Program-made: the position numbers and the translations under genes
Notes under the pieces: generated by a model
Seen by the model: only the letters and a program-made list of their open reading frames with translations
Database searches by the model: none
What the model was told of the DNA's origin: nothing
Source: Halorubrum ruber
Lineage (GTDB): Archaea > Halobacteriota > Halobacteria > Halobacteriales > Haloferacaceae
Reading direction: 5' to 3'
Assembly: GCF_018228765.1 (NCBI RefSeq)
Contig: NZ_CP073695.1
Span: 1,860,001 to 1,924,000 of the forward strand
DNA: 64,000 nt
Shown: positions 1 through 64,000 of the stretch, in pieces
How the letters are laid out: the number at the start of each line of letters is the position of its first letter
Position numbering within the stretch: the stretch's first letter is position 1

Positions 1-42
1 GATGAACCGCCGCCGATCGAAGTCGGATGCCATCTCACTCAT
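1..42 (-). CDS. N-terminal fragment of a probable Tat-exported protein (partial)
   Basis: Reading leftwards from an ATG at 42, the 14 visible codons give MSEMASDFDRRRFI, running off the window edge. The DRRRFI segment matches the start of a haloarchaeal twin-arginine signal. A TATA-like stretch (AATTTATG on the minus strand, about 61-70) lies 20-28 bases upstream, as expected for a leaderless haloarchaeal transcript. The mature protein is not visible, so its function cannot be given. The remaining stretch to 230 shows no gene. Confidence 0.4.
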   Translation of the reverse strand, partial: MSEMASDFDRRRFI

Positions 43-230
43 AACCCCGTCGGAACGCGGCATAAATTCGTCGTTCCCGCCGCACCGAGGTGACACGTTC
101 GTGAAAACAGCCGGCCGAATTACGGGGTAATCGCCGCTCGACCCCGGCTTCCGATCCACGTATCCGGATTTCTCACGATTGTAAACGTGACCAAACTCCC
201 GAACGCCTGCGCCGACCGAACGCACCCGGC

Positions 231-1781
231 CTACGCCGCCGCGACCGCGTCCTCGACGACGTCCTCGACCTCGGCGACGAGGGCGTCGACGTCGTCGCTC
301 TCGGCGTACACGCGGACGTACGGCTCCGTGCCGGAGGGCCGGACGAGCGTCCACGAGGCGTCCTCGAACTCCAGCCGGACGCCGTGGTCGGTGTCGACCG
401 CGGCCTCGGGGAACGCGTCCGGCAGCGCCGTCTCCAAGCGGTCCATTACCGTCTCTTTCGCGTCGTCGGGGCAGGAGACGCTCACCTTGCGGTAGGGTCG
501 CTCCGTGATCGGCGCCCGCAGCGCGTCGAGCCCTTCGTCGGCGACGAGGCGCGCGATCACCGCCGCGGAGGCCACGCCGTCGATCCACCCGCCGAAGGCG
601 ACGTGGATGTGCTTCCACGGCTCGGCGGCGAAGACGACGCGGGTGTCGTCGCCCACCTCGCCGGCGGCACCCGCCTCACCGACCACACCGGCCTCGCCGA
701 GGGCGCCGGCCTCCGCAGCGTCCTCCCGCACCGCCGCGATCCCCTCGTGGAGCGCGCCGAGCCGCACGCGCTCGACGCGCCCGCCGGCCGCCCGGACGCG
801 CTCGTCGATCCGACCGGAGGCGTTCGGCGTCGTTACCACGACGGGGTCCGCGGCGTCGCTCTCGCGGGTGTATCGCTCCGCGAGCACCGCAAGGACCGTG
901 TCCTCGTGGACGACCTCGCCGTCCGCGTCGACGATCACGATCCGGTCCGCGTCGCCGTCGTGGCCGATGCCGAAGGCGAACCCCTCGGCGTCGCCGTCGC
1001 CGGCCCCCTCGACGTCCGGTCGCTGGCGGCCCGGATCGTCCACCCCCTCGTTGGCGTCCGCGACGAACGCGCGGAGGTCGGCGAGCGTCTCCGGCGTCGG
1101 CTTGCTCCCCCGGCCGGGGAAGTGGCCGTCGACGTTGCCGTTGAGCGTGACGACGTCGGCGCCGAGCTCGCGGAGGACGGTCGGCGTCGCGGGCGCGCTC
1201 ATCCCGTTGCCGCAGTCGACCGCGACCCGGAGGCCGTCGAGGGGCGCGCCGAACCCCGCGGCGTACTCGCGCACGTCGGCGAGGTAGCCGTCAAGCGGGT
1301 CGGTCCGGGTCGCCTCGGTCCACTCGTCCCACGGGGCGACGCCCTCCTCGTCGGCCACCCGCTCCTCCACGGCGCGCTCCGCGTCGCGGTCGAACTCGGT
1401 GCCGTCGCGGAAGAGCTTGATCCCGTTGTCGGTCGGGGGGTTGTGCGAGGCGGTGAGCATCACGCCGTAGCGTCCCCGCGAGGCGTGTGCGAGCGCCGGC
1501 GTCGGAAGCCGACCGGCGCGGCGGACGTCGACGCCGCCCGCCGACAGCCCCGCCTCCATCGCGGCGGCGAGCGCCGGGCCGGTCACCCGGCCGTCGCGGG
1601 CGAGGACGACTTCGGGGTCGGGGGTCGACTCCGGGCTCGACCCCGGCGTCGGCTCCGCCGGCGACTCGTCGGCTCGCTCTCGGATCTCGGCGCCCACGGC
1701 CCGCCCGACTGCGAGCGCGAGCGCCGGCGTGACGCGGTCCTCGACGCCGCCGCGGATCCCGGCGGTTCCGAACAGGTCCAT
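231..1781 (-). CDS. phosphomannomutase / phosphoglucosamine mutase family protein
   Basis: This is an alpha-D-phosphohexomutase, interconverting hexose 6- and 1-phosphates for sugar nucleotide and cell-surface glycan synthesis. The N-terminus MDLFGTAGIRGG is the family start. The phosphoserine loop TASHNPPTDNG and the metal-binding loop GHDGDADR are present, and the C-terminal phosphate-binding loop reads RPSGTEPYVRVY. About 516 residues is somewhat longer than the usual 450, because of acidic and Ala/Glu-rich insertions around residues 45-55, 255-265 and 360-385. I chose the ATG at 1781 over a GTG at 1790 because homologues start at MDLFGTAG. Exact substrate cannot be told from sequence. Confidence 0.9.
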   Translation of the reverse strand: MDLFGTAGIRGGVEDRVTPALALAVGRAVGAEIRERADESPAEPTPGSSPESTPDPEVVLARDGRVTGPALAAAMEAGLSAGGVDVRRAGRLPTPALAHASRGRYGVMLTASHNPPTDNGIKLFRDGTEFDRDAERAVEERVADEEGVAPWDEWTEATRTDPLDGYLADVREYAAGFGAPLDGLRVAVDCGNGMSAPATPTVLRELGADVVTLNGNVDGHFPGRGSKPTPETLADLRAFVADANEGVDDPGRQRPDVEGAGDGDAEGFAFGIGHDGDADRIVIVDADGEVVHEDTVLAVLAERYTRESDAADPVVVTTPNASGRIDERVRAAGGRVERVRLGALHEGIAAVREDAAEAGALGEAGVVGEAGAAGEVGDDTRVVFAAEPWKHIHVAFGGWIDGVASAAVIARLVADEGLDALRAPITERPYRKVSVSCPDDAKETVMDRLETALPDAFPEAAVDTDHGVRLEFEDASWTLVRPSGTEPYVRVYAESDDVDALVAEVEDVVEDAVAAA

Positions 1782-1860
1782 GTCGCCCACCTCGGCGCCC
1801 GGGAGTTAGTAGGCGTCGGTTGCGGGCGCGCGGCGGGTCGACTGAAGTCGGTCGCGGTCG

Positions 1861-1875
1861 GGTCGTTTAAGCGGG
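1861..1875 (+). promoter_or_regulatory. TATA-like promoter of the acylphosphatase gene
   Basis: The sequence GTCGTTTAAGCG contains a TTTAAG box about 27 bases before the ATG at 1897. That spacing matches leaderless haloarchaeal transcription. Confidence 0.5.
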
Positions 1876-1896
1876 CCGCGGTCCCAACGTCGGCCG

Positions 1897-2175
1897 ATGA
1901 CCGACCGCGTTCGCGCGCACGTCTTCGTCTCGGGCCGCGTTCAGGGCGTCTTCTACCGAGCGAGCACCCGCGACGCCGCCCGCGAGGCGGGCGTCGACGG
2001 CTGGGTGCGGAACCTCGACGACGGCCGGGTCGAGGCCGTCTTCGAGGGGCCCGAGGGGGACGTCCGCGACATGGTGGCGTGGTGCGAGACGGGAAGCGAG
2101 GCCGCAGAAGTCGAGAGCGTCGACGCCGAGTACGGTGAGCCGGAGGGCGCCGAGGGGTTCGAGATCAGGCGGTGA
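1897..2175 (+). CDS. acylphosphatase
   Basis: This 92-residue protein is a small alpha/beta acylphosphatase hydrolysing carboxyl-phosphate bonds. The motif VSGRVQGVFYR contains the phosphate-binding loop with catalytic Arg21, and GWVRNLDDGRVEAVFEG carries the catalytic Asn39. The length is typical of the family. The gene is divergent from the phosphohexomutase, with about 115 bases between start codons. Its physiological substrate in archaea is not established. Confidence 0.93.
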   Translation: MTDRVRAHVFVSGRVQGVFYRASTRDAAREAGVDGWVRNLDDGRVEAVFEGPEGDVRDMVAWCETGSEAAEVESVDAEYGEPEGAEGFEIRR

Positions 2176-2185
2176 CGCGGCCGGA

Positions 2186-2686
2186 TCAGTCGTCGTCCGC
2201 GGCCGCCGACTCCCCGGCCCCGGCGGCGCCCTCGGCGCCGCGGCCGGGGCCGTCCCGCACCCCGAGCTCCTCTAACGCGCGCAACACGACGATCGCCTCC
2301 ACCACGTCGCGCTCCTCGGTGTAGGGGTCGTCGACCGCGTCGAGGGTCGCCTCGGCCTCGCGAGCCAGCCGCGCCTCCAGTTCCGTCTGGTCCGTCTCGG
2401 CCTTCGTCGCGGACAGCAGCGCCTCGTGGTCCTCGCGGAGGTCCAAGGAGACGTGCGCCGCGTTACACCGCGAGAGGGGATGCGTGTCCATCTCGATCGC
2501 GAGGTCGCTGACGAGGTCCCAGTCGTCGGCGCAGAACCGGAGCGTCACGGTGCCGACCACGTCGCGCCACGAGATCGGGTCGCCGTTCTCCATCAGCCGG
2601 AGCGCGCGCGGCGGCACCGCGATCCGCGTGTGGGTGTCGTCGCGGCCGCACAGACAGCAGGGAGTGTTCTTCAGTCCGGCGTACAC
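2186..2686 (-). CDS. conserved hypothetical zinc-finger-like protein
   Basis: I do not recognise a named family. The reading frame is open to 2815, but the part upstream of 2686 is arginine-rich and runs into a repeat element, so I place the start at the GTG at 2686 (MYAGLKNTPCCLCGRDD). The N-terminus has CCLCG, and further cysteines occur in LRFCADD and LSRCNAAH, suggesting a zinc site. A helical charged segment with a conserved-looking LREDHEALL stretch follows, and the C-terminus is Gly/Ala/Asp low-complexity. It converges with the acylphosphatase gene. The start is uncertain. Confidence 0.6.
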   Translation of the reverse strand: MYAGLKNTPCCLCGRDDTHTRIAVPPRALRLMENGDPISWRDVVGTVTLRFCADDWDLVSDLAIEMDTHPLSRCNAAHVSLDLREDHEALLSATKAETDQTELEARLAREAEATLDAVDDPYTEERDVVEAIVVLRALEELGVRDGPGRGAEGAAGAGESAAADDD

Positions 2687-2748
2687 GTAGATCGCTACGC
2701 GCCGGAGAAGGGTGTGCGTTTCGGCGGCGGTACGCGTTCGCGGCGCTC

Positions 2749-3147
2749 GTTTATAAACAACCGATGCGGCGGCGCGTGCCCGCGAACGGCCGCCAGTGGC
2801 GGGCGTGAGCGGCACCGCGCGAGGGAGTCAGTCGCCCGGAGCGAAGCGACGGGCGACTGACGAGGTTGGGGAGGCGTGAGGCTGCGGATGCCGTGCTGGG
2901 CGGGACTCAAAGGGGCAGCCGCGAGGACGAAGGCGCGCGACGTAAGCACCGCAGGAGCGAGTGAAACGAGCGACGAGGAGCGCAGCGAGCGCACCGAGTC
3001 CTCGCGGCTGGGGCTTTGGAAGTGTTCGCAGCGGTAGGAACGACGTAGTGCCGAGCGGCTGGGGCTTTGGAGGCGTTCGCGGTCGATCTGTCGGCGACGG
3101 CATATAAATAGGCCGCCACGGGGTCCAGTCTTATTTATAAATAGCCA
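2749..3147 (+). repeat. structured intergenic repeat, copy A (plus orientation)
   Basis: One of five related elements. It starts with a TATA-like GTTTATAAAC (2749-2758) and ends with ATTTATAAATAGCC (about 3132-3145). Inside are three inverted repeats: a GC-rich 5' stem, stem 1 (2827-2838 with 2850-2861, 12 base pairs) and stem 2 (2917-2928 with 2998-3009, 12 base pairs). Between and after them lie the family's invariant boxes: GAGGYTGGGGAGGCGTGAGG, GGGACTCAAAGGGGCAG and CTGGGGCTTTGG. The last box with its tail occurs twice (from 3005 and from 3056, period 51). No credible protein is encoded. It sits between the tail of the HxlR gene and the head of the hypothetical gene. Confidence 0.85.
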
Positions 3148-3167
3148 ACAGAAGCGTTTCCCAGATC

Positions 3168-3584
3168 CTACGCCTCACATTCGGCCAGCCACTCGTGGGC
3201 CCAGTCGTCGATCTCCTCGAAGACGGGGGCGAGCGACTCGCCTTTATCAGTTAAACTGTAGTACGTCGCCACCGGCGAGTCCTCCTCCAACCGCCGGTCG
3301 ACGAACCCGGTCTCCTGGAGGTCGTCGAGCACGCGCGAGAGCGTCCTCGCGTTGGCGTCCGTCTCCCGCTTCAGTTCGTTGAACCGCGCCTCGCCGTTCA
3401 ACAGCTCGTGGAGGACGACGAGCCGCCACTGCGATCCGATCTGCTCGATGGAGTCGATGACGGGGCAGGGGGTCTCGGGCGTCGTCGCCTCTGCCGCGGC
3501 GTCAGCGCCCGAATCAGCCGTCGCGTCAGCGCCCGAATCCGCCGTCTCCGCCGACTCTGCCGCCGAAAGGTCCTGTGATGACAT
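3168..3584 (-). CDS. HxlR/DUF24-family winged-helix regulator, YodB/CatR-like
   Basis: A 138-residue DNA-binding regulator. Residues 1-38 are a disordered Ala/Asp/Ser tail with a repeated ADSGAD motif. The winged helix follows (CPVIDSIEQIGSQWRLVVLHEL, then FNELKRETDANARTLSRVLDDL and a wing YYSLTDKG). Cys40 lies directly before the first helix, the position of the redox- and quinone-sensing cysteine of Bacillus YodB/CatR, and a second cysteine (Cys136) lies near the C-terminus. It is divergent from a DoxX gene and close to a VOC dioxygenase gene, the same partners that YodB/CatR control. Family assignment is secure; the sensing role is inference. Confidence 0.88.
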   Translation of the reverse strand: MSSQDLSAAESAETADSGADATADSGADAAAEATTPETPCPVIDSIEQIGSQWRLVVLHELLNGEARFNELKRETDANARTLSRVLDDLQETGFVDRRLEEDSPVATYYSLTDKGESLAPVFEEIDDWAHEWLAECEA

Positions 3585-3616
3585 CGGTGTTACCTACTAA
3601 CCGTATTGTCCGGGAA

Positions 3617-3652
3617 GCGATAAATAGGTTACGTCCGTATAGCAGGTTACAC
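3617..3652 (+). promoter_or_regulatory. DoxX promoter with direct repeats, candidate HxlR operator
   Basis: A TATA-like GATAAATAGG sits about 30 bases before the DoxX ATG. The heptamer AGGTTAC occurs at 3626-3632 and again at 3644-3650, on the same side of the helix (18-base spacing), covering the TATA region and the likely transcription start. It is a plausible repressor site for the divergent HxlR protein. Confidence 0.45.
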
Positions 3653-3653
3653 G

Positions 3654-4103
3654 ATGTTAGCTGAACTCGCGACGTTACCGCTCCAGTTCGACACCCCCCT
3701 CGCGGGCGAACTCTTCCTGCTCGGCCGGATCCTGTTCGGCGCGACGCTCGCGTTCATGGGGCTCAACCACTTCATGGACCTCGAGACGATGGCCGGCTAC
3801 GCCGAGTTCAAGGGTCTCCCGGCGCCGCAGTTCTCGGTGATCGCCTCCGGCGCCGTCCTCGTCCTCGGCGGCCTCGGCGTCGCCGCGGGCGCGTTCCCCG
3901 TCCTCTCCGCCGGCGCGCTCGCCTTCTTCCTCCTCGCCTCCGCCGTGACGATGCACGACTTCTGGTCGATGGACGACCCCGAGGAGAAGCAGAACGAGAT
4001 GACGAGCTTCCTGAAGAACGTCTACGGTGCCGGCGCCGCGCTGGCGTTCCTCGCCGTCGGCGGCAGCGCGTGGCCGTACGCGGTCGGCCTTGGCCTGTTC
4101 TGA
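3654..4103 (+). CDS. DoxX-family membrane protein
   Basis: A 149-residue integral membrane protein of the DoxX/SURF4 superfamily with four predicted hydrophobic segments (roughly residues 18-38, 58-80, 83-103, 122-146). The segment FMGLNHFMDLETMAGYAEFKG is typical of the family, and PEEKQNEMTSFLKNVYGAGAAL is the usual DoxX C-terminal half. In Bacillus, CatD and MhqP of this family work beside thiol-dependent dioxygenases in quinone resistance. Here it has the same neighbours: an HxlR regulator upstream and a VOC dioxygenase 120 bases downstream. Confidence 0.88.
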   Translation: MLAELATLPLQFDTPLAGELFLLGRILFGATLAFMGLNHFMDLETMAGYAEFKGLPAPQFSVIASGAVLVLGGLGVAAGAFPVLSAGALAFFLLASAVTMHDFWSMDDPEEKQNEMTSFLKNVYGAGAALAFLAVGGSAWPYAVGLGLF

Positions 4104-4223
4104 GCCGTATACGCGAACTTTCCCGACCGACGCGCACGCGACGCTCCCTTTTCCAACCGCCTGACGACCGCGTCGAGCCCCCAGTACGACTAACTACCTC
4201 CCCGACGAGCGTTCACACAGATC

Positions 4224-4706
4224 ATGACCGACGCGCCGCCGACGACCGGGCTCCACCACGTCACGAACATCTGTACCGACATCGAGGAGACCACCGCGTT
4301 CTACGAGGACATCCTCGGCTGGCACACGGTCAAGCGGACCCAGAACTACGACGACCCGGGGACGCCGCACTACTACTTCTCGCCGACGCCCGAAGGGAAG
4401 CCGGGGACCAACGTCACCTACTTCGAGTACCCGGACTCGCAGGGGACGCCCGGCCCGGGCGCGAGCCACCACTTCGCGTTCGGCGTCGAAGACGAGACGA
4501 CCCTGAAGGAGTGGCAGGCGCACCTCGAATCCCACGACGTCGAGGTCTCCGAGGTGAAGGACAGAACCTACTTCAAGAGCATCTACTTCACCGACCCCGA
4601 CGGGCTCGTCTTCGAACTGGCGACGCAGGGGCCGGGCTTCACCCGCGACGAGGACGACCCCGGCAGCGAGGTCATCGACCCGTTCGAGAAAGGTTACGAG
4701 AACTGA
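4224..4706 (+). CDS. VOC-superfamily metalloenzyme, extradiol dioxygenase / glyoxalase type
   Basis: A 160-residue single-module vicinal-oxygen-chelate protein. Candidate metal ligands are His11 or His12 (TGLHHVTN), His82 or His83 (GASHHFAFGV) and Glu131 (GLVFELATQG), the two-His-one-Glu pattern. The order and motifs resemble the half-module of ring-cleaving dioxygenases (CatE/MhqO, LinE/PcpA type). It follows the DoxX gene on the same strand and may be co-transcribed. Glyoxalase or thiol-transferase activity cannot be excluded from sequence. Confidence 0.82.
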   Translation: MTDAPPTTGLHHVTNICTDIEETTAFYEDILGWHTVKRTQNYDDPGTPHYYFSPTPEGKPGTNVTYFEYPDSQGTPGPGASHHFAFGVEDETTLKEWQAHLESHDVEVSEVKDRTYFKSIYFTDPDGLVFELATQGPGFTRDEDDPGSEVIDPFEKGYEN

Positions 4707-4743
4707 GACGCCCGACCGCCTCAGCGCCCGAGCGCCTCCCGGG

Positions 4744-5220
4744 TCACTCCCCCTCAACCAGCGCCGCGAACCGGTCGAGCGCGCGCCGGCAGACCGGGAC
4801 GTACGGGGGCGCGATAAGCGGGACCTCGATCACCGCTCGACACCGGTCCGGCTCTCCCGCGTACCGGTCGACGCGGTGCCCTGTCGCTGGGACCCGCGCG
4901 ACCTCCCAGTCCCACCGGAGCCGCGTCGCCGCTGTCACCCGAAAGGGCACCCACGCGCCCGCGACGCGGACCCTCCCGGTCGTCCCGGTCTCGACGTACC
5001 GGTCCGCGCTCTCAACGTCGCGGACCGACAGGCTCCAGTCGGGCCACCGCTGGGTGTCGCGGAGCGCCCTCGCTGTCCGCTCCGGCGGCGCGTCGACATC
5101 GCGACCGACCGCGAGCGTCGCGCCCTCTCGGTCCACCGACGCCCGCCCGTCGCGGTCGACGTTTCCGGTCGCGTCGCGGGTTCCGAACACGCGGACTACT
5201 CCGGCGGCCGCACGCCTCAT
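4744..5220 (-). CDS. SRPBCC (START/Bet v1-like) family protein
   Basis: About 158 residues from an ATG at 5220 (MRRAAAGVVRVFG). The core starts at LAVGRDVDAPPERTARALRDTQRWPDWSL, the typical opening of SRPBCC ligand-binding proteins (START-like helix-grip fold). It ends with a long helix (YVPVCRRALDRFAALVEG) as the family does. The ligand is unknown. The frame is open further upstream to 5283, but that part is poor as protein. It converges with the VOC gene. Confidence 0.72.
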   Translation of the reverse strand: MRRAAAGVVRVFGTRDATGNVDRDGRASVDREGATLAVGRDVDAPPERTARALRDTQRWPDWSLSVRDVESADRYVETGTTGRVRVAGAWVPFRVTAATRLRWDWEVARVPATGHRVDRYAGEPDRCRAVIEVPLIAPPYVPVCRRALDRFAALVEGE

Positions 5221-5331
5221 CGCTGCGGTCCTCCGCTCGCACCCGGACGTTTGTCCGGTTTCCGTCCCGCCTACAGCCACCAATTCGCAATACGTCCACT
5301 GATCGGAGCGTCCCCGTGCCGCCCGATATTA

Positions 5332-5347
5332 ATACCTTATATGGTAT
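5332..5347. promoter_or_regulatory. palindromic TATA-overlapping site
   Basis: ATACCTTATATGGTAT has perfect ATACC/GGTAT arms around an AT-rich centre that could itself serve as a TATA box. It lies between two divergent genes (starts at 5220 minus and 5410 plus), so it is a candidate operator. This is inferred from symmetry only. Confidence 0.35.
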
Positions 5348-5409
5348 CAGGACTCATTATCTCTTTCCACGAAGGGTTAATACGGGGGTCCGAGCTATCC
5401 GGAGTCAAT

Positions 5410-5529
5410 ATGGCAAGCGATCGCGACACCATGAAAGACGTTTCGCACACCGCACCGAACGACACCTCGGCCGACGCCGTCTGGGAACGAGGCCGAGGAC
5501 CGGTCGAGGAAGAGGAAGAAGAAGAGTAG
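5410..5529 (+). CDS. small acidic haloarchaeal protein (39 aa)
   Basis: MASDRDTMKDVSHTAPNDTS starts a 39-residue peptide that continues ADAVWERGRGPV and ends in seven glutamates. The ADAVWERG stretch resembles a motif I associate with short haloarchaeal proteins of unknown function, though I cannot verify the family here. An internal ATG (MKDVSHT) is an alternative start. The poly-Glu end comes from a GAG/GAA run that could change length by slippage. Confidence 0.5.
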   Translation: MASDRDTMKDVSHTAPNDTSADAVWERGRGPVEEEEEEE

Positions 5530-5580
5530 TACGGCGTTCCGATTTCTGCGATTTCTGCGTCCCGGCGAAGCCGCCGTCCG

Positions 5581-5625
5581 ACACCGCAGCGCGTCTCGGA
5601 CCAACACCGCAGCGCGTCTCGGACC
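5581..5625 (+). repeat. 22-base tandem duplication
   Basis: ACACCGCAGCGCGTCTCGGA plus CC occurs at 5581-5602 and again at 5604-5625 (period 23), in the gap between the small acidic gene and the DUF21 gene. No function is apparent. Confidence 0.7.
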
Positions 5626-5700
5626 GGGAGTGGTACGCCTCCCCGCTTGTTGCTGGCGTCCGGCCGACACCCTCTTTGGGGTCGTTTTTAAATACGACGT

Positions 5701-6215
5701 ATGGTCGGAGTCACACTCGCCGTGGCGGGGATCGGGGCGGTAACCGCGCTTTTGGCGCTCAGTGCGTTCTTCTCGAGCTCGGAGACTGCCATCTTCTCGC
5801 TGCCGAGCGAGTGGTTCGAACGGCAGGCCGGCACTGACGACCCGCGGGGGACGTGCTGAAGGAACTCCACGACGATCCGCACCGCCTCCTCGTCACGCTG
5901 CTCGTCGGGAACAACGTCGTCAACATCGCCATCTCGAGCATCGTGACTGTCCTGATCGCGAGTTATCTCCCGCCGGGGGCGGCGATCGTGGCGACGACGC
6001 TGTGTACGAGCTTCCTCGTCCTCGTGTTCGGCGAGATCGTCCCCAAGGCCTTCGGGCTCGGAAACGCCGAGACGTGGTCGCTGCGGGTCGCGTCGCCGGT
6101 CCGGCTCGTCGAGCGCGTCCTCTCGCCGCTCATCACGCTGTTCGACGGGATTACCCGCCGGATGAACGCGTACATCAGCGGCGACGCGAGCATCGAGAAG
6201 CCGTACACGGACTAA
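5701..6215 (+). pseudogene. DUF21/CNNM-type membrane protein, split by a frameshift
   Basis: The N-terminal part (MVGVTLAVAGIGAVTALLAL, then FFSSSETAIFSLPSEWFERQ) is the start of a DUF21/CNNM transporter-like domain. It runs into TGA at 5857. The rest (VLKELHDDPHRLLVTLLVGNNVVNI, through FGEIVPKAFGLGNAETW, to 6215) is in another frame. One extra G in the GGGGG run at about 5846-5850 would join them into an intact 171-residue protein without CBS domains. The break is therefore a one-base loss in a homopolymer, either a real mutation or a sequencing error. Full CNNM proteins have CBS domains after DUF21; here there are none. Confidence 0.8.
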
Positions 6216-6325
6216 CGCGGACGAGCCCCCTCTCGCCGCCCGGACCGAGTGCGGCGTCCGCCCGCGTTCTCGCGGCCGATAACCGCGTGCGTGGATTTAA
6301 CCCGGCCGCCGGCGGACCCGAGCGC

Positions 6326-7363
6326 ATGATCGAGGCCTCGGGGCTACGGAAGACCTACGGCGACTTCGCGGCCGTGGTCGACAGCGACTTCGCCGTCGAC
6401 GAGGGCGAGGTGTTCGGGATCGTCGGCCCGAACGGGGCCGGGAAGACGACGACGCTCAAGATACTCGCCGGCCTCGTCGAGCCGACCGAGGGCGAGGTGA
6501 CCGTCGCCGGGTTCGACGCCTCGGACCCCGAAATGCGGCGCCACCTCGGGTTCCTGCCGGAGGAGTCGCCGTTGTACGAGGAGATGACCGCGCTGTCGTA
6601 CCTCCGCTTCTTCGCCGACCTCTACGACGTGCCCCGGGAGGTCGCCGACGAGCGGATCGAGGCCGCGCTCGACCGCCTGGAACTGGACCACCGCGAGCGC
6701 CGCCTCGGCGACGTCTCGAAGGGGATGAAACGGAAGGTCGCCATCGCGCGCTCGCTCGTCAACGACCCGGACGTGCTGGTGTACGACGAGCCCGCCTCCG
6801 GGCTCGACCCCGTGACGACGAACTCAGTGCTGGCGTTCACCCGCGAGCTCCGCGAGACCGGGAAGACGGTCGTCTTCTCCGCGCACAACCTCTACCACGT
6901 CGAGTCCGTCTGCGACCGCGTCGTGGTGATGAACGAGGGGCGGATCGTCGCCCGCGGGAGCGTCGACGGGATCCGCGAGCGACACGGCGAGACGACCTAC
7001 CGCGTGTTCACGGACGTCGAGCCGACCGCGACGCCGGCGCTCGCGGACCTCGACGCGACGACCGAGGAGGTCGGCGACCGCTTCCGGACGGCGGTCCCGA
7101 GCATGGACGCGGTCGCCGCGGTCCGGGAGGCCGTCGGCGACGCCGGCGGCGAGGTCGTCGACATCCGGAGCCGCGAGCCGAGCCTCGAAGACGTGTTCCT
7201 CGACATCGTCGGCCGGCCGATGCCCGGGCGGTACACCGGCGACCTCGGCGGTGACGGAACCGAAGCTGCGAGCGACGCCGACGGCGATGGCGACGGCGAG
7301 GCCGACGGCGACGAACCGGAAACCGAAACGACGGAGGCGGCGACCACGGAGGCGACCGAGTGA
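6326..7363 (+). CDS. ABC transporter ATP-binding protein
   Basis: A 345-residue ATPase subunit. Walker A is GPNGAGKTT (34-42), the degenerate signature is DVSKGMKRKVAIARSL (129-144), Walker B is LVYDEPASGLDP (151-162), and an H-loop occurs in VVFSAHNLYHVE. This pattern belongs to the ABC-2/NatA-like export subfamily. The C-terminal 50 residues are acidic low complexity (many Asp/Gly/Glu). Its stop codon overlaps the next gene's GTG start by four bases, indicating translational coupling with the two permeases. Substrate unknown. Confidence 0.93.
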   Translation: MIEASGLRKTYGDFAAVVDSDFAVDEGEVFGIVGPNGAGKTTTLKILAGLVEPTEGEVTVAGFDASDPEMRRHLGFLPEESPLYEEMTALSYLRFFADLYDVPREVADERIEAALDRLELDHRERRLGDVSKGMKRKVAIARSLVNDPDVLVYDEPASGLDPVTTNSVLAFTRELRETGKTVVFSAHNLYHVESVCDRVVVMNEGRIVARGSVDGIRERHGETTYRVFTDVEPTATPALADLDATTEEVGDRFRTAVPSMDAVAAVREAVGDAGGEVVDIRSREPSLEDVFLDIVGRPMPGRYTGDLGGDGTEAASDADGDGDGEADGDEPETETTEAATTEATE

Positions 7364-9468
7364 TCGACAGGTTCCGCCGCGTCGGCCGACGGCTCGCGGT
7401 CGGCGTCCGCCGCGTCCTCCGGGTCGCCAGGTGGGAAACCGCCCGCGCGTCCGGGGGTGTCGACCGCCGCACGCTCGCGGCGGGCGTCGCCCTCCTCCTC
7501 GTCGCCGGCGGCGTCGTCGGCGTCGGCGTGGCGACGGGCGTCGCCGGCCTCGACGTCGACCAAGACGTGTACCGGGTCGGCGTCGACGCCGAGTCGCCGT
7601 ACGCGGACGCGATCGAGGACGCGCCGTCGCTGCGCCCGGTCCCGGCCGGGTCGGCGTCGCTCGGTGACCCCGCCGATGCGGTCGTGGTGACCGTGGTGGA
7701 ACCCGGCTCCGGCGACGACGGAGTGATCGACGCCGCCGACGTCGAGGAGGTCGTCGTCCGCGCGAGCGACACGCGGAAGGGCGAGGCGGCGGCCGCGTCG
7801 GTCCGCGAGGCCGTCGCGTCGCACAACGAGCGGCTGATGCGCGCCGAGCCGAATCAGACTGCCGCCTTTCCGGTCGTCGTTTCGCTCCGGTACGTCGGCC
7901 GAACGTCCGGCGTCGATGACGGCGCCACGCTCGGCGGGAACGACGGCGGCTCGACGAGCGGTTCGGGCGGAGGGAGCGACGGCGGGAGCGACGCGACCGA
8001 CTCCGACGGAGATGGCAGCGGTACCGACGCGGACGATACCGGATCTACTGAGTCCTCCGCGCCCGACTCCAATGGGGATGCCGACGCCGATGGCCCGTCC
8101 GGAGACGAGAGGACGAGCGGCGGGTCCGACGAGACCGACGGCGACGGCGACGGAAGCGCGACGGACGCCCCCGACACTACCGATGACGGCGCGGAGTCGG
8201 ACGACGGCGGCTTCGCGGTGCCGTCCATCGGTGGCGCGGCCTTCGGCGCGAACACCGTCGGCTCGCCCGGGTCGATCACGCCGCCGTTCCCGTTCACATC
8301 GCTGCTGTTGGCGTTCGCCTTCCTCGTGCCGATGAACTTCCTCATCCAGGCGTACGGCTCCTCGATCCTCGACGAGCGGACGAACCGACGCGGGGAGCCG
8401 CTGCTCGTCACGCCGCTGTCGCCGGCGGAGATCGTCGCCGGCAAGACGCTCCCGTACGCGGCGGCCGCCGCGGTCGTCACGAGCCTCATCGCGCTCCTCG
8501 TCGGCGGTGGGGCGCTCTCGGTGGTCGCGGTGGCGCCGGTCGCGGCGACGTTCCTCGGGGCCACCTTCGTCGGCGCGATGTTCGCGCGCTCGTTCAAGGA
8601 GCTCACCTTCGTGACGGTCGGCGTGAGCGTCCTGCTGACCACCTACGCGTTCGTGCCGGCCATCTTCACGAACGTGACGCCCGTCGCGCTCGTCTCGCCG
8701 CTGACGCTCGTCGTCTTCGACCTCCAGGGCGAGGCCGTCTCGGCCGGCGAGGTCCTCTTCTCGACCACGCCGATGGCGGTCGGCGCCGCGCTGCTGTTCG
8801 GCCTTGGCCTCGGCGTCTACCGCGAGGAGGACATGTTCTCGCAGAAGCCCGTGACGCGGAAGTTCCTCGACGCGCTCGCGGTGCGGCTCTCCGCTGTCCC
8901 GGTCGGCGGGGCGGTCGGCGGCGGGCTCCTCGACCGCGACCGACTCCGCGCGCTCGGCTCGGTCGCCTTCCTCACCGCCTGTACGATCCCCTTCGTGTTC
9001 GTCGCGGAACTGCTTGCCGTCGCGGTGCTGTTCGCGCTGCCGGTCACCGTGTCGATCCCGGTGCTGCTCGTGACCATCGCGTTCATCGAAGAGGTCGCCA
9101 AAAGTATCGGCCTCTACGCCGGCTTCGAGCGCGGCGTCTTCGAGCGGACCGATCGGGTCGCCCTCGCGGTCGGTCTCGCCTCCGGGACCGGGTTCTTCCT
9201 CGCGGAGAAGGCGACCGCGGTCGTTCAGGCGGTGGGGCTCACGGAGCTCTTCCTCGGGCGCGCCGCCTTCGCCGACGTGTCCGGGTTCTCCGGGCTGCCG
9301 CCGCTCGCCCTGGCGGCGCTGTTCTTCGCCCCGCTCATCCTCCACGTCGCCGCGACGAGCGTCGCCGCCCTCGGGGCGCGGCGCGGCCGGACCGCCTACG
9401 CGCTGGCGCTTACGCTGGCGACGCTGGGCCACGCCGCGTACAACGTCGGGGTGGTGAGCCTTGGATAG
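7360..9468 (+). CDS. ABC-2 type permease fused to a PrsW-like membrane protease domain
   Basis: A 702-residue membrane protein with GTG start. Residues about 40-60 form the first transmembrane helix and 60-185 an extracellular domain. Residues about 188-290 are a Ser/Gly/Asp/Thr linker, and 305-500 an ABC-2 permease core (FLVPMNFLIQAYGSSILDER). The last 180 residues resemble PrsW proteases: an EE pair at about 577-578 (FIEEVAKS), a second glutamate in GFFLAEKATA, and a His in LGHAAYN near residue 691. PrsW enzymes cleave membrane proteins within the bilayer, so this fused domain may process or quality-control cargo. The fusion is visible; its protease activity is inferred. Confidence 0.8.
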   Translation: MIDRFRRVGRRLAVGVRRVLRVARWETARASGGVDRRTLAAGVALLLVAGGVVGVGVATGVAGLDVDQDVYRVGVDAESPYADAIEDAPSLRPVPAGSASLGDPADAVVVTVVEPGSGDDGVIDAADVEEVVVRASDTRKGEAAAASVREAVASHNERLMRAEPNQTAAFPVVVSLRYVGRTSGVDDGATLGGNDGGSTSGSGGGSDGGSDATDSDGDGSGTDADDTGSTESSAPDSNGDADADGPSGDERTSGGSDETDGDGDGSATDAPDTTDDGAESDDGGFAVPSIGGAAFGANTVGSPGSITPPFPFTSLLLAFAFLVPMNFLIQAYGSSILDERTNRRGEPLLVTPLSPAEIVAGKTLPYAAAAAVVTSLIALLVGGGALSVVAVAPVAATFLGATFVGAMFARSFKELTFVTVGVSVLLTTYAFVPAIFTNVTPVALVSPLTLVVFDLQGEAVSAGEVLFSTTPMAVGAALLFGLGLGVYREEDMFSQKPVTRKFLDALAVRLSAVPVGGAVGGGLLDRDRLRALGSVAFLTACTIPFVFVAELLAVAVLFALPVTVSIPVLLVTIAFIEEVAKSIGLYAGFERGVFERTDRVALAVGLASGTGFFLAEKATAVVQAVGLTELFLGRAAFADVSGFSGLPPLALAALFFAPLILHVAATSVAALGARRGRTAYALALTLATLGHAAYNVGVVSLG

Positions 9469-10507
9469 CCGCCTGACGATCGCCGGGCGCGAGCTCGCCG
9501 GGCTGCGCGCGGAGAAGACGATCCTGCTCGCGATCGGGATCCAGCTGTTCATCGCGACCTTCTCGTCGTTCCTCGTCGTCGGGCTCGTCTCCATGTACGA
9601 CCCGGGCGCGCTCGACGGCGCGGAGATCGAGGTCGCGGCCGCGGGCGACGCGGTCGACGACTTAGAGCGCGCCGCGAGCGAGGTCCCGGGCGCCTCGGTC
9701 ACGCCGTACGACGACGCGGACGCCGCGCGGAGCGCCTTCGACCGGAACGCGGCCGATGCGGTGGTGGTCACGACCCGCACGGAGAGCGGGCGGGTGTCGA
9801 CCGCCGTCACCGCCCCGGACTCAACCGTGGAGACGACGGTGATCGTGGTGCAGCTGCGCGAGCTGCTGCGGACCTACGAGCTGAACGAGCGCGACGCCCG
9901 CGCCTCGTACCTGGAGGAGTCCCCGCTCCCCCTGCCCGACCGGAGCGACACCAGCCCGTACTTCACGTTCACGTACACCGTGTTGATCCCCCTGCTCGTC
10001 TTCCTCCCGGTGTTCATCTCGGGGTCGCTGATCGTCGACTCGATCACGGAGGAGTTGGATCAAGGAACCATGGAGCTGCTCCGGGTCGCGCCCGTCACGC
10101 TCGCCGAGATCGTCGACGGGAAGGCCGCCGCGGCGATCGGGATCGCTCCGGGCCAGGCCCTGCTGTGGCTACTCCTCCTCGAGGCGAACGGCACCTCGGT
10201 CGCGAACGTCGGCCCGATCTTGGCGCTGATGACCGCGCTGACGACGCTCGTCGTCGCGGTCGCGGTCGGCATCGCGGCCGTCGCGCCCGACCGGCAGGCG
10301 GCCCAGCTGCTCTACTCGGTGGCAGTCCTCGTGCTGTTCGGCGGCGCGACGGCGATGGCCGGCGGCCCCGCGAACGCGGTGGCGCGGCTCGCCATCGACA
10401 GCGCGGACGCGACGACCGGCGTCCTCGTGGTCGCGTACGCCGGCATCGCCGCGGCCGCGTACCTCGGCGTGCGGCGCGTCGTCGCGGTCGAGGGGTTCGG
10501 TCGCTGA
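9461..10507 (+). CDS. ABC-2 type permease, second subunit
   Basis: A 348-residue protein starting at TTG 9461, overlapping the previous gene by eight bases; an in-frame TGA just upstream rules out an earlier start. A first membrane helix (TILLAIGIQLFIATFSSFLVVG) is followed by a soluble extracellular domain of about 150 residues, then five helices with the ABC-2 motif SITEELDQGTMELLRVAPV. It would pair with the PrsW-fused subunit to form the membrane part of the exporter. Confidence 0.88.
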   Translation: MDSRLTIAGRELAGLRAEKTILLAIGIQLFIATFSSFLVVGLVSMYDPGALDGAEIEVAAAGDAVDDLERAASEVPGASVTPYDDADAARSAFDRNAADAVVVTTRTESGRVSTAVTAPDSTVETTVIVVQLRELLRTYELNERDARASYLEESPLPLPDRSDTSPYFTFTYTVLIPLLVFLPVFISGSLIVDSITEELDQGTMELLRVAPVTLAEIVDGKAAAAIGIAPGQALLWLLLLEANGTSVANVGPILALMTALTTLVVAVAVGIAAVAPDRQAAQLLYSVAVLVLFGGATAMAGGPANAVARLAIDSADATTGVLVVAYAGIAAAAYLGVRRVVAVEGFGR

Positions 10508-10554
10508 GTGGGTCGGGCGCCTGGCGGTCGGGTCGCCGAGGGCTCGTCTCGCTC

Positions 10555-11214
10555 CTATCGACCGAACTCGTCGCCGAACCGCTTCGCGGTCGGGAGGCCC
10601 CAGCCGCGAGCGACGGCGACGAGCCGGAGGCCGACCGTCACCGCCGCACACGCCGCGGCCGCGACCCCCGAGGGGCCGCCGAGCGCGCCGACCAGCCAGT
10701 ACGCGACGCCGCCCAGCACGGCGCAGCTCGCGTAGAAGTCCTCGAAGAGGATGAACGGCGCGCGGTCGAGGAGGATGTCGGCGAGCGCGCCGCCGCCGAC
10801 GGCGTTGATCGTCGCGACCGCGACGACGCCGAACGCGGACACCCCCGCATCGGTCGCGACGATGGCGCCTGTCGTGGCGAAGGCGGCGAGGCCGACGGCG
10901 TCGGCGACGAGGGTCACCGGGTGTTCGTCGGGGGAGGCGAGCCACGCGCTCAGCCCGACCGCGAGGGCGACGCCGACGAGCCCCAAGATGATCTCGACCG
11001 GCGAGCGCAGCGCGAGCGGGACGCGCGCGACGAGGAGGTCGCGGGTGACGCCGCCGGCGAACGCCATCGCCAGCCCGACGACAGCGACGCCGAAGAGGTC
11101 GAACTCCTCGCGGACCGCCTTGCTCGCGCCGACGAGCGCGAACGCGACGAGCCCGACCGTGTTCATCGCGGCGAACGGGTCGCCGAACAAAAGCGAGAGG
11201 ACGCCCCCGGTCAT
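10555..11214 (-). CDS. TRIC/UPF0126-type channel protein
   Basis: A 219-residue membrane protein with two homologous three-helix repeats, each containing the glycine-rich hairpin of prokaryotic TRIC channels: FAGGVTRDLLVARVPLAL in the first and VGGGALADILLDRAPFIL in the second. Bacterial and archaeal TRIC proteins are trimeric cation (K+) channels. The ATG overlaps the stop of the upstream DUF2797 gene by four bases. Confidence 0.9.
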   Translation of the reverse strand: MTGGVLSLLFGDPFAAMNTVGLVAFALVGASKAVREEFDLFGVAVVGLAMAFAGGVTRDLLVARVPLALRSPVEIILGLVGVALAVGLSAWLASPDEHPVTLVADAVGLAAFATTGAIVATDAGVSAFGVVAVATINAVGGGALADILLDRAPFILFEDFYASCAVLGGVAYWLVGALGGPSGVAAAACAAVTVGLRLVAVARGWGLPTAKRFGDEFGR

Positions 11215-12038
11215 CCGCCGAACGCCCCGAGGCTCGACTGGAGCTCCCGCTCCGGCACCGCGTCGGTCAGCTCGTAGCCGACGAGGTCGCGCGCGTCGAC
11301 GGCGTACGTCGAGCCGCCGCGGTCGAGAACGATCACTCGGCCCTTCCAGCCGCGGACGGTCCCCGCGGCCATCGTCTCCGCGACGGGTCGCTCGTCGAGG
11401 TCGAGCCCGTAGTCGAACTCGTACCGCTCGATCGGGTCGAACCGGTCGAGCAGCGCCTCCCACGCGGCCTCGTCGACCGCGCGCCCGAACCCGTCGAGCT
11501 TCGTCGGAACGCGGACGCGGTCGACGAGGTGGTCGCCGGCCGCCAGCTCGGCCTCCACCTCGCGGGCGATACGCCCGTTCGGGAAGGTCCGGATATGGGC
11601 CGCGCGGTCGGCGCCCTGCTCGCGGAGGCGAGTACCCAGTCGCCACTCCTTGGTGACGCCGACTTTCAGCACGTCGGGCGCGAACGCGGCGAGGTACATC
11701 GCGTGCGTCTCGTGGCAGTCCATCTCGTCTTTCAGGCACGTCCCGGTGCACCGCGCGCACACCCAGACGTGCGAATGGTCGTCACAGTACGGCGCGTCCG
11801 CGGCGTCGCAGGCGATATGATCGCCTTCGTGGACCGTCCCCGCACAGCGTCGCTCGCCGAGACCGAAGGCGAGCTCGGTGCCCGGGCCCGCGTCCACGAA
11901 GTCGACGGTCCCGCCGCTCGCGACGTAGAGCCCGCCCCCGATCGGTCCGTCCGCCTCGGGGATCGGATCCCGTTCCGAGTCGCCGTCCGCGTCCGGCGAG
12001 CCGCTCGCGACGTCCGTCTCGTAGCCGACGACCTGCAC
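11211..12038 (-). CDS. DUF2797 domain protein
   Basis: A 275-residue cytoplasmic protein. A cysteine/histidine-rich region (RRCAGTVHEGDHIACDAADAPYCDDH, then CARCTGTCLKDEMDCHETH) forms a probable zinc site. It is followed by MYLAAFAPDVLKVGVTKEWRLGTRLREQGAD, which resembles a GIY-YIG-like fold typical of DUF2797. Biochemical role is unknown. It is the first gene of a two-gene unit with the TRIC channel. Confidence 0.85.
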   Translation of the reverse strand: MQVVGYETDVASGSPDADGDSERDPIPEADGPIGGGLYVASGGTVDFVDAGPGTELAFGLGERRCAGTVHEGDHIACDAADAPYCDDHSHVWVCARCTGTCLKDEMDCHETHAMYLAAFAPDVLKVGVTKEWRLGTRLREQGADRAAHIRTFPNGRIAREVEAELAAGDHLVDRVRVPTKLDGFGRAVDEAAWEALLDRFDPIERYEFDYGLDLDERPVAETMAAGTVRGWKGRVIVLDRGGSTYAVDARDLVGYELTDAVPERELQSSLGAFGG

Positions 12039-12155
12039 GCCGCGATGTAGGGGAAGGCGGGGCTTATAGGCGTCGTCGACCGTTTCTCTCGCTGCCTTCC
12101 GAGGGGTGAGCGCGCCCGCCGAGGAGTTTTCCCCGCGGGCACCGCAGACGCGACC

Positions 12156-12521
12156 ATGCTCGACGCGGCGCTCGCGACGGCGACGACGGACGACGGGGTG
12201 GCGCTATCGTTACGGATCGAGAACGCGGGCGCGGATCCGGTGACGCTCCAGTTCCGGACCGGCCAGCGCGCGGAGTTCACCGCGTACCCGGCGGACGAGG
12301 ACGCAGAGGGCTCAGCCGAGGGCCGGGCCGATCCGGTCTGGCGTTACGGCGCGAGTCAGATGTTCACGCAGGCGCTCGGGAGCGAGACGATCGGCCCGGG
12401 CGAGGCGGTCGGTTACGAGGGGACGTGGCGGGACCCGCCCGCGGGGACCTACCGAGTCGTGGGCGAGGCGACGGCGACGGACCGCGACGTGCGCGCAGCG
12501 GCGGTCGTCGACGTGGAGTGA
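12156..12521 (+). CDS. BsuPI-like (intracellular proteinase inhibitor) domain protein
   Basis: A 121-residue all-beta protein. The segments LSLRIENAGADPVTLQFRTGQRAEF, WRYGASQMFTQALGSETIGPGEAVGYEGTW and PAGTYRVVGEAT are the hallmark strands of the BsuPI family, named for a Bacillus subtilis intracellular proteinase inhibitor. No signal peptide is seen. Whether it inhibits proteases here is unknown. Confidence 0.82.
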   Translation: MLDAALATATTDDGVALSLRIENAGADPVTLQFRTGQRAEFTAYPADEDAEGSAEGRADPVWRYGASQMFTQALGSETIGPGEAVGYEGTWRDPPAGTYRVVGEATATDRDVRAAAVVDVE

Positions 12522-12551
12522 GCCGGAATCAGGCCTTCCAGCGACCCCTCT

Positions 12552-12586
12552 CGACCGAGATTTATAATCACGACCGAGATTTATAA
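12552..12586 (+). promoter_or_regulatory. duplicated TATA-containing promoter segment
   Basis: CGACCGAGATTTATAA occurs at 12552-12567 and again at 12571-12586 (period 19). The second copy puts TTTATAA about 30 bases before the ATG at 12612, right for leaderless transcription. The first is about 49 bases upstream and would give a second start site. Confidence 0.6.
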
Positions 12587-12611
12587 GTAATACCCGCGCG
12601 GGCTGACGGGT

Positions 12612-13061
12612 ATGCGCACGGCAGCCCTCCCCCCGATCGTCGCCGCGGTCGTCGCGCTCGCGGTCAGCGGAATCAGACGGCTCTCGCCGATCCTCCTCGA
12701 ATCGCCCGTCTCGCTCCCGTCCGCCGAGACGCTCTCGACGTACCTCGTAAGCGCCCAGTTCACGGCGTTCCTGTTGGTGTACGGCCTGCTGTTCGGCGCC
12801 GCGCTCCTCGCCGGCCTACGGGACACCGACGTCTCCGCCACGTCGACCGCGCTGGCGACGGGCGCGAGCGCGACCGGCTCGTTCCTGCTCGGTTCGGCCG
12901 CCGTCCTCTGGTACCTCAGTCCGGACCGCGGCCCCGTCGTCACCGCCGTCTTCGCGCTCGGCGCGAGCCTCGGCGTCGGGATCCAGTTCGCGGTGGTCGC
13001 GTACGCCGGAGTCTCGCTCGGCGGGCGCCGCGGTGAGGGACCGAGCCCGACCGTGCCCTGA
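12612..13061 (+). CDS. haloarchaeal membrane protein of unknown function
   Basis: A 149-residue protein with four hydrophobic segments (about residues 5-20, 45-70, 78-100, 112-138). It has no motif that I recognise. Hydrophobicity, codon usage and the tandem promoter upstream support a real gene. It converges with menD. Confidence 0.65.
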   Translation: MRTAALPPIVAAVVALAVSGIRRLSPILLESPVSLPSAETLSTYLVSAQFTAFLLVYGLLFGAALLAGLRDTDVSATSTALATGASATGSFLLGSAAVLWYLSPDRGPVVTAVFALGASLGVGIQFAVVAYAGVSLGGRRGEGPSPTVP

Positions 13062-13087
13062 CCCCGGCGAGTCGGACCCCCGCGCGA

Positions 13088-15022
13088 CTACGACGAGCCC
13101 GCCCCTTCGCCCCGCGCCGCGCTCCCGCCGTGGACCGCGCGCTCGACCGCGGCCGCGAGTTGCTCCCGCGTGCGGTGGCTGACCTCGGCGTCCGTGTCGA
13201 CCTCGATCAGGTGCGACCCCGCCTCCTCGTGGGCCCGAGACACGACGGCGGCGACGTCGTCCGCGACCGCTTGCGCGCGTTCGGCCGGGCTCTCGCCGCG
13301 GTCGGCGAGTGCGTCGGATCGCGCGTCGATCCGCTCGTAGTCGAGGCCGTGAAGCTCCGCGAGCGGCTCGAAGTCGAGCCCGTGTGGCGTTTTGAACGAC
13401 TCGGTGAACGGCGGCTCGAACGACTCGATCGGGAGCTTGTGGAAGATGCCGCCGCCGTCGTTGTTGACCGCGACGACCGTGACGTCGACGTCGCAGCGGT
13501 CGACCGCGAGCAGCCCGTTCGAGTCGTGGTACAGGGCGATGTCGCCGACGACGAGCGTGAGGTCGTCGGTCGTCCCGCTGCCCGCCCCGAGCGCGCTGGA
13601 GACGATGCCGTCGATCCCGGAGACGCCGCGGTTACCGAGCGCGGTGATGTTCGCGGTCGTGGACCCGACGAACCGGTCGAGGTCGCGGACGGGCATCGAG
13701 TTGGAGACGAACAGCGTCGCCGGGTCGGGGAGCGCGTCCGCGACCGCGCGGAGCGCGTCGCCCTCGTGGAAACCGGAGCGGAGCGAGTCCGACTCGCCGG
13801 CAGCGACCGCCTCGTCCAGCTCCTCCGCCTCGCGGCCGTGAACCGCCTCGGCGACGCGGTCCGCCTCCTCCCACTGTGAGCGCCAGTCCGGATCGCCGCT
13901 CCCGCCCCCGACGAGCCGAGAGAGACGAGCGCAGAGCCGGCTCGGCTCGGCGACGACGAGGTCGGTCGCGGCGAACTCGGCCTCGCGCCAGCGCCCGGCG
14001 GGGTCGACCTGGTACTGGTCGGCGCCGGTCCCGGCGAGGTACTTGCGGAGGCGCTTCGAGGTGGGCGAGGCGCCCAGCCGGAGGACGAGGTCCGGGTCGG
14101 CCCACTCGCGCGCCGCCTCCGCCGCGTCGGCGTCCCCGTCCTCACCGTCCGCGAGGTCGGCCGAGAGGTACGCGTCGTAGTTCCCGATAACGGGCGCGAC
14201 GCGGGTGTGCCCGCCGTACCGGAGCCCGGAGAGCGGGTCGGCCAGCACCGGGAACCCGGTCGCGTGCGCGAGCGCCGTAACCGACTCGGGGTCGATGCCC
14301 GGCGGGTCGGCCGGGCCGGCGACGATCAGCCCGCGGTCCGCGTCGCCCAGCTCGGTCGCGAGCGCGCGCAGCTCCTCGTCGCCCGGCTCGGGGGCGCCGG
14401 CCGTCACGTCGACGTACGGGCCGTCGCGGCCACGCTCTGCCGCCTCGGGGAGGTCGTCCGGCACGTCGCCCGGGACCGGCGTCGGCTCCAGCGGCTTTTT
14501 AAATGGGACGTTGAGGTGGACCGGCCCCTGATCGGCGCCCTCGGCGGTCGCAACGGCGCGGGCGACGGTGGTGCGAAGCGAGCGGAGCGCCCGGTCGTTC
14601 GCGGCCGGCTCCGGGAGGTCCTTATAAAAGCGCACGGCGTCGCCGTACAGCTTCTCTTGGTCCGCGGTCTGGTTCGCGCCGGAGTCACGGAGTTCGGGCG
14701 GCCGGTCGGCCGTGAGCGCGAGCAGCGGGACGCGGGCCTCGCTCGCCTCCATCACGGCGGGGTGGTAGTTGGCGGCGGCGGTGCCCGAGGTGCAGATCAG
14801 CGGCGTCACGCGGCCGGTCCTGCGGGCCCGGCCAAGCGCGAAGTACGCGGCGGAGCGCTCGTCCAACTGGGAGAACACGGTGAGCTCCTCGTGGCCCGCG
14901 GCGGCGACAGTCAGCGGCGTCGAGCGGCTGCCCGGCGAGGCGACGACGGCGTCGACGCCCGCGGCGACGAGCTCGTCGACGAGCGCGTTCGCCCACAGGA
15001 CGTTCCGGTTCGGCGCGGTCAT
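13088..15022 (-). CDS. menD: MenD, SEPHCHC synthase of menaquinone biosynthesis
   Basis: Thiamine-diphosphate enzyme joining isochorismate and 2-oxoglutarate to make 2-succinyl-5-enolpyruvyl-6-hydroxy-3-cyclohexene-1-carboxylate. Recognised by VLWANALVDELVAAGVD, VVASPGSRSTPL, FSQLDERSAAYFALG, ICTSGTAAANYHPAVMEA and the C-terminal ThDP region (NRGVSGIDGIVSSALGAG, then VVAVNNDGGGIFHKLP). At 644 residues it is longer than the E. coli enzyme (556), partly from Asp/Glu/Ala insertions. Menaquinone is the main haloarchaeal respiratory quinone. No other men gene is in the window. Confidence 0.95.
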   Translation of the reverse strand: MTAPNRNVLWANALVDELVAAGVDAVVASPGSRSTPLTVAAAGHEELTVFSQLDERSAAYFALGRARRTGRVTPLICTSGTAAANYHPAVMEASEARVPLLALTADRPPELRDSGANQTADQEKLYGDAVRFYKDLPEPAANDRALRSLRTTVARAVATAEGADQGPVHLNVPFKKPLEPTPVPGDVPDDLPEAAERGRDGPYVDVTAGAPEPGDEELRALATELGDADRGLIVAGPADPPGIDPESVTALAHATGFPVLADPLSGLRYGGHTRVAPVIGNYDAYLSADLADGEDGDADAAEAAREWADPDLVLRLGASPTSKRLRKYLAGTGADQYQVDPAGRWREAEFAATDLVVAEPSRLCARLSRLVGGGSGDPDWRSQWEEADRVAEAVHGREAEELDEAVAAGESDSLRSGFHEGDALRAVADALPDPATLFVSNSMPVRDLDRFVGSTTANITALGNRGVSGIDGIVSSALGAGSGTTDDLTLVVGDIALYHDSNGLLAVDRCDVDVTVVAVNNDGGGIFHKLPIESFEPPFTESFKTPHGLDFEPLAELHGLDYERIDARSDALADRGESPAERAQAVADDVAAVVSRAHEEAGSHLIEVDTDAEVSHRTREQLAAAVERAVHGGSAARGEGAGSS

Positions 15023-15101
15023 TACCGTCGCTTCGGGCGCCGAGGTAAATACTCCGGCGGGTTCGACCGAGCAGCGAGTGCGTGCGGGGTCGACAGCGGG
15101 G

Positions 15102-15494
15102 TCACTCCGACTCCGCTTCCGACTCTCGCCCGGTCACCTTCCGGATACACGAGGAGCCGAACGGGCCGAGTTCGCCCGCGTCCAACTGGATGAAATGGCC
15201 CGTCGAGATCGACGCGCCGCACCGCCGGCATTCGAAGTCGCCCTCGCGGGCGACGACCTGACTGTCGTACTCGACGTAGGTCCCGTTCCGTCGGACCCGC
15301 AAACGGGCGCCCTCGCGGTCGATGATCCCGCGCTTCTCGGCCGCGTCGAGGATGTCGCGGGTGAGCGCCGGGCTCGTCGTGATCGTCTCGATCCGGTCGA
15401 CCGCGGCGGCGAGGTCGAGCTCCTCGCGTTCGAGGTGCGCCAGCAGCTCGACGCCGAGCTCCAGCTTCTCCTCGCGGGTCGACGGCTCTGTCAC
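15102..15494 (-). CDS. DUF5830-like haloarchaeal protein with zinc ribbon
   Basis: A 130-residue protein. The first 80 residues are helical and look like a winged-helix segment (LTRDILDAAEKRGIIDREGARLRVRRNG). The second part has CRRCG plus a later Cys in GSSCIRKV, compatible with a zinc-binding treble clef. I recall this arrangement as DUF5830, haloarchaea-specific and uncharacterised. It is tandem with menD, 80 bases upstream. Confidence 0.7.
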   Translation of the reverse strand: MTEPSTREEKLELGVELLAHLEREELDLAAAVDRIETITTSPALTRDILDAAEKRGIIDREGARLRVRRNGTYVEYDSQVVAREGDFECRRCGASISTGHFIQLDAGELGPFGSSCIRKVTGRESEAESE

Positions 15495-15618
15495 GCCCGG
15501 CGAGACGGTGCGATCCCTCTTAAGTCGGCTGGAAGGCGGCGGGGCCTCCAGAAGCGATACGGGTTTCGGCGGCTCCGCGGACCGGCAGATTCACGTCGGC
15601 CGGCCGACACCCCGGACC

Positions 15619-15984
15619 GTGGTCAGATCCCGCGACCGGTCCCGTCGACGCCCCGCCTACCGCCGCCGCCCCAACGAGTTCTACTGGCTGTGGATCGCGG
15701 CGACCGCGACGTACGGCGTCGGCGACGTCGTCTCCACGGTCGCCTTCCTCCGGTACGTCCCGACGATCGAGGAAGCGAACCCGGTCGTGCGGTTCGCGCT
15801 GGAGTCGTTCGGGCTCTCCGGGCTCGTCGCCCTGAAGATCGCCGTCTACCTCGTCATGCTCTGGATCAGCGTCGAGGGCGCGCGCGAGGGCGACGGCCTG
15901 CTGTACTACTTCCCGCCGGTGTTGCTCACGGCGACCGGGACGTACCTCACCGCGAGCAACGTGCGGCTGCTGTGGCTCTCCTGA
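15619..15984 (+). CDS. small membrane protein, DUF5658-like
   Basis: From a GTG at 15619 the protein has 121 residues: a basic N-terminus (MVRSRDRSRRRPAYRRRPNE) then four hydrophobic segments. EEANPVVRFALESFG between helices 1 and 2 is reminiscent of DUF5658 membrane proteins. The start is uncertain because the frame is open well upstream; the basic tail fits an inside-facing N-terminus. Function unknown. Confidence 0.6.
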   Translation: MVRSRDRSRRRPAYRRRPNEFYWLWIAATATYGVGDVVSTVAFLRYVPTIEEANPVVRFALESFGLSGLVALKIAVYLVMLWISVEGAREGDGLLYYFPPVLLTATGTYLTASNVRLLWLS

Positions 15985-16072
15985 GGGCTGGAGCGCGCCG
16001 TCCCGCCGACGCGGGCCGCTGGCGATCGCCCCCACCGACACCGACTTTCCCGCGCGGCACCCACCTCCCCGC

Positions 16073-17053
16073 ATGCTCTCTGACACCCCCGGGCTCCACC
16101 ACGTCACGGGGATCGTCGGCGACGCGGGCGCCCACGCCGACTTCTACGGCGGGGCGCTCGGGCTCCGCCTGCTCCGCCGGACCGTGAACTACGAGGACCG
16201 CCTCCAGTACCACCTCTACTTCGGCGATGCGACCGGCTCGCCGGGGTCGGTGTTCACCGTCTTCCCCGACCCGAACGCCGACCCCGGGCGGACTGGGAAG
16301 CCCGGCTACGAGGCCGTCGCCTTCGCGGTGCCGCCGAACTCGCTCGGCTACTGGCGCGACCGGCTCGCGGACCGGGGCGTCGAGGCGGGGCCGCTCGACC
16401 CGGACGCGCGCTTCGGCGACCGCGGGCTGACGCTCGCGGACCCCTCGGGGACGCGGGTCGAACTGGTCGTGACGGAGACTGCCGATCCGGATCCGTGGAC
16501 GGACGGTCCCGTGCCCGCCGAACGCGCGATCCGCGGGCTCCGCGGCGTGACCGCGCTCCCCGCGGACCCGTACGGGACCGCGAGCATGCTGGAGACGCTC
16601 GGCTTCGAGTACGAGGCCGAGTCGGGCGACCGCGTGCGCTACCGCGCGCCCGGAGACCGCGCGACGGCCGTCGACCTGCTCGACCGCGACGCGGCGTATC
16701 TCCGGGAGGGGCCGGGAACCCTCCACCACGCCGCGGTTCGCGTCGCGGACCGCGAGACGCTCTTGGACTGGCACGCGCTGTTCCGCGAGCGCGGGTACGA
16801 CGTCTCGCGCGTGAAGGACCGGCACTTCTTCCACTCGCTGTACGTCCGCGGCCCCGGCGGGCTCCTCGTCGAACTCGCGACCGAGGCCCCGACTCCCGAC
16901 GGGCCTCTGGGCCCGGGGCTCGCGGACCCCGAGTCGACCGGGCACGCGACGGACCTCTACCTTCCGCCGCGGTTCGAGGCCGATCGCGAGCTGATCGAGT
17001 CGCAGTTGCCCGCGTTCGACGGTCCCGCGTCGGAGCCGGAGTGCCCTCGATGA
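16073..17053 (+). CDS. two-module VOC ring-cleaving dioxygenase (MhqO/MhqE, LinE/PcpA type)
   Basis: A 326-residue protein made of two vicinal-oxygen-chelate modules. Module 1 begins PGLHHVTGIVGDAGAHADFYGGALGLRLLRRTVNYED and ends with GTRVELVVTE. Module 2 has LHHAAVRVAD (about residue 222) and LLVELATEAPT. The pattern of two His and a Glu fits metal-dependent hydroquinone or catechol dioxygenases. The downstream hydrolase overlaps by four bases, giving the MhqE-MhqD arrangement of Bacillus. The role in quinone or thiol-electrophile detoxification is inferred from family and neighbour. Confidence 0.87.
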   Translation: MLSDTPGLHHVTGIVGDAGAHADFYGGALGLRLLRRTVNYEDRLQYHLYFGDATGSPGSVFTVFPDPNADPGRTGKPGYEAVAFAVPPNSLGYWRDRLADRGVEAGPLDPDARFGDRGLTLADPSGTRVELVVTETADPDPWTDGPVPAERAIRGLRGVTALPADPYGTASMLETLGFEYEAESGDRVRYRAPGDRATAVDLLDRDAAYLREGPGTLHHAAVRVADRETLLDWHALFRERGYDVSRVKDRHFFHSLYVRGPGGLLVELATEAPTPDGPLGPGLADPESTGHATDLYLPPRFEADRELIESQLPAFDGPASEPECPR

Positions 17054-17754
17054 GCCGTCGGATATCCGGCGTCTCCGGCCCGCACGCGGAGGCGACGCTC
17101 GTCACCGCAGGCGCCCCGGTCGCGGCCGCCGAGGTCGCGGTCGTGCTGGTCCACGGCCGCGGGGGGACAGCGGAGGGGCTCGTCCGCCTCGCCGACGAGT
17201 TCTACCGGTCGGGCGCGACGCTCCTCGCGCCCGGCGCGGTCCGGTCGACGTGGTTCCCGGCCCCGCACGAGGCGCCGCTGTCGGCGAACGAGCCGGCGCT
17301 GTCCTCCGCCGTGGACTGCGTCGCCAGCGCGGTCGACGTCGCGCGCGACGCCGGGATCCCACCCGGGCGTGTCGTCCTCATCGGGGTCTCGCAGGGCGGC
17401 GCGGTCGTCGCCGAGTTCCTGCGACGCCGACCCGGCCGATTCGGCGGTGCGTTCGTCGTCTCGGCGGCGCTGCCGGGCGAGGACCTCGCGGAAGTTGAGG
17501 TCGAAGCGGTCGAGGGAGTGGAGATTGAGGAGGACGGGCCACTCGCCGGGACGCCGGTTTCGCTCGACAGCAGCGAGGAGGACCTGTACATGCCCCCGGA
17601 GCGCGTCCGGAAGACCGCGCGCGTCTTCGAGCGCGCCGGCGCCGCGGTCGATCTCCGGATCGACCCGGGCGACGGACACGGTCTCTCGGACGCGACGATG
17701 GACCGGATCGGCGAGCGGGTCGACGCGCTGCTCGTCCGTCGCCGTCGGCCCTAA
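17050..17754 (+). CDS. alpha/beta hydrolase, carboxylesterase/phospholipase (MhqD-like) family
   Basis: A 234-residue serine hydrolase. VVLVHGRGG (31-39) forms the oxyanion region, GVSQG (112-116) is the nucleophile elbow with Ser114, an acidic residue is provided around SSEEDLYMP (174-182), and His210 lies in DPGDGHGLS. ATG at 17050 overlaps the dioxygenase stop (ATGA). In Bacillus MhqD is such a hydrolase, expressed with dioxygenase MhqE. Substrate unknown. Confidence 0.87.
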   Translation: MSRRISGVSGPHAEATLVTAGAPVAAAEVAVVLVHGRGGTAEGLVRLADEFYRSGATLLAPGAVRSTWFPAPHEAPLSANEPALSSAVDCVASAVDVARDAGIPPGRVVLIGVSQGGAVVAEFLRRRPGRFGGAFVVSAALPGEDLAEVEVEAVEGVEIEEDGPLAGTPVSLDSSEEDLYMPPERVRKTARVFERAGAAVDLRIDPGDGHGLSDATMDRIGERVDALLVRRRRP

Positions 17755-17807
17755 AGAGGAGCGTTCCGTCGCGCGGGGCGACGGTTCGAACGTTCGCCGC
17801 CCGACCG

Positions 17808-18491
17808 CTACTGGATCCGCTCGATCCCGTCGTCTTCGGGCGATTCGAACTCCACCGGACGGCGCGGGAGGTCGTCGACGAACTCCCGGACGATGGTGCG
17901 CTCGACGCGCTGGAGCACCTCGCTACAGGTCGACTTCGCGATCCCGACGTGCTCGGCCACCTCGGTGAGCGTGGTCTCCCGGGGCACGTCGTAGTAGCCG
18001 CGGTCGACCGCCTCGAAGAGGACCTCGCGCTGGCGCTCGGTGAGCGACCCGCCCGGGTTCACGCGCTGCTGGACGTACTCGACTTCGAACTCCGCGCCCA
18101 CGTCGCGGAGCGCGTCACCGAACTTCGCGACGCGCTCGTGGTCGCCGGTCACGTCGACGCGGGCGACGCCGTCGCGGATCTCGACCGGCATCTCGATGGG
18201 GACGCCCGCCCGGCGGGCGACGGTCTGGAGGAGCGGGACGAGTGCCTCGACCTGAACGGTGACCATTCCGTCGTCCTCGGCCATCACCGACGAGTGGGTG
18301 ATCGTCTCGTGGTCGTCGATCGCGTCGAGGACCGGGTCCGTGTCGTCCGCGGTGACCCGAACCAGCGCGAACCCCGCGCCGTCTTCGGGCGTCGCGGTCA
18401 ACACCTGGAACCGCGCGTCCGGGTGTTCTCGCGAGACGTCGCCGACCCACGGGCCGTCCGGAATCGTCACGCGGAGGCGTGCCTGTGCCAT
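17808..18491 (-). CDS. bacterio-opsin-activator (Bat)-type HTH-10 regulator
   Basis: A 227-residue regulator starting at ATG 18491 (MAQARLRVTIPDGPWVGDVS). The first 150 residues are the Bat-type sensory/association domain. The C-terminus is the HTH_10 domain (LTERQREVLFEAVDRGYYDVPRETTLTEVAEHVGIAKSTCSEVLQRVE). Such regulators are frequent in haloarchaea. It is divergent from a DUF2249 gene with 100 bases between starts, suggesting it controls that gene and possibly itself. Confidence 0.88.
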   Translation of the reverse strand: MAQARLRVTIPDGPWVGDVSREHPDARFQVLTATPEDGAGFALVRVTADDTDPVLDAIDDHETITHSSVMAEDDGMVTVQVEALVPLLQTVARRAGVPIEMPVEIRDGVARVDVTGDHERVAKFGDALRDVGAEFEVEYVQQRVNPGGSLTERQREVLFEAVDRGYYDVPRETTLTEVAEHVGIAKSTCSEVLQRVERTIVREFVDDLPRRPVEFESPEDDGIERIQ

Positions 18492-18591
18492 ACCCGTGAA
18501 TTCGGCGTCACGGTGGAAGTAGCTTCGGCTCCGCGGCCGCCGGAACATGTTCGTCACAAACGACCCGGAGATCGGCTTCGTATCGTCGAAG

Positions 18592-18960
18592 ATGAGCTCC
18601 GAACCCGGCGATCAGGCGGCGGTCGAACGGGCGGTGGCCGAGCGGACGGACGCGCCGACCGACGGGGAGACAGTCTCCCTCGACGTCCGGGCCCTCGGGC
18701 CGCCGAAGCCGCTGCGCGAGACGCTCGAACGCGTCGAGACCCTCGGTGACGGCGACGTCTTGGTCCAGTACAACGACCGGACCCCGAAGTTCCTCTTCCC
18801 GCGCTTAGAGGACCGCGGGTTCGCGTACGCGGCAGTCGAGACCGACGCGACCGACGCGGTCGTCACGGCGATCTGGCCGGCGGACGGCGAAACGGCGAGT
18901 TCGGGCGAGGGGGCCGGCGAGGGTGACCGGGCAAGCGAGGGCGACGCGACCGCGACCTAA
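18592..18960 (+). CDS. DUF2249 (TusA-like fold) protein
   Basis: About 122 residues from ATG 18592 (MSSEPGDQAAVERAV); an upstream ATG at 18547 is possible. The DUF2249 core is SLDVRALGPPKPLRETLERVETLGDGD followed by LVQYNDRTPKFLFPRLEDRGFAYA. DUF2249 proteins are often linked to denitrification, nitric oxide or sulfur-relay loci. Here the only partner is the divergent Bat-type regulator. The C-terminus is Gly/Glu/Ala low complexity. Confidence 0.85.
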   Translation: MSSEPGDQAAVERAVAERTDAPTDGETVSLDVRALGPPKPLRETLERVETLGDGDVLVQYNDRTPKFLFPRLEDRGFAYAAVETDATDAVVTAIWPADGETASSGEGAGEGDRASEGDATAT

Positions 18961-19043
18961 CGATCGAGCGATTTCGGGAGTGGGTATCTCAGATCGGCTG
19001 CCGCGATATTTTATTTAAATAACTACGAGTGACGGCGACGAGA

Positions 19044-19350
19044 GCTTATAACTGTCAGGCGGTGGCGCGCCCCGGTGAGCGGCCCGGAGGGCCGCGAACC
19101 GACGGCGCGAGGGAGTCGCTGGCGGCGACCGCCGCCAGCGACGAGGCTGGGGAGGTGTGAGGTGCTGTGCGGTTGCGGTGCGGGGTGGGACTCAAAGGGG
19201 CAGTCGCGAGGGCGAAGCACGCCGCAGCAAGCACCGAAAGGAGCGAGTGAAACGAGCGACTGAGGAGCACAGCAAGGCGCGCGAGCCGTCGCGACTGGGG
19301 CTTTGAAGGCGTTCACCACAGCAGCGTCGATCATTTATAAACAGCCGACA
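19044..19350 (+). repeat. structured intergenic repeat, copy B (plus orientation)
   Basis: Same family as copy A. It begins at GCTTATAAC (19044) and ends with CATTTATAAACAGCCGAC (19333-19350). Stem 1 pairs 19115-19125 with 19132-19142 (11 base pairs) and stem 2 pairs 19202-19213 with 19285-19296 (11 of 12). The GAGGCTGGGGAGGTGTGAGG, GTGGGACTCAAAGGGGCAG and CTGGGGCTTTG boxes are present. It lies between two convergent genes. A TTATTTAAATAAC palindrome precedes it (19011-19023). No convincing gene exists between 18961 and 19518. Confidence 0.85.
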
Positions 19351-19518
19351 GCAACACCGCGATTCGGTATATAAACACCCACGCCATCATACTGAGCGAC
19401 GTACGACACGTACTCCCGCACTCGATCAAGAAGCGGCTCCGATCGACTTGCTGTTTCAGGTGAAAGTCTATCTGAAGAACAGGATTTCAACAGAGCCGTG
19501 AACCCGTACCGCGCGCCG

Positions 19519-20409
19519 CTACGTTCCACGCAGCGCCCGCCACTTCGCGGCGACGAACCCCGCCAGAATGAACGCGAACCCGACGACGGCCGCGGGCGTC
19601 ACTTCCTGCCCGAGGACGAACCAGCCCGCCAGCGCCGCGAACACGGGGATCACGTACTCGATGAAGCTCATCTCGATGGGGCCGAGGTCGTCGAGGAGCG
19701 TGAAGTACAGCAGGAACCCACCGACGCCGGCGACCGCGGAGAGGTAGGCGACGGCGCCGAGCGCGGACGGAGTCCACGTGGCGGCCGCGAACGACTGACC
19801 GGGGAGCGCGAGCACGGCGGCGTGGAGGACTCCCGCGCCGACCGCCATCATCCACGCCTGCGTGGAGAGGAACGACATCGACGGCGACCGGCTGTGGGTG
19901 ACGACCGCGGCGACGGCGAACGCGAGCGCTGACGCGAGCACGAGCGCGACGCCGAGGACGCTGTCCGCGAGGTTCGCGGGGTCGGGGTCGGCGATGACGA
20001 CGACGCCGACGAACCCGAGCGCGACGCCGAGCGCGGTGGCGGCGGTGAACTCCTCGTCGGTCGTGACGAGCCGCGTGAGCGCCGGGGTCACCACGGGGAC
20101 CAGCCCCAACAGCACGGCGGCGACGGCGCCCGTGACGTACCGCTGGCCGGCGAAGAGGAACGCGTGATGGGCGCCGATGATGAGGGCACCGCCGACCAGC
20201 ACGTAGACGTAGTCGTCCCGAGTCCGGGGGCGGACATCCGCACCGGTGGCGAGGACGGCGCCGAACAGCAGCGCGGCGGCGACGTCGAAGCGCACGGCCG
20301 CGAACGGCACCGCGGGGAGGTCCGCGAGGCCGACGTCCGTCGCCATGAACGCCGTTCCCCAGACCGCACACAGCAGCACGAAGCGGCCGGCCGTCCGGTA
20401 GCGACTCAT
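19519..20409 (-). CDS. EamA/DMT-family transporter
   Basis: A 296-residue membrane protein with about ten hydrophobic segments arranged as two EamA repeats. The first starts FVLLCAVWGTAFMATDVGLADLPAVPFAAVRF; the second ends FAALAGWFVLGQEVTPAAVVGFAFILAGFVAAKW, the canonical drug/metabolite transporter end. Substrate cannot be inferred. It is divergent from the radical SAM gene (127 bases between starts). Confidence 0.9.
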   Translation of the reverse strand: MSRYRTAGRFVLLCAVWGTAFMATDVGLADLPAVPFAAVRFDVAAALLFGAVLATGADVRPRTRDDYVYVLVGGALIIGAHHAFLFAGQRYVTGAVAAVLLGLVPVVTPALTRLVTTDEEFTAATALGVALGFVGVVVIADPDPANLADSVLGVALVLASALAFAVAAVVTHSRSPSMSFLSTQAWMMAVGAGVLHAAVLALPGQSFAAATWTPSALGAVAYLSAVAGVGGFLLYFTLLDDLGPIEMSFIEYVIPVFAALAGWFVLGQEVTPAAVVGFAFILAGFVAAKWRALRGT

Positions 20410-20536
20410 TCACGAGGAGGTCGCCGTCGACAGCGAAGTACCCGTCGAACCAGTCCGGGTATCGCCCGCTGCGACCGCTGGGGAACACGTTCGGGGACGG
20501 CCCCAAACGGGTCGGGATCGTAGCGGAACGTAAGCG

Positions 20537-21646
20537 ATGTTCGACGACCTCGACACGGACCGGCGGCCGCTGGTCCTCGTCTGGGAGGTGACGCAGGCCT
20601 GCGGGCTCGCGTGTCGGCACTGCCGGGCCGACGCACGGCCGCAGCGGCACCCGGACGAGCTGACGACCGCAGAGGGGAAGCGACTGCTGGCGGACGCCGC
20701 CGCGTTCGGCGACGGGCAGTTAGCCGTCCTCTCGGGGGGCGACCCGCTCGCGCGCGACGACCTCACCGAGCTGGTCGCGCACGGCGACGACCTGGGCCTC
20801 CGGATGACGATCACGCCGAGCGGAACCCGGTCTCTCACGCCGGAGCGCGTCCGCGACCTCGGGGACGCGGGGATCGCGCGGATGGCGCTCAGCCTCGACG
20901 GCTCGACCCGGGAGCGCCACGACGCGTTCCGCGGCGAGGAGAGCTTCGCGGACACGGTCGCGGCCGCCCGCGCCGCCCGCGACGCCGGGATCCCGCTCCA
21001 GGTCAACACCACCGTCTGCGCGGACACGGTCGACGACCTCCCCGCGATCCGCGACCGCGTCCGCGACATCGGCGCCGTCCTCTGGAGCGTCTTCTTCCTC
21101 GTCCCGGTCGGTCGCGGCCGCGTCCTCGACCCCGTCTCGCCCGAGCGCGCCGAGGAGGCGATGGCGTGGCTCCACGAGGTCTCGGAGGAGGAGCACTTCG
21201 GCGTCAAGACGACCGAGGCGCCCTTTTACCGCCGCGTGGGTATCCAGCGGGCCGAGGCGGGGGCGCCCGACGGGGCCGCCCAGCGACGGGGCGGGGTCAC
21301 GGCCGGGCGCGGGTTCGCGTTCGTCAGCCACACGGGCGAGGTGTACCCATCGGGGTTCCTCCCCGAATCGGCCGGGAACGTGCGCGATCGGTCGGTCGTT
21401 GACGTCTACCGCAATTCTGACCTCTTTGAATCCCTCCGCGACCCCGACGGCTTCTCGGGGAAGTGCGGCGCCTGTGAGTTCCGCCACGTCTGCGGCGGGA
21501 GCCGGTCGCGCGCCTACGCCGTCACCGGCGATCCGACCGGCAGCGACCCGCTGTGCCCGTACGTCCCCGAGGGGTACGACGGGCCGCTTCCGGAACGGCA
21601 GCGCGGCGCGGGCGAAGATGGCGACCGACCGGAGCCGGCGGACTGA
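20537..21646 (+). CDS. radical SAM/SPASM-type protein (TIGR04053-like)
   Basis: A 369-residue radical SAM enzyme. The iron-sulfur/SAM motif CGLACRHC (Cys22, Cys26, Cys29) follows VLVWEVTQA, and GGDP occurs after VLSG. The C-terminus has a SPASM-type cysteine cluster: CGACEFRHVCGGSRSRAYAV, then PLCPYVPEG. This resembles the family I know as TIGR04053, related to heme and peptide-modifying enzymes such as AhbD. The reaction is unknown, and no precursor peptide or heme gene is next to it. Confidence 0.83.
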   Translation: MFDDLDTDRRPLVLVWEVTQACGLACRHCRADARPQRHPDELTTAEGKRLLADAAAFGDGQLAVLSGGDPLARDDLTELVAHGDDLGLRMTITPSGTRSLTPERVRDLGDAGIARMALSLDGSTRERHDAFRGEESFADTVAAARAARDAGIPLQVNTTVCADTVDDLPAIRDRVRDIGAVLWSVFFLVPVGRGRVLDPVSPERAEEAMAWLHEVSEEEHFGVKTTEAPFYRRVGIQRAEAGAPDGAAQRRGGVTAGRGFAFVSHTGEVYPSGFLPESAGNVRDRSVVDVYRNSDLFESLRDPDGFSGKCGACEFRHVCGGSRSRAYAVTGDPTGSDPLCPYVPEGYDGPLPERQRGAGEDGDRPEPAD

Positions 21647-21689
21647 GTCGCGCCGCCGGCGACCGAGCGCTCGGCGTCCGGGCTCGGCC

Positions 21690-23054
21690 TCAGGCGTATG
21701 CCTCGAACTCCTCGCCGAACGCGAGGAAGTAGCCGGTCCCGACGACGCCGATGACGGCCGCGACGGTGAACGCGATTTCGGGGCTGACGAAGTCCCACAG
21801 ATACCCGCCGAGCGCGGCGCTCGGGATCACGATCGTGTTCCGGATCAGGTAGTACGTCCCGGTGACGCGGCCGCCGGTTCCCCGTTCCGCCGGCCCGACG
21901 ATCAGCGCCTTGTGCGACGGGAGCCCGGCGAACCGCAGACCGGAGAACGCGAAGACGGCGATCATGACGGCCCAGAGCGGCAGCGCCGACCCCGCCAGCG
22001 TCGGCGCGTAGATCAACACGACGGGGAAGACGGCGTACACCGCGAAGCCGACCGCGACCACCGGCTTCAGTCCGACGCGCTCCGCGAGCTTCGAGGCGGG
22101 GACCATGATAAGCAGCGCGACGAGCATCTCGACGCCGAGGAGGTAGCCGAAGAACGCCTGCGGAGAGAGGTCGACGGCGTAGGAGAAGCCGGCGAGCGCG
22201 ACGGTGGCGTCCAGCCCGACCTCGAAGAACTGCGTGACGACGAGGACGAAGAACACGTACACCATCCCGTTCGCGAACCGGACGAGCGTGTCGCCGACGA
22301 GCAGCGGCCGGAGGGGTTCCGGCATCTCGCGGAGGTCCCGCCGAATCTGGTCGAGCCCCGCGAACGAGTCGCCGAGGGAGTCGCCGCTCGCGTCGTAGAG
22401 GACGTGCTGGACCGCGGTTCCGAGGACGCCGAAAACGACCGCGACCGCGAGGACGTACTGGAAGCTCACGGTGAAGTCGGCGCGAAGCCCGATGAGGACG
22501 GCCGCCAGCACCGGCCCGACGAGGAACGCCGTCCGCCGGAACGTCTCCGTGCTGGCGAACCCCGCGGCCAGCCGCGAGGGGTCCGTCGCCTGCTTGACCA
22601 CGGCGAACGTCGCGCCGAGGCCGAACGACTTCCACGCCTGCGCGAGGACGAGGCCGACGAAGATCCAGACCCACGGCTCGAGGGAGACTCCGGCGACGGT
22701 GATCGCGCCGATCCCCGGAGCGACCAGCCAGACGAGGAAGCCGAGCGTCGAGAGGAGCCCGAACAGCGTCAGCGCGTAGCGCGACCCGATCCGGTCCGAG
22801 ACCGCGCCGCCGGGGTACGGGTACAGCGCCGAGATGACGTTGCCGAACGTGCCGAACAGGCCGACGACGAACCCGGACGCGCCGAGCGCCACCATGTACT
22901 CCGGGAGGTACCGATTCGTCATCTGGAATCCCAGACTGAACGCGAACATCGCGACCGATAAGACGAGGACATCTCGCTCTAAGGCAAAGAACCGCCTGAA
23001 CGCGTCGAGCGCGCCGGACCCCTCCGCCTCGGTACCCGTCGGGTCGTCGCTCAC
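21690..23054 (-). CDS. MFS transporter
   Basis: A 454-residue protein with a GTG start and twelve hydrophobic segments. The motif YPGGAVSDRIGSRYAL after helix 2 is a major-facilitator motif A variant, and a long charged central loop (ASGDSLGDSFAGLDQIRRDLREM) separates the two halves. It converges with the radical SAM gene. Transported substrate unknown. Confidence 0.88.
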   Translation of the reverse strand: MSDDPTGTEAEGSGALDAFRRFFALERDVLVLSVAMFAFSLGFQMTNRYLPEYMVALGASGFVVGLFGTFGNVISALYPYPGGAVSDRIGSRYALTLFGLLSTLGFLVWLVAPGIGAITVAGVSLEPWVWIFVGLVLAQAWKSFGLGATFAVVKQATDPSRLAAGFASTETFRRTAFLVGPVLAAVLIGLRADFTVSFQYVLAVAVVFGVLGTAVQHVLYDASGDSLGDSFAGLDQIRRDLREMPEPLRPLLVGDTLVRFANGMVYVFFVLVVTQFFEVGLDATVALAGFSYAVDLSPQAFFGYLLGVEMLVALLIMVPASKLAERVGLKPVVAVGFAVYAVFPVVLIYAPTLAGSALPLWAVMIAVFAFSGLRFAGLPSHKALIVGPAERGTGGRVTGTYYLIRNTIVIPSAALGGYLWDFVSPEIAFTVAAVIGVVGTGYFLAFGEEFEAYA

Positions 23055-23210
23055 GCGTCGTCCCCCGATGTCGCGAGACGGTCGCGGTCGTCGGCTCCGA
23101 TCCGAGCCGGCGGTGCGAGGGCAGCGGTCATACCCGACCTCCGGTGCGAGCCGACAAAAATCCGACTCCGTAATTCGGGGTCCGGTTCTGTCTCTCGGTA
23201 TCCGCCTCCG

Positions 23211-26102
23211 TCAGTCGGACTCCGCCTCGGCCGACCGGACGAGCGCGCGCAGCTCCTCGATAGAGTGCGGCTCGATCGGTTCGCGCGTCCCGTCGCTCGT
23301 GTAGAACAGGCTCGTCTCGACCGCCTTCTCGGGGAACCACTCGTCGAGGACGTGGTAGTAGACGCTGAGCTGCTTTTTGTACTCCGACTGGGCGCGCCGC
23401 GTCGCGTCCGTCTTGTAGTCGATCACCTCGACCCGGTCGGCAGTCACGTGGACGAGGTCGACGATTCCCGAGACGGTGACCCGGCGGCCGTCGACGTCGA
23501 TCGGGAGCGTCACCGGCTCCTCGACGTGTTTCTCGCCCGACAGCCCGTCGAGCAGTTCGACGATCCGCCGCTCGTGGTCGTTCGACGGCGTCTCGTCGTC
23601 GCCGAGGGCGTAGGCTTCCGCGAAGTCGTGGACGCGCGAGCCGAAGTCCATTCCCCGCGTCTCGGGTTCGGATTCGTGATCCGGGCCGGCCTCCCGACGC
23701 TCTCCGGCCTCCTCGAACACCGACTCGTCCATCAGCGAGTGCGGTGAGTGACCGATCGGCCCGTCCGGCGCCGTCACCGCGAACGGCAGCTCCGCGTCGC
23801 CCGGCTCGCCGCGGTCGAGCGGCTCGACGTCCGGTTCGATCTCCTCGACCGCGACCGGGAGCTCCTCGAGGAACGTGTTCGGGTCCTCCCCGGCAGCGAA
23901 CACGACGTGGCTCTCCGCACGCGTGACCGCGACGTACAGCAGCCGCCGCTCCTCGTCGTACTCGCGCGGCAGACAGCGCCTGATGACGTCGTGCCGCCAG
24001 TTGTCGTACACGTGCGGGTGAGCGCCCTCCTCCGAGTAGATCTTCCGCTGTCGGAGGCCGACCGGGTCGCGGTACCCTATCACGCTCGATCCGCCGCTCC
24101 GCGGCGGGAAGCGCCCCTCGTTCATGTTCGCCATGACGACGATCGGGTACTCCAGCCCCTTCGCCGTGTGAATCGTCTGAACGGTCACCGCGTCGTCGCC
24201 CGCGGTCGCGCGGACGTCGACGGTGCTGCCGGTCTCGACGCCGCGCTCGATGTGCCGGATCAGCTCCCCGCGGGTCGCCGTCGTCGAGTCGTGGACGGAC
24301 TGGAGCGTGTGGAGGAGGACGTCAGCGACGTCGCCCGCGTACCCGTAGCGGTCGAGGACGCGGCGCGCCACCGCGCCGACCGACTCCAGTTCGCGGAGCT
24401 CGTCGCGGAACTCCGTCGGCTCGGTCGGGTACGTCCCCGTCTCAAGGGCGTGATCGATCTCGTCGAACGCATACCCGGCCCGTTCGAGTACCACGGCCCA
24501 GCCGCGGTCGGCGTCCGACTCTAAGATTCGGAGCCACGCGAGCAGCAGCTTCGCCGGGTCGGTCCGAAACAGCTCGACCCCGCCGTCGTAGGCCACCGGG
24601 AAGTCGTACTCGGCGGCGACGTCGAGGAGCTCGCGGCCGTAGTCCCGCGTTCGCGTGAACACCGCGATATCCCCGTACTCCGGCGGACGCGGCTCGCCGT
24701 CCTCGCCCTCGACGGCGTAGTCGTCGTTACCGACTATCTCCTGGACCTTCGAGAGGACGGCCTCGTGTTCGTCCTCGTGGCGGATCCCCTCGACGACCGT
24801 GTTGTCGAAGGCGGCGTTCGAGGAGAGGGCGACGACGTCGTCGAGGCCGGTCCCGACTGTGTCGCCGCTCGACGCCGGCGTCACGATCGCTCGCTCGGAG
24901 AGGTCGATGACGGACTCGGTGGACCGGTAGTTCTCCCGCAGTTCGATCCGGGTCGGGTCGGGGGAGTCGAAGGGGACCCGATCCGCGTCGGCGTTGAGGT
25001 CGGCGGCGAACCGCTCCAGCCGCGCTTCGAACTCGAGGATGTTGTCCACGTCCGCGTACTGGAACGAGTAGATGCTCTGCTTCCAGTCGCCGACGACGCA
25101 GAAGTTTTCAGTTCCGGAGAGCAGCAACGCGAGCTTGAACTGGACCTCGCTCGTGTCCTGGAACTCGTCGACTATCACGTACTCGAACGTCGCCGCCTCC
25201 CGGGCGCGCTCGTCCTCGCACAGGAGGACGAACGCGAACAGCTGGAGGAAGCTGAAGGATAGGTAGTTGCGACGCAGCGCGAACCTGAGGTACTCGACGT
25301 ACACGTCGTGAACGAACGCCTTGAGCCCGTCGCGCTCCTCGTAGAAGACCTGCCGCGCCACGTCGTCGTCGAGCCGCTTCGTCCCGCGGCCGCCGCGGAG
25401 CGTCGACTTCGACGGCGCGTCCGCCCGGTACGCCTTGTCCCGGCCGAAGCCGCTCAGGTCCTCGCGCAGCTCCGACTGCTTTCGACCGTCGTTCCGAGGC
25501 TGGTTCGCGGCGTCGAACCGCTCCTGGAACGCCTCGAAGTCCCCGTCGAGGTGAGACTCCCCGTCCCGGTACCAGCCGTCGGTCGTCGGGAAGATTCCCT
25601 TCGACGCGAGCTCCTCGATCAGGTCGAGCACCTCGCCGGGCGCGGAGAGCGCCCGATAGAAGTCGGCGTGTTCCGGGTGGTCGTCGCGGAAGCCGCCGAA
25701 GAACTCGCGGAACCGCTCGGCCTCGATCAGCTCGTCTTCGAGGATCCGCGTCGAGCCCGTGATCCGCTCGTCGAGGCCGAGGTGCGTCGGCGCGGCGTAC
25801 CCGTGTTCCTGGAGGATCTCGTGGCAGTGCGAGTGGAACGTCCGGATCGGGGCGTCGGCCAGCTCCCGCAGCCCGTACCCGCTGTGGTCGACGATCCGCT
25901 CTTTCATCTCCGTCGCGGCACTCCGCGTGAACGTCGCTAAGAGCACGTCCTCCGGTTCCACGTCGGGTCGGTCGACGATCCGCCCGTAGCGACGGGTGAC
26001 GGCGAACGTCTTCCCCGTCCCGGGACCGGCGTCGACGAGGTACGGGCCCTCCGTGCTCTCGATGAGCTCCCGCTGGACGTCGTTCGGCGTCGGCTCGCTC
26101 AT
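23211..26102 (-). CDS. UvrD/AddA-like helicase-nuclease
   Basis: A 963-residue superfamily 1A helicase starting at ATG 26102 (MSEPTPNDVQRELIES). Walker A is DAGPGTGKT (24-32), motif Ia LLATFTRSAATEMKER, Walker B VIVDEFQDTS, motif III GDWKQSIYSFQYAD, motif V TIHTAKGLEYPIVV and motif VI RLLYVAVTRA. The C-terminus adds a RecB-type PD-(D/E)XK nuclease (MDFGSRVHDFAEAYAL, SGIVDLVHV, VIDYKTDATRR, YKKQLSVYYHVL). This is the AddA layout. The ATG overlaps the preceding nuclease gene's stop by four bases, so the two are likely one complex for double-strand-break end processing. Confidence 0.9.
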   Translation of the reverse strand: MSEPTPNDVQRELIESTEGPYLVDAGPGTGKTFAVTRRYGRIVDRPDVEPEDVLLATFTRSAATEMKERIVDHSGYGLRELADAPIRTFHSHCHEILQEHGYAAPTHLGLDERITGSTRILEDELIEAERFREFFGGFRDDHPEHADFYRALSAPGEVLDLIEELASKGIFPTTDGWYRDGESHLDGDFEAFQERFDAANQPRNDGRKQSELREDLSGFGRDKAYRADAPSKSTLRGGRGTKRLDDDVARQVFYEERDGLKAFVHDVYVEYLRFALRRNYLSFSFLQLFAFVLLCEDERAREAATFEYVIVDEFQDTSEVQFKLALLLSGTENFCVVGDWKQSIYSFQYADVDNILEFEARLERFAADLNADADRVPFDSPDPTRIELRENYRSTESVIDLSERAIVTPASSGDTVGTGLDDVVALSSNAAFDNTVVEGIRHEDEHEAVLSKVQEIVGNDDYAVEGEDGEPRPPEYGDIAVFTRTRDYGRELLDVAAEYDFPVAYDGGVELFRTDPAKLLLAWLRILESDADRGWAVVLERAGYAFDEIDHALETGTYPTEPTEFRDELRELESVGAVARRVLDRYGYAGDVADVLLHTLQSVHDSTTATRGELIRHIERGVETGSTVDVRATAGDDAVTVQTIHTAKGLEYPIVVMANMNEGRFPPRSGGSSVIGYRDPVGLRQRKIYSEEGAHPHVYDNWRHDVIRRCLPREYDEERRLLYVAVTRAESHVVFAAGEDPNTFLEELPVAVEEIEPDVEPLDRGEPGDAELPFAVTAPDGPIGHSPHSLMDESVFEEAGERREAGPDHESEPETRGMDFGSRVHDFAEAYALGDDETPSNDHERRIVELLDGLSGEKHVEEPVTLPIDVDGRRVTVSGIVDLVHVTADRVEVIDYKTDATRRAQSEYKKQLSVYYHVLDEWFPEKAVETSLFYTSDGTREPIEPHSIEELRALVRSAEAESD

Positions 26103-28771
26103 CGCTCGTCCCCCAACAGCAGGTCGCGGTTGTCCACGCGCCGGTAGTTCGGCTCGCCGGCAAGCCCGTCGACCGGGAACCGCTCCTCGCCGGCCCGCCG
26201 GGCGTTGAGCTCCTCTATGCGCTCGTCGACGAACGCCTCGAAGGCGTCTAAGTCCTCGCGGAAGAACGCCCGCTTGCGGATACCGTTGAACTCTCGGATC
26301 GCTTGGTCCACGCCCTTCTCGGCGTCGACGTCCGCGGACGTCGCCGCGTCGACGGCGGCGGTGAACCGCTCGGCGAACTCGGAGTCGCGCAGCTCGTCTC
26401 GCTCCGTCGTCTCGGGAAACGTCAGGGGCGCCACGATCTCCTCGTATGCGGCGTAGCCGAGGTCCTCGAACGTCTCTCGGCAGTCGTTGTAGCCGTCCAG
26501 CAGCCGCTCGAAGGCCTCCCGGGACCCGATGTACTCGTCGAACGAGATCGGGTGGTAGGTGACCGTCGTGAGCGCGTCGTCGAGGTCGGCGTCGCCCGCG
26601 ACGGCGTCGGCCATCGGTTCGAGGAAGTGGAAGAACGTGAACTCTATGCGCTCGTCCGGGCGGACCGTCCGGTAGTAGGTCAGGTACAGCGCGGCCTGGA
26701 AGTTCGGCGCGTCCGCCGGCGGGTCGAGCGCCGCGCCCTTGACGACCTGCGTGAGCCGCTTCTTGCGGCCGCTCTTGTAGTCGAGAAGCTGCGTCGGCGA
26801 CCGCACGAGGTCGATCTTCCCCTTCACGCCGAGGGCGTCGTCCTCGAACCAGCGCTCGGTGAGCGGGGAGTCGACCGGCTCGTCGAAGTGCTCGGCGAAG
26901 AAGTTCGTTCCCCACCCCGACGCCGGCGTGAGGAACTCGTCCGACTCTGGTCCCTCCTCGTCGAGGTACTCCGTTATCAGGTCCAGGCCGACGCGATACG
27001 TCCGGCGGCGGAGCGGCTCGTCGGCGGCCGAGAAGAACGCCTCCGTCTCCGCGAGCATGGCGTCGACGAGGTCGTCGAGGTCGGCCGCCGCGACGACGTC
27101 GGGGTGGTTCACGTAGAACTCCGCGAAGTCGTGGAAGAGGTTCCCCTCGACGAACCGCTCCTGGTCGGGGGTGTCGAGGAGCCGCCCGAAGAGGTAGTCC
27201 CGCGGGCTGTTGACGTAGCTGTTGAGCGTCGACTGGCTGACCGTCTCGACCGACTGGGGGTCGACCCCGGTCGACTCGCGCTCGAAGCCCGCGCCCGTCG
27301 CCCGCGGCCGCCGCCGGTGTTCGACCGAGTCGAGGTCGCTGAACCGCTCGAACTCCTCGTCGAGCAGGTCGCCGAGGTACAGACAGGGGGTGATCGGCTC
27401 CCCGCCGGCCGCGTCCTGAACGAGGTAGTACTGCCGGTCGCCGCTCTGGAGCAGGCGCTGGAAGCTCCCGACGTAGCGGTCGAACTGCGCCTCGGTGTCC
27501 ACCCACGGCCGCTGGGGCGCCGAGTGCGTCCACTCCTCGCCCATGCCGAGGTGGAAGACGACGGGGCGATCGACGTACGCGGAGGACTTCGCGTCGGCGA
27601 GGAGGACGCCCTCGTTGTCCCTGTCGACCGGGACCTCGTACGTCTGGAGGTAGTAGGCGAGCCGGTCGACGGCGCCGTCCGTCACGAGTTCGTCGGCGAG
27701 GCCGAGGCTCTCCAGCTCCTCGTCGAGCCGGCTCAGTTCCACGCCTGCCTCGGACGCGTACGCGTCGAGCGCCTCCGCGAACGTCCGGTCCTCGAGACGG
27801 TCGCGGAACGTTCGCAGCCACTCCACACCCGGTCGGTCGACCGCCGCCAGTCGCCGCTCGCGGTCGGCGATGGGCGCGTCGATCCCCAGCTGCGTGAGGA
27901 CCGGAGCGGCGTCGCCGACGGTCGTCTCGGATCCCCGGAAGCAGAGCCGGAGGAGCCGGACGAACGCCCTGTGGTGCGGGTCGTCGGCGAACCCCGGACC
28001 GCCGTAGAAGGGGACGTCCGCCGCCTCGAACGCGGACTCGACGAGCGAGGAGTACTTCCCGCCGCCGTCGAGGACGACGGCGACGTGCTCGGCGTTGCGC
28101 GCCGAGACCGTGTCGAGGAGCGCGGCGACGACGTCCGTCGCCGACTCGAAGACGTGGAAGGGCGGGTGGTCGAACGCCTCGTCGGCGAACAGCTCGACGC
28201 GGTCGAACTCCTCCGGGAGGACGCTCCGTTCCAGCTCGGTCAGCTGATCGTGGCCGACGACCGCGACGGACTGATCCCCATTGACCGACCGATCCCCGTC
28301 AACGGACCGACCCCCGGCGACCGACCGATCCCCGTCAACGGACCGATCCCCGTTGACCGACAGGTCCTCGTCGACCGTGTACTCGCTGAGTCGCTTCGAC
28401 GTCGTGCGGAGGGTCCGCATGACGTCGACGACCTCGCGGGTCGCGTCGTCGACGTAGGCGTCGTACTCCAAGATCGCGTCGAGGCGGCCTGTGTGTTCCC
28501 AACACTGGAGGACGTTCCCGACGGCGTACGCGACCGCCTTCCAGTCGTGGTCCGTCTCGGTGACCAGCTCGAGGAACGCGCGGCGGTCCTCCGCCTGCTC
28601 GCGCCGGCCGGCAGCGAGGCGACGCGGCGTGGTCGCGAACGTCCCGAAGTGCGGGCGGTCGAGGCGGCGGTTGATCGCGCTCGCCAGCGCGGCGTCGGGA
28701 GTCACGACGAGGTCGTAGTCGGCGACCTCCGCGTAGAGTGTCTCCGCGGGTTTCGCTCTCCGAATAGGCAC
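26099..28771 (-). CDS. AddB-like protein with C-terminal PD-(D/E)XK nuclease
   Basis: An 890-residue partner of the helicase. The N-terminal 500 residues look like a degenerate helicase (TPDAALASAINRRLDRP, VAVVLDGGGKYSSLVESAFEAADVPFYGGPG), without a Walker A. The C-terminal nuclease begins QSTLNSYVNSPRDYLFGRLL and contains GKIDLV and LLDYKSGRKKRL, the D...DYK catalytic pattern. AddB has the same organisation. No four-cysteine iron-sulfur cluster is obvious. Residues about 137-175 hold a repeated hexapeptide of RSVDGD type. It is the first gene of the two-gene operon. Confidence 0.83.
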   Translation of the reverse strand: MPIRRAKPAETLYAEVADYDLVVTPDAALASAINRRLDRPHFGTFATTPRRLAAGRREQAEDRRAFLELVTETDHDWKAVAYAVGNVLQCWEHTGRLDAILEYDAYVDDATREVVDVMRTLRTTSKRLSEYTVDEDLSVNGDRSVDGDRSVAGGRSVDGDRSVNGDQSVAVVGHDQLTELERSVLPEEFDRVELFADEAFDHPPFHVFESATDVVAALLDTVSARNAEHVAVVLDGGGKYSSLVESAFEAADVPFYGGPGFADDPHHRAFVRLLRLCFRGSETTVGDAAPVLTQLGIDAPIADRERRLAAVDRPGVEWLRTFRDRLEDRTFAEALDAYASEAGVELSRLDEELESLGLADELVTDGAVDRLAYYLQTYEVPVDRDNEGVLLADAKSSAYVDRPVVFHLGMGEEWTHSAPQRPWVDTEAQFDRYVGSFQRLLQSGDRQYYLVQDAAGGEPITPCLYLGDLLDEEFERFSDLDSVEHRRRPRATGAGFERESTGVDPQSVETVSQSTLNSYVNSPRDYLFGRLLDTPDQERFVEGNLFHDFAEFYVNHPDVVAAADLDDLVDAMLAETEAFFSAADEPLRRRTYRVGLDLITEYLDEEGPESDEFLTPASGWGTNFFAEHFDEPVDSPLTERWFEDDALGVKGKIDLVRSPTQLLDYKSGRKKRLTQVVKGAALDPPADAPNFQAALYLTYYRTVRPDERIEFTFFHFLEPMADAVAGDADLDDALTTVTYHPISFDEYIGSREAFERLLDGYNDCRETFEDLGYAAYEEIVAPLTFPETTERDELRDSEFAERFTAAVDAATSADVDAEKGVDQAIREFNGIRKRAFFREDLDAFEAFVDERIEELNARRAGEERFPVDGLAGEPNYRRVDNRDLLLGDER
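28258..28372 (-). repeat. 18-base coding minisatellite
   Basis: Within the AddB-like gene about six 18-base units encode hexapeptides such as SVNGDR, SVDGDR and SVAGGR in tandem. On the plus strand the units alternate between CCGACCGATCCCCGTCAACG and close variants. The repeat probably forms a flexible linker and may vary in copy number between strains. Confidence 0.8.
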
Positions 28772-28858
28772 GACTACCGCGACCCGGACGAGTCACAAAA
28801 AGATAGCGGGGACGCCGCCCTCGATCGTCTCACTCGTACAGCGAACGGTTGCTCCTCA

Positions 28859-29389
28859 TCAGGTGATCTCTTCGATCAGCTCGAATCCATTCTTGAACTG
28901 AACGCGGTCGTCGAACCCGTTTCGCGAGAGTACAGAGACGATTCCCTCACCAGCGTCGATGTCGGCTGTCACGATACACGCGAACGCTACGTCGCCCGTG
29001 TCGAGACGTTCCGCCGCAACCGCCGCGAGCGCGGTGTCCGCCTTCTCAATCTGATCCTCCCGTCGATTCGACGACCGTGCGATGAACGTCCGCACGTCGT
29101 CCATCACCTGCGACACGGTACCGTTCGTGTAGTCCGGTTCGTCAGCGACCGCCACCCACCCCGCATCGATCGCGCTGTTGATCGGGGTCTGGCCCGGTGT
29201 ACTCCGATCCGGTGCGCCACCGAGTTCGTCGTACACACGCTGTGGAATCACCAACGTGATGTCGTTCCGCCCGGCGAACCGCTCCAGCGCGGTGTACTTG
29301 TTGTTCCGCTGGCGGCCCCAGGCGACAAACAGCCCCGTATCCGCGACCCAGAGGACATCCGCCTGTATCGGATCGAATGCCCCACTCAT
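28859..29389 (-). CDS. PIN-domain protein, candidate toxin
   Basis: A 176-residue protein with the four-acid pattern of PIN ribonucleases: Asp17 (VADTGLFVAW), Glu55 (VYDELGG), Asp118 (EKADTALAAVA) and Asp143 or Asp145 (IVTADIDAGEG). It lies 11 bases after an HTH gene on the same strand, giving an antitoxin-toxin order. RNA cleavage as a VapC-like toxin is inferred; it is longer than typical VapC (about 130 residues), so a non-toxic PIN role is also possible. Confidence 0.75.
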   Translation of the reverse strand: MSGAFDPIQADVLWVADTGLFVAWGRQRNNKYTALERFAGRNDITLVIPQRVYDELGGAPDRSTPGQTPINSAIDAGWVAVADEPDYTNGTVSQVMDDVRTFIARSSNRREDQIEKADTALAAVAAERLDTGDVAFACIVTADIDAGEGIVSVLSRNGFDDRVQFKNGFELIEEIT

Positions 29390-29400
29390 CGCTGCTGCCG

Positions 29401-29994
29401 TCAGTCCGCTGTCTCCGGCGGTCGCTCGCTGGCACTCCGGATGTCCTCGAAGTACGGGTCGACCGACTCCATGTCGAGGACGACCTCTCGGAGGGCCTGT
29501 AAGACGGCGATAGCGAACGCGGGCTGCAGATCGAGTTCACGGGCAGCGACCCGCTCCGACATCTCGCCTTCGGCGTAGGGGATCGCGTACGTTAGTGCGG
29601 CCGCGAGCTTTCCCAGACCGTGCTTTTCGAGCAGGAGATCGAGATCCCGATCGCGGGGTGCGCGTCCGATCGCTTCGATGAGGATCGGAGTGACCGTGTA
29701 TTCGTCCCCGTCGAGGTCGACGGTGAGCGTGATCGGGACCGCCGAATAGACGTGCGTCTTCTGTTCTTCGTCTCGCGTCAATACCCCGAGCTCAACGAGC
29801 GTGCCCGTATCGGAGTACGCGGTCGTCCGCGGCATCTCCAACGCGTCAACGACGCCGTCGATCGTGACGCCCCCCTCACGGAGGACGAACGTGTACAGCC
29901 GCGCCAGCCGTGGCTCCTCCAACAGCTGGGCCACCGACAGGAGGCCGTTAACGGCGCGCTCAGGCCCCTCGGCGGTTTTTGACATACAATACAT
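29401..29994 (-). CDS. winged-helix regulator paired with the PIN protein
   Basis: A 197-residue HTH protein: LARLYTFVLREGGVTIDGVVDALEMPRTTAYSDTGTLVELGVLTRDEEQKTHVYSAVPITLTVDLDG is a clear winged helix with a beta wing, followed by an alpha-helical C-terminal half. ATG at 29994 or 29985 may be the start. This family commonly precedes PIN genes in haloarchaea (I recall it as DUF7437). It probably represses its own operon through the palindrome at its start codon. Confidence 0.75.
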   Translation of the reverse strand: MYCMSKTAEGPERAVNGLLSVAQLLEEPRLARLYTFVLREGGVTIDGVVDALEMPRTTAYSDTGTLVELGVLTRDEEQKTHVYSAVPITLTVDLDGDEYTVTPILIEAIGRAPRDRDLDLLLEKHGLGKLAAALTYAIPYAEGEMSERVAARELDLQPAFAIAVLQALREVVLDMESVDPYFEDIRSASERPPETAD

Positions 29995-30012
29995 AATTCA
30001 TGTGTTGTGTAA
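29982..30012. promoter_or_regulatory. inverted repeat over the HTH-PIN operon start
   Basis: ACATACAATACAT (29982-29994) and ATGTGTTGTGTAA (30000-30012) form an imperfect inverted repeat (9 of 13 positions) with a five-base spacer. It covers the start codon and the presumed promoter (TTATTAC on the minus strand), as expected of an autoregulated toxin-antitoxin operator. Confidence 0.45.
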
Positions 30013-30053
30013 TAACGCTTTGGGGCACGTCTCGGAACCGAGACTGAATCGTG

Positions 30054-31295
30054 TTACACCGACTCGCGTAACGCCCAAACGTCGCTCGCCGGGTCCAGAT
30101 TCGACGGTTCCGCGCCCCGTGAAGTCAGGATTCCGGCGTGATACAGCACCGCCTTCAGCTGGAACACGGTGGGCGAGTGGTAGACCTCCCCGTCGGTGAG
30201 GGGCTCGCGCTGTAACTCCCCGTCGGCGTTCAGGACGCGGCTCCGGACGTCGTCGTCCCCGCGGACGAACAGTTCGACCGTGAACGACGGGTGTAACTCG
30301 TGGAGGTACGCGACGACGTCCGGGAGGCTCGGCTCACTGATCCCGTCCTCGTGCATGTGCTGGAGCTCCTCGACGAGCAGCTGCGTCGCCGGATAGTCGT
30401 AGACGACGCGCCTCGTGAGCATGCCCCACTTCGGCGCAAGGTCACAGAAGCGCTCCCGCGAGCGCTTCCAGTCGTCGAACGTCGCTATCGCGGCCTCGAC
30501 CGACCCGTACTCCCGCAGCGCGAACCTGACGACCTCCCGGCCGAGGGGTGTCAGCCGGGGAGAGGCGGGTTGGTCGTCGATGAGGTTCAGGAAGGCCGCC
30601 CCCGTCCGGGCGTCGTCGGTGGCGCGCACGACGTGCTCCGCGAGGACCCGTTCCGTGTCGCGCTCGTGGGAGACCGCGAGGGGGTACGCGAGGTAGTTCT
30701 TCGGGTGGTTGAGGCCGAACGACTTGCCGGCGACGCCCTGCGCGCCGGCCTGGAACCGGATGGCCGTCGTCTCGGTCGTCGTTCGGTTCCCGACGACGCG
30801 CGGCGTTTCGACCGGATCGACGGTGCCGTCGGGGGCCACGCCGAGGACGCCGACGTTGAGTTCGCGAGCGAGGGTTCTGGCGGACTGGGAGACGGTGTCC
30901 GCCGGGACCGCGACGTACGCGGCGTTCGCCTCGTGGAGCCGGTCGTACGCCTGAACGATGCCGCGCTCGACGTCGGCGTCGCGCCGGTTCGTGTGGCCCT
31001 TCGCTTCGACGACCACCAGCGGCGGGTCGTCGCCGAGGCGGTCCACGGCCAGTAGCTCGTCGCTCAACAGTCGCACGCCGACGAGGTCGGGGTAGCCGGA
31101 GCCGACGCGGACGTGGTTGAACGGCGCCAGTTCGTCCGTGATCGCCGGATCGATGGACTCGTTCGCGAGCCACCGGTCGGACGAGAACTGCGTGTCGACG
31201 ACCGCGTACCCGTCGTCCGCGTCGGCGGGGAACAGACGGCGCTTCGCGTGCGCCAACACGCGCGGTTCCGAGAGCGGCGACGCCGCGCTTGCCAT
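30054..31295 (-). CDS. PD-(D/E)XK nuclease-like protein of unknown function
   Basis: A 413-residue protein. The N-terminal third looks like a restriction-endonuclease fold: GSGYPDLVGVRLL, then PPLVVVEAKGHTNRRDADVERGIVQAYDRLHEANAAYVAVP, giving D...EAK plus a helix. The rest is helical with winged-helix-like segments (LTPLGREVVRFALREYGSVEAAI) and LPDVVAYLHELHPSFTVELFVRG. It lies in an accessory region, so a defence or mobile-element role is possible, but no named system is recognised. Confidence 0.65.
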   Translation of the reverse strand: MASAASPLSEPRVLAHAKRRLFPADADDGYAVVDTQFSSDRWLANESIDPAITDELAPFNHVRVGSGYPDLVGVRLLSDELLAVDRLGDDPPLVVVEAKGHTNRRDADVERGIVQAYDRLHEANAAYVAVPADTVSQSARTLARELNVGVLGVAPDGTVDPVETPRVVGNRTTTETTAIRFQAGAQGVAGKSFGLNHPKNYLAYPLAVSHERDTERVLAEHVVRATDDARTGAAFLNLIDDQPASPRLTPLGREVVRFALREYGSVEAAIATFDDWKRSRERFCDLAPKWGMLTRRVVYDYPATQLLVEELQHMHEDGISEPSLPDVVAYLHELHPSFTVELFVRGDDDVRSRVLNADGELQREPLTDGEVYHSPTVFQLKAVLYHAGILTSRGAEPSNLDPASDVWALRESV

Positions 31296-31362
31296 GACGG
31301 TCAGATGTTATCACCGGCTCATGAAGATGGGGGTAACGGTGAGCCCGGGAGGAGGATATGGG

Positions 31363-31380
31363 TCATTATCGCGGTAATCA
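31363..31380. promoter_or_regulatory. operator-like motif, site 1
   Basis: On the minus strand TGATTACCGCGATAATGA lies about 70 bases upstream of the nuclease-like gene start (31295). The first 13 bases match the second site at 32249-32263 (TGATTACCGYGAT). Partial dyad symmetry is visible (ATTA/TAAT). Confidence 0.45.
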
Positions 31381-31391
31381 TTACTTCGAGT

Positions 31392-31454
31392 ATGACCTTT
31401 TACGACCGGCCGGAGGAACTCGACGCCCTCGACGCGGACGAACCCGAAGGGTAG
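31392..31454 (+). CDS. possible 20-residue microprotein
   Basis: ATG at 31392 opens MTFYDRPEELDALDADEPEG and stops at 31454. It is acidic and codon usage fits the host, but 20 residues give little power. It sits immediately beside operator-like site 1, between two minus-strand genes. It could be a real microprotein, the tail of a lost gene, or chance. Confidence 0.25.
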   Translation: MTFYDRPEELDALDADEPEG

Positions 31455-31472
31455 CGGACTGACCCGGCGGCG

Positions 31473-32249
31473 CTACTCGACGCCGAGTTCGCGGGCTGCG
31501 GCCGCGGAGATGGTGAGTCCGGCGTCGGCCGTAGTCACGCGTTCGTCGATCACGTCGTCGAGCACCTCGCGCAGTTCCGCGATGAACGAACTCGGCCGTT
31601 CGACCTGAACGCGCGTCGTCGACTTGTCGGCGTAGTCCAGCCCGCGGTGTCGGACGTAGGTCCGCGCGAACGACCGCCGGACCGGCCGAGGGACGTCCCA
31701 CACGACCGCGGGCAGGTGGTCGAGCGACGTCTTCGCGCCGGTCGGCGCGCCCATCGCGACGAGACACCGACCGAGGACCGTGCCGTCACACGTGGGGACG
31801 ACCTCGGTCGCGCGGCCGGGCGTGTCGGCGTTGCGGGTGCGCGTCTCGACGCCGACGCGCTCGAAGGCCGCTCGAATCTCCGCGGCGCTCACGCGTTCTC
31901 CCGGTGTCACAGCGGGAACGTAGTTGTCGGCGGGGATGCTCCCGCCGGCGAGGACGTGCGCGAGCAGATCGACGAGCGCGGCGGCCATCTCGCCGTCGGG
32001 ATCCGGATCGAGCCAGCTGCGGTCGATCGCCGTGTTGATCCCTCGAACCGGATCGGGAACGACGTCCTCGAGCCAGCCGCGGACGCGCTCGGCGGGGAGG
32101 TCGAGCGCACGGCCGACGCGCACTCGCCCGGCGGTCGGGTGTTCGGCGGCGTACTCGCGGACGCGGCGGTAATCGAGGACCTTCTCCCACGGGTCCGGAT
32201 ACACGCGATCGCCGTAAGTCCGGGAGAGGGCTTTCGCCGTGGGTTCCAT
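31473..32249 (-). CDS. unknown protein with HTH-like segment
   Basis: A 258-residue protein from ATG 32249 (MEPTAKALSRTYGDRVYPDPWEK). Residues about 35-75 (EYAAEHPTAGRVRVGRALDLPAERVRGWLEDVVPDPVRGINTA) resemble a DNA-binding helix-turn-helix. Later come ALVDLLAHVLAGGSIPADNYVPAV, a basic segment (RPVRRSFARTYVRHRGLDYADK) and a helical C-terminus. I recall similar haloarchaeal proteins, some homing-endonuclease-like, but cannot assign a family. An operator-like motif covers its start codon, so it may be autoregulatory. Confidence 0.6.
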   Translation of the reverse strand: MEPTAKALSRTYGDRVYPDPWEKVLDYRRVREYAAEHPTAGRVRVGRALDLPAERVRGWLEDVVPDPVRGINTAIDRSWLDPDPDGEMAAALVDLLAHVLAGGSIPADNYVPAVTPGERVSAAEIRAAFERVGVETRTRNADTPGRATEVVPTCDGTVLGRCLVAMGAPTGAKTSLDHLPAVVWDVPRPVRRSFARTYVRHRGLDYADKSTTRVQVERPSSFIAELREVLDDVIDERVTTADAGLTISAAAARELGVE

Positions 32250-32263
32250 GATCACGGTAATCA
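32249..32263. promoter_or_regulatory. operator-like motif, site 2
   Basis: TGATCACGGTAATCA is a near-perfect palindrome overlapping the start codon at 32247-32249. Its minus-strand reading TGATTACCGTGATCA shares 13 bases with site 1 at 31363-31380. Two such sites at the heads of two neighbouring minus-strand genes suggest shared regulation. Confidence 0.5.
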
Positions 32264-32452
32264 CGTCAGCGAATTTGACTCTATGTGTCCAATTTTCTCC
32301 GCTGATATTCGTGGCATTAAGTACATAAGGCAGTCCGACTTCTTGACGAGTAACCAGCAACCGTTCTGAACGAGCGGAGGGTTGTCTTGCGCGTCAATGA
32401 CCGCGCCTGACTCCTCGAAACCTCGTTCGTCGGTGGCCGCTGGGTTCAAACA

Positions 32453-32869
32453 ATGAAACCAAGCACTCAATCCAACGCGGACGACAGGGCAGTGAGTCCC
32501 GTCATCGGCGTCATCCTCATGGTCGCGATTACCGTCATCCTGGCGGCCGTTATCGGGACGTTCGTCCTCGGACTCGGCGATCAGTTAGGTGACACCGCGC
32601 CGCAGGCGAGCTTCTCAGTTGAGAGCGTCAACGATACCGACATCACGATCGCGAAGACAGGTGGACAATCGATCGACAAGGGAGACCTCGTCCTTTCGGT
32701 TAATGGAGAGCGGATAGACGAAACATGGAGTGGCGATGATGCGTGGGAATCCGGAGAGTCAAAATCGATAGCACATAACAGTTCTGACAATGATGGAGCT
32801 ACCGTTAGGATCATCCATGATCCCAGTGGTAGCGCGATCTACGAAGACACCGTTGACATCCCGGCGTAA
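32453..32869 (+). CDS. type IV pilin-like protein
   Basis: A 138-residue secreted subunit. The class III signal is [20 protein letters not shown]: a charged N-terminus, [12 protein letters not shown] cleavage and hydrophobic start, processed by the PibD-type prepilin peptidase. The mature part is a beta-rich domain ([20 protein letters not shown] and on) rich in Asp, Ser and Asn. No pil ATPase or membrane platform genes are nearby, so it is an orphan pilin for adhesion or surface structures. Base composition is lower in GC than flanking genes. Confidence 0.88.
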
Positions 32870-33031
32870 TCAGTTACTGCTACCCCGGTAACACGCGTCA
32901 GTTTTTGAATAATTTCAGCACTACGTACTCCTTCCCCTCGTTCTCTGGCGCAACCCAAGCCCACTGTCGAACTACTGGTGTATCCCTTGATCCAATTCAT
33001 TGTTAGCCAGCCGATATTCGCTTCCGACTGA

Positions 33032-33442
33032 ATAGGATCCGTACAGGACACCGTCCTGCGGTTCGAGAGCAAGAGAACGGTCCTGTACGAAGTACCGACG
33101 GTAGATCGCAACCCACTCACACTCGACTATCCGGTCGTGGACGGACTCAAGTTCGACGTGAGCGACGAGGACGGCCGCCCGTAGGACGTGAAGGGGTCAA
33201 TGGTCAACGGTGTCCGGCCGACGTTCAAGTTCTGGGAGGACCAGCACGAGACGCTTGCGGACGCTGACGGCGGCTACGCGCTCGTGTGGTACCGAGCGGA
33301 AGGGAGAGAGATAACCGTCGTGTCGTCGCGCACGGTTCGCGCTCGGGGTTTAGAGATCACGAACTGGACGAATCCCGGTGAGACGCACTATCGGAGTCAC
33401 TCGCGAGAGGCACAAATTCCGACGAGTCAGCTACATCTATGA
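33032..33442 (+). pseudogene. gene remnant with in-frame stop and no start
   Basis: One continuous frame reads VLRFESKRTVLYEVPTVDRN, through VDGLKFDVSDEDGRP, a TAG at 33182, then DVKGSMVNGVRPTFKFWEDQ, on to TVRARGLEITNWTNPG and TGA at 33440. It looks like a protein with one nonsense codon and a lost 5' end. I cannot name the family. From 32870 to 33031 nothing else is seen. Confidence 0.5.
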
Positions 33443-33522
33443 TATCTCGCGATGATGCTGTTAGTCCACTTATATTTGTGGTGAAGTGAGTGATGATATT
33501 ACGTACAGACGCTAGGATAACT

Positions 33523-34431
33523 TCACTCCGCTTGAACAGCATGACGCAGTATAGAGGCAATCAGGTTCGAATCAAATTCTCTAATATCTGGATATTCTGA
33601 ATCGATTCTATCGAATGTTTTCTCTGGATTGTCTGAGGATTGTACTACTTGATTAATTATTATTAAATTGAGTATCTGAGCATACCATCCAGCGTTGAGG
33701 TTTAGACGCTCAAAATCATCTTCCATCTCCCGCTGGTAATTATCAGAATGAATCCCTAATAAAGCAAATCCCCTAGAACTTGTTCGCAACCCGCCAGTTG
33801 CCGGGTTTTTCAGGGTCCGTGGACCTGCTACGATCGGGCTACCACTCATCCCGGGATACATCATTGCGTCAGTTATGAACTTTGGATCATCTTGGAAAGG
33901 TAATCCGTAGGGTGTAGAAATTCGTGCGTTCCGGAGTAGTGGTATATACGATTGGCTATCAAGTAGTCCGTCTGGATAACCGATCACCAATACTGTATCA
34001 CCGCCGGAAACCACATCATCCCCGTCCATCAACATATGTGGCGAAAAAGCCGTACTACCTGTTACTATATTTGATTCATCCCCGTTATTATTGATGTAGT
34101 CTGAAAAGTCAGACAATTTCTGATTAATTGGTATTACTGCCACGTCAATATCATTGTCCGATCCATCATTCCCACCCATTTCATACCAGTCAATTTGTGA
34201 TCCCTCTTCGACCGATTTTGTGATCCAGTTTACATCTCCCAAATTATTATAACTTCTAATAAAGAATCGCACCTCGTCAGCAGGCACATTATCATCTGGT
34301 TCTAGAACATGTTTATTAGTCACTAAGTAGGTATCATCCAAAAAATTATAAAAAAATCCAGTTGCGAAATCGTCTCGATTACCGACTTTGATCATCGTAA
34401 CGGTAGAGTATACCGGATTTATTGAGGCCAT
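33523..34431 (-). CDS. trypsin-like (S1 family) serine protease, AT-rich
   Basis: A 302-residue protease. The triad is His41 (YLVTNKHVLEP), Asp96 (DIDVAVIPI) and Ser196 (MYPGMSGSPIV), with VIGYPDGLLD before it. No signal peptide is present, so it is likely cytoplasmic, and there is no PDZ domain, unlike DegP/HtrA. Base composition is far more AT-rich than the flanks (AAT, ATT and TAT codons throughout), a sign of recent transfer. Standalone trypsin-like proteases are found in mobile and defence islands; its target is unknown. Confidence 0.85.
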   Translation of the reverse strand: MASINPVYSTVTMIKVGNRDDFATGFFYNFLDDTYLVTNKHVLEPDDNVPADEVRFFIRSYNNLGDVNWITKSVEEGSQIDWYEMGGNDGSDNDIDVAVIPINQKLSDFSDYINNNGDESNIVTGSTAFSPHMLMDGDDVVSGGDTVLVIGYPDGLLDSQSYIPLLRNARISTPYGLPFQDDPKFITDAMMYPGMSGSPIVAGPRTLKNPATGGLRTSSRGFALLGIHSDNYQREMEDDFERLNLNAGWYAQILNLIIINQVVQSSDNPEKTFDRIDSEYPDIREFDSNLIASILRHAVQAE

Positions 34432-34746
34432 AGCTATCTAATATATCTGACAGCAAATAATTATTTTGGAGCCTATAATTCATACCTGCTGTATTTGACA
34501 TTCCTCAAAATGATTTCTCTCGCGAAAACGGGGGTGGTACCTTAGCTGTGTGGCCTTAGCCACACCTCTAACCGCCAACCGACCCCCCGGTGTCGGTTCG
34601 GCGTCGACGAGCAGCTCGTCGAGTCCGGATCCGCGCTTGTGTTGCGGTCGAGATCGTCGCGAACCCGCCGATCGGGAGGGTCGATCATGGCGAAAACAGC
34701 CGCAAAAAGAGCCTCTGGATAGTGTTGCCACTCACGAGGGGCCGCG
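34432..34746. other. intergenic stretch without a gene
   Basis: No credible coding region. The AT-rich leader of the protease gene occupies the left part. A perfect 7-base-pair hairpin (GTGTGGC CTTA GCCACAC, 34548-34565) marks the transition back to GC-rich sequence and may be a terminator or the scar of a junction. Confidence 0.5.
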
Positions 34747-35064
34747 CTACCGGAGCGTCTGGCCCTTCCCCCACGCGCTCCGCACCGGCCGGATCTTCGG
34801 ACCCGACGCGTCCCGGTAGTGCGACACCGCCTCTTTCAGCCGCTCAGGATCGCGACCCGCACCGACCCAGTACCGCTTGAGCCGCGTCACCAGCTCCGAC
34901 CAGGACTCGTCGGCGAGGTTCCCCATCCGAACTCGAAGGTGTGCCTCGCGCTCGTCGATGTGGATCTCATTCGCCTAGCAGAACGCGATCAGTTCGAGCG
35001 ATTCTGTGGCGTAGAGGGTCGCTACGGTAGAGTCGGCAGTAGCCGTGAAACGCTCGGTAAGTAA
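34747..35064 (-). pseudogene. truncated gene abutting tRNA-Arg
   Basis: Reading leftwards from the tRNA, one frame gives HLLTERFTATADSTVATLYA, then SLELIAFC, a TAG at 34975-34977, and ANEIHIDEREAHLRVRMGNL, continuing with SWSELVTRLKRYWVGAGRDP to a TAG at 34747. The fragment has no start because the tRNA gene cuts it, and one internal stop. It looks like the 3' part of an old integrated element. Family not recognised. Confidence 0.5.
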
Positions 35065-35065
35065 G

Positions 35066-35140
35066 TGGGCGCTACAGGATTTGAACCCGTGGCAACTTGG
35101 TCCGAAGCCAAGCACTCTGTCCAAACTGAGCTAAGCGCCC
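35066..35140 (-). tRNA. tRNA-Arg (anticodon TCG)
   Basis: Seventy-five bases fold as a cloverleaf. The acceptor GGGCGCT pairs with AGCGCCC (discriminator A), the anticodon stem CTTGG/CCAAG closes the loop CTTCGGA giving anticodon TCG, and the T arm has GGTTCAAATCC. CCA is not encoded. The 3' end faces the accessory region to the left. Confidence 0.95.
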
Positions 35141-35472
35141 TCATCATCGTGTACTTCCGAGAGCGTGTTAAGTCCCGCGATCCCAAATCGCCGCCGCGCA
35201 GTCCGACGGTTCCGCGCCGACTCCGGCGGTCGATCGATTCGGCGACGTGACAGGTTCCCGCGATCCGGGGGTGCGGGCCCCATGGGTCGCGCCCGAATTC
35301 GGCGGCTGATCGGGTCCACGACCGCGTCGAGACGCGTCGTCGTCTCGCAAGGGGCGATCAAAAAGAATATTATTCGGAGCGGGCATGTTCAGGTAGTAGA
35401 TGTGTCTTGGTCGCCCGGCCTCGCGGCCGAACGAGTGGCTCGCGCCGACGACGTCGCCCCCGAGGTGCGTCC

Positions 35473-36072
35473 ATGTATGAGCTGACGCCGCACTTCGACG
35501 CCGAGGTCGACCCCGGGACCAACATCATGTTGACCGGCCCGCCGCTCAGCGGGAAGCGGTCCATCATGATGGACGTCCTCGCCGCGGGGACCGACCGCGA
35601 CGAGGGCGCCATCGTCGTCACCACGAAGGACGGCGCCGACCGGGTGCTCCGCGACTACGAGAAGCGGACGCCCTACGAGGGGAAGCCCGTCGCGGTCGTC
35701 GACTGCGTCACCCGCCAGCAGGGCGGCGACACCCGCGAGTCCGACCGGATCAAGTACGCCTCCTCGCCGGTGGACATGACGGGGATCGGGATCAAGCTCT
35801 CCGAGTTCCTCCAGGCGTTCGGCGACCGCGGCATCGAGCGGAACCGCGTGATGGTCCACTCGCTGTCGACGCTACTGATGTACTCGGACCTCCAGACGGT
35901 GTTCCGGTTCCTCCACGTGTTCACCGGCCGCGTCCAGAGCGTCGACGGCCTCGGGCTGTACAGCATCGACTCGACGGCCCACGACGACCAGGCGATGAAC
36001 ACGCTCAAACAGCTGTTCGACGGGATCGTCACGGTGCCGGAGGACGGCGAGCCCGAGATCCGGCTCCCCTGA
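35473..36072 (+). CDS. RecA-superfamily ATPase, RAD55/KaiC-like (haloarchaeal)
   Basis: A 199-residue protein. The Walker A-like loop is LTGPPLSGKRSIM (about residues 20-32), Walker B-like regions are GAIVVTTKD and NRVMVHSLSTLLMYSD, and the fold order follows RecA/KaiC. Similar haloarchaeal single-domain proteins often act beside signal-transduction genes; the role here is unknown. I chose the ATG giving MYELTPHFDAEVDPG. A TATA-like ATATTATTC occurs about 100 bases upstream, so the transcript may have a leader. Confidence 0.75.
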   Translation: MYELTPHFDAEVDPGTNIMLTGPPLSGKRSIMMDVLAAGTDRDEGAIVVTTKDGADRVLRDYEKRTPYEGKPVAVVDCVTRQQGGDTRESDRIKYASSPVDMTGIGIKLSEFLQAFGDRGIERNRVMVHSLSTLLMYSDLQTVFRFLHVFTGRVQSVDGLGLYSIDSTAHDDQAMNTLKQLFDGIVTVPEDGEPEIRLP

Positions 36073-36158
36073 GCGGCCAGTCGACGACGGCCAGCGCCAG
36101 TTCCCGGACTGCGACGACGTGGGGTCCGCTTAATCGTGTCGAGCCCGTACGAGGAGCC

Positions 36159-36581
36159 ATGCCCATCACCGACGACGCGGGCCTCGACCGCCTGCTCGAC
36201 GCAGAGACGATAGCGGTCGTCGGCTGCTCGACGACGCCCGGAAAGGCCGCCCACGACGTGCCCGCGTACCTCCAGGAGCAGGGGTACCGGATCGTCCCCG
36301 TGAACCCGTTCGCCGACGAGGTCCTCGGCGAGCCGGCGAACGACGCGGTCGGCGACGTGGAGGAGGAGATCGACCTCGTCGACGTGTTCCGGCCTAGCGA
36401 GGAGGTGCCGGGGGTCGTCGACGACGTCCGCGAGCGCCACGCCGAACGGGGCGACGCCGGCGCGGTGTGGCTCCAGCTCGGAATCAGCCACGACGAGGCG
36501 GCCGCGGCCGCCGAGGCCGACGGGATCGACGTGGTTCAGGACCGCTGTCTCAAGGTCGAGCACGGTCGGCTGCGCGGGTAA
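36159..36581 (+). CDS. CoA-binding domain protein
   Basis: A 140-residue Rossmann-fold protein. IAVVGCSTTPGKAAHDVPAYLQEQGYRIVPVNPFADEVLGEPA is the classic CoA_binding (succinyl-CoA synthetase alpha N-terminal like) motif, and the middle carries IDLVDVFRPSEEVPGVVDDV, then GAVWLQLGISHDEAAAAAEADGIDVVQDRCLKVEH. The role is unknown. The gene stands alone before repeat copy C. Confidence 0.9.
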   Translation: MPITDDAGLDRLLDAETIAVVGCSTTPGKAAHDVPAYLQEQGYRIVPVNPFADEVLGEPANDAVGDVEEEIDLVDVFRPSEEVPGVVDDVRERHAERGDAGAVWLQLGISHDEAAAAAEADGIDVVQDRCLKVEHGRLRG

Positions 36582-36619
36582 ATGTCAGCGACTTCGGTGA
36601 ATCCGCGGTGATGCTGTCG

Positions 36620-36950
36620 ACTATTTATAAATGATTAACAGCGGAGCGGCGCCGACACCTCCAAAGCCCCAGCCGGGAGGCCGGCGCACGCTCGCTGCGC
36701 TCCTCGGTCGGTCGCTCGTTTCACTCGCTCTCTCCCTGCGGTGCTTACGTCGCCTGCGCCGGCCTCCCGGCTGCCCCTTTGAGTCCCGCCCCGCACAGCA
36801 CCGTAACCTCACGCCTCCCCAGCCTCGTCGGGCGCGTCCTTCGGGCTCCCTTCGGTCGCCCTCGGAGCGCCCGACTCCCTCGCGCGTGCTGCTCGGCCGC
36901 ACAGCGGCCTCGCAGGCACGCGCCACCGTCCATTTATAAGTGACAGTCGC
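36620..36950 (-). repeat. structured intergenic repeat, copy C (minus orientation)
   Basis: Reverse-oriented copy bounded by TATTTATAAATG (from 36622) and CATTTATAAGTGAC (36931-36944). Stem 2 pairs 36671-36687 with 36756-36772 (17 base pairs). Stem 1 pairs 36827-36835 with 36867-36875 (9 base pairs). The 5' stem is GCGTGC/GCACGC around GGCCGC-TGT-GCGGCC. The boxes CCAAAGCCCCAG, CTGCCCCTTTGAGTCCC and CACGCCTCCCCAGCCTCGTC are the complements of those in copy A. It separates two convergent genes (ends 36581 and 37012). There is no gene here. Confidence 0.87.
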
Positions 36951-37011
36951 CACTCAGATCCTATTTAAATATCGCACCGCTCGCGATCACGGCGCCGCTC
37001 CCGCACCGAGA

Positions 37012-37992
37012 TTACCCCTCCCACTCCTCGAAGCTCCGGTAGACGCCCTTCGAGAGGTAGCGCTCGGAGGAGTCGGGGAAGACGGTGACGACCGCGTCGT
37101 GCGGGGCATCGATCTCGCCGTCGCGGACGTCGCGGGCGACGCGCTTCGCCGCGATCGCGTTGGCGGCCGACGAGGAGGCGACGAGGTGGCCCTCCTCGCT
37201 CGCGAGCCGGCCCATCTCCTCGTGGACGTCGCGGTCGTCGATGGCTTGGATCTCGTCGACGAGGTCGGGGTCGAACAGCTCGTTCCGCTCGGTGTCGTGG
37301 GTGCCGATCCCCTCGGTCTTGTACTCCTCGTGGTCGACGTCCTCGCCGAGGAACTCGCGGTACGCCGAGCCGGCGGGCTCGACCGCGACGACGTGGGTGT
37401 CCGGGTCGCGCTCGCGGAAATAGCGGGCGATCCCCATCAGCGTCCCGCCGGTGCCGCAGCCGGCGACGACCGCGCCCACCTCGCCGTCGAGCGCCTCGTC
37501 GATCTCCGGCGCGGTCGTCTCGTAGTGCGCCTCCGCGTTGAGCGGGTTCGAGAACTGCTGGGGGACGACCGCGTCGTCCAGCTCCTCCGCGATCCCGTGC
37601 GCGCGGTCGATCGCGAGCCCCATCCCCTCGTCGCTCGGCGTGTTCACGACCTCGGCGCCGAGCGCGCGCATGAGCTGCTGTTTCTCCACCGAGAAGCGCT
37701 CGGGGACGACGAAGATCGCCTCCAACCCCAGCTGCTTGGCCGCGACGGCGAGCCCGATCCCGGTGTTGCCGGCGGTCGGCTCGACCACGGTGCCGCCCTC
37801 ACCGACGTCGCCGCGCTCCAGCATGCGTTCGAGCATGTACTTGCCGATGCGGTCCTTGATGCTCGCACCGGGGTTGAACGACTCCAGCTTGGCGTACACC
37901 GGCACCGCGTCCGGCGCGTCGCGGACCTCGACGAGCGGCGTCTCCCCGATCGTCTCCAACACCGACGACAGGGGCTCCCGATGATCGGTCAT
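37012..37992 (-). CDS. PLP-dependent cysteine synthase family protein
   Basis: A 326-residue beta-family PLP enzyme. The lysine motif is [17 protein letters not shown], the substrate loop [15 protein letters not shown], and the phosphate-binding loop [19 protein letters not shown]. This is the O-acetylserine sulfhydrylase/cystathionine beta-synthase fold without CBS domains. Cysteine synthase activity is the likeliest; cystathionine beta-synthase is an alternative. The start is the ATG at 37992. It is divergent from thrS. Confidence 0.9.
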
Positions 37993-38183
37993 GGCGCGGC
38001 AAACGTTGCCTCGGGATTTGTGTGTTGCCATCGCTCCCGCCGGATCCGGGGCTCCGGAGCGGCGGCAGCCCTTGCCGGAGACGGGGGTCATTGCCGGAGT
38101 TCGGGGCGGCGAGTCCGGCCGCGCGTGCGAGCCCACGCCACGGATCGAACACACTTATGGCGGTCGTCCGGCTCCGATGCTGT

Positions 38184-40133
38184 ATGAGCGAGACCGATGC
38201 GGAGGCCGAGGTGACGGTCGTCCTGCCGGACGGATCAGAGCTGACCGTGCCGGCAGGGTCGACAGTCGAGGACGTCGCCTTCGAGATCGGCCCCGGGCTC
38301 GGTCGCGACACCGTCGCGGGGAAGATCGACGGCGAACTCGTCGAGAAGTACGCCGAGGTCGACGACGGCGATCGGATCGAGATCGTCACCGACCAGTCGG
38401 ACGAGTACCTCACGGTGTTGCGCCACTCTGCGGCCCACGTGTTCGCGCAGGCGCTCCAGCGGCTCCACCCGGAGGCGACGCTGACGATCGGGCCGCCGAC
38501 CGACGACGGCTTCTACTACGACGTCACCGACGTCGACGTCGACGAGGACGACCTGGCCGCCATCGAAGACGAGATGGACGAGATCATCGCGGCGGACTAC
38601 GACATCGAGCGCGAGGTCCGGTCGCGCGAAGAGGCGACGGAGGTCTACGCCGACAACGAGTACAAGCGGCAGATCCTCGACGAGGAGGCCGACGGCGAGG
38701 AGGTCACCTTCTACGTCCAAGACGGCTGGGAGGACCTCTGTCAGGGCCCCCACGTCGAGTCGACCGGCGAGATCGGCGCCGCGACGCTGCTGGAGGTGTC
38801 CGCCGCCTACTGGCGCGGCGACGAGGAGAACGACTCGCTGACGCGCGTGTACGGCACCGCCTTCGCGAGCGAGTCGGACCTCGAGGAGTACCTCGAACTG
38901 CGCGAGCAGGCCCAGGAGCGCGACCACCGGAAGATCGGCCAGGAGATGAACCTCTTCTCGATCCCGACGGTGACCGGGCCGGGGCTCCCGCTGTACCACC
39001 CGCCGGGGAAGACCGTGCTGCGCGAGCTGTCCGACTTCGCGAACGAGCTCAACCGCGACCACGGCTACGAGGAGGTCGAGACGCCGCACGTGTTCCGGAC
39101 GGAGCTGTGGAAGCAGTCCGGCCACTACGAGAACTACAAGGACGACATGTTCCTCCTCGACGTCAACGACGAGGAGTACGGCCTCAAGCCGATGAACTGC
39201 CCGGGCCACGCGACCATCTTCGACCAGCAGAACTGGTCGTACCGCGACCTCCCGCAGCGCTACTTCGAGAACGGGAAGGTGTACCGGAAAGAGCAGCGCG
39301 GCGAGCTGTCGGGCCTGTCGCGCGTCTGGTCGTTCACCATCGACGACGGCCACCTGTTCGTCCGGCCGGACCAGATCCGCCAAGAGATCGAGTCCGTCAT
39401 CGAGATGATCTTCGAGGTCGTCGAGACGCTCGACTTAGAGGTCGAGGTCGCGCTCGCGACTCGTCCCGATAAGTCGGTCGGCGGCGACGAGATCTGGGAG
39501 TCCGCGGAGGAGCAGCTCCGCGACGTGCTCGAATCCGGCGGCTACGACTACGACGTCGAGCCGGGCGACGGCGCCTTCTACGGGCCGAAGATCGACTTCG
39601 GCTTCGAGGACGCCTTGGGCCGCGTCTGGGACGGCCCGACCGTCCAGCTGGACTTCAACATGCCCGACCGGTTCGATCTGACCTACACGGGCGAGGACAA
39701 CGAGGACCACCAGCCCGTGATGATCCACCGCGCGCTGTACGGGAGCTACGAGCGCTTCTTCATGGTCCTCATCGAGCACTTCGACGGCAACTTCCCGCTG
39801 TGGCTCGCGCCCGAGCAGGTCCGCATCCTCCCCGTCTCCGACGAGACGCTCGGCTACGCCCACCGCGTGAAAAACGAACTGGAGGACGCCGGGTTCCGCG
39901 TCGAGGTCGAGGACCGCGACTGGACCGTCGGCCGCAAGATCCGCGCGGGCCACGACGACCGCCTCCCGTACATGGTGATCGTCGGCGACGACGAGCAGGA
40001 GGCGGGGACGGTCTCGGTCCGCGACCGCTTCGAGAACCAGCGCGGCGACGTCGACCTCGACGCGTTCGTCGACCACCTCGTCGACGAGCGCGACGAGAAG
40101 CGGACGGAGCCGGACTTCGTCGACGCGGAGTAG
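38184..40133 (+). CDS. thrS: threonyl-tRNA synthetase, bacterial type
   Basis: A 649-residue class II synthetase. TGS domain (1-62; [24 protein letters not shown]), N2 editing domain ([11 protein letters not shown] and CQGPHVES region), catalytic core with [26 protein letters not shown], motif 2 ([20 protein letters not shown]) and motif 3 ([18 protein letters not shown]), and a C-terminal anticodon domain ([13 protein letters not shown]). Presence of the N2 editing domain makes it the bacterial type, as usual in haloarchaea. A TATA-like ACTTATGG lies about 28 bases before the ATG. Confidence 0.96.
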
Positions 40134-40140
40134 TCGGCGT

Positions 40141-41706
40141 TCAGGCCGGCTCGACGCCGCTGACCTCGAACCGCGCGCCCCTGTCCTCGGACTCGACCGC
40201 CCGGACCGCCCAGCCGTGCGCGTCGGCGATCTCCGCGACGATGTTCAGGCCGAATCCGGTCCCCTCGGGGTCCGTCGTGTACCCAGTCTCGAACACCTGC
40301 TCGCGCTCGGCTTCGGGGATTCCCGTCCCGTCGTCGGCGACGTAGAACCCGTCGCCGTCCGCGAGCGGCCCGACGGTGACGGTCACGTCGTCGCCGCCGT
40401 GTTCTACGGCATCGTCGGGCTCCGCCCGACTGCTCGTGGAGTTGTGCTCCACGGCGTTTCGGAACAAGTTCTCTAAAAGCTGTCTGAGCCGCGCCTCGTC
40501 GGCCGAGATTTCGAGTTCGTCGACCGCGGCGCGGAACGCTCCGCTCCCGCTGTCCGTCGTCTTCCAGGCGTCCCTCGCGAGCGCGACGAGGTCGACGGGC
40601 TCCGGGTCGTCGACGTCGTCCCCCTCCCGCGCCAGCGTGAGCAGGTCCTCGATGAGCCTTTCCATCCGCGAGAGCGACCGCTCGATCGCCTCGACGTGCT
40701 CGCTGTCGGACTCGTCGGCGAGGAGGTCGACCCGTCCCCTCGCGGCCGTGAGCGGGTTCCGGAGGTCGTGGCTCACGACGCTCGCGAACTCCTCAAGCCG
40801 GTCGCGCTCGCGTTCGAGCCGCTCGGCCGCGCGCTGCCGCTCTAACTCGTAGCTCACCCACCGCGTCAGCAGTTCCACGAACGTCCGCTGCGTGTCCGTG
40901 AACGGCTCGCCGCGCGGCGTCGTGGCGGCGAAACACAGCGTCCCGTACTGCTCCCCGTCGACCTCGACCTTCCCGCCGATGTACGTCTCGAGCCCGAAGT
41001 TCTCGTGTGCGGGGTCGCCGGCCCACCCCTCATCGGTCGCGTCGACGACCGTCAACAGCGTGTCGCGCTCGATGGTCCGCTTGCAGTACGCCTCGTCGAG
41101 CGGGCAGGTCTCGCCCGGCTGCAAGAGGGGGTGGTCGGCGTGGGAGGCCTCGACGTGTTGGGTCCCGTCCTCGATGCGGGTGACGAACCCGTTGGGCACG
41201 TCGAGGTACTCGCAGCCGAGCGCCAAGATCGCCTCGACCTTCTCCTCGAACGTGCGGTCGTGGTCCGAGGAGACCGCGTACAGCCGCTGGATTGCGCGGA
41301 GGCTCTCCCGCTGTCGCCGCTCTAAGTCGCGCCGCTCGGTGACATCCCGGAGGTAGACCGAGAGCCCCTCGTCGGACGGGAACGCGCGGGCCTCGAACCA
41401 GGTGTCTAACGGCTCGTAGTAGGAGTCGAACGAGACCGGCTCTTGGGTCGCCATGGCCCGGTGGTACTCGTCGTAGAACTCCGTCTCGGCCGACCCCGGG
41501 ATCGACTCCCAGAGGTTCACGCCCTCGACCGACTCGTCCGGGCCGAGCGCGTCGTCGCTCATCGCCGACCGGAGGATCCGGCGCCCCTCCTCGTTGGCGT
41601 AGGTGACCGCCCAGTCCGCGTCGAGGGCGAAGAAGCCGTCCGCCATCCGATCGAGCACGGTTCGGAGGTCTTGGTCCGAGTCCGATCCACGCGCCGAGTC
41701 GGGCAT
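40141..41706 (-). CDS. PAS-GAF sensor histidine kinase
   Basis: A 521-residue soluble kinase. PAS domain at about 15-125 (LRTVLDRMADGFFALDADWAVTYANEEGRRI), GAF domain at about 140-295 (DRTFEEKVEAILALGCEYLDVPNGFVTRIEDG), HisKA at about 300-370 with the phospho-acceptor in FASVVSHDLRNPLTAA, and HATPase with N box (ENLFRNAVEHN), DDGTGIP and GTGFGLNIVAEIA. There are no membrane helices, so it senses a cytoplasmic signal. No response regulator is adjacent. Confidence 0.93.
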   Translation of the reverse strand: MPDSARGSDSDQDLRTVLDRMADGFFALDADWAVTYANEEGRRILRSAMSDDALGPDESVEGVNLWESIPGSAETEFYDEYHRAMATQEPVSFDSYYEPLDTWFEARAFPSDEGLSVYLRDVTERRDLERRQRESLRAIQRLYAVSSDHDRTFEEKVEAILALGCEYLDVPNGFVTRIEDGTQHVEASHADHPLLQPGETCPLDEAYCKRTIERDTLLTVVDATDEGWAGDPAHENFGLETYIGGKVEVDGEQYGTLCFAATTPRGEPFTDTQRTFVELLTRWVSYELERQRAAERLERERDRLEEFASVVSHDLRNPLTAARGRVDLLADESDSEHVEAIERSLSRMERLIEDLLTLAREGDDVDDPEPVDLVALARDAWKTTDSGSGAFRAAVDELEISADEARLRQLLENLFRNAVEHNSTSSRAEPDDAVEHGGDDVTVTVGPLADGDGFYVADDGTGIPEAEREQVFETGYTTDPEGTGFGLNIVAEIADAHGWAVRAVESEDRGARFEVSGVEPA

Positions 41707-41880
41707 GCGAGCGGGTACGCGGCGCGACGGTTTAGGTGCCGGGGATCCGCGGTCGAATCGGCCTCACTGACGGCGTTTCGAATCGATATGCGCTCCGTGA
41801 CGCTCGGTCCGCAGGGTCGTTTTGGGCCGATCGTTCCCGGTTCCGTCGGGTTTTTCACGCCGCTGGTCCGGATCCGAGGT

Positions 41881-43047
41881 ATGTCGAACGCCCACGCCGA
41901 GCGCGACGCCGAGGAGCGACCGCCCGAGGTCGGGGAGCTGACGCCGCCGGACCGCACGCTGATGGGCCCCGGTCCGAGCGACGTCCACCCGCGCGTGCTC
42001 AAGGCGATGAGCACGCCGCTGGTCGGCCACCTCGACCCCTCGTTCGTCGAGATCATGGACGAGGTACAGGAGCTGCTGCGCTACACGTTCCGGACGGACA
42101 ACCAGTGGACGATTCCGGTGTCGGGGACGGGCTCCGCCTCGATGGAGGCCGCGATCGGCAATCTCGTCGAACCGGGCGACACGATGCTGGTCCCGACGAA
42201 CGGCTACTTCGGCGGCCGGATGAAGTCGATGGCCGAGCGCGCGGGCGGCGAGGTCGTCGAAGTGGAGGCGCCGTGGGGCGAGCCGCTCGACCCCGTCGAC
42301 GTTGAGCGCGCGTTCGACGCACACCAGCCCGACGTGTTCGGGTTCGTCCACGCGGAGACCTCGACGGGCGTCCTCCAGCCGGACGTCCCCGAGCTGACCG
42401 ACATCGCGCACGACCACGACGCCTTCGTGATCGCCGACTGCGTCACCTCGCTGGGCGGCGTCGAGATGCGCGTCGACGAGTGGGGCGTCGACGTCGCCTA
42501 CTCGGGCCCGCAGAAGTGCCTCTCGTGTCCGCCCGGCGCGAGCCCGCTCACGCTCAACGACCGCGCGATGGACAAGGTACTCGACCGCGAGGAACAGCCC
42601 CGGTCGTGGTACCTCGACCTCTCCCTCCTTGAGGGGTACTGGGGCGACGACCGCTCGTACCACCACACGGCGCCGATCACGAACGTGTACGCGCTCCGCG
42701 AGGCGCTCCGGCTCGTCGCCGAGGAGGGCATCGAGGAGCGGTGGGCGCGCCACCGCGAGGTCGCCGGCGAGCTGAAGTCGGGGCTTCAGGACCTCGGATT
42801 AGAGATGAACGCCCCCGACGAGTACTGGCTCCCGAGCCTGAACGCGGTACAGGTACCCGACGGCGTCGACGACGGCGCCGTCATCGACCATCTCTTGGAG
42901 GAGTACGACCTCGAAATCGCCTCCGGCCTCGGCGACCTCGAAGGCGACATCTGGCGGATCGGCTGTATGGGCTACTCCGCCCGGCCGAAGAACGTCGAGT
43001 ACGTCCTCGCGGCGCTGGAGGACGCGCTGGCAGAGCAGGGGTTCTGA
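41881..43047 (+). CDS. class V aminotransferase, alanine-glyoxylate / serine-pyruvate type
   Basis: A 388-residue PLP enzyme. MGPGPSDVHPRVLKAMSTPLVGHLDPSF is the family's opening, VSGTGSASMEAAIGNL lines the cofactor site, and GVDVAYSGPQKCLSCPPG carries the Schiff-base lysine. It would transfer amino groups between alanine or serine and glyoxylate. The first 20 residues are a charged extension typical of haloarchaea. It is divergent from the histidine kinase. Confidence 0.92.
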   Translation: MSNAHAERDAEERPPEVGELTPPDRTLMGPGPSDVHPRVLKAMSTPLVGHLDPSFVEIMDEVQELLRYTFRTDNQWTIPVSGTGSASMEAAIGNLVEPGDTMLVPTNGYFGGRMKSMAERAGGEVVEVEAPWGEPLDPVDVERAFDAHQPDVFGFVHAETSTGVLQPDVPELTDIAHDHDAFVIADCVTSLGGVEMRVDEWGVDVAYSGPQKCLSCPPGASPLTLNDRAMDKVLDREEQPRSWYLDLSLLEGYWGDDRSYHHTAPITNVYALREALRLVAEEGIEERWARHREVAGELKSGLQDLGLEMNAPDEYWLPSLNAVQVPDGVDDGAVIDHLLEEYDLEIASGLGDLEGDIWRIGCMGYSARPKNVEYVLAALEDALAEQGF

Positions 43048-43125
43048 GCGGTCGCCGCGGCGCGTCTGCGGGGGTCCCGACCATCGAGGGGTTTTTTCGT
43101 GTCCGTCTCTCTCCTCGGTAAGGGT

Positions 43126-44235
43126 ATGAACGATCTACGAACCGGACTGAGTTACGGGGACGTGCTGTTGGTCCCCCAGCGGTCGCCGGTCGACAGCCGG
43201 AGCGACGTCGACCTCTCGACGCCGCTCACGCCAAGCATCGAGCTGGAGACGCCGCTCGTCTCGGCCGCGATGGACACCGTCACGGAGGCGGCGTTGGCGA
43301 TCGGCCTCTCCCGGGCCGGCGGGATCGGCGTCCTCCACCGGTTCCTCACCGTCGACGAGCAGGCGGCGCAGGTCGAGCGCGTGGTCGCGGCCGGCGAGCG
43401 CGTCGCCGCCGCGGTCGGGATTAACGAGGACTACGAGGCCCGGAGCGCCGCGCTGGTCGCGGCCGACGTGGACGCGCTCGTGGTCGACGTCGCGCACGGG
43501 CACCTCGACAGGGCGGTCGCGGCGGTCGAGGAGATCGCGGACGCGTTCCCGGAGACGGACCTGATCGCCGGCAACGTCGCCACGCCCGCCGGCGTCGAGG
43601 ACCTCGCGGCCGCGGGCGCCGACTGCGTGAAGGTCGGCATCGGTCCGGGGTCGCACTGTACCACGCGGAAGGTCGCCGGCGCCGGCGTCCCGCAGCTGAC
43701 CGCGGTCGACGACTGCGCGACCGCGGCCGAGGACCTAGACGTCACGATCTGCGCCGACGGCGGGATCCGCACCTCCGGGGACGCGGTGAAGGCGCTGATG
43801 GCGGGCGCCGACACGGTAATGCTCGGCAGCCTCTTCGCCGGGTCGGAGGAGGCGCCGGGTGCGGTCGTCGAAGTCGACGGGACGCGGTACAAGCGGTCGC
43901 GCGGGATGGCGACGACCGCCGCCGCCGAGGCCCGCGACGACAAGGGCGCGGACGTTGGCGCCGACGAGGGCGTCGAGGCGCTGACGCCGTACAAGGGTCC
44001 GGTCGCGACGGTCGCCGAGGAGTTCTGTCAGGGGATCCGCTCGGGGCTCTCCTACTGCGGGGGTCACACGATCGGACGCGCCCGGGAGCGGGCCGAGTTC
44101 ATCCGCGTCGCCCCCGGAGCGAAGGAGCGCGAGGGGTTCCACACCGACGACGACTGGGAGGGGATCAGCGTGGACAGCGAGACGAAGCGAGTCACCGACC
44201 CGACTGCGGAATCGACCGCCGAGAGCGACGACTGA
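43126..44235 (+). CDS. IMP dehydrogenase/GMP reductase family enzyme without CBS domains
   Basis: A 369-residue TIM-barrel enzyme. [13 protein letters not shown] opens the barrel, and SAAMDTVTE and GGIGVLHRF are typical motifs. The catalytic loop is [26 protein letters not shown], with the Cys that attacks [27 protein letters not shown] binds the phosphate, and the flap region is GLSYCGG. CBS domains, normally inserted in IMPDH of about 490 residues, are absent. Either IMPDH or GMP reductase activity is possible. Start chosen at 43126. Confidence 0.85.
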
Positions 44236-44386
44236 ACCGCGCTCCGCGGCGGGTCCGACGGCGGAACGGCCGGTCAGGTGGCCAGTCTCAGGAACCACCT
44301 CCGCTCGGAGGCGGCGTCCGCCCGTGTGTGTCACTGCGAAGCCATCTCACGGACCGCTTTTGCCGTCCGGCGGACAGGCCGGGCAC

Positions 44387-45106
44387 ATGACCGACGCATT
44401 CGGACGCGCGATCCGCGACCACCACCGCGGCGAGCGGACGGAGCCGCTCTACCAGGGCGATGGCGAGGAGACACGCGAGCATCCGATACAGGACTTCTAC
44501 TTCAGCGAATTCGACCCTGAGAGCGACGCCGGTTCGTGGCCGGCGTCGCGGCTGGAGGGCCCCCTCGTCGACCTCGGTGCCGGGGCGGGCCGGCACGCGC
44601 TGCGGTTTCAGGAGCGGTTCGAGACGGTCGCCGTCGAGCCCAGTCCGGCGCTCGTCGAGACGATGCGCGACCGCGGCGTCGCGGACGCCCGCGAGGGCGA
44701 CATGTTCGCCCTCCGGGAGGCGTTCGGGCGCGACCGGTTCGCCTCCGCTCTTGCGATCGGGACGCAGGCCGGACTGGCGGGGTCGATGCGGGGGCTCTCC
44801 GCGTTCCTCGGCGATCTCGCGTTCGTAACGACGCCCGACGCGACCGCCGTCGTCGACTGCTACGATCCGGACCACCCGGCGGCCGCCGACCTGCTCGGCT
44901 ACCGCGAGGACCCGACGCCGGGGCTCGCGGGCCGCGTCATGTGGTTCGAATACGACGGCAAGCGCGACCCGACGCTCCGCTTCAGGCTCTTCTCGCCGGA
45001 CCGACTCCGCGAGGCGGCGATCGGAACCGGCTGGGCGGTCGACGCGGTCGACCGCGAGGGGTCGGGTGACGGCCCGCACTACCGGGCCGCGCTCCGGAAG
45101 CGGTAG
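44387..45106 (+). CDS. class I SAM-dependent methyltransferase
   Basis: A 239-residue enzyme. LVDLGAGAGRHALRFQ (about residues 59-74) is SAM-binding motif I and TVAVEPSPALVE motif II. The N-terminus (MTDAFGRAIRDHHRGE, then PIQDFYFSEF) and the C-terminal strands LRFRLFSPDRL and HYRAALRKR match a haloarchaeal methyltransferase group with unknown acceptor. The preceding IMPDH-like gene ends 151 bases upstream. Confidence 0.85.
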   Translation: MTDAFGRAIRDHHRGERTEPLYQGDGEETREHPIQDFYFSEFDPESDAGSWPASRLEGPLVDLGAGAGRHALRFQERFETVAVEPSPALVETMRDRGVADAREGDMFALREAFGRDRFASALAIGTQAGLAGSMRGLSAFLGDLAFVTTPDATAVVDCYDPDHPAAADLLGYREDPTPGLAGRVMWFEYDGKRDPTLRFRLFSPDRLREAAIGTGWAVDAVDREGSGDGPHYRAALRKR

Positions 45107-45142
45107 GAGAGGCCCGCGGCCCTCGCTCCGCGAATCCACGCT

Positions 45143-46435
45143 CTACCACGCCGTCAGCGCCGCACGCCCGTGGTCGTGCGTGAGGATCGCGAGGAAGGCG
45201 AGCACGCCGGTGATCGCGAACGCGCCGCCGACGTAGAAGACGGAGCCCATGCTCACCTCGACCATCAGCCAGCCGGCGATCAGCGGCCCGGCCACGGAGC
45301 CCGGCCGCCAGACGAGTTCGCGGATACCGAAGCTGGAGGCGACGCCGCCGTCGTCGGTGCCCTCGTCGGCGAACAGCGCCATGCTCGCCGGCTCGCGGAA
45401 GGAGTCCGCGACGCCGAGCAGCCCGGAGAACGCGACGAGCGGGAGGTACGCGGGCGGCAGGTCGCCGAGGATCGGGAGCGTCACGCCGGCGCCGAGCGCG
45501 CTCCCGATGGCCGCCGAAAACGGGATCGCCATCGCGATCACGCCGTAGGCGCCGCCCCCGGCGAAGACGAACAGCGACCGGCCGTACGCGTCCGAGAGCC
45601 GCCCCGTGAACAGCTGGCCGACCATGTTGGTCGCCTTCTCGGCGGTGACGGTGACGCCGATGGCGATCCCGGTGACGCCGAGGCCGCCGGCGGCCATCTC
45701 CGTGCTGACGTAGATCGGGACCCACGTCCGCACCATCGTCACGGCGAAGGCGTACTGGGCGCGGAACGTCGTCATCGTGAGGATCCGCCGGTTGACGGCC
45801 AGGTCCGAGAACGGGAACCCCTCGACGCGCGTGTCGTCGTCGTCGAGGAAGAGCCACGTCACGGCCCACGCGGCGACCATCAACGCCGCGATGACCGCGA
45901 AGATGGGGCCGAAGCCGACCGCGTCGTACATCGCGCCGGCCGACAGCGACCCGACGATCGAGGCCGCGAAGGAGGCGGCGTTCGCCTTCCCGATCTTGTC
46001 GGCGCGCGCTCCCACGTCGGCGATCTGCCCGACCAGCGATAACGTCATCAGCCCCGTGCCGGTGACTACGAGCCCCTGGAGCGCGCGCACGAGGATGAAC
46101 GACCCCGACGAGTCGACGAGCGGGAACAACGCGTACACGCCGGTGCCGACCGCGAGCACGCCGAGCAGGACGGTCCGCTTGTCGAAGCGGTCGCCCGCCC
46201 ACGCCAGCGGCACCACGGCGACGGTCTGCGCGAGCGTGAACCCCGTCGTGTACATCCCGATGACGAACCCGGCCGAGACCGTGACGCCCAGCACCGTCGT
46301 CGCTTGCGGGTCGAGCGCGTTGATGTACGTCCCCAACAGGGTGATGAGCGTGATGAACCCGAACCCCTCGGCGAACCGCGTGAGGTAGAGCGCCCAGAAC
46401 TGCGTTCGGCTCGCCCCGGCCGTCGCGTTGCTCAC
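45143..46435 (-). CDS. MFS transporter
   Basis: A 430-residue protein with twelve hydrophobic segments and a GTG start (MSNATAGASRTQFWALYLTRFAEGFGFITLI). The WAGDRFDKRTVLLGV segment is motif A after helix 2. It resembles multidrug-type haloarchaeal permeases. No regulator or partner gene is adjacent, so the substrate is unknown. Confidence 0.9.
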   Translation of the reverse strand: MSNATAGASRTQFWALYLTRFAEGFGFITLITLLGTYINALDPQATTVLGVTVSAGFVIGMYTTGFTLAQTVAVVPLAWAGDRFDKRTVLLGVLAVGTGVYALFPLVDSSGSFILVRALQGLVVTGTGLMTLSLVGQIADVGARADKIGKANAASFAASIVGSLSAGAMYDAVGFGPIFAVIAALMVAAWAVTWLFLDDDDTRVEGFPFSDLAVNRRILTMTTFRAQYAFAVTMVRTWVPIYVSTEMAAGGLGVTGIAIGVTVTAEKATNMVGQLFTGRLSDAYGRSLFVFAGGGAYGVIAMAIPFSAAIGSALGAGVTLPILGDLPPAYLPLVAFSGLLGVADSFREPASMALFADEGTDDGGVASSFGIRELVWRPGSVAGPLIAGWLMVEVSMGSVFYVGGAFAITGVLAFLAILTHDHGRAALTAW

Positions 46436-46533
46436 ACCGGATCGGCGCGCAGCGATTTAAAAGGAATTTCGGTTCGAAGGCCGCGGCGGTGCGCGCCGAA
46501 GCTATTTGTCCGTCAGCGCCGTCGGCCCCGGAC

Positions 46534-46662
46534 ATGGGCGACCGAGCCTGCGACCGGGAGTTCTGTCCGGAGTGCGACCTCGCGGTGGCGCGCACCGACG
46601 ACTCCTGTCCGGAATGCGGCGCGCCGATCGACCGCCTCGACGAGACGTCGCCCGAGCGCTGA
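46534..46662 (+). CDS. double CPxC zinc-ribbon microprotein (42 aa)
   Basis: MGDRACDREFCPECDLAVAR followed by TDDSCPECGAPIDRLDETSP and ER. Two CPEC knuckles separated by 11 residues form a compact zinc ribbon. Such CPxCG small proteins are widespread in haloarchaea and some affect motility or biofilm formation. A TATA-like GCTATTTGTC lies about 30 bases upstream. It is short, but the cysteine pattern is unlikely by chance. Confidence 0.75.
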   Translation: MGDRACDREFCPECDLAVARTDDSCPECGAPIDRLDETSPER

Positions 46663-46676
46663 GCCGGCGCGTTCCG

Positions 46677-46801
46677 CCGTCGGCGTGTCCGCCGTCGCGC
46701 GCCCCGCCATCGGCGTGTTCCACCGTCAGCACGTTCCACCGTCGGCGCGCTTTCGCGCAGTCCCGCTTCCGCCCAGTCCCGCTCTCGCCCAGTCCCGCTC
46801 A
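46677..46801. repeat. two degenerate tandem repeat arrays
   Basis: 46677-46757 holds five 15-17-base units of the type CCGTCGGCGTGTTCCA. 46755-46801 holds three units of CGCCCAGTCCCGCTC type. They fill the space between the zinc microprotein and the end of the SDR gene. Spacing is too short and units too degenerate for CRISPR. Confidence 0.7.
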
Positions 46802-47536
46802 CATGGTGTCGGCGTACTTGTCCCGTCGGTAGAGGTCGATCTCGTGGGCCGACGAGCCGGGCCGCGACGCGGCAAAGGCGATCGCCTCTGCGACCTCCTC
46901 CGGCTCGGTGACGCTCCCGGGCTCGAACCGCTCCTCGAACGGCTCCCCGTCCTCGCTGCCGAACTCGGTGCGGACCTCCGAGGGGTTGACCACCGAGACC
47001 GCCACGCCGTCGTCGCCGGCCTGCGCCGCGACGCTGTGGGCGAACCCGCGGATCCACCACTTCGTCGCGGCGTACACGGGGTTGAACGATCGAGGGAACT
47101 CCCCGGCGAAGCTGCCGACGGCGACGAGCGTTCCCTCGCTCTCCCGGAGGTGTGGGAGCGCCTCGCGCGTGAGAAAGAACGCCCCGTCGACGTTCGTCTC
47201 CTGCATCGCGAAGTACTCCTCGTCGGTCATCTCCGCCACGTCGCTCCCGCGGGCGAGCCCCGCGTTGACGACGGCGACGTCGAGGCCGCCGAACTCGTCG
47301 ACCGCGGCCTCGACCGCCGCCGCCGACGTCGCCGACTCGCGGACGTCGCCGTCGGCGACGACCGCCTCGACGCCGTACGCCGCCCGGACGTCGTCCGCGA
47401 CCGATTCGAGCGCGTCGCGCCGCCGCGCGACGAGGACGAGGTTCGCGCCGCGCTCCGCGAGCGCGTGCGCCGTCGCTTCGCCGATTCCCGAGCTCGCTCC
47501 GGTGATCACCGCCGCCGCGCCGTCGAGGTCCGTCAT
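46799..47536 (-). CDS. short-chain dehydrogenase/reductase
   Basis: A 245-residue Rossmann oxidoreductase. The cofactor loop is ITGASSGIGEATAHALAERG (about residues 11-30), VVNAGLARGSD follows, and the catalytic Tyr-Lys is in PVYAATKWWIRGF with a preceding Ser in VGSFAGEFP. Classical SDR size. An Arg pair after the second strand (ARRRDALES) suggests NADP(H) preference. Substrate unknown. Confidence 0.93.
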   Translation of the reverse strand: MTDLDGAAAVITGASSGIGEATAHALAERGANLVLVARRRDALESVADDVRAAYGVEAVVADGDVRESATSAAAVEAAVDEFGGLDVAVVNAGLARGSDVAEMTDEEYFAMQETNVDGAFFLTREALPHLRESEGTLVAVGSFAGEFPRSFNPVYAATKWWIRGFAHSVAAQAGDDGVAVSVVNPSEVRTEFGSEDGEPFEERFEPGSVTEPEEVAEAIAFAASRPGSSAHEIDLYRRDKYADTM

Positions 47537-47612
47537 GGGCGTCCGATCGGCGGCGGGGCTGATAAATATCGGCGTCGCGCGCTCTCGCGCCGAGCGGACC
47601 GCCGTCCCGCGG

Positions 47613-47999
47613 TCAGAAGTCGACGGCGGCGCTCACGTGGAGGCCGACGAAGCGCCACCCGTCGTCCCGCCGCGCGAGCGTCCCGCTCCAGCGGGTGTCG
47701 AACTCTCGGCGTCGCCCCGTTTCCGCGTCCGTCCACGCCATCGCGACCGCGTCGCTGAACCACGCGTGGTCGTCGCGCTCCGTGACGCGGAGATCGCGGC
47801 TTTCCACGCGCCAGTCCGTCGTGGTCTCGGTCTGCGCCCGGAGTCCCTCGCGGATCCGGCCGCTCCCGACGAGCCGCTCTGAGACGCCGAACTTGACGTA
47901 CGGGTCGTCGCCGTCGCGCTCGTCGGCGACGTACGGCGCCAGCGGGTCGCCCGCCCGAAGCGCGTCGTAGTACGAGCGGACGGTCTCGCGTGCGTTCAT
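47613..47999 (-). CDS. NTF2/SnoaL-like protein
   Basis: A 128-residue cone-fold protein. MNARETVRSYYDALRAGDPLAPYVAD is the usual first helix, and the remainder (EGLRAQTETTTDWRVESRDL, WFSDAVAMAW, FDTRWSGTLARRDDGWRFVGLHVS) matches the SnoaL_3/DUF4440-type domain. Enzyme or binding activity is unknown. It is tandem with the SDR gene. Confidence 0.85.
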   Translation of the reverse strand: MNARETVRSYYDALRAGDPLAPYVADERDGDDPYVKFGVSERLVGSGRIREGLRAQTETTTDWRVESRDLRVTERDDHAWFSDAVAMAWTDAETGRRREFDTRWSGTLARRDDGWRFVGLHVSAAVDF

Positions 48000-48066
48000 A
48001 CGGGACGCCACGCGCTCGGCGGAGAAGTGTTTCGGGGTCGCGGGCGATGAGCGCTCCCGAGCTCGG

Positions 48067-48312
48067 TCAGTCCACCGGACAGCGGTCGATCCCGAGGACG
48101 CGGTACAGCAGACACCGCCGCGTGGCGCCCTCGACGACGAGCACGGCGCCGGCGACCGCGAGCCCGACGGCGGAGACGACGGGCACGCTGACGTCCGTCG
48201 TCGCGACGAGGACCGCGAGGACCACGACGGCGACGCCGCCGATGACTCGCGCCATCGCGTCGATTCGGCCGATGTTTCGTTTCACGTCCGCACGTGGGTG
48301 CTGTGCCGTCAA
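48067..48312 (-). CDS. DUF2892 membrane protein
   Basis: An 81-residue protein with two hydrophobic helices. VKRNIGRIDAMARVIGGVAVVVLAVLVATTD and LVVEGATRRCLLYRVLGIDRCP are hallmark DUF2892 (inner-membrane YgaP-like) segments, including the paired cysteines of the C-terminus. ATG at 48312 or GTG at 48285 may be the start; homologues commonly begin near the latter. Confidence 0.85.
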   Translation of the reverse strand: MTAQHPRADVKRNIGRIDAMARVIGGVAVVVLAVLVATTDVSVPVVSAVGLAVAGAVLVVEGATRRCLLYRVLGIDRCPVD

Positions 48313-48436
48313 AAGCGTTGAGTCAGGCGAAAAATCAGTATCGACCCGCCTTGTGCGGCAGTGAGCGAAGCCGTCACCTCGTCGACTGTGATCTTATGAG
48401 ATATTTCCAGTGATGTCTTCCCGTAAGAAGAGACCC

Positions 48437-48898
48437 TCAGACCGCCGTGGGCTCCTCGCCGGCGTCGCTCACGACGAGTTCCACGTCGAGGCGGATACGC
48501 TCGTACGGGAGGTACGGTCGCTTGGCGCGGTCGTCGTCTTCGACGAGGAACACGATTCCGTAGTCGGCTAAGAGGGTAACGTCGTCGTGGACCGTCTTGT
48601 AGCTGCGGTCGAGCGTCTCGGCGAGCGCGCTAATGCTCTCGGCGGCGCCGTCGACGTCCAGCAGCGTCTGAAGCACCTCGATCCGCCGGTCGGTGAGGAT
48701 CTTCCGGAGCTCGCCGACCGTCCCGAACGACACCACCGCGGGTCGCGCCTCGCCGTCGTCGACCGCCTCGACCGCGTCGAGCGTGTCCTCGAACGCCTCG
48801 TCGAACGACTCGACAGTGAGACGGAGGACTGCCGGGTGCGGGCGGTCGCGAGGGTCGCTGTACTTGTCGGGCCAGCCGTCGTGGTCGGGGTCAGTCAT
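48437..48898 (-). CDS. HVO_A0114-family HTH protein, TumA-like antitoxin
   Basis: A 153-residue DNA-binding protein. The winged helix is RRIEVLQTLLDVDGAAESISALAETLDRSYKTVHDDVTLLADYGIVFLVEDDD; the N-terminus DHDGWPDKYSDPRDRP precedes VVSFGTVGELRKILTDRR. In haloarchaea this family accompanies TumE-type toxins. Its start overlaps the end of the TumE-like gene by eight bases, so it is second in the operon. Confidence 0.85.
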   Translation of the reverse strand: MTDPDHDGWPDKYSDPRDRPHPAVLRLTVESFDEAFEDTLDAVEAVDDGEARPAVVSFGTVGELRKILTDRRIEVLQTLLDVDGAAESISALAETLDRSYKTVHDDVTLLADYGIVFLVEDDDRAKRPYLPYERIRLDVELVVSDAGEEPTAV

Positions 48899-49192
48899 GG
48901 GTGTTCTCCGTGTCCGCCAGTGCCGCGATCTCGTTCAGGAACCGCGTCACGTGAGCCGCGAGACCGTAGAACTCGATTTCGGCGTCCTCGCCGAACCGAA
49001 CGTGTCGGTGGTGCCAGCCGAGATTATCGTCGTCGTGTGCGTCGTCGTACCTGAGCAGTTCGCCGGTTTCCGGTGGTAGTACTGAAACCGGTAGAACCAC
49101 CCGTCCGGGTAGTCGTCGTCGCGGATCGCGAATATCTCGACGCGTCCCCCGGGGACGGCGCGGTTCAACTCGATCGGGCGGTGATCCGGCAT
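48891..49192 (-). pseudogene. TumE (DUF6516)-like toxin, frameshifted
   Basis: From ATG 49192: MPDHRPIELNRAVPGGRVEI, then FAIRDDDYPDGWFYRFQYYH, and then the frame is lost. The continuation in another frame is PETGELLRYDDAHDDDNLGW, HHRHVRFGEDAEIEFYGLAA and a short end at 48891. One additional C in the CCACC run near 49073 (minus-strand TACCACCGGAAACC) restores an intact toxin of about 100 residues with the RYDDAHDD and HHRH motifs. This is a one-base loss: either the toxin is dead or there is an assembly error. A TATA-like CATTATGAG precedes the start. Confidence 0.8.
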
Positions 49193-49527
49193 CTCCCCTA
49201 CTCATAATGTATGACCTCATACTACAGGATTCTGGTTACGTTTCGCTCTCGGCGTTCTTCGAAGACCGCTTGAGCCGCATTCCCTTCGGCGTCGAGATCG
49301 ACGTCGCTCTGTTGCTCAACGCTGCTCATAACCCCACCCCTGAGCCGGTGAAAAAGCGCAGAAACCTGTCAGTAGAAGGTAAAAACGGTTATATGAGGAG
49401 CGGGCCGGGCGCGATTGTGAACTACGAGAAGACGGTCGCTCGCTTCGCTCGCGCTGCGACTTCTCTACTTCAAATCGCTTCCGTCCGGTTCCCTCACCGC
49501 ATCGCTATCGCTCTGCGGTTCAGTGTA
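49193..49527. other. intergenic chromosome edge with degenerate attachment site
   Basis: No credible gene. At 49401-49422 a copy of the tRNA-Lys 3' end with one inserted G (CGGGCCGGGCGCGATT then GTGAAC) lies 127 bases before the main attL. It is probably the scar of an earlier integration. Confidence 0.55.
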
Positions 49528-49548
49528 CGGGCCGGGCGCGATTTGAAC
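49528..49548. mobile_element. attL: duplicated 3' end of tRNA-Lys
   Basis: CGGGCCGGGCGCGATTTGAA plus C is identical to 54762-54782, the discriminator, acceptor strand and T-arm part of the tRNA-Lys gene. The tyrosine integrase gene starts 92 bases inside. Confidence 0.88.
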
Positions 49549-49639
49549 GCCTCACGCCGTGTACCCGCCGTACACGGGCGCTCGGCAGGTGATGGATACC
49601 GGGAGATCGCTGTTGGTGAGTTGAGCGCGAGGCCCACCA

Positions 49640-50662
49640 ATGACAACCGATCTCAAGCCGATCGATCCGCAGGAAGCAAAGGAGTGGTATCTCGAAAACC
49701 GTCGCGGTGAATTGGCGGATGCGACCTACAAAGCGCACAAGTATCGACTCTCTCCCTTCGTGGAGTGGTGCGATACCGAAGGAGACGTGAGCAACATAAA
49801 CGACCTAAGCGGTCGGCACTTCCACCAGTACAAGAAGTGGCGACGAGAGAAGGGCGACTGTAACAAGGTCACGATGGCGACGCAACTGAGTACGCTCAAG
49901 GTCTTCATCGACTTCTGCGAAAGCATTGACGCAGTCCGTCCCGGTCTGTCCGACTACATCGATCCGCCGACAATGAAGAACAAGGAGGATGTGAACGACG
50001 ACTACGTCGATGCGGAAACCGCTCAGGCGATTATCGAGTACCAACGGAACTTCAACTACTCCCAACGCGAACACGTCATCTTCGAGCTACTGTGGCACAC
50101 GGGGATGCGAAACGGTGCGCTTCGAGCTATCGATCTCGACGACTTCGACCAAGATGAGCGCACTCTCGAAGTACATCACCGTCCGGATCGAGGAACCCCG
50201 CTTAAGAACGGGAAAGAAGGCCAGCGTGTCGTCTCTCTCAAACCGAAGGTCAATCAGATCGTGCGGGATTACATCGACCATCACCGATTCGGTAAAACGG
50301 ACGATTATGGACGCGAACCGCTACTAACGACTCGCCAAGGCCGCATCTCGAAGACGTCCATTCGGAGCAACTGCTACCGTGCTACTCGCCCCTGCGAGTA
50401 TGGGCTTGACTGTCCCCACGATAGAAACCCCGACGACTGCGAGGCCGCAAGTTCCTATCACGCGGCCTCAAAGTGTCCGTCCTCCCACGCTTCGCACTCG
50501 TTGAGGAAAGGAGCAATCACGCACGCACGAAGGAGCGAAGTTCCGATCGAAGCGGTGTCAGAGCGGATGGACGTGAGTGCTGACGTGCTGAAGAAGCACT
50601 ACGACAAGCGCACTAAGAGACAGGAAATGAAGAACCGACGGGGTTACTTCGACAACATCTAA
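49640..50662 (+). CDS. tyrosine recombinase / integrase
   Basis: A 340-residue phage-type integrase. The SAM-like DNA-binding domain covers about 15-100. The catalytic domain has Arg157 (TGMRNGALRAID), HxxR at His286-Arg289 (HSLRKGAITHARR) and the nucleophile Tyr321 (LKKHYDKRTKRQ). A Cys-rich insert (CEYGLDCPHDRNPDDCEA) is typical of haloarchaeal integrases and probably binds zinc. Its gene lies beside attL, pointing into the element. Confidence 0.93.
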   Translation: MTTDLKPIDPQEAKEWYLENRRGELADATYKAHKYRLSPFVEWCDTEGDVSNINDLSGRHFHQYKKWRREKGDCNKVTMATQLSTLKVFIDFCESIDAVRPGLSDYIDPPTMKNKEDVNDDYVDAETAQAIIEYQRNFNYSQREHVIFELLWHTGMRNGALRAIDLDDFDQDERTLEVHHRPDRGTPLKNGKEGQRVVSLKPKVNQIVRDYIDHHRFGKTDDYGREPLLTTRQGRISKTSIRSNCYRATRPCEYGLDCPHDRNPDDCEAASSYHAASKCPSSHASHSLRKGAITHARRSEVPIEAVSERMDVSADVLKKHYDKRTKRQEMKNRRGYFDNI

Positions 50663-50747
50663 CAGGAAGCGGATGAGCATTGAGGGTGATTACTGACGAT
50701 CCCCTCACAGCTACCCGACTACATTCAACAAGCCGCATCTGGAGTGT

Positions 50748-50846
50748 TTTCTTTTATAAACCATAGTTTCTCTATATTTTGCTATCCATCTGCCTTACTG
50801 CGATTCTCGCAACATAACTTAGAGGAGTGGGGTTGTGTGTTGTGTG
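50748..50846 (+). repeat. three-block element repeat, copy R1
   Basis: Block 1 TTTCTTTTATAA (50748-50759), block 2 TCGCAACATAACTTAG (50807-50822) and block 3 GTGTGTTGTGTG (50835-50846) recur with the same spacing at 52491-52588. The sequence between blocks is not conserved. Block 1 looks like a TATA box. From the integrase stop to 50897 no gene is present. Confidence 0.8.
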
Positions 50847-50897
50847 GATATGAGAGTTGTAGATCCACACTAAGAGTAGAGGGAAACCCAACGAAAC

Positions 50898-51083
50898 ATG
50901 TGGTACCTATTCCGACTCAATGAATCGACACACCGGATAGAACACTACCCGGATGTACCACCAGCATATATGAGTAAGTTCCTCCGAGCAATTTCTCGTC
51001 TGGAGTCTGGAATTTGGGCTACTGAGTGCGACATTATTCCCCGTATAGGGGAGAATCGAAACGGAGAGAATGGAAGGTCGTGA
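50898..51083 (+). CDS. small ORF of the mobile element, possibly broken
   Basis: MWYLFRLNESTHRIEHYPDV opens a 61-residue frame ending NRNGENGRS. After the TGA at 51081 the same frame stays open for 34 more codons (QLPAFVSRNPMTCHRGRIVE, ending LLEARND), so it may be a longer gene cut by a stop codon. No family is recognised. A G/T-rich stretch and repeat R1 lie upstream. From 51187 to 51305 no gene is seen. Confidence 0.35.
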   Translation: MWYLFRLNESTHRIEHYPDVPPAYMSKFLRAISRLESGIWATECDIIPRIGENRNGENGRS

Positions 51084-51305
51084 CAGCTCCCTGCTTTCGT
51101 CTCACGCAATCCCATGACGTGCCACCGGGGACGCATCGTGGAGTATTTGGACGGTATGAGTAGCCTTCTGGAGGCGCGTAATGACTAAAATTCTCTTTAT
51201 CCCACGAAACAGTATTCAGCGCCTTCCCAACAGGTGGTGCGGGATCAGATGTGAAAGACCCGAGAGATACTCATACAGTTTGGAGCCAAGGACATTAGAG
51301 GAGAA

Positions 51306-52373
51306 TTAAGAGAACCTTTCCTCTTCTCCTATGAGAGGATCTCCCATTTCCCTGTTTTCTGGAGTGTGGAAATTCCAGCTATCTCCACCAAATTCTACTT
51401 CGACTAATTTTTCCGGGCGATATTCCTGATTGTGGTATTCATTCGATAGTTCAGCCAAAATCTGTGCGTTGCCATCGCCATACATAGCTTCAAAGACTGT
51501 ATTTGCTGTATCTATATCGTGAGGTCTTACATTCGGCTCGTCATCAGCACCAAAAATTACATAGCTCCAATCCTGTAATTTGTCAGCTCGGTAATCACGC
51601 ACTTCTTCTTCAGTAGCATCATTATTTTCTATACCTCTCTCAATTAGAGCTTGTACTGATTGGTAATCCTGAGCAACATTCTGTGCCCAATCTGTATTAT
51701 CTCTAAGGTCCGCCAGGTATTCTGGTTCTCCACTTCCAGGCCTATTTACTTGTCTGTTGTATGTTTCTGGGTCTGGGTCCAAGATTACTGGTTGGCTCTG
51801 TAGTTCTCCGTTTTCTACTTTGTAAAATTCGAATATTGATTCGCTATCACTTGTGAAACTCCAGTTCCGGTTGAGTACTACAGAGTTTTCTGCGTTGTCT
51901 CTTTTTCCTTTTATTCTGTGATACTCTGAAAAGATAGATGCGTAGTTTTCTTTTGAGAGTTCCTCTACAAGTGCGTCTCTTTCCTCTTCTACGGTTTCTG
52001 CTCCTTCCAGTACGCTGTTGATTGTTTCTGCTCTTGTTGCCGATACAGGCCCCGCTTCGATCATCTGATCGGTGTAGGCCCCGAGGCCGTTCAGTGGTAT
52101 TCCGTTGCGAGTATCTTTCTCCCACTGAGGAGTCTGTTCTTCTTCCTCTTGCCCTTCCTCTGGATCAGAACTGTTGTCTTCTGCGGATTCAGAGTCACCT
52201 GTATCTGAACCATTACCAGCAGGATTTGTGTCAGATTCTTCGAGTCCACTGTTTCCCTCCTCTTCAGTAGAACCGGTATTTCCCGTACAACCTGCTATTG
52301 CTCCTGCCCCGGCGATTGTAAGAACTCCTCTTGCGAACGACCTCCTGTCTGAACTCGGTTGTTTTTCACTCAT
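51306..52373 (-). CDS. Tat-dependent lipoprotein of the mobile element
   Basis: A 355-residue exported lipoprotein. SSDRRSFARGVLTIAGAGAI is a twin-arginine signal and AIAGCTG a lipobox, so the mature protein starts at Cys near residue 29 and is lipid-anchored outside the cell. Residues 30-83 are an acidic Glu/Ser/Asp linker. The rest (WEKDTRNGIPLNGLGAYTDQ and on) is globular, with no named domain that I recognise. AT-rich codons match the element. Confidence 0.75.
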   Translation of the reverse strand: MSEKQPSSDRRSFARGVLTIAGAGAIAGCTGNTGSTEEEGNSGLEESDTNPAGNGSDTGDSESAEDNSSDPEEGQEEEEQTPQWEKDTRNGIPLNGLGAYTDQMIEAGPVSATRAETINSVLEGAETVEEERDALVEELSKENYASIFSEYHRIKGKRDNAENSVVLNRNWSFTSDSESIFEFYKVENGELQSQPVILDPDPETYNRQVNRPGSGEPEYLADLRDNTDWAQNVAQDYQSVQALIERGIENNDATEEEVRDYRADKLQDWSYVIFGADDEPNVRPHDIDTANTVFEAMYGDGNAQILAELSNEYHNQEYRPEKLVEVEFGGDSWNFHTPENREMGDPLIGEEERFS

Positions 52374-52490
52374 CTCTCAGGTTGGGTTCGTTATCCTACA
52401 TGTGTGCGATACTGTACTTAAATATTGTAGACGAAGTAACCAGACAGGTGAGTCATTCTCTGGTTGGACGTTATCCGCTGGAAGCCCCTC

Positions 52491-52588
52491 TTTCTTTTAT
52501 AAGTGATAACAGCGATAGGGAAACGCACCCCGGCGCAGTACAGCGGTTTCGCAACATAACTTAGTGGTTGTTGGTGGTGTGTTGTGTG
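52491..52588 (+). repeat. three-block element repeat, copy R2
   Basis: Same blocks as R1: TTTCTTTTATAA (52491-52502), TCGCAACATAACTTAG (52549-52564) and GTGTGTTGTGTG (52577-52588). Block distances are 58 and 28 against 59 and 28 in R1. It lies between the lipoprotein start and the primase-like gene end. Confidence 0.8.
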
Positions 52589-52599
52589 TAGGAGAAGGG

Positions 52600-54219
52600 T
52601 TAGATGGGTTTGTCCGGAACATCAACGTCTTCGTATTCGGTGAACTTCGGTTCCTCTACGATCCCTCGAAGGAACTCCCATGTTACATCCGGCTTGAACT
52701 CCGACCCGTACTGTTCCTCAAACCAGTCCCACGTCGGTTGCCACCCTTTGAGGAGGTGACGACAGGCTACACGTATTCGTTCTTGATGGGTAAGTGACTC
52801 AATGTCATCCAGTTCGGCCTTTCGTTGGAGGTCTTCAGCCGGATTGCCCGAGTTCTTTCGCGCCGGCCAGATCTCCTTGGATTCGCTGGTAGATGTTTCC
52901 CCGCTCGATGTTGCCGCCTTTGTCGAGCCGGACGCACCAACGTCGTACCCTTGATCGGAGAGGTACTTCCGAGCGGCATCACGGCCTCCGTCTTCACGGC
53001 TGAGGTGGAAGCCTGTTTTTAGCGCCTCGATCTTCGTGACTGAGTGGATGATGGAGCTTCGACTTCGACCACCGTGAATTACGACGTAGTCGCCGGTTCG
53101 ATATTCGCCGTTGATCCACTTCTCGTAGTCCTTTCGCGCTCCCTCTGAAAGCTGGAGTGGGCCGTGTTCTGACTCTTTCGTGAAGCTCTCATCACAGCCA
53201 ACCGCCTCGATGAACCGAACTGGCACCATCGGCGCACGGGAGCGACGATCCTCTTGAACGAATACTCCACCCTTCACCTCCACTACCGCGAGACTCCGGG
53301 GGTTTCCTCCTGCGTGTGCGTACGGAGAGAACTCCTTCGCGTTGTACATCGACCACTCTGGTACATCGTAGGTATTCTCTGGGTATTCCCTCTGCTCAAT
53401 GAGTGGCGTCTCAATATCGCTCTCAGGACTGTCCAGAGTGAGCGCGAACTCTTCCCCGTCCAGTTGTGGGGAGAACGTCGCTTCGAGCATATCGAGGTAC
53501 GAGTCGGGGTATTCGTGGTCTTTACCAGCAGTTCGGATGATCCGGTCGTTCTCCCATGACGGATCGATTCGCACCTTTTGGAACTCGCCAGCACTTTTTC
53601 GGTGGGTTGCTCCGGGAAGTCGGAATTGCTGTTTCGGCTTGTAGATCCCCGTGTCGAGTTCCGCACCAGTCTCCTCACAGAACTGCTCAGCTTTCCCCCG
53701 AATTTCCGTCAACTGCGCATGTGTGAAGAATTTCGGGAGATGAACGTGGATCGACCGACTACCCGAATACCAGAACGTACACTCAGCGGGAGAAACACTC
53801 AGTTCCTCCTCCACGAACCCCCGAATCCACTCGACCATCGTAGGGAAAGAGACGCCGTCATCGCGAGCGTCACTCTCGGCATAGACAGGATAACAGACGC
53901 GGCCAGCGCCCTCGCACTCTCCTTGGATCTCCTTGACGATGTTCGCACTCCCCTTGATGGCGTAGGGGGAGTCAGCGAACTTCTCCAGCTGAGCGAGTTG
54001 GTCGTCCGTGACGAAGTAGATCGCACTCGATGTAATTGCCCCCTCAGGAACAGGCTCGTACAGCGACCGGAGTTTCAGTTCTTGTGTCTGACCGCCCCCA
54101 TCCCGTGGAAACCCATACCGAACGAGTGGTGTCGTATTCGGATGAGCCGTCTCGAACCAGTCAGTAACAGTTGTCTTGCCACTATTCGCTGTCGTGCGCG
54201 TAGATACGTCAATCGCCAT
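52600..54219 (-). CDS. archaeo-eukaryotic primase-like replication protein
   Basis: A 539-residue protein with a DNA-primase small-subunit-like core. The motif WYSGSRSIHVHLPKFF (150-165) matches the SGSxGxHxH signature of primase-polymerases. Flanking regions RVCYPVYAESDARDDGVSF and GIYKPKQQFRLPGATHRK fit nucleotide-binding and basic motifs. An acidic motif I (DxD) is not clear. The C-terminus has Ser/Thr-rich linkers and a helical domain (VACRHLLKGWQPTWDWFEEQYG). It likely primes element replication. Confidence 0.7.
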   Translation of the reverse strand: MAIDVSTRTTANSGKTTVTDWFETAHPNTTPLVRYGFPRDGGGQTQELKLRSLYEPVPEGAITSSAIYFVTDDQLAQLEKFADSPYAIKGSANIVKEIQGECEGAGRVCYPVYAESDARDDGVSFPTMVEWIRGFVEEELSVSPAECTFWYSGSRSIHVHLPKFFTHAQLTEIRGKAEQFCEETGAELDTGIYKPKQQFRLPGATHRKSAGEFQKVRIDPSWENDRIIRTAGKDHEYPDSYLDMLEATFSPQLDGEEFALTLDSPESDIETPLIEQREYPENTYDVPEWSMYNAKEFSPYAHAGGNPRSLAVVEVKGGVFVQEDRRSRAPMVPVRFIEAVGCDESFTKESEHGPLQLSEGARKDYEKWINGEYRTGDYVVIHGGRSRSSIIHSVTKIEALKTGFHLSREDGGRDAARKYLSDQGYDVGASGSTKAATSSGETSTSESKEIWPARKNSGNPAEDLQRKAELDDIESLTHQERIRVACRHLLKGWQPTWDWFEEQYGSEFKPDVTWEFLRGIVEEPKFTEYEDVDVPDKPI

Positions 54220-54761
54220 TATATGAAGTGCTGAAGGCTCTCAGCGGTTCGTTATCCACTCTCCTCAATGCGTTGACACTCCGAGAGGAACTCGATAGTT
54301 GCGACTCGTGAGTTGAGAGTCCCGCGAGAATCTGCCTTCAATTTAATGACAACGTCCAAGCGGAAATAGGTACCGGAAATCCACAGACTGCGTCGATGTA
54401 GCCGTCAAATGATTAGAGAGATGGAGGGTGATCTTGCGCGGTTGAACCCCCGGAGTTGAGGGCAGATGTGGTTAAAGAATGGACTACTTCGTCCAGAACT
54501 CCTCACTTCGTAGCTCTCATAGAGACAGTACACCGGAATATCCCCCAGTTCATACGCGCGCTCAAAGGTGTCAAATTCGAGGATGTATAGGCTGACTAAA
54601 ATCGGCTAAGACGTAACTCGGGTATAGCATCGGGTCGCACCACATACGAAACGAACTGACGCCGATTATCGGGGTATTCCCGAACCTTCTAATGGCCCTA
54701 ATGCGTAGATAGAGGTAGTTCAGCCGCTAACAGCCTGACTCGGTATCCGTCCTTCAGAAAG
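54220..54761. other. element intergenic region with a short open frame
   Basis: On the minus strand 54252-54359 reads LDVVIKLKADSRGTLNSRVA followed by TIEFLSECQRIEESG and a stop. It has only a TTG start and an upstream TGA, and looks like the tail of a protein. The rest, up to the tRNA, shows no gene. It may carry the replication origin or integrase arm sites, but I see no clear iterons. Confidence 0.3.
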
Positions 54762-54835
54762 CGGGCCGGGCGCGATTTGAACACGCGACCGACGGATTAA
54801 GAGTCCGTCGCTCTCCCTAACTGAGCTACCGGCCC
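54762..54835 (-). tRNA. tRNA-Lys (anticodon CTT); its 3' end is attR
   Basis: Seventy-four bases form a full cloverleaf. GGGCCGG pairs with CCGGCCC (discriminator G), the D arm has GCTC/GAGC, the anticodon stem ACGGA/TCCGT closes the loop CTCTTAA giving anticodon CTT, and the T arm is GCGTG-TTCAAAT-CGCGC. The 3' 21 bases (54762-54782) are duplicated at 49528, showing integration into this gene. Confidence 0.95.
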
Positions 54836-55037
54836 TCACGAGTTCGTATCCGGGTCATGGTAAAAGGCCTTTTCATTCGACCCCGTCGCCGCCGGGCGGA
54901 TGCCGGTCGAATCGCACGAATGCGGCGGTGTCACATTCTCGATCGGGTGGGCGAAGCTGTCGCCCTTCGCGGCTTCGTTGACGCGGTACGGCGGAGAGAG
55001 CGCACTCGTTAAGTGTCGTGCCGCGGAAATCCCTTCA

Positions 55038-56504
55038 ATGAGTAGTGGGGCATCCGGATCCGCGCGGACCCGGTACGCGATCCTCGGCTGTGGGAGCGTC
55101 GGGCACGCCGTCGCTGAGGAACTGACCGAGCGCGGGAAGGACGTCCTCATCCTCGACCGCGACGAGAGCCGGGTGGAGGCGCTCCGCGACCAGGACCTCA
55201 ACGCGCGCGTTCAGGACATCGCCGAGCCGGACGTCGTCGATGAGCTCGACGACCGCGACATCGTGTTGATCCTCGCCAGCGACGTGGAGGCGAACAAGGC
55301 CGCCGTCTCCGCGGTCAGGGAGACCGGGGGCGACCACTACGTCGTCGTCCGGGCCTCCGACCCCGTCAGCGAGGACGAGCTGCGCGAGCGCGGCGCGGAC
55401 GTGGTGATCAACCCCTCGACGGTGATCGCCGACAGCGCGCTTCAGTCGCTGGAGACCGGCGAGCTGGAGTACATGGCCCGCCAGCTCGCGGAGATCATCG
55501 AGGAGGGGGGCGACCGGATGGCGATCCTCACCCACGACAACCCCGAGCCGGACTCGATCGCGTCCGCGACCGCGCTTCAGGCGATCGCGGAGGCGTTCGG
55601 CGTCGACGCCGACATCATCTACTCCGGCGATGTCGGCCATCAGGAGAACCGGGCGTTCGTCAACCTCCTCGGGATCGACCTGCTCGCCCGCGGCGAGGCG
55701 CCGCCGCTCTCGGAGTACGAGACGGTCGCGGCCGTCGACCTCGCGAAGGCCGCCGCCGAGGACCTCGACCTCGACGTGTCGATCGACATCTACCTCGACC
55801 ACCTGGAGTCGGAGGTGCCGTTCGACGCGCGCTTCGTCGACGTGCGCACCAACGTCTCCTCGACGTCGACGATCCTCACGAAGTACCTCCAGGAGTTCGA
55901 CCAGTCGCCCTCCGAGGCGGTGGCGACCGCCCTCCTCTACGGGATCCGCGCCGAGACGCTCGACTTCAAGCGGGACACGACCCCCGCCGACCTGACCGCC
56001 GCCGCGTACCTCCACCCGTTCGCGAACCACGACACGCTCGAACAGGTGGAGTCGCCGTCGATGAGCCCGGAGACGCTGGACGTGCTGGCGGAGGCGATCC
56101 AGAACCGCGAGGTCCAGGGGAGCCACCTCTTTTCGACGGCCGGGTTCATCCGCGACCGCGAGGCGCTCGCGCAGGCCGCGCAACATCTCCTCAATCTGGA
56201 GGGGATCACGACGACGGCCGTGCTGGGCATCGCCGACGAGAAGATCTACCTCGCGGCGCGCTCGAAGGACATCCGGCTGAACATCGGCAACGTCCTCGAC
56301 GAGGCGTTCTCCGAGATGGGCGACGCCGCCGGCCACTCGACGCAGGGCTCCTTAGAGATCCCGCTCGGCATCTTCACCGGCATCGAGGCGAGCGGCGAGA
56401 ACCGGGACACGCTCCTCCACCTCACCGAGGAGGCGGTCCGCCGGAAGCTGTTCGACGCGCTCGGCGTTGAGGGCGGAAGCGGCGACAACTCGAACGGGTC
56501 CTGA
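55038..56504 (+). CDS. TrkA-N (RCK)-DHH-DHHA1 phosphoesterase
   Basis: A 488-residue fusion. Residues 1-130 are a nucleotide-binding TrkA-N/RCK domain (YAILGCGSVGHAVAEELTERG). From about 155 comes a DHH phosphoesterase (MAILTHDNPEPDSIASATALQAIA, then AAVDLAKAA and LDHLES). The C-terminal DHHA1 domain has RSKDIRLNIGNVLDEAFSEMGDAAGHSTQGSLEIPLG. DHH enzymes include cyclic-di-AMP and nanoRNA phosphodiesterases, and an RCK fusion suggests control by NAD(H) or a cyclic nucleotide. ATG at 55038 is chosen because upstream sequence is unlike the family. Confidence 0.88.
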   Translation: MSSGASGSARTRYAILGCGSVGHAVAEELTERGKDVLILDRDESRVEALRDQDLNARVQDIAEPDVVDELDDRDIVLILASDVEANKAAVSAVRETGGDHYVVVRASDPVSEDELRERGADVVINPSTVIADSALQSLETGELEYMARQLAEIIEEGGDRMAILTHDNPEPDSIASATALQAIAEAFGVDADIIYSGDVGHQENRAFVNLLGIDLLARGEAPPLSEYETVAAVDLAKAAAEDLDLDVSIDIYLDHLESEVPFDARFVDVRTNVSSTSTILTKYLQEFDQSPSEAVATALLYGIRAETLDFKRDTTPADLTAAAYLHPFANHDTLEQVESPSMSPETLDVLAEAIQNREVQGSHLFSTAGFIRDREALAQAAQHLLNLEGITTTAVLGIADEKIYLAARSKDIRLNIGNVLDEAFSEMGDAAGHSTQGSLEIPLGIFTGIEASGENRDTLLHLTEEAVRRKLFDALGVEGGSGDNSNGS

Positions 56505-56718
56505 ACTCGGTGCGCATCGCCGGGGTCGTTTTCCGACTCGGAGCCGTAGCTCCGGACGCGACACCGCATGTACGTCCCCGACGATCCGCCGGCGACCCCG
56601 CTCTCGACTGCTACCACCACACGCACGAGCAGGCCGGCACAGACTAACGGGTCCGGCACAGACCGACGGGCTCGGAGCCGGATTTCGCAGGAAAGGACGG
56701 CCGAGCCGCGGAGTCGGC

Positions 56719-57693
56719 TTAGAAGTCGTCGCCCTCGGTGATCGAGGTGTGCGAGCCGATCAGCGCGCCGGAGAGGTCGACGCCCTCTAAGGTGGCGCCC
56801 GTGTCGATCACGGAGTTGCGGACCTCGGAGTCGGTGATCGTCGCGTCCTCGAACACGACCGCGCGATCGAGCGTCGAGTCGGTCACCGTCGCGCCCGACA
56901 TGACGTGGACCACGTCGCCGAGGTCGCTCCCCTCGACGGTCGCGTCGTCGGCGACGAGCGTGCCGCCGTCGAGGGCGTACTCAACCGCGTCGAGGTAGCT
57001 GTCGGCGGTGCCGATGTCGAACCACGCGCCGTCGAAGGTGTACGCGTGGACCGGCCCGCGCTGCTGGAGCCACTGGAGGAACCAGCCCGGCTCGTCGGGG
57101 TTGTTGTCGTCTTCGAGGTACGTGGTGAGCTTCGGGAGCGTCTCCGCGGGGAACGCGTAGCAGGCGATGGAGACGAGTGTCGACTGCGGGTCCTCGGGCT
57201 TCTCTTGGAAGTCGATCACCTCGTCGCCGTCGAGCTGGACGAGCCCGTACGACTTCGCGCGCTCGCGGTCGCCCACGTCGTAGGCGGCCAGCGTCGGCGT
57301 CCCCTTGTCGTGGAAGAAGTCGGCGAAGTCGCCGAGATCGAAGCTGATCATGTTGTCGCCGGCGACGACGATCAGGTCGTCGTCGACGCCCTCGCGGTCG
57401 ACGAGCTGTTCGAGCGCCCCCACGACGCCGAACTTCTCGTCTTCCTCGACGGTCTCCTCCACCGAGAGCGTCGGCTTCTCGAAGGGACTGTCCGCGAGGT
57501 ACTCCGCGAACGTGTCGGCGAAGCGCTCGTTCGTCGAGACGAACACCTCGTCGACCCGGTCGTCGGCCTCCAAGTCCTCGAATATCTCGTCGATGACGGT
57601 GTTCTCGCCCACCGGGAGGAACATCTTCGGCCGGTGTTCGGTGATCGGCCAGAGCCTGGTCGCGTAGCCACCCGCGAGTACGACAGCTTTCAT
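56719..57693 (-). CDS. sugar-phosphate nucleotidyltransferase
   Basis: A 324-residue enzyme activating sugar 1-phosphates to NDP-sugars. The signature is AVVLAGGYATRLWPITEHRPKMFLPVGE (4-31), the metal motif VVAGDNMISFDLGDF, and the substrate region FDGAWFDIGTADSYLDA. The last 85 residues are a left-handed beta-helix of hexapeptide type (VADDATVEGSDLGDVVHVMSGATVTDSTLDR), like glucose-1-phosphate thymidylyl- or uridylyltransferases. It is likely part of glycan synthesis. Confidence 0.92.
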   Translation of the reverse strand: MKAVVLAGGYATRLWPITEHRPKMFLPVGENTVIDEIFEDLEADDRVDEVFVSTNERFADTFAEYLADSPFEKPTLSVEETVEEDEKFGVVGALEQLVDREGVDDDLIVVAGDNMISFDLGDFADFFHDKGTPTLAAYDVGDRERAKSYGLVQLDGDEVIDFQEKPEDPQSTLVSIACYAFPAETLPKLTTYLEDDNNPDEPGWFLQWLQQRGPVHAYTFDGAWFDIGTADSYLDAVEYALDGGTLVADDATVEGSDLGDVVHVMSGATVTDSTLDRAVVFEDATITDSEVRNSVIDTGATLEGVDLSGALIGSHTSITEGDDF

Positions 57694-57847
57694 ACCCCTC
57701 CTGTCTCACCCCGGTGACATACCTCTTGTGCCCGCGTCATCGGTCGGACCGCTCGCGCCGGCGATGTCGTGCGCCCGCGGCGTCGGTCCCCCGAGCCGCG
57801 GCGTCGCGATCCCGGACGGTTTTGCTCGTCGCCGTCGAAGTTCGCCC

Positions 57848-58150
57848 ATGGAGACGACACGCCAGCGGATCGCCGACGCGCTCCGCGAGGAGCCCCGGAC
57901 GGCGAGCGACCTCGCTGAGGCGCTGTCGCTGCCGACGCCGGTCGTGTACGAACACCTCGAACACGTCTCGCGGTCGGTGCGAGAGGGAAACGACGGCAGC
58001 GAAGGCGACGCGGACGAGGAGTTCCTCGTCGCGCCGCCGACCTGCCGCGAGTGCGGCTTCGACGGCTTCGACGACCCAGTCAACGAGCCCTCGCGGTGTC
58101 CCGAGTGTAAGAGCGAGCGGATCGAAGAGCCGGCATTCGTGATCCGGTAG
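57848..58150 (+). CDS. HTH-zinc ribbon transcriptional regulator
   Basis: A 100-residue protein. METTRQRIADALREEPRTASDLAEALSLPTPVVYEHLEHVSRSV is a winged helix with ArsR-like logic. The second half has a rubredoxin-like zinc ribbon (CRECG at 66-70, CPEC at 84-87). Similar archaeal proteins are predicted transcriptional regulators. It is divergent from the nucleotidyltransferase gene. Confidence 0.85.
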   Translation: METTRQRIADALREEPRTASDLAEALSLPTPVVYEHLEHVSRSVREGNDGSEGDADEEFLVAPPTCRECGFDGFDDPVNEPSRCPECKSERIEEPAFVIR

Positions 58151-58183
58151 GGAGGCGGTGCGGCCGCCGTTGCGGAGCGATGC

Positions 58184-58861
58184 CTACAGTTCGTCGAGCA
58201 GCGTCGCGGCCGCGGCCGCGGAGGAGCCCGGGCCGCGGGCGGTGATCAGGTCGCCGTCGACCGTGACGCTCTCGTCGGCGTCGAGCTCGGCGTCGAAGTC
58301 GGCGCCCGCGAGGACGACCTCGTCTTCGACCCAGTACGGGAGCTTCCGGCCGTCGGGCATCACATCGTTCTCGTCGACGATGTCCGCTTCCCACTCGTTG
58401 GGGAACCCGGTGACGGCGCGCCCCTCGACGAGCGGCGTTCCGTCGGCCTCGCGCGTGAACGCGAGAATCCCGACCGCGTGACAGACGACCAGGGCGACAC
58501 CCTCGTCGCCCGCGACCGCGTCGAGCAGGAGCTGACGGGCGTGGCGGTCCTGGTTCACGTCCCAGACGGTGCCGTGGCCGCCGGGGAAGACGACCGCGTC
58601 GTAGTCGGCGGCGTCCACCGTCGCGATCGGTTCGGGGTCGTTCAGCTCGGGATGCTCCTCGTCGACCTCGCGGAGCTCCGCGACTCGCTCCTCGCCCCCT
58701 GCGGCCTCGGGGTCGAGCGAGCGCTCGTCGACGACCGGCGGCGACCCCGAGGGCGTCGCAACCGTCACGTCGACGCCCTCCGCCTCCAGCGTCGTCAGCG
58801 GCTCGATACACTCCTCGGCCCAGTACCCTTCCTCGCTCACGACGAACAGCGCTTCAGTCAT
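58184..58861 (-). CDS. DJ-1/PfpI family protein
   Basis: A 225-residue class I glutamine-amidotransferase-like protein. The nucleophile elbow is ALVVCHAVGIL with a catalytic Cys followed by His, a Glu sits early (ALFVVSEEGYWAEECIEPL), and YDAVVFPGGHGTVWDV is the usual second strand. It matches Hsp31/YhbO-type proteins linked to glyoxal or protein-glycation repair. Function in this organism is inferred. Confidence 0.9.
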   Translation of the reverse strand: MTEALFVVSEEGYWAEECIEPLTTLEAEGVDVTVATPSGSPPVVDERSLDPEAAGGEERVAELREVDEEHPELNDPEPIATVDAADYDAVVFPGGHGTVWDVNQDRHARQLLLDAVAGDEGVALVVCHAVGILAFTREADGTPLVEGRAVTGFPNEWEADIVDENDVMPDGRKLPYWVEDEVVLAGADFDAELDADESVTVDGDLITARGPGSSAAAAATLLDEL

Positions 58862-58931
58862 GTGTACCCCACCATTCGCGACCTCGACATAAAAGGCGCC
58901 CGCGCCCGGCAGTCGCGAGGGACGGCGCGGG

Positions 58932-59492
58932 CTTTATAAACAACCGGGGCGGTGCGGTCGGCGCGTGCCCGTGAGCGGCCGCCCTCGGCGGCCGCGAACG
59001 GCACCGCGCGAGGGAGTCGGGCGCCCGGAGCGAAGCGGAGGGCGGCCGACGAGGCTGGGGAGGCGTGAGGCTGCGGTTGCTGTGCGTTCCCGCGAGCAGG
59101 GAGGGACCGGAGGTCCCTCCGGCAGCCGGCGCGTAGCGCCGGCGACGAAGCGAGCGGGAGCACGGAAGTCGCAGCCCGCGCAGCGAACGGAGTGAGCGAG
59201 CAGGACCGTCTTCCGGAGGGGTGGGACTCAAAGGGGCAGCCGTGAGGGCGGCGCAGGCGACGCAAGCACTGGAAGGAGCGAACGGAGTGAGCGACTGAAG
59301 CGCACAGCGAGCCTGCGCCGCCCTCACGGCTGGGGCTTTGGAGGTGTTCGCCGTTGATCCGCAGTCAGCCATTTATAAGCAAGCGGCTGGGGCTTTGGCG
59401 GCGTTCGCCGTCGATCCGCAGTCAGCCATTTATAAGCAAGCGGCCGGGGCTTTGGAGGCGTTCGCCGCCGCTACGTAGTCGACTATTTATAA
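58932..59492 (+). repeat. structured intergenic repeat, copy D, with triple tail
   Basis: The longest copy. It starts CTTTATAAACAACCGG (58932). The 5' stem GCGCGTGCC/GGCACCGCGC encloses GCGGCCGCC-CTC-GGCGGCCGC. Stem 1 is short. An inserted region (about 59090-59215) carries its own hairpins. Stem 2 is perfect over 21 base pairs (59238-59258 with 59311-59331). The tail unit CTGGGGCTTTGG...ATTTATAAG occurs three times (59327, 59384, 59441; period 57). There is no gene between 58862 and 59543. Confidence 0.87.
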
Positions 59493-59543
59493 GAGGATGA
59501 CCGAGGATTTCGCGGGTTTTACTGCTGCGCTGCTCCGGACGAC

Positions 59544-60113
59544 TTATTCGTCGCCCTGGGCGTCGACGATCACGACCTCGCCGTCCTCGACGGTGACGTT
59601 GATCAGCGTCTTCACGTTGTAATCGGTGTCGTCGAGCTCGTTCGGGCCGGCCTTCTTGATCACGGCGACCACGTCGACGACCTCCGCGCCGACCTCGTCG
59701 GTGAGCGCGTCGAGGATGGCCTTCATCGTGCCGCCCGTCGAGAGCACGTCGTCGAGCACGAGCACGCGGTCGCCCTCCTCGACGTCGTTGATGTACATCT
59801 CAGACTCGGAGTAGCCGGTCTCTTGGAACAGCGGCACCTCGCCGTCGAGGCCGTACTGGCGCTTCCGGATGACGACGAGGGGGATGTCGGTCATCAAAGA
59901 GAGCGCGGTGGAGATGTGGATCCCCATCGCCGCGGGGGTGACGATCTTGTCGACGTTCTCCAGCTCGGCCTTCCGGATGATCCGGATGACGATCTCCCGG
60001 AGCAGCTCCGGTTCGAGCATCGGGACGCCGTCGCTGATCGGGTGGACGAAGTACTGGTACTCGCCTTTCTCGATGATCGGCGCGTCGAGGAGCGACTGCC
60101 GCAACTGGTCCAT
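59544..60113 (-). CDS. hpt: hypoxanthine/guanine phosphoribosyltransferase
   Basis: A 189-residue purine salvage enzyme. The PRPP-binding motif is [19 protein letters not shown] (116-134, Asp121-Asp122). [31 protein letters not shown] precedes it, as in archaeal HGPRTases. It converts hypoxanthine or guanine plus PRPP to IMP or GMP. It lies between repeat copies D and E. TTTATTAAT about 20-27 bases upstream (minus strand, 60131-60140) is its TATA box. Confidence 0.93.
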
Positions 60114-60203
60114 GTCGCCGGTACTCGGGCGGATTAATAAAGCGTGGCGGTTACGGAATCGCGATGAGAGGTGATGGCACGGAGCGGGGGAATCGAACGT
60201 CCG

Positions 60204-60550
60204 CTTATGAATCTCGCAGCGATCAGAACGCCACCGAAGCCCCGGCCGCGAGGCGGACGCACGCTCGGGGCGGTCCTCGCTCGTTCGCTCCGCTCACTCG
60301 CTGCGGTCCTACCGTCGTCATCAGAACGCTTCACGTTCTGATTGGCTCACGAGAGCTCCGCTCTCGTGAACGCCTGCGCCCGCCTCGCGGCCGCCCCTTC
60401 GAGTCCCGCCCCGCACAGCACCTCTCGCCTCCCCAGCCTCGCCGTTCGCTCCGGGCTCCCTCCGGTCGCCCGTCGCTCACGGCGTCCCTCGCACGCGCTC
60501 CTCGCGCCCTATCGGGCGCTCGGAGGCGCGCGCCACCGCGTCCGTTCGCA
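60204..60550 (-). repeat. structured intergenic repeat, copy E (minus orientation)
   Basis: Reverse-oriented copy. Stem 2 pairs 60244-60255 with 60381-60392 (12 base pairs, longer with bulges). Box 2 reads CCCCTTCGAGTCCCGCC here, and box 1 CTCGCCTCCCCAGCCTCGCC. The loop between the stem 2 arms holds two extra hairpins (TCAGAACG...CGTTCTGA; TCACGAGAG...CTCTCGTGA). The right end lacks a clear TATA-like box and runs to the end of the enoyl-CoA hydratase gene. Confidence 0.8.
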
Positions 60551-60556
60551 ACTCTA

Positions 60557-61333
60557 CTACTCGAACTCCGGCTCGCGCTTCTCCAAGAACGCCTCCATCC
60601 CCTCGCGCTGGTCGTGCGTGCCGAACAGGCCGGCCCACGCCCGGCGCTCCAAGGCCAGCCCGGTCGACGCCGACCCCTCGCCGGCCGCGTTGAGCGCCTC
60701 CTTCGCGGCTCGCAGCGCGGTCGCGGGCTTCGCGGCTAACTCGCCCGCCAGCTCGTCGATCCGGTCGTCGAACTCTGCGTCGGCGACGACCTCGCCGACG
60801 AAGCCGACCTCGGCCGCCTCGGCCGCGTCGATCCGCTCGCCGAGGAAGATCAGCCGGCGGGCGACCTCGTCGCCGACGAGCGCCGGGAGCCGCTGGGTGC
60901 CGCCCCAGCCCGGAATGATGCCGAGGTCGATCTCCGTCTGTCCGAGGACCGCGCTCTCGGCGGCGACGCGGAGGTCACAGGCCAAGGCGAGTTCGCAGCC
61001 CCCGCCGAAGGCGTACCCGTCGACCGCGGCGATCGTCGGCGCCGGGAACGTCTCGATGGCCTCCGCGACGCGGTGGCCGAGCTCTGCGTACGCCTGCGCC
61101 TCGGGCGTCGACATGTCGACCATGTAGGAGATGTCCGCGCCCGCGACGAACGCGTCGTCGCCCGCGCCGGCGATCACGAGGACGCGGGCGTCGCGGTCGG
61201 CGGCCTCGTCTAACGCCCCCTCGATCGCTTCGAGCGTCTCGACGGTGAGCGCGTTGAGCTGTTCCGGTCGGTCGACGGTGATCGTCGCGACCCCGCGGTC
61301 GTCGACGTCGAAGTCGATGGTATCCCGAGTCAT
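60557..61333 (-). CDS. enoyl-CoA hydratase/isomerase family protein
   Basis: A 258-residue crotonase-fold enzyme. VLVIAGAGDDAFVAGADIS and YAFGGGCELALACDLRVAA form the oxyanion hole. The two catalytic-type acidic residues are in GYAFGGGCELAL and LGQTEIDLGIIPGWGGTQRLP. It would hydrate 2-enoyl-CoA in fatty-acid or amino-acid degradation. ATG at 61333 gives MTRDTIDFDVDDRGVATITV. Confidence 0.92.
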   Translation of the reverse strand: MTRDTIDFDVDDRGVATITVDRPEQLNALTVETLEAIEGALDEAADRDARVLVIAGAGDDAFVAGADISYMVDMSTPEAQAYAELGHRVAEAIETFPAPTIAAVDGYAFGGGCELALACDLRVAAESAVLGQTEIDLGIIPGWGGTQRLPALVGDEVARRLIFLGERIDAAEAAEVGFVGEVVADAEFDDRIDELAGELAAKPATALRAAKEALNAAGEGSASTGLALERRAWAGLFGTHDQREGMEAFLEKREPEFE

Positions 61334-61422
61334 ACGGACCTCGTCGCGGGGCGGCGTGAAAACGGTTCGGCAGGCGGAACCTTGGCTGCTTCCGCTGGTC
61401 GGCGAGCCTCCCGTGTCCCCTA

Positions 61423-61644
61423 TTAGACCTCTTCGCGGCTGTCGATCCCTGTGTAGATGAACCACGCCGTCGTGTACACGCCGACGAACAGCAGGTAGCC
61501 GACGATCAGCCCCCCGAGCTGTCGGCTCGCGAGCCCGTCGGGGAGCGTCCGCGAGAGGATCCCGAGCGCGAGGACGAAGACGACGAGGGAGAACAGCCCC
61601 GAGATGGCGTACACGCCGAGGTCCGAAGTGAGACGTTCGCGCAC
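61423..61644 (-). CDS. two-helix membrane protein of unknown function
   Basis: A 73-residue protein with two hydrophobic segments (VYAISGLFSLVVFVLALGIL and GGLIVGYLLFVGVYTTAWFIY). I do not recognise the family. Codon use and helix pattern are consistent with a real small haloarchaeal membrane protein. It lies between the enoyl-CoA hydratase and the divergent aroC. Confidence 0.65.
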   Translation of the reverse strand: MRERLTSDLGVYAISGLFSLVVFVLALGILSRTLPDGLASRQLGGLIVGYLLFVGVYTTAWFIYTGIDSREEV

Positions 61645-61749
61645 GCACCCACCAACGCGTTCCCGTTACATACCGCCATCGGTCGCGCGGCAGCCGACAC
61701 CGGTTGCGCGGATTGCAACCCCTATATGCCCCCGGCCACACGTGAGGGT

Positions 61750-62937
61750 ATGAACGGGAACCGGTTCGGCCGACTCTTCCAGCTGACGACCTACGGCGAG
61801 AGCCACGGCGACGCGATGGGCGTCACCGTCTCCGGCGTGCCCGCGGGCGTCGAGCTCGACGAGGAGGCCATCCAGGCGCAGCTCGACCGGCGCAAGCCGG
61901 GCCAGTCGATGATCACTACCTCGCGGGGCGAGCCCGACGAGGTCGTCGTCAACTCCGGCGTTCAGGACGGCTACACCACGGGGACGCCGATCGGGATGGT
62001 GATACAGAACAAGGACGCGCGCTCGGGCAAGTACGAGCCGTACGTCACCGCGCCGCGCCCCTCGCACGGCGACTACACCTACTCCGCGAAGTTCGGCACG
62101 CGCAACTGGGGCGGCGGCGGGCGCTCCTCAGCCCGGGAGACCGTCAACTGGGTCGCCGCGGGCGCGGTCGCCGAGCAGGTCCTCGACGCCTCCGACCACG
62201 ACGTCGAGATCAAAGCGCACGTCAACCGCATCGGCGACGTCGAGGCCGACCCGGTGAGCTTCGACCAGCTCCTCGCGAACAGCGAGGAGAACGACGTGCG
62301 CTGCGCCGACCCCGACGCGGCCGCCGAGATGCAGGAGTTAATCGAGGAGTACCAAGAGAAGGGCGACTCGATCGGCGGCTCGATCTACTTCGAGTGTCGC
62401 GGCGTCCCGCGCGGGCTCGGCGCGCCGCGTTTCGACGGGTTCCCGAGCCGGCTCGGGCAGGCGATGTTCTCGATCCCGGCGACGACCGGCGTCGAGTTCG
62501 GCCTCGGGAAAGAGGCCGTCGACGTGACGGGCAGCGAGCGCAACGAGGACTGGACGTTCGACGACGGCGAGTCGTTCGACCACGTCGAGAGCGACGAGGG
62601 AGACCCCGTCCCCGAGGGGAACGACCACGGCGGCCTTCAGGGCGGGATAACCACGGGAGAGCCGATCTACGGAGAGGCCACGTGGCACGCGCCCACCTCG
62701 ATCCCCAAGAAACAGCGCTCCGCCGACTGGGAGACCGGCGAGGAGAAGGAGATTCAGGTCGTCGGGCGCCACGACCCCGTCCTCCCGCCGCGGGCCGTCC
62801 CCGTCGTCGAGGCGATGCTCTACTGTACCGTCCTCGACTTCATGCTGCTCGCCGGGCGGATCAACCCCGACCGCGTCGACGGCAACCCGGGGCAGTACGA
62901 CACCGACTACCACCCGAGCAGCCCGGAGAACGAGTAG
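61750..62937 (+). CDS. aroC: chorismate synthase
   Basis: A 395-residue shikimate-pathway enzyme converting EPSP to chorismate. MNGNRFGRLFQLTTYGESHG (signature 1) starts the protein. GGGGRSSARETVNWVAAGAVAEQ is signature 2, and LQGGITTGEPIYGEA and HDPVLPPRAVPVVEAM are further family motifs. A reduced flavin is required. A TATA-like CCTATATG lies about 30 bases before the ATG. Chorismate also feeds MenD at 13.1-15.0 kb. Confidence 0.96.
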   Translation: MNGNRFGRLFQLTTYGESHGDAMGVTVSGVPAGVELDEEAIQAQLDRRKPGQSMITTSRGEPDEVVVNSGVQDGYTTGTPIGMVIQNKDARSGKYEPYVTAPRPSHGDYTYSAKFGTRNWGGGGRSSARETVNWVAAGAVAEQVLDASDHDVEIKAHVNRIGDVEADPVSFDQLLANSEENDVRCADPDAAAEMQELIEEYQEKGDSIGGSIYFECRGVPRGLGAPRFDGFPSRLGQAMFSIPATTGVEFGLGKEAVDVTGSERNEDWTFDDGESFDHVESDEGDPVPEGNDHGGLQGGITTGEPIYGEATWHAPTSIPKKQRSADWETGEEKEIQVVGRHDPVLPPRAVPVVEAMLYCTVLDFMLLAGRINPDRVDGNPGQYDTDYHPSSPENE

Positions 62938-63044
62938 CGGGCGAGGCGGTTCGGAGCGGCTTTTCGCGGTGGCAACTGATTCGAGAGGTGATACGTCGTT
63001 GACTCGCTCACAAATTCATTACAGAATATTACAGACTATGACAC

Positions 63045-63368
63045 ATGTCGATCGGTATCGACGCGTTCGATGACGAGCCGGAGGCGGCACTCGACGTCGC
63101 TTCCGGAACGCAGCCGTATCGAATCCTCGCGTTCCTCGCCGAACACGACGACCAAGCGTTCACCCAGACCGAGATCCACGAGGAGACGGGAATCAAGCGC
63201 GGGAGCGTCGGTGCCGTCCTATCGCGACTCGAGGACCGCGGACTCGTCCGCCATCGGGGTCGCTACTGGGCGATCGCCGAGAACGAGCGGCTCGCGTCGT
63301 TCGCCGCGCAACAGGCGGCGAGCTCGGCGTCGACGACGGACGATTACTACGGCGAGGACGGAGCGTGA
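63045..63368 (+). CDS. MarR-like winged-helix protein
   Basis: A 107-residue regulator. PYRILAFLAEHDDQAFTQTEIHEETGIKRGSVGAVLSRLEDRGLVRHRGRYWAI is a winged helix. In haloarchaea this family often precedes a PemK/MazF-type growth-inhibitor gene, but none follows here. ATATTACAG and TTCATTACAG precede the start. It may be an orphan antitoxin. Confidence 0.8.
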   Translation: MSIGIDAFDDEPEAALDVASGTQPYRILAFLAEHDDQAFTQTEIHEETGIKRGSVGAVLSRLEDRGLVRHRGRYWAIAENERLASFAAQQAASSASTTDDYYGEDGA

Positions 63369-63390
63369 CCGAAGAAGGCGGCCTGGGTCC

Positions 63391-63600
63391 TCACTCCCCC
63401 GGCGACCACTCGCAGGCGTTCCCCGCGGTGAGGTCGTTCTCGTCGACGTGCGCGGAGAGGCACGCGTAGTTACAGAAGTACGTCGGCGAGCCACAGCCGT
63501 CGTCGCAGTCGCGCACACAGATCGGGTCGTGGTCGAAAATCCGCGAGCCGCAGTACGCGCAGGTCTCGTCGGCGTCGGGCGTCGACACGGTCGTGGACAT
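63391..63600 (-). CDS. small cysteine-rich zinc protein
   Basis: A 69-residue protein: DADETCAYCGSRIFDHDPICVRDCDDG, then CGSPTYFCNYACLSAHVDEND. Eight cysteines arranged CxxC, CxxxC, CxxxxxxCxxxC and a terminal NACEW suggest two zinc sites. It resembles haloarchaeal DUF7576-type proteins. Role unknown. Confidence 0.8.
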   Translation of the reverse strand: MSTTVSTPDADETCAYCGSRIFDHDPICVRDCDDGCGSPTYFCNYACLSAHVDENDLTAGNACEWSPGE

Positions 63601-63651
63601 AGCCGGAGACAGTACCTGCGGCGGTGAAAAGGCGTCGCACGTCTGTGCGAC

Positions 63652-64000
63652 TCACACCACGATGACGGCGTCGACGACGACGAGCAGGACGAAGCCGAAG
63701 AGGAAGGCGCCGGTCGCGGCGTCCGCGTGTCCGTGGCCGTGTGAGGAGGGGATCAGCTCCCGGAAGACGACCGCGAGCATCGCACCCGCCGCGAATCCCG
63801 ACGATATCGGAAACAGCCCGGCGCTGAGCCCGACGAGAGAGAAGCCGAAGAGGGACGCGACGACCTGCGGGACGACCCCCGAGAGCGTGGTGTACCAAAT
63901 CACTCGCAGGTTCGACATCCCCGTCTCGGCCATCGGCACCGCGAACGCGAACCCGTCCGGGACGTTCTGAAGCCCGATCACGACCGCGAGCAGCAGCGCG
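63652..64000 (-). CDS. ZIP-family metal transporter (partial, C-terminal part)
   Basis: The visible frame starts beyond the window edge. VIGLQNVPDGFAFAVPMAETG is a ZIP helix with the NVPDG metal site, and FPISSGFAAGAMLAVVFRELIPSSHGHGHAD includes the REL/I-P motif and a His-rich end. The final helix is AFLFGFVLLVVVDAVIVV. It probably moves zinc or another divalent metal. The N-terminal part is missing from this window. Confidence 0.88.
   Translation of the reverse strand, partial: ALLLAVVIGLQNVPDGFAFAVPMAETGMSNLRVIWYTTLSGVVPQVVASLFGFSLVGLSAGLFPISSGFAAGAMLAVVFRELIPSSHGHGHADAATGAFLFGFVLLVVVDAVIVV

Follow-up and report, generated by a model that had tools for sequence, protein, structure and literature searches.

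The window analyzed here, a stretch of 64,000 nucleotides from Halorubrum ruber, contains two units separated by about 12 kb: a gene pair of the mhqE-mhqD type, and a cluster in which an HxlR-family regulator is encoded divergently from a DoxX-family protein and a single-module VOC protein (Table 1). The first-pass annotation of this DNA had described the pair as a two-module dioxygenase overlapping a serine hydrolase by four bases. The coordinates are right, and the ATGA is common to both reading frames. It had also remarked that no MarR-type regulator adjoins the pair, and this is correct for the window: next to mhqED it has no MarR-type gene such as that of the repressor in an MhqR regulon, and the nearest regulator is a convergent HTH_10 protein. 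A DUF2249 gene overlaps the gene of this regulator head-to-head (17808-18960). On the other side of the pair, an open reading frame at 15495-15984 gives a sub-threshold match to DUF5658, and menD, a gene of menaquinone synthesis, is found at 13088-15022, about 1 kb upstream of mhqE. A menD gene is near mhqE in 5 of 51 named loci (L034, L036, L037, L038 and L078), several loci ending at contig ends.

Table 1. Genes and sequence elements of the two units and the adjacent regulator; positions are counted from the first base of the window.
Feature	Position	Strand	Remarks
HxlR-family (DUF24) regulator with Cys40	3168..3584	-	Closest solved structure YodB; the regulator compared with mhqED
HxlR-DoxX divergent promoter/operator region	3583..3653		Conserved in 30 loci
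DoxX-family membrane protein, CatD-like in context	3654..4103	+	
Single-module VOC protein	4224..4706	+	
Conserved box GACACCGACTT	16037..16047	+	36 bases upstream of the mhqE ATG
mhqE-like ring-cleaving dioxygenase	16073..17053	+	ATG start, 326 aa, two VOC modules
mhqE/mhqD stop/start overlap ATGA	17050..17053	+	Four bases
mhqD-like alpha/beta hydrolase, phospholipase/carboxylesterase family	17050..17754	+	ATG start, 234 aa
HTH_10 (Bat-type) regulator	17808-18557		Convergent with mhqD; Pfam assignment

A Pfam scan finds two glyoxalase-fold stretches (PF00903) in MhqE, and the solved structures nearest to it by sequence are MhqO of Bacillus subtilis (3oaj, E = 4e-59), followed by 1zsw and by PcpA (4huz). 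The protein aligns with MhqO and PcpA across its whole length as a two-module VOC chain. We built an AlphaFold2 model from 39 haloarchaeal sequences (mean pLDDT 89.8), and its top three folds in the PDB are the same entries, 3oaj, 1zsw and 4huz, with TM-scores of 0.81-0.91; the score falls to 0.6-0.7 for folds of the glyoxalase-I/GLOD4 type and to ~0.3-0.4 for classical extradiol dioxygenases. Identity to the relatives in the fold alignment is 29-37%, with 37% for MhqO and 32% for PcpA.

For the active site of PcpA, we take the iron ligands to be H11, H227 and E276 and the second shell to be H10, T13, H226, R259 and Y266. Alignment to 4huz then predicts H10, H219 and E267 as the iron ligands of MhqE and H9, T12, H218, R250 and Y257 as its second shell, so that all eight positions are present. 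Among the 39 MhqE sequences six of these positions never vary, while T12 is threonine in 35 and serine in 4, and H218 is histidine in 38. The third iron-ligand position holds a glutamate in the MhqE-PcpA alignment, not the aspartate that, with two histidines, makes up the PcpA metal site in a review (PMC3727088). Because sequence and fold both match MhqO, 1zsw and PcpA and then drop sharply, and because the eight positions are fixed or nearly so, MhqE is most likely an extradiol-type dioxygenase with Fe(II), in one lineage with MhqO, PcpA and LinE; by analogy it would open hydroquinones or quinone-thiol adducts. It resembles MhqO and PcpA/LinE (Sphingobium) in whole-length sequence, in fold and in the aligned active-site residues; unlike them it is archaeal and halophilic, and a hydroquinone substrate would be carried over from these relatives.

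The partner protein, MhqD, matches Abhydrolase_2 (Pfam), with 4h0c as the nearest solved relative (E = 7e-27), and has the predicted triad of a serine hydrolase (S114, D178 and H210). Of 112 homologues in the alignment, 110 have the triad letters and two have gaps there. A hydrolase gene lies immediately 3' of mhqE on the same strand in 45 of the 51 named haloarchaeal loci (counted with loci L005-L033 left out; the exceptions are L065, L067, L075, L076, L081 and L082), which is more than chance would give, and the pair is therefore old. As read by eye, at least 33 of these 45 pairs overlap by four bases (NTGA) and another five by a single base; spacings of 16 and 28 bases are found in exceptional loci. 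When the comparison is widened to 113 distinct MhqE rows, 72 have the hydrolase gene immediately 3' of mhqE in the same orientation and five have it upstream only, and the same adjacency is seen again on named haloarchaeal plasmids in the plasmid collection. A paralogue of MhqE is encoded elsewhere in the genome (1268692-1269636), with no such hydrolase beside it.

The proposed equivalence with the Bacillus pair thus holds up: an MhqO-type dioxygenase is followed by a phospholipase/carboxylesterase-family hydrolase with an intact triad, in a conserved order. This is the gene order of B. subtilis mhqED and S. aureus mhqRED, where, according to a published account (PMC6798810), both genes belong to one operon under the MarR-type repressor MhqR, with a 9-9 inverted repeat. 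Unlike the bacterial operons, the window has no MarR-type gene adjoining the pair, and in several relatives the regulator is a divergent HxlR-family protein.

The HxlR gene of the window is the only one in the genome. The region between it and the DoxX gene is strongly conserved, indeed nearly fixed, across 30 loci, almost every one of which has TAGGTT(A/G)C...GTTACAC directly ahead of the start of DoxX, and in 30 of 30 loci the DoxX gene is accompanied by both an HxlR gene and a VOC gene. CatD of B. subtilis is a DoxX-family protein too. The window HxlR is of the DUF24 type and has YodB as its nearest relative in the PDB; CatR and YodB are DUF24-type repressors of catDE, whose two genes include one for a catechol dioxygenase (PMC6212828). 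Unlike catDE, the Halorubrum cluster consists of DoxX and a single-module VOC protein, and the corresponding cluster of Haloferax mediterranei includes MhqED as well. The single-module VOC protein aligns with MhqE in two separate pieces (MhqE residues 4-69 and 212-301), a match also found for other single-module VOC proteins near MhqED, and its residues H11, H12, T14, H82, H83, R114, Y121 and E131 fill all eight active-site positions. Its AlphaFold2 model, built from three sequences only, is too poor to use (mean pLDDT 45), and the two-piece match is one of sequence. These alignments suggest that the protein may be a half-size relative of the MhqE dioxygenase and not a generic glyoxalase.

The annotation had further claimed that the main protein types of the Mhq/Cat electrophile response are gathered in 15 kb. 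This is true of two dioxygenase-type VOC proteins, the hydrolase, DoxX and HxlR, but not of the quinone/azo- and nitroreductase arm: the genome has no match to the nitroreductase family, and a single weak match to Flavodoxin_2 lies ~1.5 Mb away. We compared the occurrence of the two units in 30 congeneric genomes. A close MhqE (E of 1.5e-97 or better) is present in 20 of them, while DoxX is present in 29; ten genomes thus have no close MhqED where all but one keep DoxX, and the two modules are therefore not co-inherited. In the 20 genomes with both, the units are 12-14 kb apart on one contig in nine, 528 kb apart in one and on separate contigs in ten. The nearness of mhqED to DoxX is hence a matter of local synteny in part of the genus, and we rejected it as a sign of a common regulon.

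A tree of the 113 MhqE rows, made by a quick method with SH-aLRT support only, divides them into clade I (65 rows, with that of the window) and clade II (48 rows). Within clade II, a divergent HxlR gene is found within 600 bp of 12 MhqED pairs, two lone MhqE genes and two MhqE-DoxX pairs, and locus L065 has the order HxlR-DoxX-MhqE-MhqD. Within clade I, the order HxlR-VOC-MhqE-MhqD occurs in L069 and L148 and in no others, so that adjacency to HxlR is mainly a feature of clade II. Altogether MhqE is clustered with HxlR in 19 of 113 rows, which is not an unbiased frequency, since the sample was partly hand-chosen: 60 of the regions behind the rows were picked from MhqE places without a named locus, and four of these, G078:C2, G042:C8, G048:C4 and G018:C2, partly for a nearby DoxX. 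For comparison, HxlR-family genes are few, with 1 to 10 in each of the 60 family genomes searched.

The HxlR proteins encoded beside MhqED are closely related to that of the window and have the same cysteine. We aligned the window HxlR-DoxX region with 15 of the 19 HxlR-headed regions and with 10 of 81 mhqE upstreams. For thirteen of these 15 intergenic regions, no more than one in 1000 shuffles scores as well; the alignments of L148 (11/1000 shuffles) and L069 (27/1000) are less clear, and that of H. mediterranei is weak (34/1000). Because these intergenic regions align across DoxX- and MhqED-headed loci, the HxlR-operator module looks homologous whichever of the two it heads. On plasmid pHME505 of H. 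mediterranei, the genes for HxlR, VOC, MhqE, MhqD and DoxX are contiguous (E6P09_RS15545-RS15565; 69, 38, 54, 40 and 56% identical to the window proteins, respectively), forming one cluster where the window has two units. HxlR, DoxX, MhqE and MhqD share one cluster on a plasmid of Haladaptatus halobius, and HxlR, VOC, MhqE and MhqD are together on one of Halobaculum magnesiiphilum. That mhqED complements the DoxX/VOC cluster was a good functional guess, because in relatives MhqED is found side by side with genes for HxlR, DoxX and single-module VOC proteins.

From these data we consider it probable that the pair is a haloarchaeal quinone operon of the mhqED type, with HxlR acting locally over DoxX(-VOC) and mhqED standing on its own promoter in Halorubrum. 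By analogy with MhqED/MhqRED (PMC6798810) and PcpA (PMC3727088), MhqE, with a presumed Fe(II), would open the ring of a hydroquinone or quinone-thiol adduct, and MhqD would most likely hydrolyse an ester or lactone derived from the opened ring. Translation of MhqD is probably coupled to that of MhqE through the ATGA overlap. Together with the DoxX, VOC and HxlR proteins, mhqED would belong to a haloarchaeal equivalent of the Mhq/Cat response of Bacillus to quinones, with parts that form one HxlR-headed cluster in several relatives and would have been split in Halorubrum: HxlR would control DoxX(-VOC) locally, presumably as a repressor and with a presumed inducer, and mhqED would be transcribed without an HxlR operator, from its own promoter.

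It is unlikely, in our estimate, that MhqED instead serves the catabolism of an aromatic growth substrate, or of a chlorinated or alkylated hydroquinone, with MhqD acting after ring opening as the lactone or ester hydrolase and with no role in stress defence. PcpA and the hydroquinone dioxygenases are catabolic enzymes (PMC3727088), the hydrolase is often annotated as dienelactone hydrolase family on plasmids, and a carboxymuconolactone-decarboxylase-family gene (378-920 in L186) adjoins the HxlR-DoxX-MhqE-MhqD cluster of H. halobius; however, a Pfam scan of ten window proteins recognised no further aromatic-degradation gene, and the recurring partners, DoxX and a YodB-like HxlR, are those of the bacterial stress set.

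Quite unlikely is a single regulon spanning the 15 kb, in which the HxlR protein encoded at 3.2-3.6 kb would repress DoxX-VOC and, in trans, mhqED, as the annotation had proposed. Relatives of this HxlR do head MhqED clusters elsewhere, from homologous divergent operators, and all five genes are together in H. mediterranei, but the proximity of the units is confined to nine of 20 genomes and no operator was found ahead of mhqED. The recommended search for AGGTTAC-like sites, carried out on 120 bp upstream of mhqE in each of 42 Halorubrum-clade loci, gave GGTTAC/GTAACC in 0 of 42, compared with 24 of 30 DoxX upstreams, and position-matrix scores at the mhqE upstreams equal those of shuffles. 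In the 3.02-Mb genome there is one operator-like site with up to 3 mismatches, at HxlR-DoxX; a pattern search allowing two mismatches returned 70 matches versus 31 for the reversed control and tells nothing beyond its sole exact match, again at HxlR-DoxX. Of ten mhqE upstreams aligned locally to the HxlR-DoxX region, eight are no better than shuffles, and L041 (30/1000 shuffles) and L049 (68/1000) align weakly. Thus neither motif counts, position matrix, local alignment nor the genome-wide pattern search gave a site for HxlR at mhqED, and control in trans finds no support in this genus; the pair does not have the operator that would place it in a CatR/YodB-like regulon. What survives of the earlier interpretation is the functional kinship with the HxlR/DoxX/VOC cluster. 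As judged from the upstream sequences, mhqED has most likely been uncoupled from the HxlR operator in the Halorubrum lineage.

In place of an operator, mhqE has a conserved box of its own. Among the 42 loci of the Halorubrum clade, 39 (or 27 of the 29 different upstream sequences) have the pattern GACAnCGnYTT 35-37 bases ahead of the mhqE start codon. It turns up in 5 of 4200 shuffles, in none of 30 DoxX upstreams and, upstream of mhqE, in none of 28 other named loci. Given its distance from the start codon, the simplest reading is that the box belongs to a core promoter, as its BRE/TATA region, and that the transcript is leaderless. It may be merely core promoter, and binding of a regulator at another place is conceivable.

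VOC proteins often switch chemistry, and the second-best relative, 1zsw, is titled an uncharacterised glyoxalase-family metalloprotein, but with all eight PcpA-aligned positions retained and both PcpA and MhqO among the three nearest folds it is very unlikely that MhqE now has a different VOC chemistry (thiol transfer or a glyoxalase-type reaction), leaving the pairing as an inherited relic.

Going beyond the quinone operon of the window, a wider picture could well hold, and we put it forward tentatively: haloarchaea may have a quinone-electrophile response of their own, in which a YodB/CatR-like HxlR repressor stands over a mobile-looking DoxX/VOC/MhqE/MhqD kit that is complete in H. mediterranei and dismantled in Halorubrum, with mhqED on its own promoter and the single-module VOC protein as a half-size dioxygenase. 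If this is true, much of the bacterial quinone-stress toolkit is present in haloarchaea with the regulator swapped (HxlR for MarR), and the whole kit lies in one cluster of a cultured organism that is open to ordinary gene deletion. The haloarchaeal clusters that pair mhqED with a YodB-like HxlR protein would then offer a natural comparison, one enzyme pair with and without a regulator in front; the mhqED operon of the window itself is an ordinary conserved enzyme pair. In a search that covered mainly open-access full text, we found no paper that links MhqE/MhqD, DoxX or HxlR to archaea, haloarchaea included, in this way.

Several loci of the Natrialbaceae type (L057, L059, L060, L061, L063, L064, L066, L070 and L079) carry, as seen by eye, a stretch resembling CACTTAAC...GTTCGTCAGACG ~70-110 bases upstream of mhqE, which is a putative regulator site.

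Follow-up and report, generated by a model that had tools for sequence, protein, structure and literature searches.

The window analyzed here, a stretch of 64,000 nucleotides, belongs to the haloarchaeal genome of Halorubrum ruber (3.02 Mb, one contig), and contains an integrated mobile element in which the repeats described below are found (Table 1). A 21-bp direct repeat, CGGGCCGGGCGCGATTTGAAC, starts at 49528 and again at 54762, and its right copy coincides with the 3' end of the tRNA-Lys(CTT) gene. A third, partial att-like copy (GCGGGCCGGGCGCGATT, 49400–49416) lies 128 bp to the left of attL and was perhaps left behind by a previous integration into this tRNA-Lys gene. The element encodes an integrase, a lipoprotein-like protein, and a protein that we named Rep. 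When the lipoprotein-like ORF was compared with its counterpart in the related element L038, the N-terminus was found to be conserved and the body to be diverging fast, with much of it at 50–80% nucleotide identity; the flanks are about 90% identical, and the ORF is likely an exchanged cargo.

Table 1. Features of the integrated element and of the two repeat copies (window coordinates).
Feature	Position	Strand	Remarks
Integrated mobile element, 5.2 kb	49528..54782		Bounded by a 21-bp direct repeat
Tyrosine integrase, 340 aa	49640..50662	+	Pfam Phage_integrase 2.1e-10; PHROG integrase 2.8e-31
Copy 1, block 1, TATA box of predicted promoter	50748..50759	+	TTTATA 50753-50758
Copy 1, conserved leader, predicted +1 (about 50784) to following GG	50784..50826	+	Core 50807-50822; alignment; profile
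Copy 1, G/T-rich tract	50823..50850	+	Holds GTGTGTTGTGTG 50835-50846
Lipoprotein-like cargo ORF, 355 aa	51306..52373	-	Tat/lipobox-like N-terminus; differs among relatives
Copy 2, block 1, TATA box of predicted promoter	52491..52502	+	TTTATA 52496-52501
Copy 2, conserved leader, predicted +1 (52527, ACCCC) to TGG	52527..52567	+	Core 52549-52564; alignment; profile
Copy 2, G/T-rich tract	52568..52590	+	Holds GTGTGTTGTGTG 52577-52588
Putative Rep, archaeo-eukaryotic-primase-fold (AEP-fold) protein, 539 aa	52600..54219	-	AlphaFold model and weak Pfam match
tRNA-Lys(CTT)	54761-54835		Integration site of the 5.2-kb element

Rep had no clear match in Pfam, PHROG, plasmid or phage records, and its relatives were absent from the plasmid collection and from the phage records searched. 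A weak match to Pfam DNA_primase_S was obtained for 3 of 10 relatives. In the AlphaFold model (mean pLDDT 79), residues 17–257 resemble primase small subunits (Pri1/PriS; Z up to 11.3, rmsd 3.5, 191 aligned), with a Z of 10.5 for archaeal PriS; a function in replication is assumed for the protein. No Walker A motif, the feature sought as a criterion for an SF3 helicase, was present in any of 22 Rep relatives. Haloarchaea go unmentioned in the main text of a survey of AEP proteins (PMC5862659).

The original prediction described a repeat of three blocks with fixed spacing inside a mobile element, and our analysis confirmed both its presence and its location. The blocks TTTCTTTTATAA (50748 and 52491), TCGCAACATAACTTAG (50807 and 52549), and GTGTGTTGTGTG (50835 and 52577) each occur exactly twice in the window, with spacings of 59/28 and 58/28, and both sets lie in the 5.2-kb element bounded by the direct repeat at tRNA-Lys. 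A chance repeat is ruled out by the expected and observed counts: for the 16-mer core TCGCAACATAACTTAG with up to three mismatches, chance predicts 0.03 occurrences in the window, against two seen, and for TTTCTTTTATAA with up to two mismatches it predicts 0.11 occurrences, against three seen, two of them exact. The same follows from a profile of 34 copies, whose training set includes both window copies and which matches only these two sites of the window (E = 1.2e-18 for copy 1 and 3e-19 for copy 2). A recent internal duplication was likewise rejected, because the spacer between the TATA box and the predicted transcription start is randomized between copies of one element.

To find further copies, 391 haloarchaeal genomes were searched with a pattern allowing up to two mismatches; there were many matches, and their flanks were read to separate true copies from chance matches. 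Unlike the latter, the true copies all have common surroundings. Forty copies were collected, one of which (L049, 8216) is decayed and lacks a TATA box; the 39 intact copies come from about 25 genomes that represent several haloarchaeal families. Copies are present on contigs of Halobacterium salinarum DSM 3754, Natrinema gari JCM 14663, and Halorubrum persicum C49, among others. With the 34-copy profile, some two dozen genomes gave about 35 matches below 1e-8, and genome G411 gave three further copies. The plasmid collection contained no copy of the unit, and the pattern of TATA box plus core had zero matches among viral contigs. Virus-borne copies were also discarded as a candidate, since the exact 16-mer occurs in only five viral contigs, each time without the TATA and leader context.

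The recurrence in related elements, on which the original prediction had been staked, extends to two of the three blocks: blocks 1 and 2 recur with their spacing kept, and block 3 recurs only as composition. In all 39 intact copies, TTTATA or a close variant stands 52–55 nt before the core, according to the alignment and the measured distances, and in most of them A(C/T)CC follows 31–32 nt downstream of the first base of the TATA box, the position expected for the initiation of a haloarchaeal transcript. A transcript start had been predicted about 25 bases after block 1, and it is at this position (A-CCC, 22–23 nt before block 2) that sequence conservation resumes, so that the conserved region is wider than the blocks first noted. 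It begins as ACCCCnnCGCCGTACnGCG(n)TTCTCGCAACATAACTTAGTGG and passes into a C-poor, UGU/GUG-rich tract that avoids TTT; the order after A(C/T)CC is CGCCGTACnGCG(n)TTC, the core, and TGG. The spacer between the TATA box and +1 is unconserved even within an element, with about 17 of 22 positions differing. The TATA box at a fixed distance, together with the conservation from +1, points to block 1 as a promoter and to block 2 as the core of a transcribed leader, whereas block 3, to judge from the alignment of relatives, is only a G/T-rich tract without conserved sequence.

The roughly 20–25 nt downstream of TGG have a G+T content of 77–89%; purines dominate the following 20 nt, in which C is scarce. 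The tract has an excess of TGT (z 12) and GTG (z 6), and TTT is avoided (9 seen vs. 54 expected). Runs of T help to stop archaeal transcription; a T-rich strand free of TTT therefore suggests that transcription passes through the tract. The T/A-rich TATA box, situated where the start site predicts it, at about -31 to -26, resembles those of haloarchaeal promoters, for which a CGAAA BRE consensus has been described (PMC4983044). The unit differs from these promoters in that inspection revealed no clear CGAAA-type BRE upstream of the TATA box (the bases there are mostly TTC(T/G)), and in having a conserved leader after +1, which ordinary promoters lack. Farther upstream, the rep-side copies of L040, L048, L054–L056, and the window (about 52466–52487) have a partly conserved block like GTTGGnnGCTGGAAGCC, a possible activator site. 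The strongest conclusion of our analysis is that each copy is, very probably, a promoter with a conserved transcribed leader. The original prediction had named three possible functions, namely a promoter with a small RNA, a replication origin, and a protein-binding array. Of these, the promoter component has good support from the TATA box in 39 of 39 intact copies and the conservation at +1; the other proposals are weighed below.

The copies have a preferred place and orientation. The 18 Rep-bearing elements contain 31 copies, 30 of which lie on the strand opposite to rep, and 15 of the 18 have one copy 51–301 nt beyond the rep stop codon and facing rep; in the window, the core of copy 2 lies 51 nt beyond this stop and is convergent with the gene. 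The remaining copies of the Rep-bearing elements are found just beyond the Rep start, pointing away from it, or elsewhere. In the element L182, which was found later, Rep is flanked on either side by copies, and these too lie on the strand opposite to it. The orientation of the integrase relative to the leader copies varies among elements. The fixed orientation against rep fits an RNA or an origin.

Copies of the unit accompany Rep relatives with E below 1e-200, and more distant relatives are without them by the profile, except for L127, where a weak and divergent but well-placed copy lies 38 nt beyond the Rep start. A candidate in another distant relative, L126, was dropped because of its wrong TATA spacing. 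The elements L167, L168, and L169 carry copies, and no primase-type Rep was detected in those genomes; the unit is therefore not tied to one replication protein. In L167, the usual place of the primase-type Rep is occupied by a 624-aa protein (6979–8853, minus strand), possibly an alternative replication protein, which has an ALPASGKS motif resembling a P-loop and a winged helix at its C-terminus; the integrase type and the leader of this element are as in the Rep-bearing ones.

The copies of one element are more alike in their cores than those of different elements (1.1 vs. 2.5 mismatches over 16 positions; p = 3e-4), whereas the spacers between TATA and +1 differ as much within elements as between them (p = 0.91). 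Core variants present in both copies of one element include ACACAG (L044), CACAATAG (L079), and ACGTAG (L058). Since core variants are common to an element despite randomized spacers, one factor probably reads all of its copies. This pattern suggests that the copies are old relatives held together at the core, with one recognizer per element, and the co-variation fits recognition by a single trans-acting factor. Gene conversion limited to the core, or the shared descent of related elements, may also account for the sharing of core variants. The distances between Rep proteins and between cores are weakly correlated (Mantel r = 0.34, p = 0.045).

For a possible RNA structure of the leader, the folding results were mixed. 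A GCG-loop-CGC hairpin can form in 97% of cells, a level reached by 146 of 500 shuffles; the pairing is kept mostly via C-to-U changes that leave G-U pairs, and one double change only was seen. A second hairpin, CGC-NGUACN-GCG, was rejected, because its pairs (90%) are no better than those of shuffled sequences. The folding z-scores of the leaders are inconsistent (-3.2 to +1.25, the latter for the RNA of copy 2), and neither the alignment of copies nor the fold of copy 2 contains a large conserved helix or stem-loop. Matches of the window to Rfam 15 are tRNAs only, with the best sub-threshold match at E = 0.66, so that a known RNA family, at the Rfam gathering score, is ruled out. The complement of the core, with up to three mismatches, was not found elsewhere in the window, which makes a simple antisense action of the core unlikely. 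To our knowledge, the unit bears no resemblance to a CRISPR-repeat mimic. The put RNAs of phage HK022 and the nut RNAs of lambda are short conserved leader RNAs with which two or more transcripts of a single mobile element open. In this the present predicted leaders are similar to them, but this is a resemblance only: put and nut are bacterial, and antitermination is a feature of theirs.

The coding potential downstream of the copies was also considered. A leader peptide or a conserved stop codon inside the core was dropped, as the copies do not share a reading frame running from +1 and the stop is missing from some of them. Copy 2 has no substantial gene on the plus strand downstream, and its transcript would therefore be noncoding or antisense. 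A 61-aa frame downstream of copy 1 is broken by a 1-nt indel relative to the near-identical L038 element, which argues against coding there. In L039, L040, L055, and L058, a same-strand cargo ORF starts about 100–260 nt after an extra copy, and thus not every transcript need be noncoding. The gene following a same-strand copy in L040 (5436–9272, plus strand) encodes 1278 aa, and its weak PHROG matches include DNA methyltransferases. In L044 (about 9470–9620), a long TTGCTG/TTGTTGCTGATGCTG simple repeat lies directly downstream of a leader copy. The same-strand ORFs could mean that small or cargo protein genes use the units as their promoters and 5' untranslated leaders. This is very improbable, as most elements, including that of the window, have no conserved same-strand ORF after the copies, the main copy faces rep, and the 61-aa frame is broken.

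Based on these results, we propose the following model. Transcription would start at the A of ACCC, 31–32 nt past the first base of the TATA box, and the RNA would open with about 42 conserved nt, consisting of the possible small GCG-loop-CGC hairpin and a near-invariant, unpaired-looking core, UCGCAACAUAACUUAG, before continuing into the C-poor UGU/GUG-rich stretch without U-runs. The one to three units of an element, placed opposite to rep with the main unit just beyond the rep stop and facing the gene, may yield short noncoding or antisense transcripts, or leaders. A common, element-specific factor may read these transcripts through the core, and the units may thereby control the replication module (its copy number or induction), at least in part by convergent transcription into rep. 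We give this reading as a whole, promoter-leader units whose transcripts are read by a common factor and control the replication module, about an even chance. Taken separately, an action as RNA rather than as a DNA site is somewhat favored, and our judgment on a role for the replication module, which is suggested by position and orientation, is evenly balanced.

The main rival to a leader RNA is a replication origin, in which the unit by rep would be a Rep-binding or priming site with a GTG-rich strand, perhaps opened or primed by transcription from the TATA promoter; we regard this as a real but clearly less probable alternative. The origins of pRN1 (PMC4234260) and SNJ2 (PMC13107129) lie just downstream of rep, and the primase of pRN1 starts at GTG, a motif enriched in the tract of the unit. 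The primase fold of Rep, the copy near the rep stop in 15 of 18 elements, and the weak correlation of core and Rep divergence are also in favor of an origin. On the other hand, elements have two or three copies, some of them distant from rep; the unit has a TATA box at a fixed distance and the +1 anatomy; there is no large stem-loop and no helicase motif in rep; in L167 the unit is associated with another putative replication protein; and the more distant Rep relatives are without it, bar the weak copy by the rep of L127. A transcription-dependent origin would unite the origin and transcript readings.

The two known origins compare with the unit as follows. The pRN1 origin is a single stem-loop of approximately 100 nt, poorly conserved in sequence, downstream of the primase-type rep orf904 (PMC4234260). 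Our elements are similar to pRN1 in being small and archaeal, with an AEP-fold rep, GTG motifs, and a conserved cis region about 50–300 nt beyond the rep stop. However, the rep of pRN1 has an SF3 helicase and the present Rep no helicase (Walker A) motif, and in place of one stem-loop the unit has a conserved sequence, a fixed TATA box and +1, and one to three copies. The rolling-circle origin of SNJ2 and the betapleolipoviruses is located downstream of repSNJ2 (PMC13107129); it shares with the unit the haloarchaeal host and a conserved element just beyond rep, adjoining it in many genomes. As described, the two are set apart by their proteins, a Rep_trans-like endonuclease in SNJ2 and an AEP-fold protein here, and by the nick-site hairpin, which is not apparent in the unit.

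Another alternative is that positions +1 to +42 form a DNA operator, through which an element-encoded regulator silences or activates two or three promoters together. The core variants co-vary among the copies of an element, as they would for the sites of one DNA-binding regulator, and the location over the start site suits a repressor. We nevertheless consider an operator distinctly unlikely, as a duplex operator needs neither conservation from the predicted +1 nor the strand-specific, TTT-free UGU tract that follows; furthermore, there is a 1-nt length change inside the conserved part, and a non-exhaustive search identified no regulator gene common to all elements.

Returning to the leader reading, the promoter-plus-leader unit appears to be undescribed in Rfam and the literature searched; the core sequence is absent from the text of the papers, a limited set, so that an earlier description is possible. 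A bolder interpretation, which we hold to be rather doubtful, is a new class of archaeal mobile-element leader RNA: two or three transcripts per element with identical starts, whose UCGCAACAUAACUUAG core and UGU tract would be bound by an element-specific factor, or would serve to prime or license replication and so couple the start of transcription to the replication of primase-type elements.

Little is known about how small archaeal integrative elements control their replication. The position and orientation of the compact, highly conserved cis unit link it to a family of primase-type replication genes for which the phage and plasmid collections searched contained no match, and the unit supplies exact predicted start sites and bases for mutation. 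Should the unit act as RNA, archaeal mobile elements would provide a rare example of a conserved noncoding leader; should it be an origin, it would allow the construction of new haloarchaeal shuttle vectors.
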